NCBI RefSeq assembly: GCF_022763305.1 | Contig: NZ_JALEGT010000102.1 | Span: 1-64,000, forward strand | Reading direction: 5' to 3' | DNA: 64,000 bases | Source of the DNA: Marivita sp. | Lineage (GTDB): Bacteria > Pseudomonadota > Alphaproteobacteria > Rhodobacterales > Rhodobacteraceae | Shown here: piece by piece, positions 1-64,000 of the stretch | Layout: each line of letters opens with the position of its first letter | Numbering within the stretch: position 1 is the first letter of the stretch | Made by a program: the position numbers and the translations under genes | Notes under the pieces: model-generated | Databases searched by the model: none | Seen by the model: the letters and a program-made list of their open reading frames with translations, nothing else | What the model was told of the DNA's origin: nothing

Positions 1-82
1 CGGCTGAGAACCGCAGGTCGATCGGGGCCAGATTGCCGCGCACACGCGTCGTAATCTGCTCAGTTTTGACTTCTTGGGAAAG

Positions 83-157
83 TGGCAGCCCGTAGGGGAA
101 TCGAACCCCTCTTTCCAGGTTGAAAACCTGGCGTCCTAACCGATAGACGAACGGGCC
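83..157 (-). tRNA. tRNA-Glu (anticodon TTC)
   Basis: Read on the minus strand the sequence folds as a 75-nt tRNA with an encoded CCA (83-85) and discriminator G (86). The acceptor stem is 7 bp and begins with a G-U pair, and the T arm reads GGTTCGATTCC. The anticodon stem CCAGG/CCTGG closes the 7-nt loop TTTTCAA, whose central triplet is TTC, decoding glutamate. It lies about 140 bp downstream of recJ on the same strand. Confidence 0.97.
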
Positions 158-250
158 ACTCTTGGTGAGCGGTGTTTATGCAATGGCGCGGGGCCATGCA
201 AGTGGAAATTCGAAGGTTTTGGGCTGTTTTTTCGTTCTTCGCCAAATATT

Positions 251-268
251 TTTTACCGACTGGTAAAA
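251..268. repeat. TTTTACC-N4-GGTAAAA palindrome, intergenic copy
   Basis: A perfect 7-bp inverted repeat, TTTTACC GACT GGTAAAA, sits in the AT-rich 141-bp gap between recJ and tRNA-Glu. The overlapping string TGGTAAAACCA (261-271) is also symmetric. The same motif recurs at 53323-53340 (perfect) and 20905-20921 (imperfect), both inside genes. Its AT richness stands out against the GC-rich background. It could be a regulator site or another genome-level motif; the function is not known from sequence. Confidence 0.5.
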
Positions 269-298
269 CCATTTACTTTCAAACAGTTATGCTCTTCC

Positions 299-2044
299 CT
301 ACCCGGCTAGCGCCGCATCCTCCAGGCGCAATTGTACAGATCGCCTGCCGCCCCACTCGTTAATCTCCAAACGGCCGGCCAAATGGAATCGAGCGCCGCC
401 ATGCTGTTCGAGCGCCGGCCCCAGTGGTCCATCGAAAGCACCGAAGGAAATGGCGTCGATGCGCGCTCCAAGACCGTCTCCGAAGCTGATCTTGAGATGT
501 GCGCTGCCCACCCGCTTCGCGAATCCGATCTGCATGTCGGGAAAGACGAATCTCGGCGCGGCGGCCCCGGCACCAAAGGGTCCGGCCTCTTCCAGAAGGT
601 CCACCAGCTCGGGTGTTGCCGCCCCCGGCATCAGGGGCCCATCGAGGCGCAGATCGGACGCGCCAAGCTGGTCGGCGCCCTGTTTGGCAAGGATTTCAGC
701 CAAACGCGCCATGGCCGGTTCCAGTTGCGCCCGTGACAGAGACAGACCGGCAGCCATCTTGTGCCCGCCGCCTTTTTCGAGATGGCCTTCCAGAGCCAGC
801 TTGTGAATCGCCGCGCCAAGGTCGATCCCGCTGACCGACCGCCCGGACCCTTTGCCAGCATCACCGTCAAAGCCGATCACGATGGCGGGCCGATTGGTGC
901 GCTCCTTCAGACGCGAGGCGACAATACCGACGACACCGGGATGCCAGCCCTCCCCCGCAGCCCACACAAGCGGAGCGTCGAAGCCGCGCGCCTCGGCCTG
1001 TTCCAGGGCCTGCGCACGTACCGCTTCCTCGATCTCGCGGCGTTCGGTGTTGAGCGCATCCAGACGGTCCGCCAGCGCTTTGGCTTCTTGCGCATCGGTG
1101 GTGGCAAGAAGGCGCGCGCCAAGATCCGCCTTTCCGATCCGCCCCCCGGCATTGACACGGGGGCCAAGCACGAAGCCCAAATGGTAGGATTTCGGCGCGG
1201 TCTCCAGCCGCCCAACGTCGCAAAGCGCCACAAGACCGGGACGCGCGCGCTGTGCCATCACCTTGAGTCCCTGCCGAACGAGTGCCCGGTTCACACCTCT
1301 GAGCGGTGCCACATCCGCCACCGTGGCCAGGGCCACGAGATCGAGCATGGACATCAGGTCGGGCCCCTGATGGCCCGCCTCGCGCATCTGTCGTCCTGCC
1401 TCGACCAGCGCTAGAAAGACGACGCCTGCCGCGCAGAGATGCGCAAGGCTGCCATCCTCGTCCTGACGGTTCGGGTTCACGACGGCATAGGCCTCGGGAA
1501 GGGTCTCGCCCCCAAGATGATGGTCGAGCACGACGACATCCGCACCGATGGCTGCCGCGATGGGCCCGTGTGACAGCGTTCCGCAATCGACGCAGACGAT
1601 CAGGTCATGATCCCGCGCCAACGCCGCCATCGCCGCCTCGTTCGGGCCGTAGCCCTCGTCGATGCGGTCGGGCACGTAAAGCGTTGCGCGGCGATCGAGC
1701 TGGCGCAGCCAGTCGATGAGAAGCGCGGCCGACGCACCGCCATCGACATCGTAATCGGCGAAAATCGCGATGCGCTCGCGCGTGCGGACGGCCTGAAGAA
1801 TGCGCGCGGCCGCCTTTTCCATGTCCCGCAGCGATCTCGGATCGGGCAGCAGGGCGCGCAATGTCGGTTCGAGATAGGTCGAAACGTCCTCGGCCGGGAC
1901 GCCCAACCGCGCCAGCGTCTGGCACAGCGCGGGCGGCATCTCCGTCTGCTGCACCAGCGCTTCGGCCTGTCGCACGATATCGGGTGCAGGACCGATCCAG
2001 CGCCGCCCGGTCAGAGACCTGTCAACGCCAAGATATGCGGTCAC
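299..2044 (-). CDS. recJ: single-stranded-DNA-specific exonuclease RecJ
   Basis: A 5'-3' single-strand DNA exonuclease of the DHH superfamily, used in RecF-pathway recombination, mismatch repair and base-excision repair. At 581 aa it has the family's usual length. The DHH phosphoesterase motifs are visible in order: DYDVDG at residues 97-102, VDCG at 152-155 and LDHH at 173-176, with DHHA1 motifs (GRIGKADLGARLL, then GSGRSVSG) in the C-terminal half. Translation starts at GTG (2044), 10 bp after the glpX stop, so it is probably cotranscribed with hom and glpX. The hom-glpX-recJ order is common in Rhodobacterales. Confidence 0.96.
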   Translation of the reverse strand: MTAYLGVDRSLTGRRWIGPAPDIVRQAEALVQQTEMPPALCQTLARLGVPAEDVSTYLEPTLRALLPDPRSLRDMEKAAARILQAVRTRERIAIFADYDVDGGASAALLIDWLRQLDRRATLYVPDRIDEGYGPNEAAMAALARDHDLIVCVDCGTLSHGPIAAAIGADVVVLDHHLGGETLPEAYAVVNPNRQDEDGSLAHLCAAGVVFLALVEAGRQMREAGHQGPDLMSMLDLVALATVADVAPLRGVNRALVRQGLKVMAQRARPGLVALCDVGRLETAPKSYHLGFVLGPRVNAGGRIGKADLGARLLATTDAQEAKALADRLDALNTERREIEEAVRAQALEQAEARGFDAPLVWAAGEGWHPGVVGIVASRLKERTNRPAIVIGFDGDAGKGSGRSVSGIDLGAAIHKLALEGHLEKGGGHKMAAGLSLSRAQLEPAMARLAEILAKQGADQLGASDLRLDGPLMPGAATPELVDLLEEAGPFGAGAAAPRFVFPDMQIGFAKRVGSAHLKISFGDGLGARIDAISFGAFDGPLGPALEQHGGARFHLAGRLEINEWGGRRSVQLRLEDAALAG

Positions 2045-2054
2045 GCCTGCCTCA

Positions 2055-3020
2055 TCAGTGCATCGGGTTCCGGTAGGTCATGCGGCGCACGGAGCCGGTC
2101 TTCGACCGCATCAGCAGGGTTTCCGTGGTGTAGAACCCGACCTCACGCTTGATCCCGGCGAGCAGCGATCCGGTGGTGACCCCCGTGGCGGCAAAGATCA
2201 CGTCCTGCGTGACCATCTCGTCGCGGGTGTAGATCTTGTCGAGATCGGTGATCCCGGCCTTGGCGGCGCGGGCTTTCTCATCGTCGTTGCGGAACAGCAG
2301 GCGACCCTGAATCTGGCCCCCCATGCATTTCAGCGCGGCCGCCGCCAGCACACCTTCGGGCGCACCGCCGGTGCCCATGTACATGTCGATCCCGGTCTGG
2401 TTCGGTTCTGCGCAATGCATCACGCCCGCCACGTCACCATCCGTGATCAGACGGATGGCCGCCCCGGTCGAGCGGATTTCGGCGATCATGTCTTCGTGGC
2501 GCGGACGTTCGAGAACGCAGACGGTGATGTCGCGCGGGCTGCACCCCTTGACGCGGGCCAGCGCCGACACCCGTTCGCGCGGGGACATATCAAGCGTCAC
2601 CAGACCCTCGGCAAAGCCCGGCCCGATGGCCAGTTTTTCCATGTAGACATCGGGGGCATGCAGCATCGACCCGCGCGGACCCATCGCGATGACGGTGAGC
2701 GCGTTCGGCATGTCCTTGGCGGTGAGCGTCGTACCTTCGAGCGGGTCGAGCGCAATGTCCACGCCGGGACCCGTGCCTGTCCCCACCTCTTCGCCAATAT
2801 ACAGCATCGGGGCTTCGTCCCGTTCGCCCTCGCCGATCACGACCACACCCGCAATATCGAGCATGTTCAGCTGCTGGCGCATGGCATTGACCGCTGCCTG
2901 GTCCGCCGCCTTTTCATCGCCCCGACCGATCAGGTTGACGGTGGCGATGGCGGCCTGTTCCGCCACCCGCGCCAAACCGAGGGACAACATACGGTCGTTG
3001 AAATCAGCGCGCGCGGTCAT
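2055..3020 (-). CDS. glpX: fructose-1,6-bisphosphatase class II
   Basis: Hydrolyses fructose-1,6-bisphosphate to fructose-6-phosphate in gluconeogenesis (in some alphaproteobacteria also sedoheptulose bisphosphate). The 321-aa length fits class II enzymes. The metal/phosphate motifs GEGERDEAPMLYIGEEVG and DPLEGTTL of the Li-sensitive phosphatase superfamily are present, as are GSGGAPEG-like residues (GTGGAPEGVLAA). ATG at 3020 is preceded by GGAGAG at good spacing. The gene lies between hom and recJ on the same strand, with a 10-bp gap to recJ. Confidence 0.96.
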   Translation of the reverse strand: MTARADFNDRMLSLGLARVAEQAAIATVNLIGRGDEKAADQAAVNAMRQQLNMLDIAGVVVIGEGERDEAPMLYIGEEVGTGTGPGVDIALDPLEGTTLTAKDMPNALTVIAMGPRGSMLHAPDVYMEKLAIGPGFAEGLVTLDMSPRERVSALARVKGCSPRDITVCVLERPRHEDMIAEIRSTGAAIRLITDGDVAGVMHCAEPNQTGIDMYMGTGGAPEGVLAAAALKCMGGQIQGRLLFRNDDEKARAAKAGITDLDKIYTRDEMVTQDVIFAATGVTTGSLLAGIKREVGFYTTETLLMRSKTGSVRRMTYRNPMH

Positions 3021-3106
3021 GAAACTCTCCAGTCACGAATAAAGTTGGTTGCCTAGCCTGTTAAGGCCGTGCCTCCGGGCTGACAAGGTTGATTGCGCTA
3101 AAGCGA

Positions 3107-4393
3107 TCAGACCTGTTCGATCCGCAGGGCGACGGGTTCGCCTTCCACCACCTGCGTGCCGACCATTGCCGCCAGTGCCGTGTCCAGTGCCGCGCGCGTC
3201 GTCTTGTGCGTCACGATCAGCACCGGTGCGGTGTTCTGATCGTGGCTGCGCTGGCGCATCCGATTGATCGACACGCCCGCTTCGCCAAGCACGGCCGCGA
3301 CCTTGGCAAGCGCGCCGGGTTTGTCGAGCAGCATCAGCCGCAGGTAATACGGGGCCGGGGTCGCAGTCTGCGCCGGGGTTGCCTTGTCCAGCGTCGCAGC
3401 CGGTTGACCAAAGGTGGAAATCCGCGTGCCGCGCGCAATGTCGATCACGTCGCCCATCACGGCGCTTGCGGTGGGGCCCTCGCCGGCGCCGGGACCGCGC
3501 AGGACGATCTGGCCCACCTGGTCGCCCTCGATCACCACCATGTTGGTGCCGCCATCAAGCTGACCCAGCGGCGATGTCGCCGGCACAAGGCAAGGAGACA
3601 TGCGCTGTTCGAGCCCGCGACCGGTCATACGGCATACGCCCAGCAGCTTGACCTTGTACCCCATGTCAGCAGCCTGCCGGATGTCCTCGATGCTGACGCG
3701 ACCGATGCCTTCCAGTTCGACCGCGTCGAAGGCGACCTGCGTGCCAAAGGCGATCGAGGCCAGAAGCGACAGCTTGTGACCGGCGTCGATGCCGCCCACG
3801 TCAAGATTGGGATCGGCTTCGAGATAGCCCAGACCATCCGCTTCGGCAAAGGCCTGATCATAGGTCAGACCGGCGGATTCCATACGCGTCAGGATGTAGT
3901 TGCAGGTGCCGTTCATCACACCCATGACACGGGTGATCTCGTTCCCGGCCAAACCTTCCGTCAAGGCCTTGACCACGGGGATGCCGCCCGCGACGGCCGC
4001 TTCGAACCGCAGGACCGCGCCGCCGGCTTCGGCGGCTTCGGCCAGTGCCTGACCATGATGCGCGAGAAGCGCCTTGTTTGCGGTCACGACATCCTTGCCC
4101 GCACGCAGCGCCGCTTCGGTGGCCGCCTTGGCCGGACCATCGCTGCCGCCCACCAGTTCGACGAAGACATCGACATCGTCACGCTGCGCCAGTGCGACCG
4201 GATCGTCTTCCCAGGCATAGCCATCGAGCGACACGCCCCGATCCTTTGCCCGATTGCGGGCGCAGACCGCCGAAATGGTGATCGGCCGTCCACCACGCGC
4301 CGCAATCAGGGCCGCTTTCTGCCGGACGATCTTGACGACACCTGCACCGACAGTGCCCAGACCCGCTATTCCAAGGCGCAGAGGTTCAGTCAT
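3107..4393 (-). CDS. hom: homoserine dehydrogenase
   Basis: NAD(P)H-dependent reduction of aspartate semialdehyde to homoserine, the branch to methionine, threonine and isoleucine. The N-terminal Rossmann motif GLGTVGAG lies near residues 10-17. The catalytic-domain signature begins NGTCNYILTRM and continues GLGYLEADPNLDVGGIDAGHK. A C-terminal ACT domain (about residues 345-425) suggests threonine feedback control. I use ATG 4393 (428 aa), preceded by AAAGGA at 10 nt, rather than the upstream in-frame ATG at 4459, whose extra residues do not belong to the family. It is the first gene of the hom-glpX-recJ group. Confidence 0.96.
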   Translation of the reverse strand: MTEPLRLGIAGLGTVGAGVVKIVRQKAALIAARGGRPITISAVCARNRAKDRGVSLDGYAWEDDPVALAQRDDVDVFVELVGGSDGPAKAATEAALRAGKDVVTANKALLAHHGQALAEAAEAGGAVLRFEAAVAGGIPVVKALTEGLAGNEITRVMGVMNGTCNYILTRMESAGLTYDQAFAEADGLGYLEADPNLDVGGIDAGHKLSLLASIAFGTQVAFDAVELEGIGRVSIEDIRQAADMGYKVKLLGVCRMTGRGLEQRMSPCLVPATSPLGQLDGGTNMVVIEGDQVGQIVLRGPGAGEGPTASAVMGDVIDIARGTRISTFGQPAATLDKATPAQTATPAPYYLRLMLLDKPGALAKVAAVLGEAGVSINRMRQRSHDQNTAPVLIVTHKTTRAALDTALAAMVGTQVVEGEPVALRIEQV

Positions 4394-4468
4394 TCGGGCA
4401 ATCCTTTTGCAGAGGGTCGTGATTTCGCCCGCAATAGCGCCTTGCGATACGGGCTGCAACGGCCCTGA

Positions 4469-4750
4469 TCAGGGTTGCGCAACGCCGGCGTTCATTCGGT
4501 CACGTGTGTTGGGGTCAATGACCGGAGCGCGCAGACCGTTGGCGCGATTGCGCAGGTCGGCCGCACGGGCCAAGAGGAGATCGTCATCGGCATCGGTCAG
4601 GACGGTCTGCTGATCCCCGGCCAGTTGCTCGAAGGGCAGCAAGGTGGGGTAGTCCGTCAGCGGCTCGCCCGACTGCAGCGCCGCGTCCACTTCGGGAAAC
4701 TCCGCACAGGCGGACATCAAAACGCCAAGGATGATCCACGCCCGCCACAT
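4469..4750 (-). CDS. small hypothetical lipoprotein
   Basis: A 93-aa protein with a short signal peptide ending in a lipobox (LMSAC), so it is probably lipidated at Cys16 and membrane anchored. The mature part is short, acidic and without a recognisable domain (DYPTLLPFEQL, then LLLARAADLRNRANGLRAPV). The start at 4750 is chosen because AAAGGAG lies 7 nt upstream and the signal peptide begins there; an upstream in-frame codon at 4807 would bury the signal. It is divergent from the TetR gene, and the candidate operator lies between them, so it may be a target of that regulator. Confidence 0.75.
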   Translation of the reverse strand: MWRAWIILGVLMSACAEFPEVDAALQSGEPLTDYPTLLPFEQLAGDQQTVLTDADDDLLLARAADLRNRANGLRAPVIDPNTRDRMNAGVAQP

Positions 4751-4814
4751 CAGGTTGCTCCTTTTCCTGCACGTGTCATGCCGCAGCGCGGAGGCCTGCG
4801 CAACCACGGGCTTG

Positions 4815-4834
4815 ATCTGAACGGGTGTTCAGAT
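4815..4834. promoter_or_regulatory. candidate TetR operator
   Basis: A perfect inverted repeat with 8-bp arms, ATCTGAAC and GTTCAGAT, around GGGT. It ends 12 bp before the TetR start codon and 65 bp from the divergent lipoprotein start. Position and symmetry suit an autoregulatory operator controlling both genes. The core TGAAC-N4-GTTCA resembles other TetR-family sites. No binding data can be drawn from sequence. Confidence 0.6.
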
Positions 4835-4846
4835 AATCTGGCTGCC

Positions 4847-5431
4847 ATGGCACGCACGGCTGGCTCACATTCGGATATCACGGGGCCACGGGTGCGCGAG
4901 GCGGCGCTGGCGCTGTTTGCGCAGCATGGCTATGCGGCGGTGTCGATGCGCCGGATCGCGCAGGAGGTCGGTGTTCAGGCGGGTGCGCTTTACAATTACA
5001 CGCCGGACAAGCAATCGCTGCTCTTTGACCTGATGCAGGGTCACATGGACGAGTTGCTTGAGGCACGAGCGCAGGAGCCTGTGGCCGACACACCGCTGGA
5101 GCGGCTGGAGGCGTTCAGCCGCTTTCACATCCGGTTTCACCTCGAACGTCCGCTTGCGGTGTTCATTTCCTACATGGAATTGCGCAACCTTACGCCCGGG
5201 AATTTCGCGACGATCGAAGACCTGCGCCGCCGGTACGAGGGCGAGCTGGAAGCCATCCTGCGCGATGGGCGGGACGCTGGCGACTTTCACGTGGCTGATA
5301 CCAAGATCACCACGCTCGCGATCATCGCCATGCTGAACGGGGTCAATACGTGGTACCGGAGCGGTGGGCGGCTGTCGCTGCCCGAGGTGGAAGCGATCTA
5401 TTGGGACATGGTGCGCAAGGCGGTCACGTGA
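4847..5431 (+). CDS. TetR/AcrR family transcriptional regulator
   Basis: A 194-aa one-component repressor-type regulator. The N-terminal helix-turn-helix is clear: VREAALALFAQHGY, then the recognition region MRRIAQEVGVQAGALYNY, near residues 15-60. The rest is an alpha-helical ligand-binding and dimerisation domain with no ligand deducible from sequence. ATG 4847 is used because the TetR domain starts about 12 residues later; the longer in-frame extension upstream overlaps the divergent lipoprotein gene. The palindrome at 4815-4834 is the likely autoregulatory site. Confidence 0.92.
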   Translation: MARTAGSHSDITGPRVREAALALFAQHGYAAVSMRRIAQEVGVQAGALYNYTPDKQSLLFDLMQGHMDELLEARAQEPVADTPLERLEAFSRFHIRFHLERPLAVFISYMELRNLTPGNFATIEDLRRRYEGELEAILRDGRDAGDFHVADTKITTLAIIAMLNGVNTWYRSGGRLSLPEVEAIYWDMVRKAVT

Positions 5432-5522
5432 CAAGAGATTTCGAAATCTCTTGTCGAAGCGCGTTCGAACGCGCTTGAGCCGCGGTTTAGAAACCGCGGC
5501 TCAAGGTCTTTCAAAAGACCTT
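5431..5522. repeat. four stacked perfect palindromes in a convergent gap
   Basis: Four nearly contiguous inverted repeats fill the gap between tetR and the AhpD-like gene. They are 5431-5454 (24-bp perfect palindrome centred on TTTCGAAA), 5457-5476 (20-bp perfect, centred on GTTCGAAC), 5474-5505 (15-bp arms around AG, core GCCGCGGTTT) and 5503-5522 (9-bp arms around CA). Neighbouring elements overlap by 2-3 bases, so only some can fold together. This could be a bidirectional terminator stack for the two converging genes. Confidence 0.9.
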
Positions 5523-5532
5523 TGGCCCCACC

Positions 5533-5889
5533 TCAGACCGATGTGCCTGCAGGCCCGCCCGTGAACTCGTCATAGGCCTCGAGCGCCTTGGCGCTGAACG
5601 CCACCGACGGCCCGCCACCCATATAGGCGATCATCGCCAGCGCCTCGCAGAATTCCTCGCGGGTTGTCTTGAGCCGCACCAGCGACCTTACATGGAACGC
5701 GATGCAACTGTCGCACCGCGTCGATATGGCAATGCCCAGCGCGATCAGTTCCTTGGTCTTCTCATCCAGTGCGCCGTTCGTCTTGGCCGCTCGCCCCATC
5801 TGGTTGAACCCGGCAAATGTCTCGGGCGTTTCCTTTTGCAGGGCGTCAAGACGCCCCACCGTGTCCTTCATGAAATCCGACCAACTCAT
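5533..5889 (-). CDS. carboxymuconolactone decarboxylase / AhpD-like family protein
   Basis: A 118-aa protein of the CMD/AhpD fold. The redox motif C-D-S-C with a following His (Cys59, Cys62, His66) is the signature of AhpD-type alkylhydroperoxidase proteins, rather than of true gamma-carboxymuconolactone decarboxylase. ATG 5889 is preferred over GTG 5892 because GGAG lies 6 nt upstream. The gene starts 11 bp after the stop of the amino-acid ABC permease, so it is probably the last gene of that operon. The substrate is unknown. Confidence 0.88.
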   Translation of the reverse strand: MSWSDFMKDTVGRLDALQKETPETFAGFNQMGRAAKTNGALDEKTKELIALGIAISTRCDSCIAFHVRSLVRLKTTREEFCEALAMIAYMGGGPSVAFSAKALEAYDEFTGGPAGTSV

Positions 5890-5900
5890 CACGCTCTCCT

Positions 5901-6671
5901 TCAGCGGCTTTCATCTGCACCCATCTTGCGCTCCAGCCAACGCACAAAGAAGCTGATGATCAGGACGAGGACAAGATATTCCAGGATCAGCAGCGTGTAG
6001 ATTTCAAGCGGCCGATATTCCGTCACCACAAGTTCGTTCGCCCGCCGTGTCAGTTCCTGCATTCCGATGACCGACGCAAAGGCCGACATCTTGACGATGT
6101 AGATGAACTGGTTGGCCAGCGGCGGCAGGATGCGCCGGATCGCCTGCGGCAGAATCACGTACCGCATCGTCTGACCATAGGTCAGGCCCACGGTGCGCGC
6201 GGCCTCGGTCTGACCTTTGGGGATCGACTGGATGCCGGAGCGGTAGATCTCGGCAGTGAAGGCGCTGTCGGAAATGGCCAGCGTGATGATCGCGCCCCAG
6301 AAAGCGTCGATGGTGATCGGAAAGCCCAGCGACCGCATCACCACCGGCAGGCCATAGAACACCCAGAAGAGCATCGGCAGCAGAGGGATCGCGCGGACGA
6401 ATTCGATATAGACCCGTGACGGCAGCCGCACCCAGCGGTTCGACGACATGCCCGGCAGGGCCACCAGCAGGCCAAGCGTCATCGACAGAGCGGTGGCGAT
6501 CAGAGACAGCTGGATCGTGGCCCAGAAGCCACCCACAAGAAACCGTATGTTCGACTGCCCCTGCGCCGTCGAGGGGTCGATCACGTACCAGCCCCACGTG
6601 CCATCCCCGGAACAGGCGGCAAGAAACAGGCACGCGCCCAGCATCGTCCAGATTTTAAAGAACCGTGTCAT
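5901..6671 (-). CDS. polar amino-acid ABC transporter permease
   Basis: A 256-aa inner-membrane permease of the HisM/GlnP class. It has several hydrophobic segments and the EAA-loop region SIPKGQTEAARTVGLTYGQT followed by LPQAIRRILPPLANQF. It starts 10 bp after the ATPase stop. The N terminus is odd: FLAAC at residues 16-20 looks like a lipobox, and a hydrophilic stretch of about 25 residues follows before the first permease helix. No second permease gene is adjacent, so the transporter may be homodimeric. Substrate specificity cannot be read from sequence. Confidence 0.9.
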   Translation of the reverse strand: MTRFFKIWTMLGACLFLAACSGDGTWGWYVIDPSTAQGQSNIRFLVGGFWATIQLSLIATALSMTLGLLVALPGMSSNRWVRLPSRVYIEFVRAIPLLPMLFWVFYGLPVVMRSLGFPITIDAFWGAIITLAISDSAFTAEIYRSGIQSIPKGQTEAARTVGLTYGQTMRYVILPQAIRRILPPLANQFIYIVKMSAFASVIGMQELTRRANELVVTEYRPLEIYTLLILEYLVLVLIISFFVRWLERKMGADESR

Positions 6672-6681
6672 CCGAACCGCC

Positions 6682-7422
6682 TCAATGCTGCAGGATCTTG
6701 TCGAGGAACGCCTTGAACCGCTCGGTCTTTGGCGCTTCGAACACATCGCTTGGCGTCCCGGTCTCCACGATTTCGCCGCCATCCATGAACACCATCCGAT
6801 CGGCCACCTTGCGCGCGAAGCCCATCTCGTGTGTCACCACAAGCATGGTCATGCCGTCGCGCGCCAGTTCCACCATCACGTCCAGCACTTCCGAGATCAT
6901 CTCGGGATCGAGCGCGGATGTCGGCTCGTCGAACAGCATGATCTTGGGTTTCATGCAAAGCGACCGGGCAATCGCCACGCGCTGCTGCTGACCGCCGGAC
7001 AACTCGCGCGGGCGCTTCCGCGCCTGTTCGGGGATCTTGACCCGTTCCAGATACTGCATCGCCAGCGCCTCGGCGTCTTTTCGGGACAGGCCACGTGCTT
7101 TCATCGGCCCCAAAGTGAGGTTTTCGATCACGCTAAGATGCGGAAAAAGATTGAACTGCTGGAACACCATCCCGACCTCGGCGCGCACCCGGTCCACGCC
7201 ACCCGGTTCCGACAGAGAAATACCGTCAACCGTGATGCCGCCGGAATCATATTGTTCCAATCCGTTGACACATCGGATTAAGGTGGACTTGCCCGAGCCT
7301 GAAGGTCCGCAGATGACAATCCGTTCGCCCAGACTGACATTCAGGTCGACATCCTTGAGGACGTGGAAATCCCCAAAGGATTTGTTCAGCGACCTGATCT
7401 CTATGACGCGGTCAGCGTTCAT
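6682..7422 (-). CDS. polar amino-acid ABC transporter ATP-binding protein
   Basis: A 246-aa ATPase of the GlnQ/HisP class. Walker A is GPSGSGKST, the Q-loop follows in [13 protein letters not shown], the ABC signature is LSGGQQQR, and Walker B is [13 protein letters not shown] with the switch histidine in VVTHEMGFA. It is the first gene of the minus-strand group ATPase-permease-AhpD-like. Its start codon is 129 bp from that of the divergent binding-protein gene, so the region 7423-7551 must hold both promoters. Confidence 0.95.
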
Positions 7423-7551
7423 GCCACACTCCGATCCACACTCGATGCTCTCAATGATAGCGCGCGCGCCAAAAAATCAGCGTGTCGTGATGGCCGTCGG
7501 AGCTTTCAACCTATGTAACCGCACGAAGACTTGCACGAAAAGGGAAATACC

Positions 7552-8328
7552 ATGCGTTTTCTGAAATCACTCGGACTTGCGGCTGCCTTTGCCGCCTCCT
7601 TTCTGGCCGCTCCGGCCTCCGCGCAATCGGCGCTTCAGGACATCCTGAGCGGCGGGGTCCTGAAAGTCGGAACCACCGGCGACTGGAACCCGATGTCGGT
7701 GCGCGATCCGGCCACGAACAGCTATGTCGGTTATGACATCGACGTCATGACCGAACTCGCCACCGACCTCGGGGTGGAACTGGAATTCGTCCCGACGGAC
7801 TGGAAGACCCTTGTGAACGGCGTTGTCGCCGGGAACTATCACATGACCGGGTCAGCCTCGATCAGCCCGGCACGGATGAAGGCGGCGGGGTTCTCCGACA
7901 GCTACATCTCGGTCGAGATTTTCCCGTTCACCACCGAAGACAAGGTCGATCGCTTCTCGGGATGGGACTCGATCAATTCGGGTGAGGTGAAAGTGGCAAC
8001 CACGCTTGGCACCACCTTCGAGAAACTGGCGAACGAGTGGTTCCCGAACGCCGAGATCACCGTCGTCGAAGCCCCTGCACGCGGCTATCAGGAAGTGCTG
8101 TCCGGCCGGTCCGACGTGTTCATCACCTCGAACATCGAAGGCGCGACGCTGGTGTCGAAGTTCCCGAACCTGCGCCAGATCGAGACCGATGGACCGCGCG
8201 CCCCGTCGCCCATCGCAATGCTGCTGCCACAGAACGATCAGGTCTGGATCAACTACGTCAATAGCTGGATCGAACTGAAGAAGGCCCAGGGCTTCTTCGA
8301 ACGCACCGCCGAGAAGTGGGGCCTCTGA
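7552..8328 (+). CDS. amino-acid ABC transporter substrate-binding protein (family 3)
   Basis: A 258-aa periplasmic binding protein with a cleavable signal peptide (LGLAAAFAASFLAAPASAQ). The family-3 signature KVGTTGDWNPMS is followed by GYDIDVMTELATDLGVELEFV. ATG 7552, behind AAAAGGG, is used rather than an in-frame ATG 21 nt upstream because the signal peptide starts there. It is encoded divergently from its ATPase and permease, so uptake stoichiometry may be set by separate promoters. Residues lining the pocket (Asp/Arg) suggest an amino acid or similar ligand, but which one is unclear. Confidence 0.93.
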   Translation: MRFLKSLGLAAAFAASFLAAPASAQSALQDILSGGVLKVGTTGDWNPMSVRDPATNSYVGYDIDVMTELATDLGVELEFVPTDWKTLVNGVVAGNYHMTGSASISPARMKAAGFSDSYISVEIFPFTTEDKVDRFSGWDSINSGEVKVATTLGTTFEKLANEWFPNAEITVVEAPARGYQEVLSGRSDVFITSNIEGATLVSKFPNLRQIETDGPRAPSPIAMLLPQNDQVWINYVNSWIELKKAQGFFERTAEKWGL

Positions 8329-8354
8329 TCCCCATTCGCACGCGTTCCGATCAG

Positions 8355-8383
8355 GAAAGCCGGCCTTTGGCCGGTTTTCTTTT
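8355..8383 (+). terminator. rho-independent terminator after binding-protein gene
   Basis: An 11-bp stem (one G-T pair) with core CCGGCC/GGCCGG closes a TTT loop. It is followed by CTTTTG and lies 27 bp after the stop of the binding-protein gene, in the convergent gap before the small hypothetical gene. Confidence 0.88.
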
Positions 8384-8397
8384 GTCGGGTGGATGCA

Positions 8398-8589
8398 TCA
8401 CTTATCGCGGGTGATGTCCTGCGGTCCGACCATGTCGACCACCTTGATCATCCAGCGCAGCACTTCGATCTGGTCCTCGGTCAGGGCGCAGGCGTCGATC
8501 ACACCGGTGGCATGCGGTCGCAAATTCGGCCATTGTCGGTAGAAATCAACCATATCGGTGATCACGAGCGAACTGCGCTTTTCGGACAT
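8398..8589 (-). CDS. conserved-looking small hypothetical protein
   Basis: A 63-aa protein of no family I recognise. It is mixed alpha/hydrophilic with Trp and Phe residues (DMVDFYRQWPNLRPHAT, then DQIEVLRWMIKVVDMVG) and has no signal peptide or membrane segment. AAAGGA 7 nt before ATG 8589, GC-rich third positions and its placement right behind a terminator argue for a real gene. It is divergent from the SARP-type regulator at 8709. Confidence 0.65.
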   Translation of the reverse strand: MSEKRSSLVITDMVDFYRQWPNLRPHATGVIDACALTEDQIEVLRWMIKVVDMVGPQDITRDK

Positions 8590-8708
8590 GAAACGGTCCT
8601 TTTCCCTTGTCGTTTCGACAGGTTAGCAAAAGCCTCGTGTCAGCTACCGTGAAAATAGTGTGAACGACTTGGTTCTGCGACAGAGCACCGCTAGCATCAT
8701 CTTAACCA

Positions 8709-10364
8709 ATGAAAGAGGCTGACGTGGCCGCGGGGCTTGAGATTTCCTTGTTCGGATCATGCGTGCTGCGCCGTGTCGGCGCGTCTGCGCAGGAAATCAC
8801 GGGCGCCAAACACCGTGCCTTTTTCGCGCTGCTCGTCACGGCTCCGTTGAACCGGCGTTCGCGCAGCTTTCTGCAGGAAACGCTGTGGGGTTTTGCCGAT
8901 TACGAAAGCGGGCACCAGAACCTGCGCCGGGCGCTGTCCGACCTGCGCAAGATCCTTGGTGACGATTTCGACAGCATCCTGACCGTCACCAACAAGGAAA
9001 TCGAAATCGACATGACGCGGGTCAAGGTGATCGGGCATCCGACGGATGGGCCGTTCCTTGACGATCTGAACGTCCGCGAGCCGTCTTTCATCGCCTGGCG
9101 TGACAGCGTGCGCGCCGATCCGGGCGCCGCCAAGGTGCTGTGCTTCATGTCCTCCCGGCAGGGTCCGGCACGGATCAAGCCGCGTGTCTGTGCGCTGCCC
9201 CTGTCGGTGCCGCCCGGCGATGCCGAACTTGCCATCGCCGGCGACTGGATTGCCGAAGAGACCAGCAGGATGATGTCGCGCTCGAGCCTGCTCTCGGTCA
9301 TTTCCCATCTGTCCGGACGGGCCATGACACAGCGTTTCATCGACATCGCGAATGTGCGCGACACGCTGGACGTCGATTATCTGCTCACCGGAAGCCTGCG
9401 GCGGCAGGGTGATCTTCTGGTTGCCGATCTCGACTTCATCGACATCGAGAGCGGCACGCTTCTGTGGAACCGGCACCTTGCCTGCCCGATCATCCATTTC
9501 TCGCAGGAGGCGTCAGGCTGGATGGTGAACGTGGTCCAGTCGGTGGGCCGGTCCATCGCGGAAACCGCAATCGAGGCCGGACGCGAGACCGCGCTCCCGG
9601 ACCTGCCGGATCACAAGCTTCTGATCGCCGGGGCGACGTCCATGCATCACCCCCGGCTGCGCGAATTCCTGCGCGCGCGTCAGTACCTCGACGAGGCCGC
9701 AAGCCGCGCACCGTCCAACCCGCATGTCTTTGCGTGGCTGGGCAAATGGTATGTGCTGAGTGTGTTCAAGAACTACAGCGTGGACCGGCAGGGTGACACG
9801 CAAAAGGCGCTCGACTGTACCGCGCGGGCTCTGGATCTCGATCCGCATTCCAGCTTTGGTCTGACCATCGACGGCTTCGTGAACGGCAACATCCTCAAGA
9901 ACATGGATGTGGCCGAACGGCGCTACAGCGCGGCGCAGGACATCAACCCGAGCGAAAGCCTCGCCTGGCTGTTGCGCGGATCGCTGATGGCCTTTCAGGA
10001 CGAGGGACAATCGGCCATTCGCGCCACCACGACCGCGCGCAACCTGTCGCCCATCGACCCGTTCGGATATTATTTCGACAGTCTCGGCAGTTCGGCCCAT
10101 CTTGCGGGCGGCGACTATGAAAAAGCATTGGAGCTGGCGGATCGGTCTCTTGAAGCGAACGACCGGCACATTTCAACGTTGCGCACGCGCATCGCAGCCC
10201 TTCACGCGCTGGATCGCGGCGCCGAGGCGCGCCAGACCGCTCAGGAACTGATGCGGCGCTTTCCCTATTTCCGACTGGACGATTACCGGAAAACACATCC
10301 CTCCGCCGACAGCAAGACAGGGCAATTGGTGATCGCCGCCCTTGCGTCGGCGGGGCTTTCCTAA
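8709..10364 (+). CDS. SARP-type winged-helix regulator with TolB-like and TPR domains
   Basis: A 551-aa cytoplasmic protein. Residues about 9-105 form an OmpR/SARP-like winged helix, with SFLQETLWGFADYESGHQNL followed by RRALSDLRKILG as the typical pattern. Residues about 165-300 resemble the TolB-N/adenylate-cyclase-associated segment, with ALPLSVPPGD and DYLLTGSLRRQGDLLVADLD, then SGTLLWNRH. The C-terminal third (about 330-530) consists of TPR-like helical repeats. This layout is like that of CadC/HilA-type and roseobacter SARP-TPR regulators. It is 26 bp upstream of the PAP2 gene and probably controls the PAP2-protease pair. No transmembrane segment is evident, so the sensed signal may be bound by the TPR or TolB-like part. 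Confidence 0.8.
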   Translation: MKEADVAAGLEISLFGSCVLRRVGASAQEITGAKHRAFFALLVTAPLNRRSRSFLQETLWGFADYESGHQNLRRALSDLRKILGDDFDSILTVTNKEIEIDMTRVKVIGHPTDGPFLDDLNVREPSFIAWRDSVRADPGAAKVLCFMSSRQGPARIKPRVCALPLSVPPGDAELAIAGDWIAEETSRMMSRSSLLSVISHLSGRAMTQRFIDIANVRDTLDVDYLLTGSLRRQGDLLVADLDFIDIESGTLLWNRHLACPIIHFSQEASGWMVNVVQSVGRSIAETAIEAGRETALPDLPDHKLLIAGATSMHHPRLREFLRARQYLDEAASRAPSNPHVFAWLGKWYVLSVFKNYSVDRQGDTQKALDCTARALDLDPHSSFGLTIDGFVNGNILKNMDVAERRYSAAQDINPSESLAWLLRGSLMAFQDEGQSAIRATTTARNLSPIDPFGYYFDSLGSSAHLAGGDYEKALELADRSLEANDRHISTLRTRIAALHALDRGAEARQTAQELMRRFPYFRLDDYRKTHPSADSKTGQLVIAALASAGLS

Positions 10365-10390
10365 GGCTCATTTAACAAGGAATAGATCTC

Positions 10391-11509
10391 ATGGCTCAAT
10401 ACGGTGGATTTGGCGGCTTCGGTGGGTTTGGAGGCTTTGGCGGGTTCGGGGGCTTCGGCGGATTTGGCGGCTTCGGTGGCGGCACCAACTTCACCGGGCT
10501 CGGCGGTTTTCTTGGCAGCGAAGATCCGGGCGGCTACGACCCCATGACAACCCATGGTCTTCAGACCACGGCCGAAGGCTTGCGGCATCTGACCGAAGGC
10601 GGAACAACCCCGACCGACAAGGAACTGGGCTTCTCCGACCCCAACAATCTGAACGGCCTCGCCACATGGGTGCGCGGATCGCTTTATGTCAGCGAGTATC
10701 TTGCGGGTATCGGATCGACCCCAGTCGTGGGCACAGGCGGCGCGCCGGATCGCGTGACACTCACGTTTGATGGCGAGACCTGTCTCACACTCGACCGCCC
10801 GGCGACAACGCTCTTGCGGTCGCAATGCCGGCTCGTGTCGGATTACGCGGCATTGCGGGCGGAACGCACCGCCGAGATCACGTCGCAGCTTGGTTTCCCG
10901 ACCGCCTATTTCGCGATGATCCTCGGTCTGCACAGCGCCCAGAACAAGAAAACCTTTGAACTGATCACGGCCACGCAGGTTGCTGCTGCCCACACGGCGA
11001 TGATCGTCAAGAACCACCTCGCGATCCGTCGCCCCGATCAGTTGGACGCGCGGTTGATGCCGATGATCCCGACGCCCGGACATGGCAGCTTCCCGTCGGC
11101 CCATGCGACCGAGGCCTATGCCGTGCTGACCGTTCTGGAAGCCTTGGTGACAGCGTGGGACAGCCTTGCCGACGGCGAACAGCGGATCAAGGCGCTGCGG
11201 GGTCTGGCCGAGCGGATCGCGGTCAACCGGACGGTTGCCGGTGTGCACTATCCGATCGACAGCTGGGCAGGTGCCGCTCTTGGCCGGATCGTCGGGCAGG
11301 TCGTGCTCAGCCGGGCGGGCGCCGGAGCACCGATTGCGGAACTGGCCTACAGCGCGGGCGATCACGACTTCTACGACGAAGATCAGCGCGATCCGGCGAC
11401 TGCCGCCGACAAAGGGCTGACCGCGACAGGCACCACCGTCACCCTGACAGCCAAGCCCGCCTTCTCGTGGCTCTGGTCCGGTGCCGTCGCCGAAGCGCAG
11501 AAGGTCTGA
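10391..11509 (+). CDS. PAP2/vanadium-haloperoxidase-fold protein with GGF-repeat N terminus
   Basis: A 372-aa protein. Residues 5-28 are eight GGF triplets, followed by a short Gly-rich linker. The C-terminal part carries all three PAP2 active-site motifs: K207-x6-R214-P215 (KNHLAIRRP), the P-S-x-H motif as PSAH (Ser236, His238), and R280-x5-H286-x3-D290. These ligands bind phosphate or vanadate, so acid phosphatase or vanadium haloperoxidase activity is possible. There is no signal peptide and there are no membrane helices, unlike lipid phosphatases, which favours a soluble haloperoxidase-like protein. AAGGA precedes ATG 10391. The subtilase gene follows after 3 bp. Confidence 0.85.
   Translation: MAQYGGFGGFGGFGGFGGFGGFGGFGGFGGGTNFTGLGGFLGSEDPGGYDPMTTHGLQTTAEGLRHLTEGGTTPTDKELGFSDPNNLNGLATWVRGSLYVSEYLAGIGSTPVVGTGGAPDRVTLTFDGETCLTLDRPATTLLRSQCRLVSDYAALRAERTAEITSQLGFPTAYFAMILGLHSAQNKKTFELITATQVAAAHTAMIVKNHLAIRRPDQLDARLMPMIPTPGHGSFPSAHATEAYAVLTVLEALVTAWDSLADGEQRIKALRGLAERIAVNRTVAGVHYPIDSWAGAALGRIVGQVVLSRAGAGAPIAELAYSAGDHDFYDEDQRDPATAADKGLTATGTTVTLTAKPAFSWLWSGAVAEAQKV
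10403..10474 (+). repeat. eight tandem GGF codon triplets
   Basis: Eight consecutive Gly-Gly-Phe units encoded by 9-bp repeats. The glycine codons use GGA, GGC, GGG and GGT and the phenylalanine codons both TTT and TTC, and almost every unit differs at synonymous sites. The peptide repeat is therefore not the product of recent DNA slippage and looks held by selection on the protein. Confidence 0.95.
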
Positions 11510-11512
11510 GCC

Positions 11513-13579
11513 ATGATCCCGCACCGTCATGACGACGATCGGATCGACAAGTATACCGGTCCTTACGAGCGCTGGACATTTTCCGAAGACCTTGGTCGCC
11601 CCTTTACCTTTCCGGCCATCCGCAAGGGACCGTCGACGCATATCACCGCGTTGATGGAGGGCGAAGGCATGCTGGAAAGCACCGAGGATCTCGAGGTCCG
11701 CATCCCGCCGCTGTGGAACGACACCCCGGATGTCACGCCCTTTGCCATGTGGAACCGCTCGGTTGATCCGGACGGGCCCACCGATGCCGAGGATGCGGAC
11801 CTCGCGCGGTGCCTGAATGCTCTCAGTGGCACCCGCTACCGGCTCAACATGCCCATCGACCCGGCCACCTGGCCTGCAACCTATGACCGGGACGGAACGC
11901 CTGACGGCTGGCAGCGCCCCAAGGTGCGGCCCAGCGTGATCATCGGCGTGATCGACGATGGCCTGCCCTTCCTGCACCGCGCCTTCCGCGATGCCGACGG
12001 GGACACGCGGATCAACCTGTGCTGGCTTCAGGCTGCCCGGGCAGACGACTCGGCCGCAGTGCCCTTCGGACGCGAGATCACGGGCGCGCAGATTGAACAG
12101 CTGCGCGCCCAGTACGGCAAGCACGAATTGCGCGCCTATCAGGCGGCCCATGCCATAGACCGCGACCTGCCCGAGGTGGACACGGTGCTGCGCCACCACG
12201 CCACCCACGGAGCCCATATCGCCGGGATCGCCGCAGGGAATGACCCTTATGTCGGGGCATCCGCCCTGCCCGACGATGCAGCGATCATCGCCGTGCAACT
12301 GCCCAACACCATTGCCTGGGATACATCCGGCTTTGGCAAGGAGATGATGATGCTCAGCGCGGTCGAATACATTTTCGAGCGCGCCCGCAGGATCGCACGG
12401 GCGTTCAACTGCGCCGAGATCCCGTTGGTCATCAATTTCAGCTATGGCTGGAGCGCCAATCGCCATGACGGTCAATCCAGTTTCGAACGGGCCGTCGAGG
12501 CTCTGATTACGGATCGGCGCAAGGTCCAGCCCTGCACCGAACTGGTCATGCCCACCGGCAACAATTTCGCCAACGACATGCATGCCCGCTTTTCGGGCGA
12601 TGACCTTGTGGACGGGTCGGTTTCGTTCGGCTGGCAACTCAAGCCAGATGACCGCACGTCGAGCTACCTCGAGATCTGGCTGCCTCCGGACAGCACCCCC
12701 GACGGCTGGACCGTGACGGTCACCCCACCTCCGGGCAGCCCCGCCGGGATGCAGACATGCCTGCCTGTCTCGGCGGATGCGCAACTGCGCGGCGGCGACC
12801 CCCGTCGGTTCGTCGAGATAGAGGTCGGGGACAAGGTTATCGCGCAGTTGTCGGCCGACAAGCATCAGAACACCCGCTGGCGGGTCATGCTCGCGGTCAT
12901 TCCGACGGCCGGCAATCTGGGCGAGGGACGCCGCGCGCCGGTGGGGATGTGGACCGTCACTGTCGATACCGGGACTGACCCGCTTTGCGACGGAGACCAT
13001 ATCGACATCTGGGTGCAGCGCGACGACGATCCGACGCAACTGGGCACGGGTGGACAGCAAAGCTACCTTGTGGACCTCTCCCGTCCCACTCCGCCACGCG
13101 TGCTGGCACCGCCGGTCCTGACGCCGGTGCGCGGCTTTGGCTGTCTCAACGGGATTGGCACCGCGCCGTCCGTGTTCCGCGTGGCAGGCTACATGCAGTC
13201 CACGAAAAAGCCGGTGGCCTATAGTGGCAGCGCATCGGTCGCGCTCGACAGCACCGGCACGCCGGTCGTGGAGGCCAATCTGCCCGCCGCAACAGCCACG
13301 GCGGATCAGGGCTGGTTCCTCTCTGGTCTGCCGTCCATCGGGGTTCTGTCCGGATCAGGCGCGCGGATCATCGGCACGAGCGCGGCAGCTGCCACGGCAA
13401 CCCGTCTGATCGCGTTGAACTTTGCTGCCGGCAAGGCGGCGACTGACGGGTTCGAAAACCTCTATCCCGGCACGCCCCCGTCTGCGCTGACCCTGGCCCG
13501 CACCGGTCCCCTGCGTGTGCCACCCGTCTGTGCTTCGGTGCCGCCACAACCGGGCACCACTGCGGCGCGTGTGTCCTGA
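11513..13579 (+). CDS. S8 (subtilisin-like) serine protease
   Basis: A 688-aa subtilase. The catalytic triad is visible as Asp148 (IIGVIDDG), His232 (HGAHIAG) and Ser623 (IIGTSAAAA), with Asn350 (MPTGNN) as the oxyanion-hole residue. An insert of about 240 residues between Asn350 and Ser623 is rich in Thr, Pro and beta-type sequence and probably forms an extra domain. No signal peptide or recognisable propeptide is seen, so the enzyme may act in the cytoplasm or leave by an unusual route. It starts 3 bp after the PAP2 stop with GAAGG inside the upstream gene, which implies translational coupling. The target is unknown; the PAP2 partner is a candidate. Confidence 0.88.
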   Translation: MIPHRHDDDRIDKYTGPYERWTFSEDLGRPFTFPAIRKGPSTHITALMEGEGMLESTEDLEVRIPPLWNDTPDVTPFAMWNRSVDPDGPTDAEDADLARCLNALSGTRYRLNMPIDPATWPATYDRDGTPDGWQRPKVRPSVIIGVIDDGLPFLHRAFRDADGDTRINLCWLQAARADDSAAVPFGREITGAQIEQLRAQYGKHELRAYQAAHAIDRDLPEVDTVLRHHATHGAHIAGIAAGNDPYVGASALPDDAAIIAVQLPNTIAWDTSGFGKEMMMLSAVEYIFERARRIARAFNCAEIPLVINFSYGWSANRHDGQSSFERAVEALITDRRKVQPCTELVMPTGNNFANDMHARFSGDDLVDGSVSFGWQLKPDDRTSSYLEIWLPPDSTPDGWTVTVTPPPGSPAGMQTCLPVSADAQLRGGDPRRFVEIEVGDKVIAQLSADKHQNTRWRVMLAVIPTAGNLGEGRRAPVGMWTVTVDTGTDPLCDGDHIDIWVQRDDDPTQLGTGGQQSYLVDLSRPTPPRVLAPPVLTPVRGFGCLNGIGTAPSVFRVAGYMQSTKKPVAYSGSASVALDSTGTPVVEANLPAATATADQGWFLSGLPSIGVLSGSGARIIGTSAAAATATRLIALNFAAGKAATDGFENLYPGTPPSALTLARTGPLRVPPVCASVPPQPGTTAARVS

Positions 13580-13586
13580 GCACGCG

Positions 13587-13612
13587 CGGCCCCGGTGTTG
13601 CTCCCGGGGCCG
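13587..13612. terminator. symmetric hairpin between converging genes
   Basis: A perfect 9-bp stem CGGCCCCGG/CCGGGGCCG around an 8-nt loop. It lies 7 bp after the subtilase stop and 16 bp before the stop of the converging permease gene. It lacks a T tract, so it may work with Rho or in both directions. Confidence 0.6.
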
Positions 13613-13628
13613 ACACCCGCGATGGTTA

Positions 13629-14504
13629 TCAGATCAGCCCCGACCTGCGTCTCGAGATCACGACGAGCATCAGGATCGTTACGAGATATGGCAGGCTCGA
13701 CAGGACCTGCGAGGGCAGGCCGACACCCATCGCCTGCGCGGTGAGCTCGCCCAGCGACAGGATACCGAAGAGCAGCGCCCCAAAGGCGACGCGCCCGGTC
13801 TGCCATGTCCCGAACACCACCAGCGCCAGCGCGATCCAGCCCCGCCCGGCGATCATGCCATCCGCCCAGAGCGGCGTGTAGACGGTCGAGGCATAGGCGC
13901 CCGCCAACCCGCACATCGCGCCGCCGAAGGCCACGGCGCAGAGCCGGATGAGAACCACCGGGTAACCGATGGACCGCGCAGCATCTGCATTTTCGCCCAC
14001 AGCCGCGATGATGAGACCCAGCTTGGTGCGGTTCAGCACCCACCAGAGCGCAATCGTGCCTAACACTGCCAACCAGACAACGATATCCTGCGTCAGCAGC
14101 GTCGGCCCGATCAGCGGGATGTCGGACAGAACTGGAATGTCGATCTTCGGCAAGCCACTGATGGTCCGGCTTTCGTACGACTTGCCAAAGAGCGCCGACA
14201 GCCCGAGGCCCAGCACCCCGATGGCGAGGCCCGAGGCCACCTCATTGGCCTTGACGCCGATCACGAGGATCGCAAACAGCATCGCAACCGCCGTGCTGAT
14301 CAGTGCTGCTGCGGCAAAACCCAGAACATGCGAACCGGTATGGAAGACGCAGATGAACGCAATTGCGGCCCCGATCGCCATCATGCCTTCCAGACCGAGA
14401 TTGAGCAGCCCGGTCTTTTCCACAACCATCTCACCCAGTGCCGCCAACAGAAGCGGCAGGGATGCAGCAAGCGTGCCCGCCAGCAGAAACTCCAGACCGC
14501 TCAT
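13629..14504 (-). CDS. ABC transporter permease, nucleoside/purine type (BMP system)
   Basis: A 291-aa multi-spanning permease of the BPD_transp_2 family (YufQ/NupQ-like), with the typical EKTGLLNLGLEGMMAIGA and NRTKLGLIIAAVGENADAARSI segments. Its ATG overlaps the stop of the preceding permease (ATGA). It is the last gene of the long minus-strand operon and partners the permease at 14501-15571 and the double ATPase at 15568-17067. Such systems import nucleosides or purine-like compounds. Confidence 0.92.
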   Translation of the reverse strand: MSGLEFLLAGTLAASLPLLLAALGEMVVEKTGLLNLGLEGMMAIGAAIAFICVFHTGSHVLGFAAAALISTAVAMLFAILVIGVKANEVASGLAIGVLGLGLSALFGKSYESRTISGLPKIDIPVLSDIPLIGPTLLTQDIVVWLAVLGTIALWWVLNRTKLGLIIAAVGENADAARSIGYPVVLIRLCAVAFGGAMCGLAGAYASTVYTPLWADGMIAGRGWIALALVVFGTWQTGRVAFGALLFGILSLGELTAQAMGVGLPSQVLSSLPYLVTILMLVVISRRRSGLI

Positions 14505-15571
14505 GCCGGCACCTTGCGGTCAAACTCGATGCGGAAGCGGATCAGAGTGAAGGTCATCAGGTAGAAGAAGAGCAGCAAGCCCTGGAACACCTCGACCGCC
14601 GCCACCGGCAATCCGGCAGAGACAGTGGCACTGTCGCCGCCGATATAGATCACCGAAATCAGGAAGCTTGACGCGATGATCCCGAGCGGGTTCAGCCCGC
14701 CGACATAGGCGACGATGATCGCCGCGTAGCCGTAGCCGGACGTGACAGAGCGTTGGAGTTGACCAAGCGGCCCGGCAACCTCGCTCGCACCGGCGATGCC
14801 CGCCGCGAGACCACCCAGTCCCAAACCCAGCCAGACCATCTTCGGTGCGGAAAACCCGGCATAAAGGGCGGCGCGCGGCGCGAGGCCCGCGGTCCGCAAC
14901 TGGTAGCCCCGGAAATGGTGCTGCATCATCAGGTAGGCAAAGACGCTCGCCAGCAGCGCGAAAATCAGAGAAATGTTGGTGCGCGTCCCGTCGAACAGGA
15001 TCGGCAACATCGCATTGTCGGGGAACATGACCGTCTGCGGGAAATTGAACCCGCGCGGGTCTTTCCACGGCCCCAGCAGCAGGTAGTTCAGGATCTGCAC
15101 TGCGATCAGCGCCATCATCAGTGTGACAAGGATCTCCGACGCGCCGAACCGCGTGCGCAAGGCTGCGGCAATCAACGCATAGACCGTCCCCCCCAAAGCG
15201 CCGAACGCGATCATCGCGGGCAGCATCATCGGGAAATCCCCGTCCGGGTAATAGACCGGCAGGGCGGAGGCGCAGAGCGCGCCGACAATGAACTGCCCCT
15301 CGGCCCCGATGTTGAACACATTGGCCCGGAAGCCGATGGCCAGCCCCTGCGCGATCAGGAGGAGTGGCGCCATTTTCAGAAGCACTTCGGAAAAGCTGTA
15401 CCAACTCAGGAACGGCTTGAGGAGCAGCGCATGCAACGCCGCACCAGCGTCTTTGCCCAGCGCCGCGAACAGGATGAGGCTCGCAAGGCAGGTCAGGACC
15501 AGCGCCAACACCGGTGCCGTGAACATCGCAAGGCGCGAGGCGGAGTCGCGGCGGATCAGTCGGAGTTTCAC
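14501..15571 (-). CDS. ABC transporter permease, nucleoside/purine type (BMP system)
   Basis: A 356-aa permease of the YufP/NupP class with about eight hydrophobic segments and the family stretches IGFRANVFNIGAEGQFIVGA and LRTAGLAPRAALYAG. The GTG start at 15571 overlaps the ATPase stop (GTGA). Longer in-frame upstream sequence overlaps the ATPase and is ignored. Its stop overlaps the next permease start (ATGA), so both membrane subunits are translationally coupled. Confidence 0.92.
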   Translation of the reverse strand: MKLRLIRRDSASRLAMFTAPVLALVLTCLASLILFAALGKDAGAALHALLLKPFLSWYSFSEVLLKMAPLLLIAQGLAIGFRANVFNIGAEGQFIVGALCASALPVYYPDGDFPMMLPAMIAFGALGGTVYALIAAALRTRFGASEILVTLMMALIAVQILNYLLLGPWKDPRGFNFPQTVMFPDNAMLPILFDGTRTNISLIFALLASVFAYLMMQHHFRGYQLRTAGLAPRAALYAGFSAPKMVWLGLGLGGLAAGIAGASEVAGPLGQLQRSVTSGYGYAAIIVAYVGGLNPLGIIASSFLISVIYIGGDSATVSAGLPVAAVEVFQGLLLFFYLMTFTLIRFRIEFDRKVPA

Positions 15572-17067
15572 GTCGCAGCCCCAATCATGTAGCGCCCGAT
15601 TTCCTGCGGGCTTGTCTCTGCCGCGTCCAGAGCGGGCGACAGATGCCCTTTGTGCAGCACATGCAATTTGCTGCAGATCTCGAACAATTCGTCCATTTCC
15701 TCGGAAATCACGAGGATCGCACAGCCCTGATCGCGCATGTCCAGCAAACGCCTGCGGATCGCGGTCGCGGCTCCGATGTCGACACCCCATGTGGGTTGAG
15801 ACACGAGCATCACGTCCGGGTTCAGCATGATCTCGCGGCCCAGAATGAATTTCTGCAGATTGCCACCCGACATCGCGCCCGCCTCGGCATCCGGTCCCGG
15901 GGTGCGCACATCGAACGCGTCGATGCACTCGCGGGTAAAGGCGCGCTCCACGCTGCGTCGGATGAATCCGCGCGACAGCATTCTGCGACTGTGGGCGGTC
16001 AGAAGGCTGTTGTCCGCCAGTGACATCTCGGGCACAGCCCCGCGCCCAAGCCGTTCCTCGGGCACAAAGGCAAAGCCCAGCTTGCGCCGCGCCATCGGGC
16101 CAAGGTGCCCGACCTTCTTGCCCGTGATCTCGATCATGCCGGGTTCCTGCGCGCGGGTCTCACCGGAAATCAGCGCCGCCAGTTCCTGCTGTCCGTTGCC
16201 GGATATCCCCGCGATCCCGACGATCTCACCACTGCGCAGCTTGAGGTCGATGCCCTCGAGCGTCGTCCCGAACCGGCTGGCGCGTGGGTGGCTCAGCGCA
16301 TTGAGCCGCAGCCGCTCTTCCCCCGGCGGACGCGGCGCGGCATGCGCTACGTTCGGCATCTCGCGCCCGATCATCAACTGCGCCAGCGACCGCGCATCAT
16401 GTTCGCGCGGGTCGACCCGGCCCGTCACCTCACCGCCGCGCAGAACGCTCGCGGTGTCGCAGAGTTCGCGGATCTCATCGAGCTTGTGCGAGATGAACAG
16501 GATCGCCATCCCCTCGGCCTGCAGCTTGCGCAGAGTCTCGAACAGGCGGCGCACGCTTTGCGGCGGCAGGACCGAGGTCGGCTCATCCAGGATCAACAGC
16601 TTGGGATTGAGCAGCAGGCAGCGGATGATCTCCACCCGCTGGCGTTCGCCCACCGACAGCCGATGCACCATCGCGTGCGGATCGACGGACAGGCCGAACT
16701 GGTCCCCGAGGTCGGCGATCTGCTGCGCCAGTTCCGCCGGTTTGCCGGGGATCATCAGCGACACGTTCTGCACGACGCTCAGCGTCTCGAAGAGCGAGAA
16801 ATGCTGGAACACCATCCCGATGCCCAGCGCCTGCGCGTCGGACGGCCGGGCAAGATGTACCTCCTGCCCGTTCCAGTAGACATGCCCCGCATCCGGCTGC
16901 TCGACGCCGTAGATGAGCTTCATCAGGGTGGATTTGCCCGCCCCGTTTTCACCCAGAACGGCATGGATCGACCCCGAATGCACCTCGAGGTCGATCTCTT
17001 TGTTGGCCTGAACGGTGCCGTAGCGCTTGGAGACCTTCGCAAGCCTCAGCAGCGCAGGCTGGCTCAC
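15568..17067 (-). CDS. double ABC ATPase, nucleoside/purine type (BMP system)
   Basis: A 499-aa protein with two fused nucleotide-binding domains, as in NupO/RbsA-type ATPases. The first has an intact Walker A (GENGAGKST), signature LSVGERQR and Walker B LLILDEPTSVLPP. The second has the degenerate P-loop GISGNGQQE, signature MSGGNLQK and a Walker B-like region (DVMLVSQPTWGVD) without the usual Glu, as is common in this class. GTG 17067 overlaps the binding-protein stop (GTGA) and gives VSQPALLRLAKVSKRYG as the start; an upstream ATG at 17103 is inside the previous gene. Confidence 0.92.
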   Translation of the reverse strand: MSQPALLRLAKVSKRYGTVQANKEIDLEVHSGSIHAVLGENGAGKSTLMKLIYGVEQPDAGHVYWNGQEVHLARPSDAQALGIGMVFQHFSLFETLSVVQNVSLMIPGKPAELAQQIADLGDQFGLSVDPHAMVHRLSVGERQRVEIIRCLLLNPKLLILDEPTSVLPPQSVRRLFETLRKLQAEGMAILFISHKLDEIRELCDTASVLRGGEVTGRVDPREHDARSLAQLMIGREMPNVAHAAPRPPGEERLRLNALSHPRASRFGTTLEGIDLKLRSGEIVGIAGISGNGQQELAALISGETRAQEPGMIEITGKKVGHLGPMARRKLGFAFVPEERLGRGAVPEMSLADNSLLTAHSRRMLSRGFIRRSVERAFTRECIDAFDVRTPGPDAEAGAMSGGNLQKFILGREIMLNPDVMLVSQPTWGVDIGAATAIRRRLLDMRDQGCAILVISEEMDELFEICSKLHVLHKGHLSPALDAAETSPQEIGRYMIGAAT

Positions 17068-18158
17068 GACGGCAGCGGCGTGGTCACGCCCGCAACATGC
17101 CAATCCATGCCGATGATCTCGCCATCGGTCATCGCCACGCCATCCGCCACACGCTCGGTGCCCGCCTGATCGGTCAGCGGGCCTTTGAAGACGACGAAAT
17201 CACCGGTTGCGATTTCCGCCTGCTTGGCCTCGATCTGGGCGACCATGTCGGCCGGGATGTCCGGGTTCCAGTCGGCGGTGAAGACCACATCGTCTTCCAT
17301 ACCAAGCCAATAGTTGGCGCTCGGGAAATTCCCGGCGACATGACCATCGACCAGACGCTTGAAATGCGGACCCCAATCGGTGCCGACGACGCCAAGATAC
17401 TTGGTCGGCGCATAGCTCTTCATCGACGAGTTGAGGTTGTAGGCATAGACCCCCGCCTCTTCCGCCACAGCGATCACCGACGGCGTGTCCTGCGCGTTCG
17501 AGAAGAGGATGTCCACATCCTGCGAAATCAGCGCCTTGGCGGCTTCCTGTTCCGACGCGGGGTCGAACCAGCTGTTCACCCAGACGACGCTCATGGTGAT
17601 TTCGGGATCAACCGACAACGCGCCCAGCATGAAGGCGTTGATCGAGGTGATCAGTTCCGGGATCGCAAACGCGCCAACGCAGCCGATCTTCTTGGTTTTG
17701 GTGAGCGACGCGGCGGCCATGCCCATCAGGTAGGTGCCCTGCCAGTATTTGGCAGTGAAGGGGGCAAAGTTCGGCTCGACCATGAAGCCCGAGGCGTGGA
17801 TGATCGACACATCGCGGTTGCGCTTGGCGATCTGGATGCCGCCGTTCTGGTAGCCAAAGGAGCCAAGCAGGAGGACTTTGTTGCCTTCGGACACCAGCCC
17901 GTTGGCGATGCGGTCAGCATCCGGGCCTTCCATGATGTTCTCGAGAACGGTCACTTCGAGCTTGTCGCCATAGGCTTCCTTGACTGTATTCACGCCTTCC
18001 ATCAGCGTGTGCGACCAGCCTACATCGGCGACTGGCGAGGGCAGCACGACGCCCATCTTGAGAACGTCCTGCGCATGGGCGCGCATCGGCAGCGCAAGGG
18101 CGGTTGTGGCGGCCAGTGAGCCCTTCAGAAAACTGCGGCGTTTGAGTGTGTCAGACAT
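17064..18158 (-). CDS. BMP-family substrate-binding protein (Tat signal)
   Basis: A 364-aa binding protein of the basic membrane protein/PnrA family, which bind nucleosides or purines. The N terminus RRSFLKG, with a hydrophobic stretch ending in AHAQ, is a twin-arginine signal peptide. The family core is seen in VLPSPVADVGWSHTLMEGV, LLLGSFGYQNG and GTDWGPHFKRLVDGHV. ATG 18158 has GGGGA upstream; ATG 18164 is an alternative. The start lies inside the deaminase gene (8-bp overlap), tying import to the catabolic genes. Confidence 0.92.
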   Translation of the reverse strand: MSDTLKRRSFLKGSLAATTALALPMRAHAQDVLKMGVVLPSPVADVGWSHTLMEGVNTVKEAYGDKLEVTVLENIMEGPDADRIANGLVSEGNKVLLLGSFGYQNGGIQIAKRNRDVSIIHASGFMVEPNFAPFTAKYWQGTYLMGMAAASLTKTKKIGCVGAFAIPELITSINAFMLGALSVDPEITMSVVWVNSWFDPASEQEAAKALISQDVDILFSNAQDTPSVIAVAEEAGVYAYNLNSSMKSYAPTKYLGVVGTDWGPHFKRLVDGHVAGNFPSANYWLGMEDDVVFTADWNPDIPADMVAQIEAKQAEIATGDFVVFKGPLTDQAGTERVADGVAMTDGEIIGMDWHVAGVTTPLPS

Positions 18159-19548
18159 GGTCATCCCCGTTGGTTGTGTTTGGCAGAATGGTGTGAAGTG
18201 TCTCTTCGGCGGCGTCGAACAGCGCGCCTTCGTCGATCCCCGGAAACGCGCCTTTGTGCCAGACGATGCGGCCGTTGATCATGGTAAGGTCCGTGGGCGC
18301 GCCAACCCCGACCTTGGCCAGAAGGCTGATCGGATCGTGGCGCGTGCCCACGAAATCAAGCTTGCGGGTGTCGATGGCGAACAGATCCGCCGCCATGCCG
18401 GGCCGCAATGCGCCGATGTCGCTGCGCCCAAGCAGCGAAGCCCCGCCTTCGGTCGCGTAGTGCAGGAACCGTCCGGGCACCGGCACGCCGTCCTGCCGGG
18501 TCGAAGCAACGAGGCATTGCAGCATGTAGCCGGAATGGATGCAGTGCATCAGGTTCGAATTGTCGTTCGACGCCGCCCCGTCGCAACCGAGGCCCACCCG
18601 CACGCCCAGCGCGTCCATCGCCGGGATGTCGGTGACTTCGGCCCCGACGAGATAGACCGGCTCGGGGCAATGCGACACGCCGGTGCCAGAGGCCGCCAGC
18701 TTGGCCAGTTCTTCGCGGGTCAGTTCCCATCCATGGGCATAGAAGACGTCCGGCCCGGCGAAGCCGATCTCTTCGCAGTAATCGACAGTCCGCTTTCCGT
18801 GGACCTGTTCGATCACCGGGCTTTCGCCTTCGCCCACATGGCTGTGCAGGATCACGCCCTTGTCGCGGGCCAGCGCCACGGATTGCTCGAATGTCTCGCG
18901 GTAGCAGTTGACCGGTTGGCAGGGCGCAACCGCCACCTGCCGCATCGAGAACGGCGCCGGATCGTGGAACGCGTCGATGGCGCGTTCGCAGGCCCCGATG
19001 AATTCGTCGGTGGACTCCAGCATCTCGTCCGGGATCGTGCTTCCCTCAGATTTCGGCAGCGTGTTGCCCCCACGCCCAGCGTGAAAGCGCATACCCAAGA
19101 GTTCCGCCGCCTCGAATTGCCGGTCGATGATGTGCGACCCGGCATGGCGTGGGAAACAGTACTGGTGGTCGAACGCCGTGGTGCAGCCGTGTTTGATCAG
19201 CTCGGCCATCGCGACGACGGAGCTGTGGTAGAAACAGTCCTCGGTCAGGCGCGAGAAGATCGGATAGATGCGGTCAAGCCACTCGATAACCGAATAGCGC
19301 GTCCAGTCGAGTTCGGCCCGGTTGCGGACGAAGCACTGGAAGAAATGGTGATGCGTGTTGACGAGGCCGGGATAGATGAAATGCCCGGTGGCGTCGATGA
19401 TGTCGGTCCCCTCGGGCGCTTGTAGTGATAGGTCCGGGCCAATCGCGGTGATTGCGCCGTTCTCACACAGGATGTCCTGGTGCCGCAGGACCGGAGCGCT
19501 GGCCGAGGTGACAATCGCCTCGCAGTTCTTGAGAAGGATCGCCGTCAT
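18151..19548 (-). CDS. amidohydrolase, 8-oxoguanine deaminase / AtzB-TrzN-like
   Basis: A 465-aa metal-dependent hydrolase of the amidohydrolase superfamily. The N-terminal metal motif is NTHHHFF, a further ligand region is LHSHVGEGES, the His in FYAHGWEL follows, and the catalytic Asp lies in GLGCDGAASND. This closely follows 8-oxoguanine deaminase and the atrazine-pathway aminohydrolases, which remove amino groups from purine or triazine rings. Its ATG overlaps the GST stop (ATGA) and its 3' end overlaps the binding-protein start. The context with a purine-type transporter and ring oxygenase suggests an N-heterocycle substrate; the exact one is unknown. Confidence 0.85.
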   Translation of the reverse strand: MTAILLKNCEAIVTSASAPVLRHQDILCENGAITAIGPDLSLQAPEGTDIIDATGHFIYPGLVNTHHHFFQCFVRNRAELDWTRYSVIEWLDRIYPIFSRLTEDCFYHSSVVAMAELIKHGCTTAFDHQYCFPRHAGSHIIDRQFEAAELLGMRFHAGRGGNTLPKSEGSTIPDEMLESTDEFIGACERAIDAFHDPAPFSMRQVAVAPCQPVNCYRETFEQSVALARDKGVILHSHVGEGESPVIEQVHGKRTVDYCEEIGFAGPDVFYAHGWELTREELAKLAASGTGVSHCPEPVYLVGAEVTDIPAMDALGVRVGLGCDGAASNDNSNLMHCIHSGYMLQCLVASTRQDGVPVPGRFLHYATEGGASLLGRSDIGALRPGMAADLFAIDTRKLDFVGTRHDPISLLAKVGVGAPTDLTMINGRIVWHKGAFPGIDEGALFDAAEETLHTILPNTTNGDDHV

Positions 19549-20159
19549 GCCGGGTGCGCCAGTTCATGCAGTCGGTGGATGCCCGGCATTTCGATGAACC
19601 CCGGCAGGGACCGGATGGCGCGCATCCAAAGGCGTACAGATGGATACGGATCTAGGCTCACACCCCCATCCGGCGCCAGAGCGGTGTTGGGGAAGCAGGC
19701 GATGTCCGCGATGGTTGGTTTGGAACCGGTGAGGAAGATCAGCCCCTCAAAGCGCTGTTCCGTCAGATGCGCCTCAAGCTTGCGCAGCGCCATGACACCC
19801 GCCGCGCGGGCTTTGTCGATGTCGGCCTCGTAGCCGATCACGTCATGCAGACGGGCAAGACCGAGGCCGTCGTTCAGGTCAGATGCGAAGGCCAGCCAGC
19901 GGTCATCGTCGGCGCTCTGCCATTCCGGATGATCCGCCGTCAGGTGCCGCAGGATGTCGGCGCTGTCGGTCAGCACCGTGTCGCCATCTTGCAGGATCGG
20001 CAGCGTGCCCTTGGGGTTCAGCGCAAGCATCTCGGGCGACTTGTGTTCGCGGGCCGGGTGGAAATTCACCGCCCGCAGGGTCAGCGACTGACCCAGCAGC
20101 GCCGCCATCAGGCGGACCTTGTAGCAACTGGCGCTCAGGACGTAGTCGTAGAGGATCAT
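19545..20159 (-). CDS. glutathione S-transferase-like protein, NdmE-like by context
   Basis: A 204-aa protein with the GST fold: an N-terminal thioredoxin-like domain (LYDYVLSASCYKVRLMAALL, then ALNPKGTLPILQDGDTVLTDS) and an alpha-helical C-terminal domain from about residue 85. The motif ASCYKVR holds the Ser/Cys position of zeta-like GSTs. It overlaps both the Rieske-less oxygenase and the amidohydrolase by 4 bp. In Pseudomonas putida CBB5 a GST-like protein of about this size (NdmE) is a structural partner of the Rieske-less oxygenase NdmC. By position this gene may have that role, but it could be a catalytic GST such as a ring isomerase. Confidence 0.85.
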   Translation of the reverse strand: MILYDYVLSASCYKVRLMAALLGQSLTLRAVNFHPAREHKSPEMLALNPKGTLPILQDGDTVLTDSADILRHLTADHPEWQSADDDRWLAFASDLNDGLGLARLHDVIGYEADIDKARAAGVMALRKLEAHLTEQRFEGLIFLTGSKPTIADIACFPNTALAPDGGVSLDPYPSVRLWMRAIRSLPGFIEMPGIHRLHELAHPA

Positions 20160-20992
20160 GCCGCCACCAGTTGTGCGCCGTAAGTGTAGCCGATTTTCTT
20201 GAGCCAGCGGCGATAGGCGACCGAGGTCATGTCGGCCTGTGTCGGCACCTCCATCCCCGGATCGAGGGGCAGCTTGCGCGGCAACTGGTTTTCGAGGATC
20301 GAGCGGTCCTGCATGAAGATCAGTTGCTGGAAGCTGACCATCTCGGACATGGTCGACTCGTCATCATAGAGCGCCATCCATGGCCAGACCTCGCACCATT
20401 CGTCGGTCAGGGGCTGCACGAACAGCGTGATGATGTCCCACTCACCGGGGCGCGGCGGGCAGGTCTTGTAGAGCACCGAACAGGTCGGCGCGGGCACGCG
20501 GTACATGTATTCCGTAGTGATCCCGCCAGCCGCGGATTTCGCGGCTTGCGGTTGGTAGAACTTCACCTTGGTCGCCCAGACCTCGTCCACCTCTTCGCGG
20601 ATCTTGACGTCGTAGCGGTCCACTTCGGTATGCGGCTCGGCGCCGAGGATGTCGGTGTGCACAAACGGGAAATGCGCGATGTCGAGGAAGTTCTCGACCG
20701 CCCGGAGCGGCGAGCATTTGACTTTGACCGACCCCACATCCACGAGGCGGCGTCCGGGGCTGTCAGCTTCGGGGATGGTGAAGAGATCGCGGTTCGGCTG
20801 GCCGGGGCTGGTCCAGAGATGGCCGAACCGTTCGACCGTGGGCAGCGCGGTTCCGGAGGCGTCCTTGACCCAGCACGCACCGCCATCCCGACCCAAAAAG
20901 ATTTTTTTACCAAGCAGTAAAGTCTCGCGTGGCGCGTCGATGCCCGAGATCATGGCGACGGGATACCAGTGATTGTCGATGGCGGCATTCAT
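20156..20992 (-). CDS. Rieske-less ring-hydroxylating oxygenase catalytic subunit, NdmC-like
   Basis: A 278-aa protein matching the catalytic half of VanA/NdmC-type Rieske oxygenases. The mononuclear-iron facial triad is visible as His107 and His112 in D-x2-H-x4-H (ENFLDIAHFPFVH) with a likely Asp229 (FMQDRSILENQ). Residues 7-60 keep the flanks of a Rieske domain (NHWYPVAMI, RETLLLGKKIFLGRDGGACW, ERFGHLWTSPG), but the C-x-H and C-x2-H cluster ligands are absent, as if cut out. ATG 20992 overlaps the stop of the separate Rieske protein (ATGA). Electrons probably come from that protein. The same architecture occurs in NdmC of the 7-methylxanthine demethylase. Confidence 0.85.
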   Translation of the reverse strand: MNAAIDNHWYPVAMISGIDAPRETLLLGKKIFLGRDGGACWVKDASGTALPTVERFGHLWTSPGQPNRDLFTIPEADSPGRRLVDVGSVKVKCSPLRAVENFLDIAHFPFVHTDILGAEPHTEVDRYDVKIREEVDEVWATKVKFYQPQAAKSAAGGITTEYMYRVPAPTCSVLYKTCPPRPGEWDIITLFVQPLTDEWCEVWPWMALYDDESTMSEMVSFQQLIFMQDRSILENQLPRKLPLDPGMEVPTQADMTSVAYRRWLKKIGYTYGAQLVAA

Positions 20993-21591
20993 GCCGGGAC
21001 CCTTTCCAGAGTTGCGCGCAGCTCTTCGAGCCAGCGGGACACGGCACTGCGATCCGCGTCGGGCGCGGCGAGCGCGTGGATCATGCATTCGCCGTCCGTA
21101 CACGGCTGTACGGCAAGCATAACATCGTAATCAGACACCACCGCGATCGTAGTGAAACCTGCCGCACCGAAATGCGCCGCGAGGTCCGGTGCCGACATGG
21201 ACACGGGCAGCGACCTGACCGTCTGACGCCCTCCCAAAGCGGGCAACGGAGTGTCGGTTTCCGTCAACGACACCCAGATCACCCCACCGGCCTCGATACA
21301 GCGATAGGTCGGCACGCAGATCGTGTCAGGGGGTGTGAGTTTCGGATGGGCCGGGATGTAGTCACACGATCCCGCCTCATTGTATTGCCACCCGTGATAG
21401 ATGCAGGCCAGAGTCTCGCCCCGGACAAACCCGTGCGAGAGGCGCATGCCACGATGGGGACAGCGGTCCGACCATGCATGGTAGTTTCCGCTGGGCGAGC
21501 ACCAGACTGCCAGTTCGGTGTCAGCGATGCGGCTCGGGATGACGACGCCGGGCGGGACATCCTCTTTCAAACCAACAGCAATCCAGTTCAT
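20989..21591 (-). CDS. stand-alone Rieske [2Fe-2S] protein
   Basis: A 200-aa protein with an intact Rieske cluster motif, C44-x-H46 and C63-x2-H66 (CPHRGMRLS and CIYHGWQY), in the arrangement of oxygenase alpha subunits. The catalytic iron-binding domain is missing; instead there is a C-terminal extension of about 80 residues without a known domain. ATG 21591 is chosen over GTG 21597 because GGAG precedes it. It overlaps the Rieske-less oxygenase by 4 bp, so the two together seem to make one functional oxygenase. No reductase is encoded nearby, so electrons must come from an enzyme elsewhere. Confidence 0.87.
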   Translation of the reverse strand: MNWIAVGLKEDVPPGVVIPSRIADTELAVWCSPSGNYHAWSDRCPHRGMRLSHGFVRGETLACIYHGWQYNEAGSCDYIPAHPKLTPPDTICVPTYRCIEAGGVIWVSLTETDTPLPALGGRQTVRSLPVSMSAPDLAAHFGAAGFTTIAVVSDYDVMLAVQPCTDGECMIHALAAPDADRSAVSRWLEELRATLERVPA

Positions 21592-21681
21592 ACTCACTCC
21601 GCCGAAGTCGGGCCGAGTAAGACAGACGGGCTCCGGTCGATCAATAAGACCGCCCTCTCAAGGCGCAGGAAAACCCGGATA

Positions 21682-21699
21682 ATTGCACAAATATTGCAC
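21682..21699. promoter_or_regulatory. direct repeat upstream of the split-oxygenase operon
   Basis: Two copies of ATTGCAC, at 21682-21688 and 21693-21699, are spaced 11 bp start to start, one helical turn. They sit in the AT-rich part of the 138-bp gap between the acylphosphatase-like gene and the Rieske gene, about 90 bp upstream of the Rieske start. This suits a tandem operator for a regulator of the operon. Confidence 0.45.
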
Positions 21700-21729
21700 T
21701 AAGCGATGAAATTGTGATCGCACGGCCCG

Positions 21730-21981
21730 TCAGGCGCACGCAACGGTTGTGATGTCCATGGTGTCGACGAGCACACTTTCCGGTCCGAGACTCACACCAA
21801 GGGCCAGCGCCTGGAGCATTTCTTCGGGGCCTTGCGCCCTGACCTCCAACCCGTCGGGCACGTGCTGCGTCGTGACGTGATCAAGGCCCAGCTTGTGGGC
21901 GTGCCGGGCGATCCAGTTCGGAAAATCCGCACTCTGAACGTGACCAGTCAGGTGAATACGTGCAGACATTTTCTCGGACAT
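21730..21981 (-). CDS. acylphosphatase-like protein lacking catalytic residues
   Basis: An 83-aa protein with the acylphosphatase layout (GHVQ near residue 13, LGL, then a DGLEVRAQG-type strand). The catalytic loop VQGVGFR reads VQSADFP here, so the phosphate-binding Arg is replaced by Pro, and the Asn expected after LGL.GWV is not found (DHVTTQHV). It is therefore probably inactive as an acylphosphatase and may have a binding or structural role. It is 21 bp downstream of the formamidase gene on the same strand. Confidence 0.75.
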   Translation of the reverse strand: MSEKMSARIHLTGHVQSADFPNWIARHAHKLGLDHVTTQHVPDGLEVRAQGPEEMLQALALGVSLGPESVLVDTMDITTVACA

Positions 21982-22002
21982 CTGGATCGCCTCGGGCCTT
22001 GG

Positions 22003-22929
22003 TTAAGAAAGATGCGACTTGGCCATCATCATGTGAACACCTTTCGCGCGGTTCACGGTCTGGGTGATCCGCAAGTCCCCGGCCAGCGAGCAGAGCATAT
22101 AGGCCTCGGCCCGGCTGATCCCGGCGCGGCCCGAGACCACGTCGATCATGCGGCGCAGCGCGATCTCGACGCAGACATCCAGATCGGGATGCATCCCCAT
22201 AGTGATGAGATGCGTCGGCGTTTCTGCCTCGGGATAGGTCATGTCGAGGTCGCGGCGCACGGTCAGTCGGAACCGGCCCTGCAACGCGGTTTCGATAGCG
22301 GTGACGCAGACTTCGCCATCGCCCTGTGCGCCGTGCCCGTCCCCACAGGAGAACAGCGCGCCTTCGGTGTGAACCGGCAGGTAGAGCGTCGTCCCTGCAA
22401 CCAGTTCCTTGTTGTCCAGATTGCCGCCGTGCGCGCGTGGTTCGATGGTCGAAATCCGCCCCCATTCCCGCGGCGGGGCAACTGCCATGACACCGAAGAA
22501 CGGGGCAAGCGGCAGCTTCAACCCCCAAGGCAAAGTCGCCTCGTTCGCATCGGCATCAAGGCGCAGGGTCATACCCTGACGTTCGGGGAAGTCGAGCGGC
22601 AGGGTGCCGGACAGCGGGCGGATGAAGGTGAACCCCCAATCCTGACGCAGCTGGATGTCGAGGATGTCCACCTGCAGAACGTCCCCCGGCATCGCGCCGT
22701 CCACGGCAACGGGACCGGTCAGGATATGGCCCGGCACCTGCGGCACGCCGGTTTCGTGGATCGCCAGCAGTTCGGGCGGGACGTGATAGCCTGCGCCCGG
22801 CAGCACTTCGGGCCCGCCAGAAACCGTGTAGATCGTGACCTCGGCACCGCTGTCTACAGTGGCGACCGGAGTCAGCGTGGCATCGAAAAAGCCCCAGTGA
22901 CAGGTTTTTGGTCCGGCTTCGATGATCAT
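22003..22929 (-). CDS. acetamidase/formamidase family protein
   Basis: A 308-aa hydrolase of the FmdA/AmdA family, which splits short-chain amides to ammonia and acid. The family signatures HGGNLDNKEL and FSCGDGHGAQGDGEVCVTA are intact. ATG 22929 overlaps the M20 peptidase stop (ATGA). In this cluster it could process formamide or a related small amide released from an N-heterocyclic ring; this is inference from context. Confidence 0.9.
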   Translation of the reverse strand: MIIEAGPKTCHWGFFDATLTPVATVDSGAEVTIYTVSGGPEVLPGAGYHVPPELLAIHETGVPQVPGHILTGPVAVDGAMPGDVLQVDILDIQLRQDWGFTFIRPLSGTLPLDFPERQGMTLRLDADANEATLPWGLKLPLAPFFGVMAVAPPREWGRISTIEPRAHGGNLDNKELVAGTTLYLPVHTEGALFSCGDGHGAQGDGEVCVTAIETALQGRFRLTVRRDLDMTYPEAETPTHLITMGMHPDLDVCVEIALRRMIDVVSGRAGISRAEAYMLCSLAGDLRITQTVNRAKGVHMMMAKSHLS

Positions 22930-24092
22930 ACAGGAAGCCTCTGTTCAGCCAGCGTCACCCAGTAGGAACAGCCTGTCGGGATGACCTCGTCGTTGAAATC
23001 GTATTGCGGATGGTGAAGCCCCGGTCCCGGCCCGATCCCCAACTGGATATAGGCGCCCGGGCAGGCTTGCAGCATATAGGCGAAATCCTCGCCCCCCGTC
23101 GTGCGGGGCGCGTCGGTGATGCAATCGCCCGCCACGTCGCGGGCGGCGCTGATGCAATGCTCGGTTTCCGTTTCATGGTTGGACATCACCGGATACGGCT
23201 CTTCGTCAAAGCCCAGTTCGGCCGTTGCGCCATAGCTCTGCGCCGTCAGCTCCGCGATGGCCCCGATCCGCTCCAGCGTCTTGGCGCGCACCTCCATGTC
23301 AAAGCTGCGCACCGTGCCGCGCAGGACGGCGTGTTCGGGGATCACGTTGAAGGCTTCGGATTCGGTGCGGAAGGAGGTGACGGAGACCACCACCGCCTGC
23401 TGCGGGTCGGTGTTGCGCGACACGACGGATTGCAGTGCCATCACGATGGCGGATGCGGCGAGTGTCGTGTCCACCGTGTTGTTGGGTCGTGCGGCATGCC
23501 CGCCCTTGCCGCGCACATTGATATGGAAACTGTCGACGGCGGCATAGAAGGCCCCCGGACGGATCGCGAATTGCCCAAGTGGCAGAAGCGGCGAATTGTG
23601 CAGCCCGTAGATCTCGGAAATGCCGAACCGGTCGATCAGGCCGTCCTGCACCATTGCCTCGGCCCCGGCCCCGCCTTCTTCGGCGGGCTGAAAGACAATG
23701 GCGACCGTGCCGTCGAAATTGCGGGTCTCCGCAAGGTACTGCGCGGCCCCGAGCAGCATCGCAGTGTGCCCGTCATGCCCGCAGGCATGCATCTTGCCCG
23801 GCGTTTTCGAAGCATGCGCCGCGCCTGTGGCTTCGAAGATTGGAAGGGCATCCATGTCGGCGCGAAAGGCGATGGTCTTGCCCGACCGGTTCGACTTTCC
23901 TTTTATCAGCGCCACAACCCCGGTGCGCCCGACCCCTTCGACCACGCTGTCACAGCCAAAGGCGCGCAGCTTGTCCGCCACGATCCCGGCGGTGCGCGGC
24001 AGATCGTATTGCAGCTCCGGATGCTCGTGCAGATCACGGCGCCAGGCGGTGATTTCGGGGTGCAATTCGGCAAAACGATTGCGGATGGGCAT
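22926..24092 (-). CDS. M20 family amidohydrolase (hippurate hydrolase-like)
   Basis: A 388-aa metal-dependent hydrolase of peptidase family M20D (hippuricase, N-acyl-amino-acid or IAA-amide hydrolases). The binding residues appear in MHACGHDGHTAMLLGAA, QPAEEGGAGAEAM and GGEDFAYML. It is the first gene of the group with formamidase and the acylphosphatase-like protein, and begins 81 bp after tRNA-Leu on the same strand. The substrate is unclear. Confidence 0.92.
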   Translation of the reverse strand: MPIRNRFAELHPEITAWRRDLHEHPELQYDLPRTAGIVADKLRAFGCDSVVEGVGRTGVVALIKGKSNRSGKTIAFRADMDALPIFEATGAAHASKTPGKMHACGHDGHTAMLLGAAQYLAETRNFDGTVAIVFQPAEEGGAGAEAMVQDGLIDRFGISEIYGLHNSPLLPLGQFAIRPGAFYAAVDSFHINVRGKGGHAARPNNTVDTTLAASAIVMALQSVVSRNTDPQQAVVVSVTSFRTESEAFNVIPEHAVLRGTVRSFDMEVRAKTLERIGAIAELTAQSYGATAELGFDEEPYPVMSNHETETEHCISAARDVAGDCITDAPRTTGGEDFAYMLQACPGAYIQLGIGPGPGLHHPQYDFNDEVIPTGCSYWVTLAEQRLPV

Positions 24093-24173
24093 AAAGTCTC
24101 CGGTGCCTGATGTGGGTGAATGTCCATATCAGACCCGATATCTGCCAGGGTGGCAAACGGGAAAATCTGAGCG

Positions 24174-24258
24174 TGGTACGGGCGGTGGGACTCGAACCCA
24201 CACGGCACAGGGCCTTCGGATTTTAAGTCCGATATGTCTACCATTCCATCACGCCCGC
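24174..24258 (-). tRNA. tRNA-Leu (anticodon TAA)
   Basis: An 85-nt tRNA on the minus strand with encoded CCA (24174-24176) and discriminator A. The anticodon stem TCGGA/TCCGA closes the loop CTTAAAA, giving anticodon TAA for leucine. The long variable arm (GGCCCTGTGCC) is typical of class II tRNAs. Confidence 0.97.
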
Positions 24259-24343
24259 AACGGGCTATCCCTAGCCGGGCGCGGGGACGAAAACAATGGC
24301 TTGACGACAGCTTGGCTGCACTCCTGCGACACCTGATCCGGGG

Positions 24344-24889
24344 TCAGAGCTTTTCGCCCTCCGGCTCCTTGATCAGGAACCGTTCGCCCAGCCAGGGATT
24401 CAGGGCCACGGCATCCTTCAGGACGGGTTGTGCCTCGTCCTCGCGCCCCAGCGCGATCAGCGTCAACGCCTTGCCGGTGAGCGCACCGGTGTGGCGTGGA
24501 TTCAACGCGATGGCCTGGTCAAGGTCGGGCAAGGCAGCGGGGTAGTCCCCGCGCAGGTAATTCACGAAAGCCCGTTGATTGTAGCCTTCGGCATAGAATG
24601 GACAGTACGAGACAAGCGTGTCGAGCCGGTCCGTCGCGCGCAGATAATCCCCGATGCGCATCGCGCGGAGCGCCTCGTCAAGCATCGATTGCGAAGGTTC
24701 GTCGGGTGCGTCGAGCCATAACTCCCACATCTGGTTCGAAAAGGTGCGCGCGATCATCTCGTTCGGGGCGCGCTGCACCTCGGCGTAAAGACTGTCCAGC
24801 GCTGCCTCGTGGTCGGGAGCGACGGGACAGCCGTCTGCCGACGCACCGGAGGCCGCCAAAACAGCGAGGAGGGACACCAGATACCGCAT
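24344..24889 (-). CDS. secreted TPR-repeat protein
   Basis: A 181-aa protein with a cleavable signal peptide (YLVSLLAVLAASGASA) and a TPR-type helical core, best seen in YAEGYNQRAFVNYLRGDYPA followed by ALPDLDQAIALNPRH, then the next repeat. It is probably periplasmic and mediates a protein contact. It lies between tRNA-Leu and putR, on the same strand as both, and shows no obvious functional link to either. Confidence 0.8.
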   Translation of the reverse strand: MRYLVSLLAVLAASGASADGCPVAPDHEAALDSLYAEVQRAPNEMIARTFSNQMWELWLDAPDEPSQSMLDEALRAMRIGDYLRATDRLDTLVSYCPFYAEGYNQRAFVNYLRGDYPAALPDLDQAIALNPRHTGALTGKALTLIALGREDEAQPVLKDAVALNPWLGERFLIKEPEGEKL

Positions 24890-24920
24890 GCCTGCATTAG
24901 GACCGGCGACACCGCCTCGG

Positions 24921-25391
24921 TCAAGTCACGTTCCCGAAACTCTCTTCCTTGACCGCCTGCATGGCGACATAGGTCGAGGTCGCGGCGACGTGCGGCAGGG
25001 TGGAGATCTTTTCGGCCAGAACCTGACGATAGCTGCGCATGTTCGCGGTCCGCACCTTGAGCAGGTAGTCGAAATTGCCCGCGATCAGATGCGCCTGTTC
25101 GATCTCGGGGATCTTCGCAACCGCCTCGTTGAACGCGGCAAGGGCGGCTTCGCGTGTCTGGGTCATCTTCACTTCGACAAAGGCGATGTGATCGAGCCCA
25201 AGCCGGATCGGATCGAGAAGGGCCCTGTAGCCCTGGATTGCGCCCATTTCCTCGAGCCGCCGGAGGCGCGCCTGAGTGGGGGATTTCGACAGACCGATCC
25301 GTCGGGACAACTCGGTGATCGACACGCGGCCGTCCCGGGCCATTTCCTGAAGGATGGCCCTGTCGAATCTGTCGAGGTCAGAAATAATCAA
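24921..25391 (-). CDS. putR: Lrp/AsnC family regulator, probable PutR
   Basis: A 156-aa Lrp-type protein: a helix-turn-helix (DRFDRAILQEMARDGRVSIT, then ELSRRIGLSKSPTQARLRRL) at about residues 7-50 and an AsnC/RAM ligand-binding domain after it. There is no ATG; TTG 25391, behind GAAGG at 8 nt, fits the family N terminus. GTG at 25430 is an alternative. It is divergent from putA, the arrangement in which PutR activates proline catabolism in response to proline. Confidence 0.87.
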   Translation of the reverse strand: MIISDLDRFDRAILQEMARDGRVSITELSRRIGLSKSPTQARLRRLEEMGAIQGYRALLDPIRLGLDHIAFVEVKMTQTREAALAAFNEAVAKIPEIEQAHLIAGNFDYLLKVRTANMRSYRQVLAEKISTLPHVAATSTYVAMQAVKEESFGNVT

Positions 25392-25502
25392 ATTGCCCGC
25401 CTTCCCTGCAAAAATCAGTGCGTTCGTCACGCCAAATGCCGATAATCCGGCAGTTGCCCTGCAACATCGGCGGTATCTTAGGGGATATGACTGGAGATCG
25501 CC

Positions 25503-28500
25503 ATGCCCCGTGACGAGCAACGCACCCTGCGCCCCCTGATCGACGAGACCACCTATGCCGACGAAGCCCGTGTCGTCGCCGCCTTGCGCGACGCCGCCCG
25601 CCTGAGCGCGTCGGACCGCCAGAGCATCACCGCTGCGGCCACCCGGCTTGTTACCGCGATCCGAGAGGATTCGCGCCCCGGCCTGATGGAAGTCTTTCTG
25701 AGCGAGTACGGTCTGTCGACCGAAGAAGGCATCGCGCTCATGTGTCTGGCGGAAGCGCTGCTGCGCGTGCCGGATGCCGCCACCATCGACGCTCTGATCG
25801 AGGACAAGATCGCTCCGTCGAACTGGGCAAGCCATCTGGGCGAAAGCACCTCTCCGCTGGTGAACGCCTCCACCTGGGCGCTGATGCTGACCGGGAAAGT
25901 GCTCAAGGACGAGCGACCCGGCCCTGTGGGGCACCTGCGGGGTGCCATCAAGCGTCTGGGCGAACCGGTGATCCGGTCGGCTGTCGGACGTGCAATGAAG
26001 GAAATGGGCGCACAATTCGTGCTGGGCGAAACCATCCAATCCGCGATGAAGCGCGCAGCGAAGATGGAAGCCAAGGGCTACACCTATTCCTACGACATGC
26101 TGGGCGAGGCTGCGCGCACGGAAACGGACGCGCGCCGTTACCATCTGTCCTATTCCCGGGCCATCAGTGCGATTGCGGAAGCGGCCAAGTCGAAGGACAT
26201 CCGCGAAAATCCTGGCATCTCGGTCAAGCTGTCGGCGCTGCATCCGCGCTACGAAGAGGCACAGCAGGACACCGTGATGAACGAGGTTGTGCCGCGCCTG
26301 CGCACGCTCGCGCAACTGGCGCGGTCGGCCGGAATCGGGCTGAATATCGACGCGGAAGAGGCCGACCGACTGTCCGTTTCGCTTGACGTGATCGAAACCG
26401 TGCTGTCGGAACCATCGCTAAAGGGCTGGGACGGATTTGGCGTGGTCGTGCAGGCCTACGGGCCACGTGCGGGGCATGTCATCGACTGGCTCTACAATCT
26501 GGCCGAACGGTTGGACCGCAAGATCATGGTGCGTCTGGTCAAGGGCGCCTATTGGGACACCGAGATCAAGCGCGCGCAGGTGGCGGGGCTTCCCGCGTTT
26601 CCGGTGTTTACGGCCAAGCACCACACCGACATCAGCTATATCGCCAATGCCCGCAAGCTGCTCAGCATGACGGACCGCATCTATCCGCAATTCGCCACGC
26701 ATAACGCGCATACGGTGGCCGCGATCCTGCATATGGCCGCAGACCGAACGACCTTTGAATTCCAGCGTCTGCACGGAATGGGCGAGGCGCTGCATGACAT
26801 CGTCAAGGATGCCGAAGGAACACGGTGTCGGATCTATGCCCCGGTCGGTGCCCATCGCGATCTGCTGGCCTATCTGGTGCGGCGGCTGCTGGAGAATGGC
26901 GCGAACAGCTCTTTCGTGAATCAGATCGTCGACACCGATGTGCCTGCGTCCGAAGTGGCCTCGGACCCGTTCGAGGTGCACGCGGTCCCCAACCTGCCCA
27001 CCGGGCCGGAGTTGTTCGCCCCCGAGCGGCCGAACTCGAAGGGGTGGGACCTTACGCACCGACCGACCCGCAGCGAAATCGAAGCTGCGCGCAAACCTTT
27101 TTCCAATGTTCAATGGTCTGCCACGCCCTTGGTCGCGGTCGATGCCGAGACCGGAGAAACAAACCCGGTGAACAACCCCGCTCGCCCCGGCGACACAGTG
27201 GGATCGGTCACTTGGGCGACGTCCGGCACAGTCGCCGCCGCCTGCGCGGCAGCCCGGCCTTGGGCCGCATCGGCGGCAGAGCGTGCAACGGTCCTGAACA
27301 AGGCCGCCGACCTTTACGAGGCGCATTACGGCGAACTCTTTGCGCTACTCGCCCGAGAGGCGGGCAAATCGCTGCCCGACGCGGTGGCGGAACTGCGCGA
27401 GGCAGTGGATTTCCTGCGCTATTACGCCGCCCGCGCGGAAGGGCCAGACCCGCAGGGCGTCTTCGCCTGCATCAGCCCGTGGAACTTCCCGTTGGCGATC
27501 TTCACCGGGCAAATCGCTGCCGGATTGGCGACCGGCAATGCCGTGCTGGCTAAACCCGCCGAACAGACGCCGCTGATCGCGCATCGTGCCGCGCAACTGC
27601 TGCACGAGGCGGGTGTACCTGCAACCGTACTGCAACTCTTGCCGGGTGCGGGCGATGTGGGGGCCGCGCTGACGTCGAACCCGGCGGTCAAAGGGGTTGC
27701 CTTCACAGGCTCGACCGAGACCGCGCAGATCATCCATCGCAGCATGGCGGAACATCTCGACCCCGGCGCGCCGTTGATCGCGGAAACCGGCGGGCTCAAC
27801 GCAATGATCGTCGACAGCACCGCGCTGCCGGAACAGGCGGTGCAGGCGATCGTCGAATCCGCGTTCCAATCCGCCGGTCAGCGCTGCTCGGCGCTGCGCT
27901 GTCTTTATGTGCAGGAAGACATTGCCGACAGCTTTGTGGAAATGCTGACCGGAGCGATGGACGCACTGGTGATTGGTGATCCGTGGACCTACGGCACCGA
28001 TGTCGGCCCCGCCATCGATGCCGAGGCGCGCGACGGGATCATTACTTATGTCGATGCGGCCGAGGCCGAAGGTCGCGTTCTCCACCGCCTTCCCCTGCCC
28101 GGCGGTGGCACCTTCGTGCCGCCGACGCTGATCCGCGTGTCCGGAATTTCCGACCTCGAGCGTGAGATTTTTGGTCCTGTGCTGCATATCGCGACGTTCA
28201 AATCAAAAGACATCGACAAAGTGATCGACGCGATCAACGGCACGGGCTACGGCCTGACATTCGGTCTGCAAACCCGGATCGACGACCGGGTGCAGCATGT
28301 CTCGGAGCGAATCACAGCGGGCAATATCTATGTGAACCGCAACCAGATCGGTGCGATTGTCGGCAGCCAGCCGTTTGGCGGTGAAGGGCTGTCGGGCACG
28401 GGACCGAAGGCCGGTGGGCCGAACTATCTGGCACGGTTCCGAAGCCATCCGGCGACCACGGCGATCGGAGAGTGGTCCGGATCGGACAGCAAGGACCGTC

Positions 28501-28925
28501 TGGTCAAGGCGCTGGCCTCTGCCGGTGGCAAGACATCCCCGACCAAAACCACCCTGCCCGGCCGCACCGGAGAGTCGAACGTGCTGACTGCGAAAGCGCG
28601 AGGGCCAATTCTGTGTCTTGGACCGGGGACAGAGGCCGCCAATGCACAAGCCCGCGCCGTTGAGGCGTTGGGAGGAACGGCAGCCAAGGCCGAGGGTAGC
28701 ATCGTGCCGAACTGGCTCGCCGATCTTGGTATGGAAGGGGCGATCTGGTGGGGAGATGACGACACGGCCCGCGCGCTGCGAGCGGCACTGGCCAGCCGGA
28801 CGGGGCCGATCCTGCCCCTGATCACCGGGATGCCCGACAAAGGCCATGTCTGTCACGAACGGCATGTTTGCGTCGACACCACGGCCTCGGGCGGAAACGC
28901 ACAACTGCTGAGCGGCGCGGCTTGA
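25503..28925 (+). CDS. putA: bifunctional proline dehydrogenase / P5C dehydrogenase PutA
   Basis: A 1140-aa enzyme that oxidises proline to glutamate at the membrane. The N-terminal half is the FAD-dependent proline dehydrogenase barrel (MVRLVKGAYWDTEIKRAQ and RRLLENGANSSFVN are typical). The ALDH half has the catalytic Glu761 (ETGGLNAM) and Cys795 (GQRC). No ribbon-helix-helix DNA-binding domain is seen at the N terminus, so it does not repress itself; regulation probably comes from the divergent Lrp protein. About 120 residues follow the ALDH core as a C-terminal extension found in long PutA types. Confidence 0.96.
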   Translation: MPRDEQRTLRPLIDETTYADEARVVAALRDAARLSASDRQSITAAATRLVTAIREDSRPGLMEVFLSEYGLSTEEGIALMCLAEALLRVPDAATIDALIEDKIAPSNWASHLGESTSPLVNASTWALMLTGKVLKDERPGPVGHLRGAIKRLGEPVIRSAVGRAMKEMGAQFVLGETIQSAMKRAAKMEAKGYTYSYDMLGEAARTETDARRYHLSYSRAISAIAEAAKSKDIRENPGISVKLSALHPRYEEAQQDTVMNEVVPRLRTLAQLARSAGIGLNIDAEEADRLSVSLDVIETVLSEPSLKGWDGFGVVVQAYGPRAGHVIDWLYNLAERLDRKIMVRLVKGAYWDTEIKRAQVAGLPAFPVFTAKHHTDISYIANARKLLSMTDRIYPQFATHNAHTVAAILHMAADRTTFEFQRLHGMGEALHDIVKDAEGTRCRIYAPVGAHRDLLAYLVRRLLENGANSSFVNQIVDTDVPASEVASDPFEVHAVPNLPTGPELFAPERPNSKGWDLTHRPTRSEIEAARKPFSNVQWSATPLVAVDAETGETNPVNNPARPGDTVGSVTWATSGTVAAACAAARPWAASAAERATVLNKAADLYEAHYGELFALLAREAGKSLPDAVAELREAVDFLRYYAARAEGPDPQGVFACISPWNFPLAIFTGQIAAGLATGNAVLAKPAEQTPLIAHRAAQLLHEAGVPATVLQLLPGAGDVGAALTSNPAVKGVAFTGSTETAQIIHRSMAEHLDPGAPLIAETGGLNAMIVDSTALPEQAVQAIVESAFQSAGQRCSALRCLYVQEDIADSFVEMLTGAMDALVIGDPWTYGTDVGPAIDAEARDGIITYVDAAEAEGRVLHRLPLPGGGTFVPPTLIRVSGISDLEREIFGPVLHIATFKSKDIDKVIDAINGTGYGLTFGLQTRIDDRVQHVSERITAGNIYVNRNQIGAIVGSQPFGGEGLSGTGPKAGGPNYLARFRSHPATTAIGEWSGSDSKDRLVKALASAGGKTSPTKTTLPGRTGESNVLTAKARGPILCLGPGTEAANAQARAVEALGGTAAKAEGSIVPNWLADLGMEGAIWWGDDDTARALRAALASRTGPILPLITGMPDKGHVCHERHVCVDTTASGGNAQLLSGAA

Positions 28926-28956
28926 CGCGCCGCCGCTTTGCGCCAACTGTCGCGGC

Positions 28957-29700
28957 ATGTTTCCGATCCGCGATCACAACCCATCGGGCCGAACGCCCTT
29001 TGTCACCTACGCGCTGATCATCGCGAATGTGGGCATTTTCCTCAGCTACTGGCCGCTCATGCAGAGTGACCAGCAGATCATGCGCTTTTACTTCGACTAC
29101 GCTCTGATCCCGGCGCTGGTGAGCGAAGGTCAGGGGTTCAGCGGGTTCCTGACCTCCATGTTCCTGCATGGCGGCTGGATGCACCTGATCGGAAACATGC
29201 TGTTCCTGTTCATCTTCGGCGACAACATGGAAGACGAGATGGGCCATGTCGGCTTTACGCTTTTCTATCTTGTCGCCGGGCTGGGTGCCGGGTTCATCCA
29301 CTATATCAGCGCGCCCGGATCGCCGGTGCCCACGGTGGGTGCGTCCGGGGCCATCGCCGGGGTCATGGGCGGCTATCTCCTTCTCTTTCCAAAGGCGAAA
29401 GTCGACATCCTGATCATCATTGTCATCATTTTCCGCATCATCCCGATCCCGGCCTGGATCATGCTGGGGCTGTGGTTCGCAATGCAGATTTTCGGCGGGT
29501 TCGGCACAGCGGCGGACGAAGGAGGCGTCGCCTACTGGGCGCATGTCGGTGGCTTTGTCATTGGTCTGCTGCTGACCGTACCGATTTGGCTGCGTCTGGG
29601 CGGTCCACAGTTCTGGTCACGGACAGAAGGCCATCCGCCCCATCCCGAAGCCAAGTACAGGCTGTCCAGCACGCGAATCCCGCAAGTGCGCCGAAAATGA
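28957..29700 (+). CDS. rhomboid family intramembrane serine protease
   Basis: A 247-aa polytopic membrane protein. The catalytic dyad is Ser130 (VGASGAIAG) and His196 (YWAHVGGFVIG), with the conserved FLHGGWMHLIGN region in the L1/TM2 part. It cleaves transmembrane segments of partner proteins; its substrates are unknown. Its stop overlaps the start of the GFA-family gene (ATGA), so the two are cotranslated, and it begins 31 bp after putA. Confidence 0.92.
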   Translation: MFPIRDHNPSGRTPFVTYALIIANVGIFLSYWPLMQSDQQIMRFYFDYALIPALVSEGQGFSGFLTSMFLHGGWMHLIGNMLFLFIFGDNMEDEMGHVGFTLFYLVAGLGAGFIHYISAPGSPVPTVGASGAIAGVMGGYLLLFPKAKVDILIIIVIIFRIIPIPAWIMLGLWFAMQIFGGFGTAADEGGVAYWAHVGGFVIGLLLTVPIWLRLGGPQFWSRTEGHPPHPEAKYRLSSTRIPQVRRK

Positions 29701-30065
29701 AGGAGCGGCGCACAGTCACCTGCCATTGCGGTGCAGTCGAATTGGCCGTTCTTCTGAAAGACGGGCTTGGCGCAGCGCGGCGGTGTGACTGTTCCTATTG
29801 CCGCCGGCGGGGGACCCCGACTGCCAGCGTGGCGCGCGCGGATCTTCAGATCGTCAAAGGTGCTGAGAACCTGACGCTCTACACATTCGGCACGCACACG
29901 GCGAAACACTATTTCTGCCGGACCTGCGGAATATACACGCATCACCAGCGTCGCTCCGATCCCGAAGAATACGGCGTGAACATGGGGTGTATCGAGGGCG
30001 TGAACCCCAAGGATTACGAACCAATCGGCTGGCATGACGGCGTGAATCACCCTTCGGATCAATGA
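29697..30065 (+). CDS. GFA family (glutathione-dependent formaldehyde-activating) protein
   Basis: A 122-aa zinc protein. Zinc ligands are seen as CHC near residue 9, the CDCSYC cluster and the downstream FCRTC, the pattern of the GFA/CENP-V fold. True formaldehyde activation has been shown for only some members, so the reaction here is uncertain. The ATG at 29697 overlaps the rhomboid stop; in-frame sequence further upstream lies inside the rhomboid gene. Confidence 0.87.
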   Translation: MKERRTVTCHCGAVELAVLLKDGLGAARRCDCSYCRRRGTPTASVARADLQIVKGAENLTLYTFGTHTAKHYFCRTCGIYTHHQRRSDPEEYGVNMGCIEGVNPKDYEPIGWHDGVNHPSDQ

Positions 30066-30174
30066 TCCGCAGAGGCTAGACGCCAAATCCAAACAAAGCC
30101 TGAAGACGCGCGATTGCACGGACCTGCCTGCGCGTGTATCCCTCGGCAAAACCGAAATTCAAAGGAACGCGATC

Positions 30175-31830
30175 ATGGCCTCCTACCAGTTTGTCTACCA
30201 CATGAGCGGGGTCTCCAAGACCTATCCCGGCGGCAAGAAGACGTTCGAAAACATCCACCTGAATTTCCTGCCCGGCGTGAAGATCGGTGTGGTCGGCGTC
30301 AACGGCGCAGGTAAATCGACACTGCTCAAGATCATGGCCGGTCTCGACACCGATTTCTCGGGCGAAGCCTGGGCTGCCGAGGGCGCCAAGGTGGGTTACC
30401 TGCCGCAGGAGCCGCAGCTCGACCCGGCTTTGACGGTCCGCGAGAACGTGATGCTGGGTGTTGCCGGCAAGAAAGCGAAACTCGACCGTTTCAACGAACT
30501 GGCAATGAACTACAGCGACGACACCGCTGATGAAATGGCCGCGCTGCAGGATGAGATCGACGCAAACAACCTGTGGGATCTGGACAGCCAGATCGACGTC
30601 GCGATGGAAGCCCTGCGTTGTCCGCCGGATGATGCGGATGTGACCACGCTGTCGGGCGGTGAAAAGCGCCGCGTGGCACTGTGCAAGCTGCTGCTCGAAG
30701 CGCCGGACATGCTGCTGCTCGACGAACCGACCAACCACCTCGATGCGGAAACGATCGCGTGGCTACAGAACCACCTGATCGAGTACAAAGGCACGATCCT
30801 GATCGTCACCCACGACCGCTATTTCCTCGATGACATCACCGGCTGGATCCTCGAACTCGACCGCGGTCGCGGCATTCCTTATGAGGGCAATTATTCCAGC
30901 TGGCTGGAACAGAAGGCCAAGCGGCTTGAGCAGGAAGCGCGCGAGGACAAGGCCAAGCAGAAAACGCTGGAGCGCGAACTTGCATGGATGCGGCAGGGCC
31001 AGAAAGCCCGTCAGGCCAAATCCAAGGCGCGTATTCAGGCCTATGAAGAGATGGCGGGACAGTCCGAACGCGAACGCGTTGGCCGGGCGCAGATCATCAT
31101 TCCGAACGGGCCCCGGCTTGGCGGAAAGGTCATTGAAGTCAATGGCTTGAAAAAGGCGATGGGCGACAAGCTCCTGATCGAGGACCTGACCTTCAGCCTG
31201 CCGCCCGGTGGCATTGTCGGCGTGATCGGCCCCAACGGCGCGGGTAAATCGACGCTGTTCAAGATGCTCACCGGACAGGAAAAGCCGGATGCGGGTGACG
31301 TGTCCTACGGGGACACCGTGCAACTGGCCTATGTTGACCAGTCGCGCGATGATCTGAACCCGAACGACACCGTCTGGGAGGCGATTTCGGGCGGGGCCGA
31401 GATCATCAAGCTGGGCGACGCCGAGGTCAATTCCCGCGCCTATTGCGGGTCCTTCAACTTCAAGGGAGGCGACCAGCAGAAGAAGGTCGGCCTGCTGTCG
31501 GGTGGCGAACGCAACCGCGTGCACATGGCGCGTCTGCTCAAGGAGGGCGGGAACGTCCTTCTGCTCGACGAACCGACCAACGATCTCGACGTCGAAACGC
31601 TCCGCGCTCTGGAAGACGCCATCGAAGATTTCGCCGGCTGCGCCGTGGTCATCAGCCACGACCGTTTCTTCCTCGACCGTCTGTGTACGCATATCCTCGC
31701 CTTCGAGGGAGATGCCCATGTCGAATGGTTCGAGGGCAACTTCGAGGACTATGAGGAAGACAAGAAGCGGCGCTTGGGCGCGGATGCGCTTGAGCCGAAG
31801 CGGGTGAAGTTCAAGAAGTTCGTGCGGTAA
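30175..31830 (+). CDS. ettA: energy-dependent translational throttle protein EttA (ABC-F)
   Basis: A 551-aa soluble protein with two ABC domains and no membrane part. Walker A motifs are GVNGAGKST and GPNGAGKST, signatures LSGGEKRR and LSGGERNR, and Walker B motifs LLLDEPTNHLD and LLLDEPTNDLD. The linker between them (about residues 240-310) is basic and helical, as in ABC-F factors that bind the ribosomal E site. EttA gates entry into elongation according to the ATP/ADP ratio. AAAGGA precedes ATG 30175. Confidence 0.95.
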   Translation: MASYQFVYHMSGVSKTYPGGKKTFENIHLNFLPGVKIGVVGVNGAGKSTLLKIMAGLDTDFSGEAWAAEGAKVGYLPQEPQLDPALTVRENVMLGVAGKKAKLDRFNELAMNYSDDTADEMAALQDEIDANNLWDLDSQIDVAMEALRCPPDDADVTTLSGGEKRRVALCKLLLEAPDMLLLDEPTNHLDAETIAWLQNHLIEYKGTILIVTHDRYFLDDITGWILELDRGRGIPYEGNYSSWLEQKAKRLEQEAREDKAKQKTLERELAWMRQGQKARQAKSKARIQAYEEMAGQSERERVGRAQIIIPNGPRLGGKVIEVNGLKKAMGDKLLIEDLTFSLPPGGIVGVIGPNGAGKSTLFKMLTGQEKPDAGDVSYGDTVQLAYVDQSRDDLNPNDTVWEAISGGAEIIKLGDAEVNSRAYCGSFNFKGGDQQKKVGLLSGGERNRVHMARLLKEGGNVLLLDEPTNDLDVETLRALEDAIEDFAGCAVVISHDRFFLDRLCTHILAFEGDAHVEWFEGNFEDYEEDKKRRLGADALEPKRVKFKKFVR

Positions 31831-31847
31831 TTTCCCGGTGCAAAATC

Positions 31848-31867
31848 GGTCGGGCTTTTGCCCGGCC
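31848..31867. terminator. hairpin between ettA and trxC
   Basis: An 8-bp stem GGTCGGGC/GCCCGGCC (one G-T pair) around a TTTT loop, in the convergent gap after ettA. No T tract follows, so termination may be Rho-assisted. Confidence 0.5.
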
Positions 31868-31911
31868 GCCCCGCAACTGGATCACGGAATGTACGTTGGT
31901 GTGGAGGCTCC

Positions 31912-32334
31912 TCAGCCCACCCATCCAACAATCTGATCAGACCGCATCGCGCCTGACTGCCGCGCGCTTTCGCGGCCGCCGACGAAGCGGATCATCGTCG
32001 GAATGCCGCGGATGCCGTAGGTCTGGCCGGATTGCGGGAAGTCCTCGGTGTTGAGCTTGACCAGTCGCGCGCGGGCGCGCAGGGTGCCGGCGGCCTTGGA
32101 AAACTCCGGTCCCATCATCTTGCACGGCCCGCACCACGGCGCCCAGAAATCGACCACGAGAGGCACCTCGTCATTGCGCGCCGCTTTCTGGAGCGTGGTC
32201 CAGTCGATCTCGACCGCCTTGCCGGGCATCAGCGCCGCGCCGCAGGTGCCGCATTTGGGGCCTGCATCCAGACGATCCTCCGGCACGCGATTGATCTGAC
32301 CGCAGTCGAGACAGGTTATTTTCTTGCCGGACAT
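31912..32334 (-). CDS. trxC: thioredoxin 2 (zinc-finger thioredoxin)
   Basis: A 140-aa thioredoxin of the TrxC type. An N-terminal zinc ribbon (CLDCG and CGTCG) precedes the thioredoxin domain with active site WCGPC at residues 67-71. It reduces protein disulfides in the cytoplasm, often under oxidative stress. ATG 32334 is used; the in-frame extension to 32445 has no family similarity. It is divergent from cspA1. Confidence 0.93.
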   Translation of the reverse strand: MSGKKITCLDCGQINRVPEDRLDAGPKCGTCGAALMPGKAVEIDWTTLQKAARNDEVPLVVDFWAPWCGPCKMMGPEFSKAAGTLRARARLVKLNTEDFPQSGQTYGIRGIPTMIRFVGGRESARQSGAMRSDQIVGWVG

Positions 32335-32581
32335 GGGACGTGCTCCAAAACATGCGGACATCGACATATGATCAAAGTGACCTATGGGCAAGTCCTTGCC
32401 GAGCCCTGCTCTCCAAAGAGATTCCCCTTGTCTGAACTGCGTCAACCTGTCATAGGAGCGGTGCTAACGATCTTCTACTCGACCTTCTGTTTTCCGACAC
32501 CGGCACGCAGCTCTCGATCCAGACGTGACTTTGCCGGGTTGCCGCATACTGCGGGCAACGGACAACACAAGGATACTTCAC

Positions 32582-32788
32582 ATGGCCACTGGCACAGTGA
32601 AATGGTTCAACACCACCAAAGGCTACGGCTTCATCGCTCCCGATGGCGGTTCCAAAGACGTTTTCGTCCACATCTCTGCTGTCGAGCGTTCGGGCCTCAC
32701 CGGTCTGCGTGACGACCAGAAGGTAAGCTTCGACATCGAAGCCGGCCGTGACGGCCGCGAAAGCGCGATCAATCTCGCCCTCGCATAA
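32582..32788 (+). CDS. cold-shock protein, CspA family (copy 1)
   Basis: A 68-aa single-stranded nucleic-acid chaperone with both RNP motifs (KGYGFIAP and VFVHIS). It is nearly identical to the copy at 34478. A 247-bp gap from trxC leaves room for a long leader, as is usual for csp genes. It ends just before a strong terminator. Confidence 0.96.
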
Positions 32789-32810
32789 GCCAAAGCGAAT
32801 CTCGACGCGG

Positions 32811-32845
32811 CGCCGTCCGAAGCTCAGGGCTTCGGGCGGCGTTTT
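32811..32845 (+). terminator. rho-independent terminator of cspA copy 1
   Basis: A 13-bp stem (CGCCGTCCGAAGC with GCTTCGGGCGGCG, one G-T pair) around TCAGG, followed by TTTTC, 22 bp after the csp stop. Confidence 0.92.
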
Positions 32846-33037
32846 CATGTCCGCCCCCGGCTTGCTTGCCGCCTCAGACGCGCGCTGACGCGAAGTTTCG
32901 TGTCCTTTATGCCGCAATTCCCCAGGAGCGATGCGCAGGATCCGTGCAATGACGCTTGTTTTCGCCCATTGCGCTGGCAACATCCGATCCGGGATGTCGA
33001 ATTTGCGCATTCAGAACAACAAGGAACCGTGCTGCCC

Positions 33038-33598
33038 ATGTTTTCCAGACGTCATTTCCTGGCTGCCACCGCTGCAGGACTGGCCGCCCCGAGCATTGCA
33101 ACCTCCCAAGGTTTTCAGATCGACCCGATCTATCGCCCGCAGAACGTGCGTATCAAAAGCGATGTGGGTCCCGGCCAGATCCTGATCCTGCCGCGCGCGC
33201 ATTTCCTCTACCACGTGACCCAGCCGGGTGTCGCGCGCCGATATGGCGTGGGCGTCGGTCGTGCCGGGCTTGAATTCACCGGCACCGCCGAGATCGCGGT
33301 CAAGAAGGAATGGCCGACCTGGCGTCCGACCGACGAGATGATCGAGCGCGAGCCCAAGACCTATGCCAAGTTCGTCGACAACGATTACGTCCAGCCGGGC
33401 GGGCCGGGCAATCCGCTTGGCGCGCGCGCGCTCTATCTGTTCCAGAACGGTCGGGACACGTTCTTCCGGATTCACGGGACGACTGCGCCGCGGTCCATCG
33501 GCCAGTCCGTGTCGAACGGTTGCATCCGCATGCTGAACGAACATGTCGAGGACCTGTATGATCGCGTGCCGATCGGCACCGTCGTGACTGTCCTCTGA
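33038..33598 (+). CDS. L,D-transpeptidase (YkuD family)
   Basis: A 186-aa periplasmic enzyme that forms 3-3 peptidoglycan cross-links or attaches lipoproteins to the wall. The N terminus has a Tat-like signal (SRRHFLAATAAGLAAP). The catalytic motif H146...S-x-G-C162-I-R (VSNGCIRM) is intact. ATG 33038 is chosen because AAGGA and the signal peptide lie there; in-frame sequence upstream is not protein-like. It stands alone between cspA1 and a terminator. Confidence 0.93.
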   Translation: MFSRRHFLAATAAGLAAPSIATSQGFQIDPIYRPQNVRIKSDVGPGQILILPRAHFLYHVTQPGVARRYGVGVGRAGLEFTGTAEIAVKKEWPTWRPTDEMIEREPKTYAKFVDNDYVQPGGPGNPLGARALYLFQNGRDTFFRIHGTTAPRSIGQSVSNGCIRMLNEHVEDLYDRVPIGTVVTVL

Positions 33599-33613
33599 CC
33601 TGAACCCTTCGAT

Positions 33614-33640
33614 CGGAGGCGGTTTCTGCACCCGCCTCCG
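33614..33640 (+). terminator. terminator after L,D-transpeptidase
   Basis: A perfect 9-bp stem CGGAGGCGG/CCGCCTCCG around a 9-nt loop, followed by GTTTG, 15 bp after the stop. Confidence 0.72.
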
Positions 33641-33735
33641 GTTTGCCCCTCTGCTGCCATAAATCGTGCGTTTTTCCCGACCATTCACCGGTTGTTAGGG
33701 AATGACGCGCAAGCTGACGACGACAGGTGATCACA

Positions 33736-33912
33736 ATGGCAGCAGTAACTCTGATCGCAGGAAGCATTCTGGGCTGGATCGCAGCAGCCCTGGCGCTTGT
33801 CGCCGGCGCGTTGGCGTCTACTGCGATGCTGGTGTTTCTTGCCACCAGTCTCGTTTTTTCTGCCATCGTCATCATGGCAGCTGCGCTTCGACCGACGACC
33901 GAAGCGCACTGA
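33736..33912 (+). CDS. small hydrophobic membrane protein
   Basis: A 58-aa protein that is almost wholly hydrophobic: two predicted transmembrane segments (about residues 5-27 and 31-50) with a short charged tail. ATG 33736 is used; GTG 33727 is an alternative, and AGG lies upstream. I recognise no family. The lack of a strong ribosome binding site keeps confidence moderate. Confidence 0.5.
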   Translation: MAAVTLIAGSILGWIAAALALVAGALASTAMLVFLATSLVFSAIVIMAAALRPTTEAH

Positions 33913-33965
33913 ATTTCTAACTCTGACCGACCGCCGCGCGAAAACCCGCCGATCGCGACCGCGTG

Positions 33966-34229
33966 TTACAGCAGGACGTGGATCACAAGCAGGTTCGGGA
34001 TGATGAACAGGGCCGCAATGCAAAACAGCTTGGCCGCGTGGGACGCCGTCTTGAACAGCGAATTTTCCTCGAGCGCATCACCGTAAGCCATCGCGGCGAA
34101 CATCAAGGCACCGGATTGTCCGTTTTCGATCAGACGGTTACGCTCGATTTCCGCGCGAGCCTCGGCATAGCGCTTGTCCAGCATTTGTTGTTCGGCTTTC
34201 GCGGCAACGCGTACGTCCATGCCTGACAT
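33966..34229 (-). CDS. small membrane-anchored hypothetical protein
   Basis: An 87-aa protein with a charged, helical N-terminal part (AAKAEQQMLDKRYAEARAEI) and a single C-terminal transmembrane helix (AKLFCIAALFIIPNLLVIHV), so it is tail-anchored in layout. ATG 34229 has AGGGAGA at good spacing and is preferred over GTG 34235. No family is recognised. It is divergent from cspA copy 2. Confidence 0.7.
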   Translation of the reverse strand: MSGMDVRVAAKAEQQMLDKRYAEARAEIERNRLIENGQSGALMFAAMAYGDALEENSLFKTASHAAKLFCIAALFIIPNLLVIHVLL

Positions 34230-34477
34230 GATCACTCTCCCTGAAGTCTAAGACCGACTAAAGATGGTGCATCCACGGCCCAAGGCAACCCGCATTCACA
34301 GGAAAGAGACAGTTCGGCTTTTTTCTTGCGTCCTATTCGGAATCACCCGAAAACTTGCGATGCAAAGTTACCATTTTCGACCACTGCTCCGACCCGGCTC
34401 AGTTAAGCGAATGTGACTGACCGCGCCCGTCGTGCCGACTTGCCCGGCGGAAGACATGACAGACAGGAGTAGAACGG

Positions 34478-34684
34478 ATGGCCACTGGCACCGTCAAATG
34501 GTTCAACACGACAAAAGGCTACGGCTTCATCGCGCCGGAAAGCGGCGGCAAGGATGTTTTTGTGCACATCTCCGCAGTGGAACGGTCCGGACTGACCGGC
34601 CTCGCGGACAATCAGAAAGTGACCTACGATCTTGAAGCAGGTCGCGATGGTCGCGAAGCAGCGGTGAACATCTCGCTCGCCTGA
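34478..34684 (+). CDS. cold-shock protein, CspA family (copy 2)
   Basis: A 68-aa paralogue of the csp at 32582 with the same RNP motifs ([14 protein letters not shown]) and only about a dozen differences, mostly toward the C terminus (for example LADNQKVTYDLEAG). AGGAG precedes ATG 34478. The 248-bp upstream gap suits a regulated leader. Confidence 0.96.
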   Translation: MATGTVKWFNTTKGYGFIAPESGGKDVFVHISAVERSGLTGLADNQKVTYDLEAGRDGREAAVNISLA

Positions 34685-34694
34685 CCGCGCCTAT

Positions 34695-34715
34695 GGCCGG
34701 ACGTCAGGTCCGGCC
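34695..34715 (+). terminator. hairpin after cspA copy 2
   Basis: A perfect 8-bp stem GGCCGGAC/GTCCGGCC around GTCAG, 10 bp after the csp stop, without a T tract. Confidence 0.6.
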
Positions 34716-34836
34716 GCCGTCCTGACGCGCGCCAGTCAGCGCACAGGACGACTTTCACGCCCCAAGCGGGCGGCTCTGTGGCCGCCCGTCCCTGACTGGT
34801 CTGCGCCATCAAGACGGACAGCAGCCCCGTTCCTGA

Positions 34837-35514
34837 TCATTCCGCAGACGCGCGCTCCACAAGCTTGGCCACTGCGGGGCCCATCGCCTCCACGATCAGA
34901 TCGACACCCTCGGCATTGGGATGGATCCCGTCCATCTGCATCACGCTGCGCAGCTCCGCGGGTGTTTCACCAACGCTGTAGAGCCCTTCGAAAAATCTCG
35001 GAAAATAAAGTGCGTCATACGCATCGGCCAGTTCGGGATACATCGCGTCGAATTCCGCCTTGTACTCGGGGCCGTAATTTCCCGGCGCTTCCATACCGAC
35101 GACGAGAACGTCCAGTTCCTTTTCCTTGGCGATCCTGAGGATGCCTTCGAGGTTCGCCCGAGACACAGCCGGGTCGATCCCCCGCAAAAGATCATTGCCT
35201 CCGAGCGCCACGATCAGCCCTTCCGTCGCCGGGGTCAGGGACCATTCGATCCGTGACAGGCCACCAGCGGTCGTATCACCGGACACACCGGCATTCACGA
35301 GGCGCACCTCAAGCCCTTGCGCGTCAAGCCATTCCCGCATTTGGGGCACAAAGCCCTCGTGATCCATCAGACCATAGCCAGCGGTCAAGCTGTCCCCCAG
35401 AGCAAGGATTTCGACGGGGTCCGCCTGCGCCGCCGTCACTGTGCACAGACACACAACGCCCACGCGCACCTTGCTCAGCACCCAGGTCGCCCCATATGTG
35501 AAAGAGTGAAACAT
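34837..35514 (-). CDS. tesA: arylesterase / TesA-like GDSL hydrolase
   Basis: A 225-aa SGNH/GDSL esterase or lysophospholipase. Catalytic Ser42 is in GDSLTAGYG, and the blocks GGND and DGIHPN (Asp-His) complete the triad and oxyanion hole. The N terminus is hydrophobic and ends in TAAQA, so the enzyme is probably exported. AAGGAG precedes ATG 35514. It is divergent from ybbA with only 18 bp between the start codons, an arrangement also known from E. coli. Confidence 0.92.
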   Translation of the reverse strand: MFHSFTYGATWVLSKVRVGVVCLCTVTAAQADPVEILALGDSLTAGYGLMDHEGFVPQMREWLDAQGLEVRLVNAGVSGDTTAGGLSRIEWSLTPATEGLIVALGGNDLLRGIDPAVSRANLEGILRIAKEKELDVLVVGMEAPGNYGPEYKAEFDAMYPELADAYDALYFPRFFEGLYSVGETPAELRSVMQMDGIHPNAEGVDLIVEAMGPAVAKLVERASAE

Positions 35515-35532
35515 AGCAAAGCTCCTTACCCG

Positions 35533-36225
35533 ATGACCCAGCCCGTTCTCGATCTCAAAGATGTCACGCTCAGCCTCAGGGGCAATGCCGGAATGGTCGA
35601 GATCCTACATGGGATCAGCCTTTCCGTTCACAAGGGCGAGACCTTGGGCCTGATCGGTCCGTCGGGATCGGGCAAGTCTTCGCTCTTGATGGTGATGGGC
35701 GGGCTTGAGAATGCCACATCGGGCAGCGTCGTTGCGCTCGGGCAAGACCTAACCGCGATGGACGAGGACAAGATGGCCCGATTCCGCCGGGATCACATGG
35801 GTGTGGTGTTCCAGTCCTTCCACCTGATCCCGACAATGACGGCATTGGAAAACGTCGCCACCCCGCTCGAGCTTTCTGGCGCCAAGGATGCCTACGCCCG
35901 CGCCGAGGCCGAGCTTGAGGCTGTGGGCCTGGCCCATCGCGCCGATCACTATCCGGCGCAGATGTCAGGGGGCGAACAGCAGCGCGTCGCACTGGCCCGT
36001 GCATCGGTCACGCGGCCGGAGATCCTGCTGGCCGACGAACCCACCGGCAACCTTGATGGCGTGAACGGGCAGGCGATCATCGACCTGCTCTTCGGTCTGC
36101 GTGACCGTCACGGCGCTACGCTGGTTCTGGTCACGCACAGCCGTGAACTGGCTGCAAAATGCGACCGCGTGATCCGGCTGACCGATGGCCATATCGCGGA
36201 CAACCAGTTGAAGGCGGCTGAGTAA
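35533..36225 (+). CDS. ybbA: YbbA/LolD-like ABC transporter ATPase
   Basis: A 230-aa ATPase of the MacB/LolD group: Walker [10 protein letters not shown], signature MSGGEQQR, Walker B ILLADEPTGNLD. It works with the FtsX-type permease that follows. ATG 35533 is used; upstream in-frame sequence overlaps tesA. Its stop shares one base with the permease start (TAATG), so the two are cotranslated. Confidence 0.93.
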   Translation: MTQPVLDLKDVTLSLRGNAGMVEILHGISLSVHKGETLGLIGPSGSGKSSLLMVMGGLENATSGSVVALGQDLTAMDEDKMARFRRDHMGVVFQSFHLIPTMTALENVATPLELSGAKDAYARAEAELEAVGLAHRADHYPAQMSGGEQQRVALARASVTRPEILLADEPTGNLDGVNGQAIIDLLFGLRDRHGATLVLVTHSRELAAKCDRVIRLTDGHIADNQLKAAE

Positions 36226-38753
36226 TGGCGCTTGGCACCGCTGCCCGTTTCGCCCGCCGGGAATTGCGCGGCGGCCTCAAGGGATTTCGCATCTTCCTGG
36301 CCTGTCTCGCACTTGGCGTGGCGGCAATCGCAGGCGTCGGCTCGGTACGCTCGGCCATCCAGTCCGGGCTGGAGGCGCAGGGGTCGATCCTGCTGGGCGG
36401 CGATGCCTCGGTGGAATTCACCTACCGCTTTGCCGAACCCGAAGAACGCGCTTACCTCGAAAGCATCTCGACCGGCATTTCCGAAATCACCGATTTCCGG
36501 TCGATGGTCGTCAAGGACCCCGATGGCGTCGCGGAACGCGCGCTCACGCAGGTCAAGTCTGTGGATGCCGCCTATCCGCTCACAGGCGCGGTTGTGCTGG
36601 ACCCGGCGATGCCTTTGGCCGATGCCTTGGCCGGGAATGGCACGCAACCCGGCGCGGTCATGGCGCCCTTGCTGGCGGATCGGCTGGGCCTTGAACCGGG
36701 CGACAGTTTCCGTCTTGGCACACAGGATTTCACCCTATCGGCGATCCTTGTGACCGAACCCGACAGCTCCGCCTCGGGCTTTTCGCTTGGTCCTCGGACG
36801 ATGGTCACGACCGAGGCGCTGCGCGATGCCGGGCTGTTGCAACCGGGAACTCTCTATGAAACCGAATACCGCCTGCTTCTGCCCGAGGGCAGCGATCTCG
36901 ACGCGCTGGAAACTGCCACCGGGGCCGCCTTTCCCAGCAGTGGATTGCGCTGGCGCGACTCCCGCAACGGCGCGCCGGGTGTGGCGCGGTTCGTCGAACG
37001 ACTGGGCGCGTTCCTGATTCTTGTCGGTCTGTCGGGCCTCGCCGTGGGCGGCATCGGCGTCTCTGCCGCCGTGCGCGCCTACCTTGCCCGCAAGACCAGC
37101 GTGATTGCCACGCTGCGCACGCTTGGTGCCACCCGCGCGACGATCTTTCAGACCTATTTCCTTCAGATCGGCGCACTCAGCCTGCTTGGCATCTGTATCG
37201 GTCTGGTCTTGGGCGCTCTCGTACCCATCCTCTTCGGCCCACTGATCAGCGCCTCGCTTCCGGTGCCTGCGATCTTCACCATTCACCCCGCCCCCCTGAT
37301 CGAGGCCGCGCTTTACGGCATCCTGACCGCGCTTGTGTTCACCCTCTGGCCGCTCGCCCGAACCGAAGACATCCGCCCCGCGATGCTGTTCCGCGATGCG
37401 CTGGACGGCGGCAAGGCGCTGCCCGCGTGGCGCTATGTGATCGCAACGCTGGTGCTTTTGGGCCTGCTCGTCGGGGTCGCATCGCTGTTTTCCGGCAGCC
37501 CGTTCCTGACACTCTGGACGGCGGGTGGCCTGATCGGCGCGCTGATCGTACTGGTGCTGGCCGCCATCGCCATCCGCTGGATCGCCAAACGCTCGACCCG
37601 CGCGGTGCGCGGGCACCCGGTCTGGCGATGGGCTCTGGCCTCCATCGGCGGCCCGCGTGACGCGGCGGCCCCTGTCGTGCTGTCGCTGGGCCTTGGCCTG
37701 TCGGTGCTGGCCGCTGTCGGTCAGATCGACGGCAACCTGCGCACCGCCATTGACCGCGACCTGCCCGAGGTCGCCCCCGCCTATTTCTTTGTCGACATCC
37801 AGCCCGACCAGATCGACCAATATACCCAGATGCTGGAAAATGACCCCGTCGTCGCGCGCATCGACACAGCCCCCATGCTGCGCGGCGTGCTGACCCAGAT
37901 CAACGGTCGCCCCGCGCGCGAGGTGGCGGGCGATCACTGGGTCGTCACCGGGGATCGGGGCATCACCTATGCCGTGCAACCCGACGCCAATACCCGCGTC
38001 GTGGCAGGCGAATGGTGGGCACCCGACCATGACGGCCCGGCCGAAGTCAGCTTTGCCATCGAAGAGGCCGAGGAAATGGGCCTCTCGCTGGGCGACACGC
38101 TGACCGTCAACGTATTGGGCCGGGACATCACCGCGACAATCACCAGCTTCCGCGACGTGGATTTCTCGACCGCCGGGATGGGATTCGTCATGACCCTCAC
38201 CCCCAATGCCCTGCGCGGCGCGCCGCACACGTTCATTTCCACCGTCTACGCTCCGGCAGAAGACGAGGCCCGCATCCTGCGAGAGTTGGCCACTGCCTTT
38301 CCGAACATCACCGCCATCAGCGTCCGTGACGCCATCGACCGGGTGAGTGTGCTGCTCGAAGGCATCGGGGCTGCCGTCCGCTGGGGCGCTGCGGCCACCC
38401 TGCTCACCGGCTTCCTCGTCCTGATCGGCGCGGCAGCCGCAGGTGAAAGCGCGCGGACCTACGAGGCGGCAGTGCTCAAGACGCTGGGCGCAAGCCGCGC
38501 CCGCATTCTGCAGAGCTTTGCCCTGCGGTCTGCTTTGCTTGGAGGCGGGGCCGGACTTGTGGCCTTGGGCGCAGGGATCCTCGGCAGTTGGGCGGTGACG
38601 ACCTTCATCATGGACAGCAGCTTTGCCGTGGTCTGGCCCTCTGCCTTCGGCGTTGTGGTCGGCGGAATTCTGGCAACGCTCCTTGCAGGCCTGATCTTCG
38701 CATGGCGACCACTGGCCGCCCGCCCGGCCCAGGTGCTGCGGGCCCGAGAGTAA
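36225..38753 (+). CDS. ybbP: YbbP-like FtsX-family ABC permease
   Basis: An 842-aa membrane protein with an N-terminal anchor, a large periplasmic domain (about residues 45-240), and two groups of transmembrane helices typical of FtsX/MacB-fold permeases duplicated in YbbP (IGVSAAVRAYLARKTSVIAT followed by LRTLGATRATIFQ; GESARTYEAAVLKTLGASRA). It is the partner of YbbA. The family is linked to envelope or lipoprotein handling, but its substrate is not settled. Confidence 0.92.
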   Translation: MALGTAARFARRELRGGLKGFRIFLACLALGVAAIAGVGSVRSAIQSGLEAQGSILLGGDASVEFTYRFAEPEERAYLESISTGISEITDFRSMVVKDPDGVAERALTQVKSVDAAYPLTGAVVLDPAMPLADALAGNGTQPGAVMAPLLADRLGLEPGDSFRLGTQDFTLSAILVTEPDSSASGFSLGPRTMVTTEALRDAGLLQPGTLYETEYRLLLPEGSDLDALETATGAAFPSSGLRWRDSRNGAPGVARFVERLGAFLILVGLSGLAVGGIGVSAAVRAYLARKTSVIATLRTLGATRATIFQTYFLQIGALSLLGICIGLVLGALVPILFGPLISASLPVPAIFTIHPAPLIEAALYGILTALVFTLWPLARTEDIRPAMLFRDALDGGKALPAWRYVIATLVLLGLLVGVASLFSGSPFLTLWTAGGLIGALIVLVLAAIAIRWIAKRSTRAVRGHPVWRWALASIGGPRDAAAPVVLSLGLGLSVLAAVGQIDGNLRTAIDRDLPEVAPAYFFVDIQPDQIDQYTQMLENDPVVARIDTAPMLRGVLTQINGRPAREVAGDHWVVTGDRGITYAVQPDANTRVVAGEWWAPDHDGPAEVSFAIEEAEEMGLSLGDTLTVNVLGRDITATITSFRDVDFSTAGMGFVMTLTPNALRGAPHTFISTVYAPAEDEARILRELATAFPNITAISVRDAIDRVSVLLEGIGAAVRWGAAATLLTGFLVLIGAAAAGESARTYEAAVLKTLGASRARILQSFALRSALLGGGAGLVALGAGILGSWAVTTFIMDSSFAVVWPSAFGVVVGGILATLLAGLIFAWRPLAARPAQVLRARE

Positions 38754-38863
38754 TCGGCGTGACTTGGGCCGAAAGGCCCAATGAACGGCAATATACCACC
38801 TTGCCCCCCGGCCAATCCCTTGGCATGCCCCCAACAACGCACCGCAAGAAATCGAGTCGCCCC

Positions 38864-39736
38864 ATGTCCGACAGCCTTCCTATGACGATCCCGGCACCGC
38901 TCACCCCGGCGCAGCGCACCCAGATCATCAACCTCGTCCGCCGTACCGCCCGAGCTGAGATCCTGCCGCGCTTTCGCACGCTGGGCACCGGTGACATCGA
39001 CCAGAAATCCGGTCCGATGGATGTGGTGACGGCAGCGGACCGCGAGGCTGAAAAGATGATCGTGCGGGGCTTGCTTGCGATGTTCCCGAACGCGCATATC
39101 GTTGGCGAGGAAACGGTGACCGACGAAAAGGTTGCGGCGCTGGCCGAGGCCGAGATGGGCTTCACCATCGACCCGGTGGATGGCACCTGGAACTTTGCGC
39201 ATGGTCTGGCCACCTTCGGCGTGATCCTGTCGATGACGCGCTTCGGCGTGCCCGTTTTCGGCCTGATCTATGACCCCATCACCGATGAAGTCCTGATCGC
39301 CGACGAAACCGGCCCGGCTCAGGTGATCGCGCCGCGCCGCCCGGCACGGACAGTGTCGGTGTCAAAGGGCGGTCCGGTGGAGAACCTGAGCGGCTTTGCG
39401 TCGGTCTACAACGTGCCGGACGCCAAACGGGCCGATCTGATCGGGCTGATGACCCGCTTTCAGCGCCTCTACATGCTGCGCTGTGCGGCGCATGAGTTCC
39501 GCATGGTCGCGTTGGGGCATGTGGACTTCGTGCTGTGCTCGAACCTTACCCCGTGGGATCACGCCGCAGGGGCCCTGATCGTTCAGCGCGCCGGTGGTCA
39601 TGTCGCCTGTCTGGATGGGTCCGAGTACCGCGCACAGATGCGCGACGGTTACCTGCTTTGCGCGTCAGACGCCGCCACATGGGGCCGGGTGCGCGATGCG
39701 ATGTCGTTCCTGCTGGACGAGCCGGCGCAGGACTGA
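38864..39736 (+). CDS. inositol monophosphatase family protein
   Basis: A 290-aa metal-dependent phosphatase of the IMPase/HisN family. The metal-site motifs GEETVTD, IDPVDGTWNF and WDHAAGALIVQRAGG are intact. Members dephosphorylate inositol phosphate, histidinol phosphate or similar; the substrate is not determined here. ATG 38864 is used; Met7 is an alternative. It ends 4 bp before the stop of the converging SDR-like gene. Confidence 0.88.
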   Translation: MSDSLPMTIPAPLTPAQRTQIINLVRRTARAEILPRFRTLGTGDIDQKSGPMDVVTAADREAEKMIVRGLLAMFPNAHIVGEETVTDEKVAALAEAEMGFTIDPVDGTWNFAHGLATFGVILSMTRFGVPVFGLIYDPITDEVLIADETGPAQVIAPRRPARTVSVSKGGPVENLSGFASVYNVPDAKRADLIGLMTRFQRLYMLRCAAHEFRMVALGHVDFVLCSNLTPWDHAAGALIVQRAGGHVACLDGSEYRAQMRDGYLLCASDAATWGRVRDAMSFLLDEPAQD

Positions 39737-39740
39737 CCAA

Positions 39741-40382
39741 CTACCGCGACAGTACCACATCGGCGCAAATGTCTCGGCCCTCTTCGACCGCGTCCAAGAG
39801 ATAATGCGCCACGCTGGCCCGCGAGATGAGCCCGTTGCGCCACGTTTCGGGGTCCCGAAGCACGCGGTAATCTTCGGACCGTGCCCCCTTGGTCAGGATC
39901 ACCGGCCGAACAATCGTCCACTCCAGCGATGAGGCCTCAATCAGGGCCTCCTGTCGGTCCTTGTCGGCGTAAGGCTTGCCCAGAATCGCGCGATGACCGG
40001 TCTTTTCGACCCAACTCATCGCCGTCTTGCTCCGCCCCGCGCCAAAACCCGTCACGACCACAAGGCGTGACACACCTGCCGCGCTCATGGCGTCGATCAA
40101 AACGCGCGTGGTTTCTGAAAACAGCGTTTCCTCTTCCCAGAGCATGGCCAGTCGCTCGGTGATACCCAGCGCATAGATCACGGCCCGCGTCCCTTCCAGG
40201 GCGCGTGCCACATCTTCGGGCGCGGTGGCATCCCCCTTGAACGGCTCGACAAACTCGGTGGCAGTCAGGCTGTCGGCGCTGCGGGCCATGGCGCGCACAG
40301 AGAGCCCTCGGCGCACCGCTTCATCCAGAGCGCAACGCCCGATGCCCGAGGTCGCGCCCATGATCAGGATCGGTTGGGTCAA
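39741..40382 (-). CDS. NAD(P)-binding SDR-like oxidoreductase (NmrA-type)
   Basis: A 213-aa atypical SDR with the glycine motif GATSGIG at residues 9-15 and a VVTGFGAG stretch. No clear Tyr-x3-Lys pair is seen, so it may be a redox sensor or a reductase of the NAD(P)H-binding 13 family. It overlaps the small upstream protein by 4 bp (ATGA). Confidence 0.82.
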   Translation of the reverse strand: MTQPILIMGATSGIGRCALDEAVRRGLSVRAMARSADSLTATEFVEPFKGDATAPEDVARALEGTRAVIYALGITERLAMLWEEETLFSETTRVLIDAMSAAGVSRLVVVTGFGAGRSKTAMSWVEKTGHRAILGKPYADKDRQEALIEASSLEWTIVRPVILTKGARSEDYRVLRDPETWRNGLISRASVAHYLLDAVEEGRDICADVVLSR

Positions 40383-40561
40383 TTCTGCAAATCCTCGAAA
40401 TGCGCCGTATACCGGCGGTGCTGCGCCCGGTCATGCTTGAGCGCCAGATCGCCGCGATAGGCCGCAACGGTCACAACCGGGATCGCCGTCTGTTCATCGG
40501 CGTGGGTTTTATTGCCACGTCCCCGCCACCAGTGCCTGAGTTCTCGCAATAGATGTCTCAT
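40379..40561 (-). CDS. small basic hypothetical protein
   Basis: A 60-aa protein rich in Arg and His (MRHLLRELRHWWRGRGNKTH) with no known domain. It overlaps the SDR-like gene start (ATGA), which supports translation, but the ribosome binding site is weak. Upstream in-frame codons to 40681 run into the gcvP terminator and are ignored. Confidence 0.55.
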   Translation of the reverse strand: MRHLLRELRHWWRGRGNKTHADEQTAIPVVTVAAYRGDLALKHDRAQHRRYTAHFEDLQN

Positions 40562-40638
40562 GTTCGGGAAACGTAGCGCGGCAGGACAGGTTGCAACGCC
40601 CGACGCAGTTTTTTCGCTGGGTCGCCCGGATGCGCAAA

Positions 40639-40659
40639 GGCCGGGCATGACGCCCGGCC
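40639..40659 (-). terminator. terminator of gcvTHP
   Basis: A perfect 8-bp stem GGCCGGGC/GCCCGGCC around 5 nt, followed on the minus strand by TTTGCG, 29 bp after the gcvP stop. Confidence 0.75.
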
Positions 40660-40687
40660 CTGCATCCTTTGGTGAGAACAATGGCGT

Positions 40688-43531
<2,844 letters not shown>

Positions 43532-43664
43532 GTCGGTCTCCTTGCGGTTGGGAACGGCGCGCCGTCCCCTGCTTCTTCTCTTCAAAAATACGCCACGCGA
43601 CGGGGCCACCGGGCACGCCGTCGGGCAAGGGTCGGGCAGACCAAGTGTGGCCTGCCCCGCCGGA

Positions 43665-44024
43665 TCAGCCGATGTATTTCTTGTACGCGGCTTCATCCAT
43701 CATGTCGTCCAGAGCCGACATGTCTTCGATCTTCATCTTGAAGAACCAAGCCTCACCCTCGGGGTCTTCGTTGACCTTGCCTGGCTCATCGACCAGCACC
43801 TCGTTCACTTCGGTGATCTCGCCATCGAGCGGCGCGAGGATGTCCGACGCCGCCTTGACCGACTCGATCACCACGATCTCGTCATCCTTGCTGACGGTCT
43901 GCCCCTCTTCCGGCAGTTCGATGAACACCACATCGCCCAACTGCTCGGCCGCATGTGCGGTGATCCCCACGACCACTTCGTCGCCCTCGACGCGCAGCCA
44001 CTCATGTTCTTCAGTGAATTTCAT
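43665..44024 (-). CDS. gcvH: glycine cleavage system H protein
   Basis: A 119-aa lipoyl carrier. The lipoylated lysine is Lys57 in IESVKAAS, within the usual [17 protein letters not shown] framework. It shuttles the aminomethyl group between GcvP and GcvT. ATG 44024 has a GAGGGACC Shine-Dalgarno upstream; the longer in-frame extension overlaps gcvT. Confidence 0.97.
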
Positions 44025-44043
44025 AAGGTCCCTCTTGGAGTGA

Positions 44044-45168
44044 TTATCGTTTGAAGCCTGACGCCACGAAGGGCAGTTTGGCAACAGAAACAGGAAGCCG
44101 CTTGCCGCGAACCTCGCCAAAAAGTGTGGTCTGCTCGCCAGCGTGGGCGGTCTCGACATACCCCATCGCGACCGGGGCGCCGACGGTGGGGCCAAATCCA
44201 CCAGACGTCACGGCTCCGACGGGAGCCGCAGACTCGGCGCTGGCGAACAGCAGCGTGCCTTCGCGCATCGGCGCGCGGCCTTCAGGCAGAAGGCCAACGC
44301 GTTGGCGCGCCGCGCCGCCCGTGATCTCGGACAGGATACGCGCGGCTCCGGGGAATCCGCCTTCGCGGTCGCCCCCGGCGCGTCGGACCTTCTGGATGCC
44401 CCAGGTCAACCCGCCTTCGACTGGCGATGTGGTCGCGTCGATGTCATGACCATAAAGGCACAGCCCCGCCTCGAGCCGCAGCGAATCCCGGGCGCCAAGC
44501 CCGATGGCCTCCACATCCTCGTGCGCCAGCAACGCCTGCGCCACACCCGTGGCGGCGGCCACGGGGACGGATATCTCATATCCGTCCTCGCCGGTGTAGC
44601 CGGACCGAGAGACCCAGCATTCCGCACCGGCGATCGGCACGGTCGCCACGTCCATGAACCGCATGTCCGCCACCATCGGGTGATGCTCGGCCAGCACTGC
44701 TTCCGCCTTGGGCCCCTGCAATGCCAGCAGCGCCCGGTTTTCCAACAGCTTGACCGTCACATCCGGTTCCAATGCCGCGCGCATCCGGGCGACATCGGCG
44801 TCCTTGCAGGCAGCGTTGACCACAACAAACAGGTGATCGCCGCGATTGGCGAACATCAGATCGTCTTCGATCCCGCCTGCGTCATTGGTGAAGAACCCAT
44901 AGCGCTGGCGGTCTTCGCCCAGACCCAGCACATCCTGCGGGATCAGCCGCTCCAACGCGGCTTTGGCCACCTCCGGGTCTTCGGACCGCAGGATGACCTG
45001 CCCCATATGGCTGACATCGAACAGCCCCGCCGCCGCGCGGCAGTGCAGGTGCTCTTTCATCACGCCAAGGCTGTATTGCACCGGCATCTCGTAGCCCGCG
45101 AAGGGCACCATCTTGGCGCCAAGGCCGACATGCAGATCGTATAGCGGTGTGCGTTTCAAGTCGCTCAC
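44044..45168 (-). CDS. gcvT: aminomethyltransferase GcvT
   Basis: The 374-aa T protein, which moves the methylene group to tetrahydrofolate and releases ammonia. Family stretches include [21 protein letters not shown] and [20 protein letters not shown]. It starts at GTG 45168 behind GAGGGA. The operon leader upstream is a tandem glycine riboswitch. Confidence 0.96.
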
Positions 45169-45253
45169 GCGGCATCCCTCTGTCTGTGACCGGATGCAAG
45201 AGTAAGCGGCAACCGGCATATTCCACACCGCGCCTTTGCGCGGATGTCCTATG

Positions 45254-45408
45254 CCCCCTCTGTCCTTTCGCCTGAGATCGTTATCCCTTCGGCGTTCCGG
45301 GTCAGGCCCGAAATCTCTCCAGAGTCTATGTCCGCGACGGTCCTTCGGCCTGAGAGTTTCCGGGGGCGGTTGCTCCTTCGGCACCGGTCGAACCGGTTCT
45401 CCCATCGT
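45254..45408 (-). promoter_or_regulatory. tandem glycine riboswitch
   Basis: Two glycine aptamers lie head to tail in the gcvT leader. The 5' aptamer (about 45335-45407) has GGGAGA, CCGAAGGAGCAA and CTCTCAGGC followed by AAGGACCG. The 3' aptamer (about 45256-45325) has GGAGAG, CCGAAGGGATAA and CTCAGGCGAAAGGACAGAGG. These are the conserved cores of the gcvT element. It should switch on the gcvTHP operon when glycine is high. Confidence 0.93.
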
Positions 45409-45451
45409 GGATGTATGCTGTGGTAGACCGTTTTCCGAACGGCCTCAAGTG

Positions 45452-45931
45452 TCAAACTGCAAGCGCGGCCTCCCGGGCCGCGCAGGCGCGCTCCGGGTTC
45501 AGAATGTCCAGCAGATCGGCATTGGTGCAGACCAGCGCATCCAGCGTGATCGGATCCAGCGACTGGTAGAACGCCTCAACGGCATCCGTCAGCGCCGTGC
45601 GCAGAAGACAGGCTTCGGTCAGGGGGCAGGTGTTGTCGACATCGGCAAAACACTCTGCCAGGGGCACGGGGGCCTCCAGCACGCGAAACACGTCCCCGAT
45701 CCGGATCTGGTCGGCAGGGCGTCCAAGTTCCAACCCGCCATTCCGGCCGCGCTGCGTGTGCAGGAACCCCAGCTGCGCCAGTTGGTTGATCACCTGAGCA
45801 AGGTGGTTTTCCGATGCGTTGCAGCGGTCCGCGATTTCCGATTTGGTCACGAGCCGCCCGGTATTCGCCGCACAGAACATGAGGACACGCATCGCGATGT
45901 TGGTTCGTTTGGTGACACGCAAGGCAGTCAT
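45452..45931 (-). CDS. Rrf2 family regulator, NsrR-like
   Basis: A 159-aa Rrf2 protein. The winged helix (SEIADRCNASENHLAQVINQ) is followed by three cysteines, Cys94, Cys102 and Cys108 (CFADVDNTCPLTEAC), which can hold an Fe-S cluster, as in NsrR (nitric oxide) or IscR-type sensors. The HLAQVINQLAQLGF region is closer to NsrR than to IscR. ATG 45931 is used. An FNR-type box lies in its promoter, 48 bp from the start, which suits a regulator of nitric oxide or low-oxygen response. Confidence 0.85.
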   Translation of the reverse strand: MTALRVTKRTNIAMRVLMFCAANTGRLVTKSEIADRCNASENHLAQVINQLAQLGFLHTQRGRNGGLELGRPADQIRIGDVFRVLEAPVPLAECFADVDNTCPLTEACLLRTALTDAVEAFYQSLDPITLDALVCTNADLLDILNPERACAAREAALAV

Positions 45932-45978
45932 CCTTTCAGGTCGGTTGGCCAAACCTACCGGTTCGTGCAAAGTTGTCT

Positions 45979-45992
45979 TTGATATACATCAA
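45979..45992. promoter_or_regulatory. FNR/FnrL-type box
   Basis: A perfect TTGAT-ATAC-ATCAA palindrome, the consensus of FNR/FnrL/Dnr regulators, in the 83-bp divergent gap between the NsrR-like gene and the GGCT-like gene. It may control either or both promoters in response to oxygen or nitric oxide. Confidence 0.8.
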
Positions 45993-46014
45993 CCCTTCTT
46001 GAGCAGATACCCCT

Positions 46015-46578
46015 GTGAAGCACCCCCATTTTTTCGGCTACGGATCGCTGGTCAACCGCAACACGCACAGTTTCACACCGATCCACGCCTCGCAGATCAC
46101 CGGCTGGCGGCGGGTCTGGCGGCGCGCGCCGAACCGGCCTGCCGCGTTCCTGTCGGTGATTGCCGAACCGGGGGCGTTGATCGACGGTGTGATCGCGCCG
46201 GTGCCCAATGACGATTGGGTGGCGCTGGATGCGCGCGAGTTTTCCTATTCCCGGATCGCCGTGACCGAGTCCGTCACCCATCCGGCGCAGGATGTCCGGG
46301 ATATATCCATCTACGCGATTCCACCGGACGACGCCGCCCCGCCGGACAAGGATCATCCGATCCTGCTCAGCTATGTCGATGCCGTCCTTCAGGGCTATCT
46401 GCGCGAGTTTGGCGAGTCTGGGGCCGAGCGGTTCTGCGCCACAACGGACGGCTGGGACACACCGGTGCGCAATGACCGCGACGATCCGGTCTATCCGCGC
46501 GCACAAGTGCTTACGCCGGCCGAAAAAGGCTTTGTCGATGACATGTTGCTGACGATGCGCGCCAAGGTGTTTGCCTGA
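46015..46578 (+). CDS. gamma-glutamylcyclotransferase-like protein
   Basis: A 187-aa protein of the GGCT/ChaC-like fold. The substrate-binding YGSL (residues 9-12) and a likely catalytic Glu75 (DAREFSYSR) are visible. It may act on gamma-glutamyl compounds or be an uncharacterised member. It starts at GTG 46015 with a weak GAG upstream and is followed by the DUF2254 gene in a TGATG overlap. Confidence 0.82.
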   Translation: MKHPHFFGYGSLVNRNTHSFTPIHASQITGWRRVWRRAPNRPAAFLSVIAEPGALIDGVIAPVPNDDWVALDAREFSYSRIAVTESVTHPAQDVRDISIYAIPPDDAAPPDKDHPILLSYVDAVLQGYLREFGESGAERFCATTDGWDTPVRNDRDDPVYPRAQVLTPAEKGFVDDMLLTMRAKVFA

Positions 46579-47825
46579 TGCGGGAACGACTTTGGCTCTG
46601 GCTCAAGCGACTCTGGCGGCGTCCCGGCATCAGGATTTCCGCCTTCGGCAGCGCGGCGCTGCTGGTGGCTCTGATCGCGCCGCTGCTCGACCAGTCTCTG
46701 CCGGAGTCGCTGGTCGACCGTTTCTCGCGGGACGCGGTGCTGCCGATCCTGAACATCCTCGCGTCGTCCATGCTTGCGGTGACCACCTTTTCACTGGGGA
46801 TCATGGTTCAGGCCTTCCGGTCCGCCGCGGGACAGGCCACCCCAAGGGTTTACCGTCTGCTGATGCAGGACATGACCACGCTCAACGTGATGTCCGTCTT
46901 TGTCGGGGCCTTCCTGTTTTCACTCGCCTCAATCGTGCTGTTCCGTGCCGGGTTCTACGGCGACTCGGCGGCGGTGATCGTGTTCGGCATGACGATGATC
47001 TGCATCCTAATGATCGTCGTCGCGATCCTGCGCTGGATCGCCCATCTCAGCCAGCTCGGCAGCCTGCACCACACGCTGACGCTGGTCGAAAACGCGGCGA
47101 CGCAACCGCTCAAACAGCTTGTAAAGACGCCCAATCTGGGCGCGCGCGCCGCCAGCGATGCACCCCGCGCTCCGGACGGGTCCGAGGCGCTGCGCTCGCC
47201 ACGGTCGGGCTATGTTCAGTTCATCAGCCTTGCCGAACTGAACACCCAGCTCGAAGAACAGGACGCCACGCTCTGGGTCTATACCCCGCCCGGCAGTTGG
47301 GTGCTCAAGGATACGCCGCTCGCCTATGTCGAGGGTGCAAGCGATCTGGACGCGCTTCTCGAGAACTTCACCTTGGGAGATGAGCGCACCGTCGAACAGG
47401 ACGCGCGCTTCGGCCTTGTGATCCTTGCCGAGGTGGCTAGCCGCGCCCTGTCACCCGGCGTGAACGATCCCGGCACCGCGATCGACGTGATCCACCGGAT
47501 CGAACGCATCCTTTGGCAATTCGGGCAGGGGATGAGCGATACGGAGCGCACGCGCGACCCTGATTTCGAGCGCGTGATCCTGGGCACTGTTTCGGCAGAT
47601 GACCTGTTGCATGACGGCTATGCCAGCCTGATGCAGGATGGCGGAGACCGGTTCGACGTGATGGCTCAGATGCTGAAAGCGGCCAACCGCCTGAGCAAGA
47701 GCGATTGGCCGGAACTGGCCAAATCCGCACAGCAGACCCGCGAGTCGGCGCTTGGCATCATTGACCGCCGGATCGACGATCCCGACGCGGTCAAGGCACT
47801 GCATCAGAAGGCGAAGGAAACCTAG
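46578..47825 (+). CDS. DUF2254 membrane protein
   Basis: A 415-aa integral membrane protein with four hydrophobic segments in the first 160 residues (AFGSAALLVALIAPL, ILNILASSMLAVTTFSLGIM and others) and a soluble C-terminal domain. I assign it to DUF2254, whose function is unknown. Its stop and that of gltX share the palindrome CTAG. Confidence 0.85.
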   Translation: MRERLWLWLKRLWRRPGIRISAFGSAALLVALIAPLLDQSLPESLVDRFSRDAVLPILNILASSMLAVTTFSLGIMVQAFRSAAGQATPRVYRLLMQDMTTLNVMSVFVGAFLFSLASIVLFRAGFYGDSAAVIVFGMTMICILMIVVAILRWIAHLSQLGSLHHTLTLVENAATQPLKQLVKTPNLGARAASDAPRAPDGSEALRSPRSGYVQFISLAELNTQLEEQDATLWVYTPPGSWVLKDTPLAYVEGASDLDALLENFTLGDERTVEQDARFGLVILAEVASRALSPGVNDPGTAIDVIHRIERILWQFGQGMSDTERTRDPDFERVILGTVSADDLLHDGYASLMQDGGDRFDVMAQMLKAANRLSKSDWPELAKSAQQTRESALGIIDRRIDDPDAVKALHQKAKET

Positions 47826-49159
47826 CCTTTCGCCAGTTTGCGGGCCGGGATGGTCTGCAACAGCGGCAGCAGGTCCGCCATTTCCGGCCCCCGCTCCTGC
47901 CCGGTCAGCGCCTTTCGCAGCGGCATGAACAGACCCTTGCCCTTGCGCCCCGTCGCCTCCTTGACCGCGTTGGTCCAGTTCCCCCACGCATCCGGACCCA
48001 GCGGGCCTTCGGGCAGAAGCGCCATCGCTTCGGCAATGAACGCGGCATCCTCGTCCGCAACAAGCGGATCGGCACCGTTTGCACACAAGTCCCACCATTT
48101 GGCGATGTCGCGCCGCGTGGTGATGTTCTCGCGCGCCACAGTCCAGAACGCCTCGGCCTTGTCCGCAGGCACACCCAGCGCATCCAGATCGGCTTTGACA
48201 GCGGTCACGTCCAAAGCGTGCAGCTTGCGCGCAGTCAGCGGAAACAGGTCTTCGTGATCGAACTTGGTCGGGGCCGCGCCGAACTGGCTCAGATCGAAAC
48301 CTTCCGCGATCTCTTCCAGCGACATCCGCAATTCCACCGGCTGCGACGACCCGAGCCGCGCCATCAGGCTGAGCAGCGCCTCGGGCTCCACGCCCTGTTC
48401 GCGCAGATCACGCAGCGCCAGCGTGCCAAGACGCTTGGACAGAGACTCGCCCTGCGGGCCGGTCAGCAGCGAATGGTGGGCAAAGGACGGCACAGTCCCG
48501 CCCAGCGCACGGATGATCTGGATCTGCGTCGCGGTGTTCGTCACGTGGTCCGACCCGCGCACCACATGGGTCACACCCATTTCGGTGTCATCCACCACAG
48601 AGGCCAGCGTATAGAGGATCTGCTTGTCCGCCCGGATCAGCACCGGATCACTGACGCTGGCAGCATCGATCGAGATGTCGCCAAGAATACCATCGGTCCA
48701 CTCGATGCGCTCCTGATCCAGCTTGAACCGCCAGACGCCATCGCCCCGCTCGGCGCGCAGCTTTTCCTTGTCCTCGTCCGACAGCGCCAGAGCCGCGCGA
48801 TCATAGACCGGCGGCTTGCCCATGTTGAGCTGCTTCTTGCGCTTCAGGTCCAGCTCGGTCGGCGTTTCGAACGCCTCGTAGAACCGTCCCATCTCGCGCA
48901 GCGTGTCAGCCGCGTCGTGATACCGATCCAACCGCTCCGACTGCCGCTCCACACGGTCCCATGTCAGGCCCAGCCACTCCAGATCGTACTTCAGCGCATC
49001 GACATATTCTTCCTTCGACCGCTCCGGATCGGTGTCGTCGATCCGCAGAATGAACGTGCCGCCCGACTTGCGGGCGATCAGGTGGTTGAACAAGGCGGTG
49101 CGCAGGTTGCCGACATGGATGTAACCGGTGGGCGACGGCGCGAAACGGGTGGTTGTCAT
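47822..49159 (-). CDS. gltX: glutamyl-tRNA synthetase (GltX-type)
   Basis: A 445-aa class I aminoacyl-tRNA synthetase. The HIGH-type motif is HVGN (PSPTGYIHVGN) and the KMSKS-type motif is LSKR (SLSKRLG). Alphaproteobacteria often have two GltX proteins, one of which may charge tRNA-Gln with glutamate for the amidation route; whether this copy is discriminating cannot be told from sequence. ATG 49159 has AGGAG 9 nt upstream. Confidence 0.94.
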   Translation of the reverse strand: MTTTRFAPSPTGYIHVGNLRTALFNHLIARKSGGTFILRIDDTDPERSKEEYVDALKYDLEWLGLTWDRVERQSERLDRYHDAADTLREMGRFYEAFETPTELDLKRKKQLNMGKPPVYDRAALALSDEDKEKLRAERGDGVWRFKLDQERIEWTDGILGDISIDAASVSDPVLIRADKQILYTLASVVDDTEMGVTHVVRGSDHVTNTATQIQIIRALGGTVPSFAHHSLLTGPQGESLSKRLGTLALRDLREQGVEPEALLSLMARLGSSQPVELRMSLEEIAEGFDLSQFGAAPTKFDHEDLFPLTARKLHALDVTAVKADLDALGVPADKAEAFWTVARENITTRRDIAKWWDLCANGADPLVADEDAAFIAEAMALLPEGPLGPDAWGNWTNAVKEATGRKGKGLFMPLRKALTGQERGPEMADLLPLLQTIPARKLAKG

Positions 49160-49326
49160 GGACTGTGTCTCCTGTTGCCCGCGCTGTCTCACAAAGGGAT
49201 GCTTTTGTCCAGAAAGCCCCGCACCAATGCTCTGCACCATTGCACAGTCACGAAGGCGTGAATGCACAAGCTTTGGTCAAATTTGCCGCTAAACTCTTCT
49301 TCATTCCAATCAGGGGAGCGATCATT

Positions 49327-50253
49327 ATGTCTGAATATTCCATGTCACGCCGCAGCCTGCTTGCCGGGGCAGCCGCCCTTCCGATGGCGGCCGGTCTTGG
49401 CATCAGCAAGGCGAGCGCCGCTGGTCACATGCAGGGCCCGCAAATCCCGCGCGTGAACCGCTATGGCGTCGGTGATTTCGAAGTCACAACCATGCTCGTC
49501 GGCAGCCGCACGGTCGAAGAACCGCAGACCATCTTCGGCATGAACGTGAGCGCCGAGGAATTCGCCGCCGCCTCCGCCGAGGCACGCATCCCGGTTGACA
49601 AGGCGCAGTTCTTCTTCACGCCGACACTGGTAAACACCGGGTCCGAACTGATCCTCTTCGATACCGGCCTCAACGGGGCCGCCACCGCGCAGGCGGTCGA
49701 GATGGCGGGCTATTCCGCCGACGCCGTGACCCATGTGGTTCTGACCCACATGCATGGCGACCATATCGGCGGCTTAATGACCGATGGCGCCGAGACCTTC
49801 TCCAACGCCGCCTACATCACGGGTCAGGCGGAATTCGACCACTGGTCCGGCACCGACAATGAAGGCTTTGCCAACAACGTGAAACCGCTGGCCGAGAAGA
49901 TGTCATTCCTTGGCGATGGCGACAGCGTGACCTCGGGCATCACGGCCATGGCGGCGTTCGGGCACACACCGGGTCACATGACCTACATGCTCGACAGCAA
50001 CGACCAGCAGCTTCTGATCCTCGCGGACCTGACCAACCACTATGTCTGGTCGCTGGCGCATCCCGATTGGGAAGTCCGCTTCGACATGGACAAGGCCGCT
50101 GCCGCTGCATCACGCCGGAACGTGCTGGGGATGCTGGCCACCGATGCCGTGCCGTTCATCGGCTACCACATGCCCTTCCCGGGTGTGGGCTATGTCGAGA
50201 CCCGCGGCGATGGCTTCCACTACGTGCCGCACAGCTACCAGCTTCTGCTCTGA
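49327..50253 (+). CDS. Tat-exported MBL-fold metallohydrolase
   Basis: A 308-aa metallo-beta-lactamase-fold protein. The zinc motif H141-M-H143-G-D145-H146 (THMHGDHIGG) is intact, with a second ligand region at GHTPGHMTYM. The N terminus (SRRSLLAGAAALPMAAG) is a twin-arginine signal peptide, so it acts in the periplasm. The substrate is unknown; quorum-quenching lactonases share the fold. ATG 49327 is chosen so that the signal peptide is complete. Confidence 0.88.
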   Translation: MSEYSMSRRSLLAGAAALPMAAGLGISKASAAGHMQGPQIPRVNRYGVGDFEVTTMLVGSRTVEEPQTIFGMNVSAEEFAAASAEARIPVDKAQFFFTPTLVNTGSELILFDTGLNGAATAQAVEMAGYSADAVTHVVLTHMHGDHIGGLMTDGAETFSNAAYITGQAEFDHWSGTDNEGFANNVKPLAEKMSFLGDGDSVTSGITAMAAFGHTPGHMTYMLDSNDQQLLILADLTNHYVWSLAHPDWEVRFDMDKAAAAASRRNVLGMLATDAVPFIGYHMPFPGVGYVETRGDGFHYVPHSYQLLL

Positions 50254-50295
50254 TCCTGGCTTGACGCGGTCGCCCAGCGCGGTGCTGATACGCGC

Positions 50296-50688
50296 ATGAC
50301 CGCGCAAGATGACATCGACGACATCACACGCTATGCCGAGGCAGCCCTGAACGGGCTGCCTTTGCCGTTTCGCGATCTGTGCAGGGACGTTCTGCTGCAG
50401 GTCACCGACTGGCCACCGCAGGACATTCTGGACGAGCTGGAGATCGACGACCCGCTGGAATTGACCGGGCTCTATGACGGCATCCCCCTCACCGAGAAAT
50501 CCGCAGGCGATCCGTCACCCTTTCCCGATCAGGTCTGGCTTTACGCCGAACCGATCCTTGCCGAATGGCGCGACCGGAAATCCGTCACGCTGCAGGAGCT
50601 GGTGACGCATATCGTCGTGCATGAAATCGCGCATCATTTCGGCTGGACCGATGACGAGATCGCGGAAGTGGACCGTTGGTGGGAATGA
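50296..50688 (+). CDS. metallopeptidase-like protein (zincin-1 family)
   Basis: A 130-aa cytoplasmic protein with the zincin motif H109-E-x-x-H113 in HIVVHEIAHHFGWTDDEI, typical of the small zincin-1 (DUF1025-like) family. An acidic N-terminal region precedes it. The natural substrate is not known. It is followed by a large hairpin in the convergent gap. Confidence 0.88.
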   Translation: MTAQDDIDDITRYAEAALNGLPLPFRDLCRDVLLQVTDWPPQDILDELEIDDPLELTGLYDGIPLTEKSAGDPSPFPDQVWLYAEPILAEWRDRKSVTLQELVTHIVVHEIAHHFGWTDDEIAEVDRWWE

Positions 50689-50696
50689 CCCGTCAA

Positions 50697-50738
50697 GAGT
50701 TTGCAAACCCGAGTCCGGGGTTTGCAAACTCCGGACTC
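50697..50738. repeat. nested GTTTGCAAAC palindromes in a convergent gap
   Basis: A 14-bp stem (GAGTTTGCAAACCC with GGGTTTGCAAACTC) around GAGTCCG. Each arm contains the self-palindrome GTTTGCAAAC, and a second, exclusive stem GAGTCCGG/CCGGACTC can form at 50711-50738. It fills the gap between the zincin gene and the MORN gene, whose stop begins inside the second stem. It is a likely bidirectional terminator. Confidence 0.85.
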
Positions 50739-52134
50739 ACCCGTCCGTCAGCGCCCCGTTGACCCACTCGCCCGTCGCGGTTTCCCCCGACGCATAACGC
50801 ATCGTGCCGGTGCCCTGACGTTTGCCGTCAAGGAACGCGCCCTCGTAGACATCGCCATTGGCATAGGTCGCGGTCCCCTGCCCGCTGATCTCGCCGTTCT
50901 GCCACTCGCCGACATATTTGAACCCGTCCGCCATGGTGATCTCGCCCTGACCGTGACGCTGCCCATCTGCGAACTGGCCAACATAGACCGTCCCATCCGT
51001 ATAGGTCGCGGTCCCCTGCCCGTGGCGCTGCCCGTCCTGCCACTCGCCCTCGTACTTGTAGCCGTCGGGATAGGTCATCACGCCAACACCGTGGTTGCGC
51101 GCGTTCTTGAACTCGCCCTCGTAGACCAAACCGTTGGCATAGACCGCACGGCCCTTGCCGTCGATCACCCCATCGACCCAAGCCCCTTCATAAGTCGAGC
51201 CATCGGGATAGGTGATCTTGCCCTCGCCATTCGCCAGATCACCCCGGAACTGGCCTTCATAGACCGACCCGTCGGGATAGGTGACCTTGCCGACACCCTC
51301 GATCTGCCCGGCGACCCAGGCACCTTCATAGCGATAGCCATCGGTGCCGATGAACGTGCCCTGTCCATGGCGCAGGTCGTCCTTGAACTCGCCTTCGTAG
51401 ACATCGCCATTGGCATAACGCACAGTGCCTTGCCCATCGCGACGTCCCGAAACAAGCTCACCTTCGTAGACATCACCGTTGGACTGCGTCAGCGTTCCGA
51501 TCCCGTCGATCTGGCCGTCTTTCCACATGCCCACATAGACCAGCCCGTCCGGCATGGTCAGCTTGCCCTGCCCCTCACTGTCGCCATCTGCAACGCGGCC
51601 TTCGTAGATCGACCCGTCCGGGTAGGTGATCGTCCCGTTGCCTTCCTTGACGCCGTTGATCCAGTCGCCCTCGTAGACATAGCCGCCTGGGCTTTGCATC
51701 GTGCCGCGCCCGTGGTGCAGCGCATTGCGGAAACTGCCTTCGTAGCGCACGCCATTGGCATAGAGCGCCACGCCCTGCCCGGTGATTTTGCCGTCCAGCC
51801 ATGACCCTTCATAGGTCGACCCGTCTGCAAACACGATCTTGCCGATTCCTTCGGGTTTGCCCTTGGCGAACTGGCCTTCATAGACCGACCCGTTGGGAAA
51901 ACGGGCGACACCGTTGCCCCGGATTTCGCCCTCGACCCAATCGCCGGTGTATTCGTACCCGTTCGGCAGACGGTACGTGCCGGTGCCGTGCTGCAACCCG
52001 TTGAGGAACGTGCCTTCATAGACACCGCCATCGTCGTATTGCTTGGTCTGAACCTCTCCGTCCTGCGCCAGCGCGCCCTGTGCGAGGACGAGTGCAAGAA
52101 CCGCACCCGGAATGACTTTGCTGCCCGGTCTCAT
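50737..52134 (-). CDS. MORN-repeat protein with signal peptide
   Basis: A 465-aa exported protein: signal peptide (GAVLALVLAQGALAQ), then 18 full and one partial 23-residue MORN repeats (pattern Y-E-G-x-W-x-D-G-x-x-x-G-x-G-x-x-x-Y-x-D-G). MORN repeats form an extended beta ribbon that binds partners or lipid. ATG 52134 is used; the longer in-frame extension to 52224 does not look like protein. There is no enzymatic domain. Confidence 0.9.
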   Translation of the reverse strand: MRPGSKVIPGAVLALVLAQGALAQDGEVQTKQYDDGGVYEGTFLNGLQHGTGTYRLPNGYEYTGDWVEGEIRGNGVARFPNGSVYEGQFAKGKPEGIGKIVFADGSTYEGSWLDGKITGQGVALYANGVRYEGSFRNALHHGRGTMQSPGGYVYEGDWINGVKEGNGTITYPDGSIYEGRVADGDSEGQGKLTMPDGLVYVGMWKDGQIDGIGTLTQSNGDVYEGELVSGRRDGQGTVRYANGDVYEGEFKDDLRHGQGTFIGTDGYRYEGAWVAGQIEGVGKVTYPDGSVYEGQFRGDLANGEGKITYPDGSTYEGAWVDGVIDGKGRAVYANGLVYEGEFKNARNHGVGVMTYPDGYKYEGEWQDGQRHGQGTATYTDGTVYVGQFADGQRHGQGEITMADGFKYVGEWQNGEISGQGTATYANGDVYEGAFLDGKRQGTGTMRYASGETATGEWVNGALTDG

Positions 52135-52289
52135 TTGTCTGGTATCCCACTCATGTCCGTTGCCATGACCCTGTGCCCGAAACCTAAGCGACCGGGCCCG
52201 GTCAGACAATGTCTTATCCCACAAGGTGCTTTCCCTCGCGCGGTGTTCTGCTATGTCACCCGCGATATCGGGAAAGGAAGGACCGCCCC

Positions 52290-53951
52290 ATGTCGGACCG
52301 GTTTCGCATCACTCTGGCGCAGTTGAACCCCACGGTGGGTGATCTTTCCGGCAATGCCGCAAAGGCCCGCGCCGCGTGGGAGGCGGGCAAGGCGGCGGGT
52401 GCCGATCTGGTCGCCCTGCCCGAGATGTTCCTCACCGGGTATCAGGCACAGGACCTGATCATGAAACCCGCCTTTGTCGCCCATGTCCAAGCCGAACTGG
52501 CCGCACTGGCCGAAGCCTGCGCCGACGGTCCGGCGCTGGCCATTGGTGGGCCGTCTGTGGGCGAAGACCTCAAGCTGCACAACAGCTATTTCGTTCTTCA
52601 GAGTGGCAAGATCGCGTCGACCGTCCACAAGTATTTCCTGCCGAATTTCAACGTCTTCGACGAGGTGCGCCTGTTCTCGCGCGACATGATGCAGGGGCCG
52701 GTCGCCGTAAATGGCGTGCGCATCGGCATGCCGATCTGCGAGGACGCGTGGTATCCCGACGTTGTCGAAGCGCTTGAGGAAAGCGGCGCTGAATTCATTC
52801 TCGTGACCAACGGATCGCCCTATTTCCGCAACAAGTTCGAAACCCGCCTCAACCACATGGTCGCCCGTGTCGTGGAAAGCGGCTTGCCGCTGATTTACCT
52901 GAACATGGTGGGTGGTCAGGACGATCAGGTTTTCGACGGCGGATCGTTTGCCCTCAATCGCGGCGGGGTGCCTGCGGTGCAGTTGCCGATCTTCGACGAG
53001 GTCATCAGCCATGTCGATCTGGAACGGAAAGACGACGGATGGCACGTTCTCGATGGGGATTTCACAACCCATCCCGATCCGATGGAGCAGGATTATCGCG
53101 TCATGGTCACCGCGTTGCGGGATTACATGGTCAAGACCGGGTTCAAGAAGGTGCTGCTGGGTCTGTCCGGCGGGATCGACTCGGCCATCGTGGCGACGAT
53201 CGCGGTCGATGCCTTGGGTGCCGAGAACGTGCGCTGCGTGATGCTGCCGTCGGAATACACGTCTCAGGGATCGCTGGACGACGCCAAGGCGGTGGCAGAG
53301 AACCTTGGCTGCCGGTACGATTTTTTACCAATTGGTAAAACCCGTGACGCCGTGACCGAAACGCTGGCCCCCCTGTTCGAAGGCACCCAGCCCGATCTGA
53401 CCGAAGAGAACATCCAGTCCCGCATCCGGGGTCTGCTGCTGATGGCGCTGTCGAACAAGTTCGGCGAGATGCTTTTGACCACCGGCAACAAGTCCGAGGT
53501 CGCCGTGGGCTATGCCACGATCTATGGCGACATGGCGGGTGGCTACAATCCGATCAAGGACATGTACAAGACCCGAGTGTTCGACTGCTGCCGCTGGCGC
53601 AATGCGCACCACCGCGACTGGATGATGGGGCCGGACGGGGCCGTGATCCCCGAGGCGATCATCACCAAACCGCCCTCGGCCGAATTGCGCGCGGATCAGA
53701 AAGACAGCGACTCCCTGCCTGATTATCCGGTACTGGACGGTATCCTGGAGATCCTCGTCGACGAAGACGGCTCCATCGCCGATTGCGTGGCCGCCGGGTA
53801 TGACCGCGCCGATGCCAAGAAGATCGAACACCTGCTTTACATCAGCGAATACAAGCGCTTCCAGTCCGCCCCCGGCGCGCGCCTTTCGAAACGCGCCTTC
53901 TGGCTGGACCGGCGCTATCCCATCGTGAACCGCTGGCGCGACCCAAGCTAG
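52290..53951 (+). CDS. nadE: glutamine-dependent NAD+ synthetase
   Basis: A 553-aa enzyme for the last step of NAD synthesis, using glutamine as nitrogen donor. The N-terminal nitrilase-type amidase has Glu45, Lys114 and Cys150; the C-terminal synthetase has the P-loop SGGIDS at 293-298. ATG 52290 has GGAAGGA upstream. An AT-rich palindrome with rare codons (TTT TTA CCA ATT) encodes FLPIGK at residues 345-350. Confidence 0.95.
   Translation: MSDRFRITLAQLNPTVGDLSGNAAKARAAWEAGKAAGADLVALPEMFLTGYQAQDLIMKPAFVAHVQAELAALAEACADGPALAIGGPSVGEDLKLHNSYFVLQSGKIASTVHKYFLPNFNVFDEVRLFSRDMMQGPVAVNGVRIGMPICEDAWYPDVVEALEESGAEFILVTNGSPYFRNKFETRLNHMVARVVESGLPLIYLNMVGGQDDQVFDGGSFALNRGGVPAVQLPIFDEVISHVDLERKDDGWHVLDGDFTTHPDPMEQDYRVMVTALRDYMVKTGFKKVLLGLSGGIDSAIVATIAVDALGAENVRCVMLPSEYTSQGSLDDAKAVAENLGCRYDFLPIGKTRDAVTETLAPLFEGTQPDLTEENIQSRIRGLLLMALSNKFGEMLLTTGNKSEVAVGYATIYGDMAGGYNPIKDMYKTRVFDCCRWRNAHHRDWMMGPDGAVIPEAIITKPPSAELRADQKDSDSLPDYPVLDGILEILVDEDGSIADCVAAGYDRADAKKIEHLLYISEYKRFQSAPGARLSKRAFWLDRRYPIVNRWRDPS
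53323..53340. repeat. TTTTACC-N4-GGTAAAA palindrome inside nadE
   Basis: A perfect 18-bp palindrome, TTTTACCAATTGGTAAAA, within the coding sequence of nadE. The surrounding codons (TTT TTA CCA ATT GGT AAA) are rare in this GC-rich genome, so the DNA sequence itself may be under selection. The same motif is intergenic at 251-268. Confidence 0.6.
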
Positions 53952-54025
53952 GGATCGCGAACGGTTGACTGACCTACATTGTGGCTCAATCATGGGGTTG
54001 AAGCCATTTTCAGGGAGTCATTCAT

Positions 54026-54406
54026 ATGGAAAACATCAAAACCGCCGTGAACACGGTGCTGTCGAAATACGCCACGTTCACCGGCCGGGCCTCTCGGTCC
54101 GAATTCTGGTGGTGGATCCTCGCTGTATTCCTGACGTTGATTGTTGTCGGGATTGTCGATGCCATCCTATTCGGGACCGGGCCCGAGGCAGGACAGCCGA
54201 TTTCCGCACTGGTGTCTCTGGGGCTCTTGCTGCCCAACATCGCCGTTGGCGCGCGGCGCATGCATGACATCGGCAAATCCGGATGGTGGCTTCTGATCGG
54301 GTTGATCCCGGTCATCGGATTCTTCGTGTTGCTTTATTTCTACGTTCAGCCCAGCGAGCCTGAAACAAATCAGTACGGTGCACCCGAACCCTTCCGCGCG
54401 GGCTGA
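54026..54406 (+). CDS. DUF805 membrane protein
   Basis: A 126-aa protein of the DUF805 family: conserved FTGRASRSEFWWW at the N terminus, three or four hydrophobic segments (FLTLIVVGIVDAILFG and others) and GARRMHDIGKSGWW. Function is unknown in the family. It stands alone after nadE and converges on hppD. Confidence 0.9.
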   Translation: MENIKTAVNTVLSKYATFTGRASRSEFWWWILAVFLTLIVVGIVDAILFGTGPEAGQPISALVSLGLLLPNIAVGARRMHDIGKSGWWLLIGLIPVIGFFVLLYFYVQPSEPETNQYGAPEPFRAG

Positions 54407-54435
54407 TCGCCCGCACGGATAGAAGGTCGACTCGA

Positions 54436-55530
54436 TCAGCTTGCCTTGAGCACGCCGCGTTCGATCTGGTCGGCTTCGATGCTTTCGAACAGGGCTTTGA
54501 AATTGCCCTCGCCGAAGCCGTCATCGCCCTTGCGCTGGATGAACTCGAAAAAGATCGGACCGATCACGGTCTTCGAGAAGATCTGCAGCAGGATACGGGT
54601 TTCGCCGCCGCCGACCACACCTTCGCCGTCGATCAGGATGCCGTGTTTCTTCATCCGGTCGAGCGGCTCTTCATGGCCCACAACGCGGGTCTTGCTGAGG
54701 TCGTAATAGGCGTCAGGCGGTGCAGGCATGAACTTGAGGCCACGCTCCGCGATCTCGTCCACCGCATCGTAGATGTCGCGCGCACCAACCGCGATGTGCT
54801 GGATGCCTTCGCCCTTGTAGCGCTTGAGGTATTCGACGATCTGCCCGGTCTCGCCCCGGTCTTCGTTGATCGGGATGCGGATGCGCCCACAGGGCGACGT
54901 CAAAGCGCGGCTCAGAAGTCCGGTGTATTTGCCTTCGATGTCGAAGAAGCGGATTTCCTTGAAGTTGAAGAGCTTGCCATAGAAGGTGAACCACGTGTCC
55001 ATGTTGCCCTTGTGGACATTGTGCGTGAGGTGGTCGAGGTAATGGAAGCCCACACCTTCGGGGTTCGCGGTGCCGACCCAGTTGAATTCGTCGTTATACG
55101 GGTTCTGTCCGTAGTATTTGTCGATGAAGTAGATGAGCGACCCACCGATGCCGACAATCGCGGGCACGTCCATCGCCTTGTCGTCGCCGTCATAGGGCGT
55201 GGCCCCGAGCATCACCGCACGGTCATAGGCGTGTTTGGCATCCACAACGCGCCAGCCCATCGACGGGGCGCAGGGGCCGTGTTCCTCGACAAAGCGCATG
55301 GCATGGCTGCCGGATTCATTGTTCAGGATGTAGGTGATGTCCCCCTGCTGCCACAGCTCGATCTGCCTGGTCTTGTGCGTGGCAGTATGGGTGTAGCCCA
55401 TCTTGGTGAACAGCTCGCGCAGCGCGTCCGGATCGGGATGGGCGAATTCGACAAATTCGAACCCGTCGGTCCCGGCGGGGTTGTCGGTGGTTATTGTCGA
55501 TTTCGGTGCATCGTGCGGAAACGGACCCAT
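54436..55530 (-). CDS. hppD: 4-hydroxyphenylpyruvate dioxygenase
   Basis: A 364-aa Fe(II) dioxygenase that makes homogentisate in tyrosine catabolism. The ligand regions are DHLTHNVHKG (first His), IQHIAVGARD (second His) and GPIFFEFIQRKG (Glu). ATG 55530 is used; in-frame sequence upstream to 55587 lies in the promoter. It is divergent from an Lrp-type regulator, which is likely its activator. Confidence 0.95.
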   Translation of the reverse strand: MGPFPHDAPKSTITTDNPAGTDGFEFVEFAHPDPDALRELFTKMGYTHTATHKTRQIELWQQGDITYILNNESGSHAMRFVEEHGPCAPSMGWRVVDAKHAYDRAVMLGATPYDGDDKAMDVPAIVGIGGSLIYFIDKYYGQNPYNDEFNWVGTANPEGVGFHYLDHLTHNVHKGNMDTWFTFYGKLFNFKEIRFFDIEGKYTGLLSRALTSPCGRIRIPINEDRGETGQIVEYLKRYKGEGIQHIAVGARDIYDAVDEIAERGLKFMPAPPDAYYDLSKTRVVGHEEPLDRMKKHGILIDGEGVVGGGETRILLQIFSKTVIGPIFFEFIQRKGDDGFGEGNFKALFESIEADQIERGVLKAS

Positions 55531-55657
55531 GGCATCCTCCTTGTTTGGGACAGAGGATACCGCAAGCGCTGTGCGCGCTGTGGGCATAGTTGGGCATGTT
55601 CAGATGGAATAATGCGTGTATCTTGCATGTTTTTTGGAAAAGATGCACATTCCGCGC

Positions 55658-56125
55658 ATGTCATCGCTCGACCCCAAGGACATCAGGCTGCTCGCCCGGC
55701 TTCAGAAAGACGGACAGGTCTCTGCGCAGGATCTGGTGGATGAGCTTGGCATGTCGGCCTCGCAGATCAGCCGCAGGCGACAGCGGCTTGAGGCCGAAGG
55801 CTACATCACCGGAACGCCCTGTCGGCTGAACCCGGATCGGCTGGGCCTGACGGTGCAGGCCTTCATTCAGGTCGAGACCCGCGCCCAGAGCAACGGCACC
55901 CATCAGTCGATCAAACGACTGGTCAGCACGACCCCCGAGATCGTCGCGGCGTGGACGCTCACCGGAGAGGCGGACTACATCTTCCGGGTCTACTGCGCCG
56001 ATCTGAAGGCGCTCAATCATCTGGTGCAGGACGTGCTTCTGCCGCACGATTCCATCGGGCGGGTCCACAGCCAGATCGTGATGGATCAGGTCAAGGACGA
56101 CACCGCGCTTCCCCTGCCTCGGTGA
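55658..56125 (+). CDS. Lrp/AsnC family transcriptional regulator
   Basis: A 155-aa Lrp-type protein with helix-turn-helix (LDPKDIRLLARLQKDGQVSA, then LVDELGMSASQISRRRQRL) and the C-terminal AsnC domain. The start is taken at ATG 55658; ATG 55643 with GGAAAAG upstream is possible. It is divergent from hppD and probably senses an aromatic amino acid or related ligand. Its stop TGA abuts the protease stop on the other strand. Confidence 0.88.
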   Translation: MSSLDPKDIRLLARLQKDGQVSAQDLVDELGMSASQISRRRQRLEAEGYITGTPCRLNPDRLGLTVQAFIQVETRAQSNGTHQSIKRLVSTTPEIVAAWTLTGEADYIFRVYCADLKALNHLVQDVLLPHDSIGRVHSQIVMDQVKDDTALPLPR

Positions 56126-56938
56126 TCAATCCACCTTGACGAACCGTGCCCCGCCGGCGCGTTCACCCACCGTTACCCGCCGCGCCCCGGCCGTGACCGG
56201 CGCCCGGGCCGCATCGTTGCGCATGTCGCGCATCATCGCAGTGACGGCCGAGGGCAGGGACATGCCGATGGCCTCTTTCTCGGCATTGGGTGCGGTGGAC
56301 ATCATCGACACCACCGAGACAATCCGCAGCCGTCCCTGATCGTTGATAAAGACCGGCGCGCCGGACGAGCCGAAGGTCACATCGCAGTCAAAGGTCATCA
56401 ACCCACCGCGATAGGTTTGCTTGTGCCGACATCCGGATTCGCGCTGCAGCGACGTGTTGCGCCCGCGCCCATAGGATACGAGGATCACGGACCCCGCCTC
56501 CATGGCCCGGTCGTGAATGCGGAACGGTTCGGCCTCGGTGCTGAAGATCGGACTGTCGAGGCGTAGAAGCGCAAGATCGGTGCGCACCTTTTCGGTCAGC
56601 GAGGCATCAAACGACTCCAGATACCCGTCGGACAGGACGATGCGGGTCACGCCACGGGTTGCCGCGGTGAAGTCATGTGTGAGACCGGCATGAAAGCGCA
56701 TCGCGCCTGCCGGAAGCACCGTGCGCGAGGTACTGTCGACAACGCAATGCGCCGCCGTCAGAACCATGTCTTGGGCGATGAGGGTGCCGGTGCAGGTGCC
56801 CATCGAGGTGTCCAGCCGCCCGACCCCTTCCCAGCCCAGAACTTCGCCACGGTGATCAAGGCGATCGCGTTCCTGCGCCGCTGCGGGAAGCGGTGCGCAG
56901 ATCAACCCCAGACAGAAAAGAGCAACGATCCGCCACAT
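56126..56938 (-). CDS. secreted trypsin-like (S1) serine protease
   Basis: A 270-aa protease with a signal peptide (ALFCLGLICAPLPAAAQ). The triad is His64 (TAAHC), Asp121 (TDLALL) and Ser192 (GSSGAPVF). About 60 residues after the Ser core are basic and without a PDZ domain, so it is not HtrA. Substrate and control are unknown. Confidence 0.9.
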   Translation of the reverse strand: MWRIVALFCLGLICAPLPAAAQERDRLDHRGEVLGWEGVGRLDTSMGTCTGTLIAQDMVLTAAHCVVDSTSRTVLPAGAMRFHAGLTHDFTAATRGVTRIVLSDGYLESFDASLTEKVRTDLALLRLDSPIFSTEAEPFRIHDRAMEAGSVILVSYGRGRNTSLQRESGCRHKQTYRGGLMTFDCDVTFGSSGAPVFINDQGRLRIVSVVSMMSTAPNAEKEAIGMSLPSAVTAMMRDMRNDAARAPVTAGARRVTVGERAGGARFVKVD

Positions 56939-57023
56939 GTGAACCTACCTTCCGCTGTTGACCGGTGGTCATGGTACCGAGGCGAGATGGCACAAGATGG
57001 GCGGCTTTTGGACGATTTCCGCC

Positions 57024-57785
57024 TCAGACGAACTGCTCGCGGATCAGCCGTTCCTCGAGTCCGTGGCCCGGATCGAACAGCACCCGGTGGGCGATCGACG
57101 GCTCGGACCGGATGTCGACCCGCACCACGTCGCGCACGGCGCGGGCATCGGCTTCGGCCATGACGGGGCGCTTTTCGGGGTCGAGCACGTCGAAGGTGAC
57201 CTCGGCCGTTTTCGGCAGCAGGGCACCGCGCCAGCGCCGGGGCCGGAAGGCCGCCATTGCGGTCAGGGCCAGCACATCCGACCCGATGGGCAGGATCGGA
57301 CCATGGGCGGAATAGTTGTAGGCGGTCGAACCGGCGGGCGTAGCGACCAGTGCGCCGTCGCAGACGAGTTCCGACATGCGCACCTTGCCGTCGACGCTGA
57401 TCCGCAGACGCGCGGCCTGTGGCCCGGCGCGCAGAAGCGACACCTCATTGATCGCCAAAGCGCGGTGGGTTTCGCCCTTGTGGGTCGTCGCCAGCATCGA
57501 CAGAGGATTGATCACCTCTTCCTGCGCCTGCTCCAGACGCTCTTCCAGACCGTGTTCGGAATATTCGTTCATCAGAAAACCGACGGTGCCCCTGTTCATC
57601 CCGTAAACCGGCGCGGCCAGATCCTGTGTCCGGTGCAGGGTGGTCAGCATGAACCCGTCGCCGCCCAATGCGACGATCACATCCGCCCCGTCTTCGTTGT
57701 GATCGCCGTAGCGGCGGGTCAGCCCGGCCTTGGCCGATTGGGCAATCGGCGCGGGGCTGGCGGCGAAGGCGATGCGCAGGGACAT
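57024..57785 (-). CDS. nadK: NAD kinase
   Basis: A 253-aa enzyme that phosphorylates NAD to NADP. Motifs GGDGFMLTT and NE ([10 protein letters not shown]) are followed by [18 protein letters not shown]. It ends about 85 bp before the protease start. It is divergent from glyA. Confidence 0.95.
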
Positions 57786-57955
57786 GGGATCGGGTTCCTA
57801 TCGGGGTCTTGCGGTTCCGAAACAAGCACAAACACCTGCTGCGCGCCAGACATGGCGCGGCTTTGTGCCGTGTGGTCGCTTTCCAACCTTTGCCTTTCGA
57901 CGCAACTCCTATACGTAACCGCCAAAGTTTGACCCGCTTCAAGGAGGCCCTGCCC

Positions 57956-59251
57956 ATGAACGCTCCGCACCGCGACACCGGTTTTTTCACCAAATCGCTC
58001 GCCGACAGCGACCCGGACCTGTTCCGGTCGATCACCGATGAATTGGGCCGCCAGCGCGACGAGATCGAGCTGATCGCTTCCGAGAACATCGTGAGCCGCG
58101 CCGTGATGGAAGCGCAGGGTTCGGTGATGACGAACAAGTATGCCGAAGGCTATCCGGGCCGTCGCTACTACGGCGGCTGCCAGTTCGTCGACGTGGCCGA
58201 GAACCTGGCCATCGAACGCGCGTGCAAGCTGTTCAACTGCGAATTTGCCAACGTGCAGCCGAATTCCGGTTCGCAGGCCAATCAGGGCGTGTTCACCGCC
58301 CTTCTGCAGCCGGGTGACACGATCCTTGGCATGAGCCTCGATGCCGGGGGTCACCTGACCCACGGTGCGGCGCCGAACCAGTCGGGCAAGTGGTTCAACG
58401 CGATTCAGTACGGTGTCCGTCAGCAGGACAACATGCTGGACTATGATCAGGTTCAGGCACTGGCCAACGAACACAAGCCGAAGCTGATCATCGCTGGTGG
58501 CTCCGCCATTCCGCGCCAGATCGACTTTGCCCGCATGCGCGAGATCGCGGATTCGGTAGGCGCGTACCTGCATGTGGACATGGCGCATTTTGCCGGTCTC
58601 GTTGCGGCGGGCGAGCATCCCAGCCCGTTCCCGCATGCGCACGTCGCGACCACCACGACGCACAAGACCCTGCGCGGTCCGCGCGGCGGGATGATCCTGA
58701 CGAATGACGAGGCGCTGGCCAAGAAGATCAATTCGGCCATCTTCCCGGGCATCCAGGGCGGCCCGCTGATGCATGTGATCGCGGCGAAGGCCGTGGCCTT
58801 TGGCGAGGCCCTGCGCCCCGAGTTCAAGACCTACCAGCAGAACGTCATCCGCAACGCGCAGGCGCTGTCGGATCAACTGATCAAGGGCGGCCTGGACACC
58901 GTGACCCATGGCACAGACACCCATGTGGTGCTGGTCGACCTGCGCCCCAAGGGCGTGAAGGGCAACGCGACCGAAAAGGCGCTGGGTCGCGCGCATATCA
59001 CCTGCAACAAGAACGGTGTGCCGTTCGATCCGGAAAAGCCGACCATCACCTCGGGCATCCGTCTGGGTTCACCCGCGGGCACGACGCGCGGGTTCATGGA
59101 AGCCGAATTCCGCCAGATCGCGGACTGGATCATCGAAGTGGTCGATGGTCTTGCGGCCAATGGCGAAGACGGCAACAGCGCGGTCGAGGACAAGGTGCGG
59201 GCCGAAGTGGCCGAGCTTTGCGCCCGTTTCCCGATCTACCCCGACCTCTAA
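57956..59251 (+). CDS. glyA: serine hydroxymethyltransferase
   Basis: A 431-aa PLP enzyme that converts serine and tetrahydrofolate to glycine and methylene-THF. The PLP lysine is Lys237 ([14 protein letters not shown]). AAGGAGG lies 9 nt before ATG 57956. In-frame upstream sequence to 57668 overlaps nadK and is not used. It works together with GcvTHP in one-carbon balance. Confidence 0.97.
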
Positions 59252-59270
59252 GATTTTATGGCGCGGCCCA

Positions 59271-59292
59271 AGATTCTTCGTACGAAGAATCT
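59271..59292. repeat. 22-bp perfect palindrome after glyA
   Basis: A perfect palindrome with arms AGATTCTTCGT/ACGAAGAATCT and no spacer, 19 bp after the glyA stop. It is followed by no T run, but may act as a terminator or a protein site. Confidence 0.8.
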
Positions 59293-59413
59293 CGGACCCA
59301 CCCGTTAAGAAATGAAGAACAGACATGCGCGCCGGGACACTGGCGCGCATTTTTTCTGTCCGACGGTCATTCCACGGGTTTTCTTTCACAATTTGCGGCG
59401 TATAGTCCGCGCC

Positions 59414-59500
59414 ATGACACGTTTGGCCCATATCGCATCACTTTCGCGCTCTTGCGCGCCTCTTGCGCTGGCCACCCGTCTTCTCCTAATCCGCCTCTGA
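59414..59500 (+). CDS. leuL: leucine leader peptide
   Basis: A 28-codon ORF, ATG to TGA, with 8 leucine codons including three in a row (CTT CTC CTA) and Ile-Arg-Leu just before the stop. The stop codon lies inside the 5' arm of the following hairpin. This is the layout of a translational attenuator for leuA. The TATAGT at 59401-59406 is a possible -10 box. It is the only gene in the 329-bp stretch 59252-59580, which otherwise holds the palindrome at 59271 and the attenuator hairpin. Confidence 0.85.
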   Translation: MTRLAHIASLSRSCAPLALATRLLLIRL

Positions 59501-59531
59501 GCGCGGCCCAACCGGCGCGACCGCTCAGAGG
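59494..59531 (+). terminator. leuA attenuator hairpin
   Basis: A perfect 10-bp stem CCTCTGAGCG/CGCTCAGAGG overlapping the leader peptide's last codon and stop. A ribosome at the stop would disrupt it, while one stalled at the upstream Leu codons would allow alternative pairing. It lies 50 bp before leuA. No strong T tract is seen, so it could also act through Rho. Confidence 0.7.
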
Positions 59532-59580
59532 ATGACCGTTTCGCGCCGACGGGTTTGGACAAGACAGAAAGATCAAGACA

Positions 59581-61143
59581 ATGACACAGACTGACAAAAA
59601 CCGCGTGGTCATCTTCGACACCACCTTGCGCGATGGTGAGCAATCGCCGGGGGCCACCATGACCCATGACGAAAAGCTCGAGATTGCCGAGCTTCTCGAT
59701 GACATGGGTGTCGACATCATCGAAGCCGGGTTTCCCATCGCCTCCGAAGGCGATTTCCGTGCGGTGAGCGAGATCGCGCAGCGTTCAAAGGATGCGGTGA
59801 TCTGCGGCCTCGCGCGGGCGCAACTGCCGGACATAGACCGCTGCTGGGAGGCTGTGCGCCACGCCAAGCAGCCGCGCATCCACACCTTCATCGGCACCTC
59901 GCCGCTGCACCGCGCGATCCCGAACCTCACGCAGGACGAGATGGCCGAGCGGATCGAACAGACCGTGACCCATGCCCGCAACCTCTGCGACAACGTGCAG
60001 TGGTCGCCGATGGACGCAACGCGCACCGAGTGGGAATACCTCTGCCGTGTGGTCGAGATCGCGATCAAGTCCGGCGCCACGACGATCAACATTCCCGACA
60101 CTGTGGGCTACACCGCGCCGGTGGAAAGCGCCGATCTGATCCGCCGGTTGATCGAGACCGTACCGGGCGCGGATGAGGTGGTGTTTGCCACCCATTGCCA
60201 CAACGACCTTGGCATGGCGACGGCCAACGCGCTGGCCGCTGTCGCGGGTGGCGCGCGTCAGATCGAATGTACCATCAACGGTCTTGGCGAACGGGCAGGC
60301 AACACCGCGTTGGAAGAGGTGGTGATGGCGCTCAAGGTGCGGCACGACATCATGCCCTACCACACCGGCATCGACACCCGGAAGATCATGCATATCTCGC
60401 GTCGCGTGGCGACCGTGTCGGGCTTCCCGGTGCAGTTCAACAAGGCCATCGTCGGCAAGAACGCCTTTGCGCACGAGTCAGGCATCCACCAGGACGGGAT
60501 GCTCAAGAACGCCGAGACGTTCGAGATCATGCGCCCCGAAGATGTGGGCATCGCAGGCACATCGTTGCCCTTGGGCAAACACTCGGGCCGGGCCGCGTTG
60601 CGCGCCAAGCTTCGGGAATTGGGTGTCGAGGTGGGCGACAACCAACTCAAGGACATCTTTGTGCGCTTCAAGGATCTGGCCGACCGCAAGAAAGAGGTGT
60701 TCGACGACGACATCCTCGCCCTTGTCACCGCAACGACCGAAGGCGACGACGCGCTGCAGCTTGTGAACCTCAAGGTGGTCTGCGGCACTGGCGGCCCGGC
60801 TGAGGCGACGCTCGAGATGGAGATCAACGGCGAAGACAAATCCGCCGTGAGCGAAGGTGACGGGCCGGTGGATGCGACCTTCAAGGCGATCCGCATGCTG
60901 CATCCGAACAAGGCGCGCTTGCAGCTCTATCAGGTGCATGCCGTGACCGAAGGAACCGACGCGCAGGCCACGGTCAGCGTGCGGCTGGAAGAGGACGGCA
61001 TGATCGCCACCGGGCAGTCCGCGGATACCGACACGGTGGTCGCCTCGGCTAAGGCCTATATCCATGCGCTCAACCGGCTGCTCGTGCGGCGCGGCAAGAC
61101 CGGCAAGGATGTGAAGGAAATCTCGTACCGGGATGTGACCTGA
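59581..61143 (+). CDS. leuA: 2-isopropylmalate synthase
   Basis: A 520-aa enzyme that condenses acetyl-CoA with 2-oxoisovalerate, the first committed step of leucine synthesis. The HMGL-like barrel has FDTTLRDGEQSPG and THCHNDLGMA. The C-terminal regulatory domain (about residues 390-510) binds leucine for feedback inhibition. Citramalate synthase is a close relative, but the leucine leader and length favour LeuA. Confidence 0.93.
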   Translation: MTQTDKNRVVIFDTTLRDGEQSPGATMTHDEKLEIAELLDDMGVDIIEAGFPIASEGDFRAVSEIAQRSKDAVICGLARAQLPDIDRCWEAVRHAKQPRIHTFIGTSPLHRAIPNLTQDEMAERIEQTVTHARNLCDNVQWSPMDATRTEWEYLCRVVEIAIKSGATTINIPDTVGYTAPVESADLIRRLIETVPGADEVVFATHCHNDLGMATANALAAVAGGARQIECTINGLGERAGNTALEEVVMALKVRHDIMPYHTGIDTRKIMHISRRVATVSGFPVQFNKAIVGKNAFAHESGIHQDGMLKNAETFEIMRPEDVGIAGTSLPLGKHSGRAALRAKLRELGVEVGDNQLKDIFVRFKDLADRKKEVFDDDILALVTATTEGDDALQLVNLKVVCGTGGPAEATLEMEINGEDKSAVSEGDGPVDATFKAIRMLHPNKARLQLYQVHAVTEGTDAQATVSVRLEEDGMIATGQSADTDTVVASAKAYIHALNRLLVRRGKTGKDVKEISYRDVT

Positions 61144-61147
61144 TCCC

Positions 61148-61198
61148 CGGTGCGTGCAAGCACACACCCTATTCAGGGTGCCGTGCTTGCACGCACCG
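61148..61198. terminator. long nested hairpin after leuA
   Basis: A perfect 16-bp stem (CGGTGCGTGCAAGCAC with its complement) encloses a second 6-bp stem CACCCT/AGGGTG. It is followed by TTTTC in the plus direction, so it is a strong terminator for leuA. It lies 4 bp before the stop of the converging helicase gene. Confidence 0.9.
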
Positions 61199-61201
61199 TT
61201 T

Positions 61202-63649
61202 TCAATACGGCACCCGCCATTTCGGCTTGCTTGGTCGCGCCTCGACCTGCGCCAGACCGCTGGTTTCCATCAGCCGCGTGATCTCTTCCTCCAAAAGTCG
61301 CTCATCCGCCTGACCCCGCACCGGCACGCGGCCGGGTTCAAGGAACAAAGGCGCAGCGAGCGGCGTGACCCGATCCAGCCGCAGCAGGTCGATCCGATCC
61401 CCCACCCGTTCCGCCATCTCGCGGATGCGGGAGAAATCGACGAGGCCACGCATCGCTTCCTCTCGGGTGATCTGCATCAACAGGTGGTCTGGGTCGTATT
61501 TCAGGAGCGTGTCATAGAGGATGTCTGACGACATGGTCGCCTGCCGTCCGGTCTTGCGCAGGCCGCCCAGATTGCGCTCGATCAGGCCGGCGATGGTGGC
61601 GGATGCGCGGAAGGTGCGCTTCATCACGGCATTTCCGGCCAGCCAGCCGTCCAGCCCGGCCTCCAATGCCGCCAGATCGAACAGCGGTGCGGGGTCGATC
61701 ACAGCGTCCAGCCCCCAGATCAGAACGGCGTAATCGGTTGCGACAAAGCCCATGGGCGCCAGCCCTTCTTCCTCCATCCGCTTGGTCAGCAGGAGCCCAA
61801 GTGTCTGCATCGCATTGCGCCCGGCAAAGCCATAGGCCACCAGTTGCTCGCGCCCGTCATGCGGGAAGCTTTCGATCAGGAGACGCCCCGGTTCGGGCAG
61901 ACGGCTGACCCTGCGCTGCATGTGCAGCCAGTCGCGCGTGTGGCGCGGCAGGTCGGGCCAGTCGTCCTGCTGGAACGTGTCAAGAATGCGGTTCGACAAC
62001 TGGGTGGAGGTGGCGAATTTGGTGCCCATGAAAGTGGCGATCTTGGGTTTGCGCCCCGGATCGCGCGTCACCTCGACCGTCAGTTCCCGCAGCCCTTCAT
62101 AGCGGACGATCTGCCCACCGATCAGAAAGGTGTCGCCCCTGGTCAGGGTCGCGGCGAACCCTTCCTCGATCTCGCCCAGCGGCGCGCCCCCCCGCCCCCG
62201 CCATTTGACCTTGAGCGTGTCGGTGTCCTGAATGGTGCCGATATTCTGCCGAATGCGCGCAGCGGACCGGGGATCGCGCAGTTGCCAGCGACCGTCGGGC
62301 AATTGCTTGAGCCGCTGCCATTGATCATAGGCCCGCAGGGCATAGCCGCCGGTGGCACAGAAATTCAGACAGGCGTCAAACTCGGCGCGGCTGAGATCGG
62401 CATAGGCCCCGGCGCTTGTCATCTCGGAATAGAGCGTGTCGGCATCGAACGGCCCGGCGCAGGCCGCGATCAGGATATGCTGGCAGAGCACGTCACGCGG
62501 CCCGCGCCCGCGCCAATCGCCGTCCAGATCATGCGCTTTGACCGCCTCCAAAGCGGCCACGCATTCGACCACTTCGAACCGGTTGGCGGGCACCAGAAGC
62601 GCCTTTGACGGCGCGTTGTAGCGGTGGTTGGCGCGGCCGATGCGCTGTACCAGACGTTTGACATTCTTCGGTGCGCCGATCTGGATCACCAGATCCACAT
62701 CGCCCCAGTCGATCCCCAGATCGAGGCTTCCCGTGCAGACAATGGCCCGCAGATCGCCCCGCACCATCGCCGCTTCGACCTTTTCGCGCTGCTGCCGGTC
62801 GAGTGACCCGTGGTGGATGCCGATGGGAAGCGCGTCTTCGTTGGCGAGCCACAGATTGTGAAAGAAGATCTCGGCCTGAGCACGGGTGTTGTGGAAGATC
62901 AGCGTCGTCTTGTGCTGTTTGACCTGCTCCAGAACCGCCGGAATGCTGTACTTCGCCCCACCACCGGACCACGGCGGGGCTTCGTCCGTGACCAGCATCG
63001 AGATGTCGGGTTCGGGCCCCGGATCGGCAACGACGATCTCGCAGGGGTCGGGGTGCCGGGCCAGCAGCCGGGCAATGGCGGCAGGGTCGTCGACCGTGGC
63101 CGACAGGCCGACGCGGCGCAGGTTGGGGCACATGGCCTGCAACCGCGCCAGTGCAAGCATCAACTGATCGCCACGCTTGCTTTCGGCCAGCGCGTGGATT
63201 TCATCCACCACCACCCGCTGCACCCCTTTGAACATGCGCGGCGCGTCTTCGTAGCTGGTCAGCAGCGCCAGAGACTCGGGCGTGGTCAGCAAGATATGCG
63301 GCGGGTCAGCGCGTTGGCGTTTCTTGATATGGGCCGAGGTGTCGCCGGTGCGGTCTTCGACCCGGATCGGCAAACCGGCCTCGTCGATGGGGGTGCGCAG
63401 GTTGCGTTTGATGTCGGCGGCCAGTGCCTTGAGCGGGCTGACATAAAGCGTGTGCAACCCGTCGCGCGGATCATTCGCCAACTCGACCAGCGTCGGCAGA
63501 AACCCCGCCAGTGTCTTGCCACCGCCCGTGGGCGCGATGAGCAGCAGACATGGATCATACGCGCGGTTCAGCATGTCCTGCTGATGCGGATGGATCGACC
63601 ATCCACGGGTGTCGAACCAGGATTGGAGGGAGAGCGGCAAGGCGGTCAT
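61202..63649 (-). CDS. Lhr-like ligase-associated DEXH-box helicase
   Basis: An 815-aa superfamily 2 helicase of the Lhr type. Motifs: GGGKT (Walker A), DEIH (Walker B), SAT (LSATVDD), and QRIGRANHRYNAP (motif VI). The family forms a DNA damage response set with an ATP-dependent ligase, a nuclease and the phosphoesterase PdeM. None of these partners lies within the window. ATG 63649 is used. Confidence 0.9.
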   Translation of the reverse strand: MTALPLSLQSWFDTRGWSIHPHQQDMLNRAYDPCLLLIAPTGGGKTLAGFLPTLVELANDPRDGLHTLYVSPLKALAADIKRNLRTPIDEAGLPIRVEDRTGDTSAHIKKRQRADPPHILLTTPESLALLTSYEDAPRMFKGVQRVVVDEIHALAESKRGDQLMLALARLQAMCPNLRRVGLSATVDDPAAIARLLARHPDPCEIVVADPGPEPDISMLVTDEAPPWSGGGAKYSIPAVLEQVKQHKTTLIFHNTRAQAEIFFHNLWLANEDALPIGIHHGSLDRQQREKVEAAMVRGDLRAIVCTGSLDLGIDWGDVDLVIQIGAPKNVKRLVQRIGRANHRYNAPSKALLVPANRFEVVECVAALEAVKAHDLDGDWRGRGPRDVLCQHILIAACAGPFDADTLYSEMTSAGAYADLSRAEFDACLNFCATGGYALRAYDQWQRLKQLPDGRWQLRDPRSAARIRQNIGTIQDTDTLKVKWRGRGGAPLGEIEEGFAATLTRGDTFLIGGQIVRYEGLRELTVEVTRDPGRKPKIATFMGTKFATSTQLSNRILDTFQQDDWPDLPRHTRDWLHMQRRVSRLPEPGRLLIESFPHDGREQLVAYGFAGRNAMQTLGLLLTKRMEEEGLAPMGFVATDYAVLIWGLDAVIDPAPLFDLAALEAGLDGWLAGNAVMKRTFRASATIAGLIERNLGGLRKTGRQATMSSDILYDTLLKYDPDHLLMQITREEAMRGLVDFSRIREMAERVGDRIDLLRLDRVTPLAAPLFLEPGRVPVRGQADERLLEEEITRLMETSGLAQVEARPSKPKWRVPY

Positions 63650-63752
63650 GTCCTCGGATATATGACGCAGTGGGACAAAGAAAAACGCCGATCATGCATT
63701 GCAGCCCTCAGCCGCTTGATCGAAGCTGCACCCATCGAGGAAAGGCCCCGTC

Positions 63753-64000
63753 ATGCGCACCCCCCATCCCTTGTTGCTGACCCTGACGCTTTATGTGGCG
63801 GGTCTTGGGGCGGCGGGGCAGTTTTCCAAGCTTGCTGTCAGTTTTGTTGCCCTGACAGAGGCCTATGCCGGGTCTGACGAGACTGTCCTCGGGCTTGCGG
63901 TGTCCCTGATCAGCCTTGTCGGGCTGATCCTTGGCCTTGTCGCCGGGATTGTCGTGTCCCGGATCGGTGCGCGGCGTGCGCTGGTGGTGGCACTAGCGCT
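63753..64000 (+). CDS. MFS transporter, N-terminal part (cut by window edge)
   Basis: The first 82 codons of a membrane protein starting at ATG 63753 behind AGGAAAGG. Two transmembrane segments are visible (LLTLTLYVAGLGAAG and VSLISLVGLILGLVAGIVVS) with the motif-A-like loop RIGARR between TM2 and TM3. This fits a major facilitator efflux or uptake protein. The rest is outside the window. Confidence 0.75.
   Translation, partial: MRTPHPLLLTLTLYVAGLGAAGQFSKLAVSFVALTEAYAGSDETVLGLAVSLISLVGLILGLVAGIVVSRIGARRALVVALA

What the first reader, a model, noticed from the sequence alone, without database searches (positions are those of the whole stretch)
18151..21591. Split Rieske oxygenase operon resembling the NdmC/NdmE/NdmD purine N-demethylase
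Four genes joined by 4-bp overlaps encode a stand-alone Rieske protein, a catalytic subunit that keeps the iron triad (D104-x2-H107-x4-H112, D229) but has lost the Rieske ligands, a GST-like protein and an 8-oxoguanine-deaminase-like hydrolase. Known: in Pseudomonas putida CBB5, NdmC lacks a Rieske cluster, NdmE is a GST-like partner, and NdmD supplies the cluster. Here the cluster is on its own 200-aa protein without a reductase. I infer a new type of three-part N-demethylase or ring oxygenase.
Basis: partly seen in the sequence, partly recalled or inferred. Interest (0 to 1): 0.88.

Follow-up and report, generated by a model that had tools for sequence, protein, structure and literature searches.

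The report
Split Rieske demethylase in methylguanine operon
A widely conserved bacterial operon joins a Rieske oxygenase that has split into two half-degenerate proteins, plus a GST-like helper, to an importer and an enzyme that looks like the recently described dimethylguanine hydrolases, which suggests a pathway for eating methylated guanine bases.

Summary
Four genes with three 4-bp overlaps encode a stand-alone Rieske protein, a Rieske-less catalytic subunit, a GST-like protein and an amidohydrolase. With a BMP-type ABC transporter they form an eight-gene block, in the same order in 76 of 80 relatives (the other 4 are cut by contig ends). The catalytic and GST-like proteins are 43% and 42% identical to NdmC and NdmE of a caffeine cluster; the Rieske protein matches only NdmD's Rieske part (35%), and no NdmD-type reductase was found nearby. 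Both halves look like relics of a full-length oxygenase: the Rieske protein keeps a vestigial catalytic domain, the catalytic subunit a vestigial Rieske fold. The amidohydrolase fails the curated cut-off for 8-oxoguanine deaminase (374 of 532 bits) but has all 13 published key residues of N2,N2-dimethylguanine hydrolases (NdmH); 8-oxoguanine-deaminase-like neighbours have 8. In 295 genomes of the family all 9 with this hydrolase also carry the split oxygenase beside it. Best reading: a reductase-less NdmCDE variant that N-demethylates methylated guanines or xanthines; substrate and ring position (N7 likeliest) are inferred. New variant of a known kind.

The parts
20989..21591 (-). Stand-alone Rieske protein, 200 aa: intact [2Fe-2S] site (C44, H46, C63, H66) plus a vestigial catalytic domain (about residues 112-200); no reductase domain
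20156..20992 (-). NdmC-like catalytic subunit, 278 aa: iron ligands H107, H112, D229, bridging D104; vestigial Rieske fold (about residues 7-47) without cluster loops
19545..20159 (-). NdmE-like GST-fold protein, 204 aa
18151..19548 (-). Amidohydrolase, 465 aa, with the residue signature of N2,N2-dimethylguanine hydrolase (NdmH)
17064..18164 (-). BMP/PnrA-type substrate-binding protein with Tat signal (start not settled)
15568..17103 (-). ABC transporter ATPase (start not settled)
14501..15580 (-). ABC transporter permease 1 (start not settled; named after its annotated R. leguminosarum relative, 60% identical)
13629..14504 (-). ABC transporter permease 2 (named after its annotated R. leguminosarum relative, 62% identical)

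Best explanation
The operon imports methylated guanine bases and strips their methyl groups. A BMP-type ABC transporter brings in the base or nucleoside (inferred). The amidohydrolase is a dimethylguanine hydrolase that removes the (di)methylamino group at C2 and leaves a xanthine (residue signature tested, activity not). The Rieske protein, the catalytic subunit and the GST-like protein form one NdmCDE-like oxygenase: electrons from an unlinked reductase reach the [2Fe-2S] cluster on the Rieske protein, cross through D104 to the iron of the catalytic subunit, and an N-methyl group of the purine ring leaves as formaldehyde (inferred from homology; N7 is likeliest because that is what NdmC does). 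Xanthine then goes to the ordinary xanthine dehydrogenase. The two oxygenase proteins are complementary relics of full-length Rieske oxygenases: one kept the cluster, the other the catalytic iron, and each keeps a remnant of the lost domain, probably to preserve head-to-tail contacts (remnants shown, reason inferred).
For: Eight-gene order in 76 of 80 loci, the other 4 cut by contig ends; 4-bp overlap Rieske/catalytic in 80 of 81 and catalytic/GST in 77 of 81. Homology to NdmC 43%, NdmE 42%, NdmD's Rieske part 35%. Of 41 further loci with a Rieske-less subunit 38 have both a Rieske partner and a GST in the fetched stretch, and the modules are permuted, with the reductase once fused to the catalytic subunit (L116) and once a separate gene (L143). 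Relic domains: hhalign scores 38.0 and 56.3 against 60-shuffle maxima of 15.1 and 16.9; model of the Rieske protein matches full-length oxygenases. NdmH signature 13 of 13, invariant in 79 of 79 and in 5 of 5 further operons. Hydrolase found only with the split oxygenase, 9 of 9 in 295 genomes. Guanine deaminase near 9 of the 41; xdhA/xdhB beside one such operon (L151). Own genome has xanthine dehydrogenase. The pair Q222/F226 aligned to NdmA's N282/F286 positions is the same in NdmC (the role and numbers of the NdmA residues are recalled).
Against: No activity was tested and no complex modelled. No reductase is linked, and the best own-genome candidate (C48) lies beside another Rieske oxygenase. 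The catalytic model is weak around the iron site (pLDDT under 50 at 108-121 and 230-250). The match of the vestigial catalytic domain spans only 24 columns; the two narrow alignments alone gave only a weak match (probability 6%). Support for one origin of Rieske-less subunits is 88/99, not conclusive. 3 of 41 loci lack a nearby partner (L093, L126, L157). Two related clusters (L136, L137) carry a hydrolase over the 8-oxoguanine deaminase cut-off, and L148 and L157 a hydantoinase and an adenosine deaminase, so the wider family may have other substrates. NdmH itself already removes methyl groups at N2, so the need for the oxygenase is inferred.
Confidence: 0.6

Rival explanations
1. A molybdenum-free purine C8 hydroxylase like HpxD: the split oxygenase turns xanthine, made by the hydrolase, into urate, or guanine into 8-oxoguanine.
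For: HpxD is a distant relative (29% identity) and acts on purines; the hydrolase product is xanthine; L136 and L137 have 8-oxoguanine-deaminase-like neighbours.
Against: The own genome has a full xanthine dehydrogenase hit (1220 bits, cut-off 850) and L151 has xdhA/xdhB beside the operon. The catalytic subunit is far closer to NdmC (43%) than to HpxD, and the GST partner is an NdmCDE trait.
Confidence: 0.13
2. The operon serves another modified heterocycle (for example a pterin, cytokinin, hydantoin or alkylated pyrimidine); the hydrolase signature is shared but its natural substrate differs.
For: Enzymes of the AtzB/NdmH cluster are promiscuous; BMP-type proteins bind varied ligands (recalled); relatives of the oxygenase sit by a hydantoinase (L148) or an adenosine deaminase (L157).
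Against: The 13-residue signature is complete and invariant in 79 of 79; guanine deaminase or NdmH is present in 14 of 41 survey loci; the known relatives NdmC and HpxD act on purines.
Confidence: 0.15
3. The Rieske protein does not serve the catalytic subunit next door but is an ordinary ferredoxin, and the catalytic subunit gets electrons from elsewhere.
For: Stand-alone Rieske ferredoxins are common partners of oxygenases (recalled); no complex was modelled.
Against: The catalytic subunit has no cluster of its own; the Rieske protein matches full-length oxygenases including a relic catalytic domain, not a ferredoxin; 4-bp coupling in 80 of 81; in NdmD-like relatives the same part is the cluster donor.
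Confidence: 0.07

Closest known systems
NdmCDE 7-methylxanthine N7-demethylase of Pseudomonas putida CBB5 (PMC4408171)
   Same: Rieske-less catalytic subunit, cluster on another protein, GST-like partner; homologous part by part (43%, 35%, 42% to the cluster on pTmex-577K)
   Different: There the Rieske domain is fused to the NADH reductase (NdmD); here it stands alone with a vestigial catalytic domain and no linked reductase, with NdmH and a BMP transporter in place of NdmA/NdmB
ndmCDE-like clusters of unknown function in Sinorhizobium and Mesorhizobium (PMC4408171; L094, L119 here)
   Same: Same module family, BMP transporter, purine neighbours
   Different: Rieske-reductase fusion, one or two catalytic subunits, guanine deaminase in L119, no NdmH
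N2,N2-dimethylguanine hydrolases NdmH (PMC13054789)
   Same: All 13 named key residues at constant offset
   Different: Published without a Rieske, operon or transporter context (0 mentions of these terms)
SxtT / GxtA Rieske oxygenases (solved structures)
   Same: Closest solved sequence and fold for both halves
   Different: Single full-length proteins that act in saxitoxin biosynthesis
HpxD molybdenum-independent xanthine hydroxylase
   Same: Purine-acting Rieske oxygenase of a related class
   Different: Full-length with its own cluster and a separate reductase; 29% identity

Membership tests
NdmCDE-type N-demethylase | Catalytic subunit of the NdmC family without Rieske ligands | tested here: met
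   43% identity over 1-272; no Rieske match
NdmCDE-type N-demethylase | NdmE-like GST partner encoded together | tested here: met
   42% identity over 1-194; adjacent; in 80 of 80 related loci
NdmCDE-type N-demethylase | Rieske cluster fused to the NADH reductase (NdmD) | tested here: not met
   Rieske protein matches NdmD only at 8-140; no NdmD-type reductase within about 10 kb in L012-L092
NdmCDE-type N-demethylase | The three proteins form one complex that N7-demethylates 7-methylxanthine | not testable with these tools
   only single chains could be modelled; no assay
Canonical Rieske oxygenase (VanA class) | Cluster and mononuclear iron in one polypeptide | tested here: not met
Canonical Rieske oxygenase (VanA class) | Iron ligands and bridging Asp conserved | tested here: met
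   D104, H107, H112, D229 in 81 of 81
N2,N2-dimethylguanine hydrolase (NdmH) | 13 key residues named for poNdmH | tested here: met
   13 of 13, invariant in 79 of 79; 8 of these also occur in 8-oxoguanine-deaminase-like enzymes, 5 discriminate
N2,N2-dimethylguanine hydrolase (NdmH) | Hydrolysis of N2,N2-dimethylguanine | not testable with these tools
   no assay
8-oxoguanine deaminase (NCBIfam PRK08203) | Score over the curated cut-off | tested here: not met
   374.3 against 532 bits; neighbours in L136 and L137 pass with 580.6 and 703.2
HpxD-type xanthine hydroxylase | Full-length oxygenase with its own cluster | tested here: not met
   split; 29% identity to annotated HpxD

The most novel reading that the evidence does not exclude
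This is a dedicated pathway by which marine and root-associated bacteria eat methylated guanines released from eukaryotic RNA (dimethylguanine of tRNA, 7-methylguanine, even the 2,2,7-trimethylguanine of RNA caps): the hydrolase clears C2 and the split oxygenase clears the ring nitrogen, so two enzymes turn a trimethylguanine into xanthine. The oxygenase would be a new kind of assembly, made of two reciprocally degenerate Rieske paralogues plus a GST; two half-dead subunits cannot alternate in the usual threefold ring, so it should form an even-numbered or heterodimer-based complex.
Probability: 0.3. Interest if true: 0.85.

Novelty: new variant of a known kind. Interest (0 to 1): 0.63.

Why it matters
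NdmCDE is described as the first reported Rieske oxygenase whose Rieske domain is split off and the first that needs a GST-like protein (PMC4408171); what the GST does is open. Here a simpler version without a linked reductase is conserved across Rhodobacteraceae and rhizobia, in an operon that points to a substrate class. Three questions become testable: how a Rieske oxygenase works when its two metal sites lie on separate relic paralogues, what the GST is for, and whether bacteria have a route for methylated guanine bases. It also gives a genomic setting to the NdmH enzymes, whose authors announce follow-up on genomic context.

Tried and rejected
8-oxoguanine deaminase as identity of the hydrolase: rejected on the curated cut-off and on residues. 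One Rieske gene broken by a frameshift: rejected, the split is shared by 81 of 81 loci and each half has its own relic. Stand-alone Rieske proteins as one lineage: rejected, AU p 2e-47, so the reductase fusion changed more than once. A known RNA leader such as the xanthine riboswitch: window 13000-25000 gave only a tRNA and one match far under its cut-off. Profile comparison of the two narrow alignments gave only a weak N-terminal match (probability 6%); broader sets were needed. The pdb_via library was not available. A complex could not be predicted: the tool folds single chains. The original 2013 NdmCDE paper is not held (I assumed its DOI), so I rely on the 2015 review. The NdmC, NdmD and NdmE compared here are those of the pTmex-577K cluster, named by me from its 91% NdmA match; the CBB5 letters of these three were not seen. 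Paper searches: 8-oxoguanine deaminase + Rieske, 7-methylguanine + Rieske, and Rieske + BMP family + GST + amidohydrolase each found 0. NdmC + NdmE + Rieske found 5, by title and abstract start mostly on caffeine or methylxanthines. Broader searches listed only part of their hits (15 of 42, 12 of 18, 8 of 4,765, 10 of 15); no listed title or abstract start concerns this operon. and 102/111 used crude ORF calling; in L148-L157 a greedy caller missed genes, mended by tblastn.

Dropped rows: one search kept 80 of 458 relatives. One search kept loci with over 35% identity among L012-L092 (Rieske 81, catalytic 81, GST 81, hydrolase 79, BMP 78). The 41-locus survey leaves out L092 (window type), L095 and L115 (genes in pieces) and L144, L145 (full-length); two contigs are counted twice because they hold two copies. 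L095 and L115 were left out of both trees; L128 and three long or odd full-length rows were left out of the second tree. In one search the reductase part of one row drew in many unrelated reductases, so its tally of 104 of 398 genomes is not used; I followed 17 of its places.
Full report
What is there. The window lies on contig C21 of a 4.43 Mb genome, 99.7% complete; the nearest relatives of the catalytic subunit are from Marivita and similar Rhodobacteraceae. On the minus strand, in transcription order, stand a 200-aa Rieske protein, a 278-aa catalytic subunit, a 204-aa GST-like protein, a 465-aa amidohydrolase, a BMP-family substrate-binding protein, an ABC ATPase and two permeases (the permeases are named after annotated relatives). 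Overlaps between the first four genes are 4, 4 and 4 bp. A scan of genome contigs found 458 relatives of the catalytic subunit, of which the tool kept 80, by record title mostly Rhodobacteraceae and rhizobia. In 76 of these 80 all eight genes follow in the same order; the other 4 (L043, L044, L064, L082) are cut by contig ends. A start codon that overlaps the previous gene by 4 bp is present between Rieske and catalytic genes in 80 of 81 loci (the 80 plus R. leguminosarum L092) and between catalytic and GST genes in 77 of 81. No match to the NdmD-type reductase (E 1e-8) was found in L012-L092, which reach up to 10 kb on each side; a reductase of another type could be missed. In 35 diverse loci only one further neighbour family recurred in 7 or more, a generic ABC ATPase in 9.

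The two oxygenase proteins. Both match the same solved enzymes: the Rieske protein aligns to SxtT residues 11-128, the catalytic subunit to 109-333. The four Rieske ligands and E100, N101, D104, H107, H112, D229 are invariant in 81 of 81. The Rieske protein model (pLDDT 95.1) matches full-length SxtT/GxtA over 256-276 alignment columns with TM-score 0.77-0.81 by query length, more than its Rieske domain alone should give. Its residues 112-200, as a 44-row profile, match the catalytic-domain profile with hhalign score 38.0 (probability 89%), against a maximum of 15.1 in 60 column shuffles and 13.9 for the reversed profile; the matched stretch is short, 24 columns. Residues 1-74 of the catalytic subunit (49 rows) match the Rieske profile with score 56.3 (97%) against a maximum of 16.9 in 60 shuffles, over 41 columns that end where the cluster loops would begin. 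The catalytic model is good at the N-terminus but weak near the iron site; it too matches full-length SxtT/GxtA and then NdmA/NdmB. So each half is a relic of a full-length oxygenase with opposite losses. Full-length relatives (L144, L145) stand beside the same kind of BMP transporter. That the relics are kept to hold head-to-tail contacts is inference. In solved Rieske oxygenases cluster and iron of neighbouring subunits lie about 12 A apart in threefold assemblies (section 6 of PMC12445004); strict alternation of two half-dead subunits cannot close in a ring of three, so the assembly should differ. This too is inference.

Relation to NdmCDE. A caffeine-type cluster was found on P. putida plasmid pTmex-577K, with an NdmA 91% identical to the solved NdmA fragment and with formaldehyde genes. 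Against its proteins the catalytic subunit is 43% identical to NdmC (1-272), the GST-like protein 42% to NdmE (1-194) and the Rieske protein 35% to NdmD (2-132 only). In a tree of 57 rows the 49 Rieske-less subunits, NdmC included, lie on one side of a branch against 8 full-length enzymes, with support 88/99, which neither shows nor rejects one origin; the window type is its own clade (98/93) and NdmC sits in another subclade (100/99). Stand-alone Rieske proteins do not form one clade (AU p 2e-47). Of 41 further loci with a Rieske-less subunit, 38 have both a Rieske partner and a GST in the fetched stretch; the exceptions are L093, L126 and L157. A reductase match appears in 12 of 41: fused to the Rieske protein in 10, fused to the catalytic subunit in Variovorax (L116), a separate gene in L143. 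That the Rieske, catalytic, reductase and GST modules are permuted but kept together is good sequence evidence that they act together. By sampling, the catalytic subunit occurs in 9 of 385 genomes of the class and 21 of 295 of the family.

The hydrolase and the substrate. NCBIfam and PDB put the hydrolase nearest to 8-oxoguanine deaminase, but under the curated cut-off (374.3 against 532 bits). Drexler et al. (PMC13054789; outline, sections 7 and 8 and term passages seen) report N2,N2-dimethylguanine hydrolases and name 13 key residues. All 13 match the window protein at a constant offset of three and are invariant in 79 of 79 relatives and in 5 of 5 further operons. Eight of the 13 are shared with 8-oxoguanine-deaminase-like enzymes; 7ww2 and the L136 and L137 neighbours differ at the other five, and two guanine deaminases match at 5 of 13. 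In 295 family genomes, one per genus, the catalytic subunit occurs in 21 and the hydrolase (E <= 1e-150) in 9; all 9 have both, on one contig within about 2 kb (Fisher p 7e-12). Elsewhere a guanine deaminase is near: 9 of the 41 survey loci, with NdmH in 5. One NdmH operon (L151) has xdhA and xdhB beside it; the own genome has xanthine dehydrogenase and a HODM_asu-like protein, which might use the dimethylamine released (recalled role). Against a single substrate class: L136 and L137 carry a hydrolase that passes as 8-oxoguanine deaminase, L148 a hydantoinase and L157 an adenosine deaminase.

Verdict. Shown by computation: the conserved eight-gene unit, homology to NdmC, NdmE and NdmD's Rieske part, complementary domain loss, no linked NdmD-type reductase, the NdmH signature and its tight linkage. 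Inferred: complex formation, N-demethylation, ring position, import of methylated guanine, origin of the substrate in eukaryotic RNA. It works like NdmCDE but fails one defining feature, the Rieske-reductase fusion, so I call it a variant and not a member. The 2015 review already notes ndmCDE-like clusters of unknown function, mostly in Sinorhizobium and Mesorhizobium. In the listings seen no title or abstract start joins NdmH with a Rieske oxygenase; the library lacks most subscription papers.

Noticed in passing
window 21730-24092 (-): An acylphosphatase-like ORF (21730-21969, PF00708 31 bits), a formamidase-like gene (22003-22929) and an M20 hydrolase (22926-24092) stand upstream of the operon; the latter two are close by at 78-99% identity only in 6 of 80 loci (L012-L015, L017, L018), so they are not core.
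   Followed up: partly
window 24177-24258 (-): A tRNA gene lies just upstream of this neighbourhood (Rfam 61.7 bits).
   Followed up: no
window 11513-13579 (+): A 688-aa ORF facing the transporter genes looks by eye like a subtilisin-type serine protease; not tested.
   Followed up: no
L151 6422-15136: An NdmH-type operon stands beside xdhA and xdhB, both over their curated cut-offs, a direct genomic link from dimethylguanine hydrolase to xanthine oxidation.
   Followed up: yes
L116 8127-11274: In Variovorax the catalytic subunit is fused to the reductase while the Rieske protein stands alone, the reverse of NdmD.
   Followed up: partly
L144 9332-10321 (-) and L145 9430-10413 (+): Full-length Rieske oxygenases, 39% and 35% identical to the catalytic subunit, stand beside BMP-type ABC transporters: living examples of the unsplit form.
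   Followed up: partly
L136 8224-11821: A hydrolase over the 8-oxoguanine deaminase cut-off, a Rieske-less catalytic subunit and a guanine deaminase stand in a row.
   Followed up: no
L115 11851-14617 and L095 11098-16656: Relatives on P. putida pPp1290 and an S. meliloti pSymA have these genes in several ORFs, either broken or mis-sequenced; described only.
   Followed up: no
L093 13977-14843: Roseicitreum antarcticum pRA01 has a lone Rieske-less catalytic subunit with no Rieske, GST or transporter of this set nearby.
   Followed up: no
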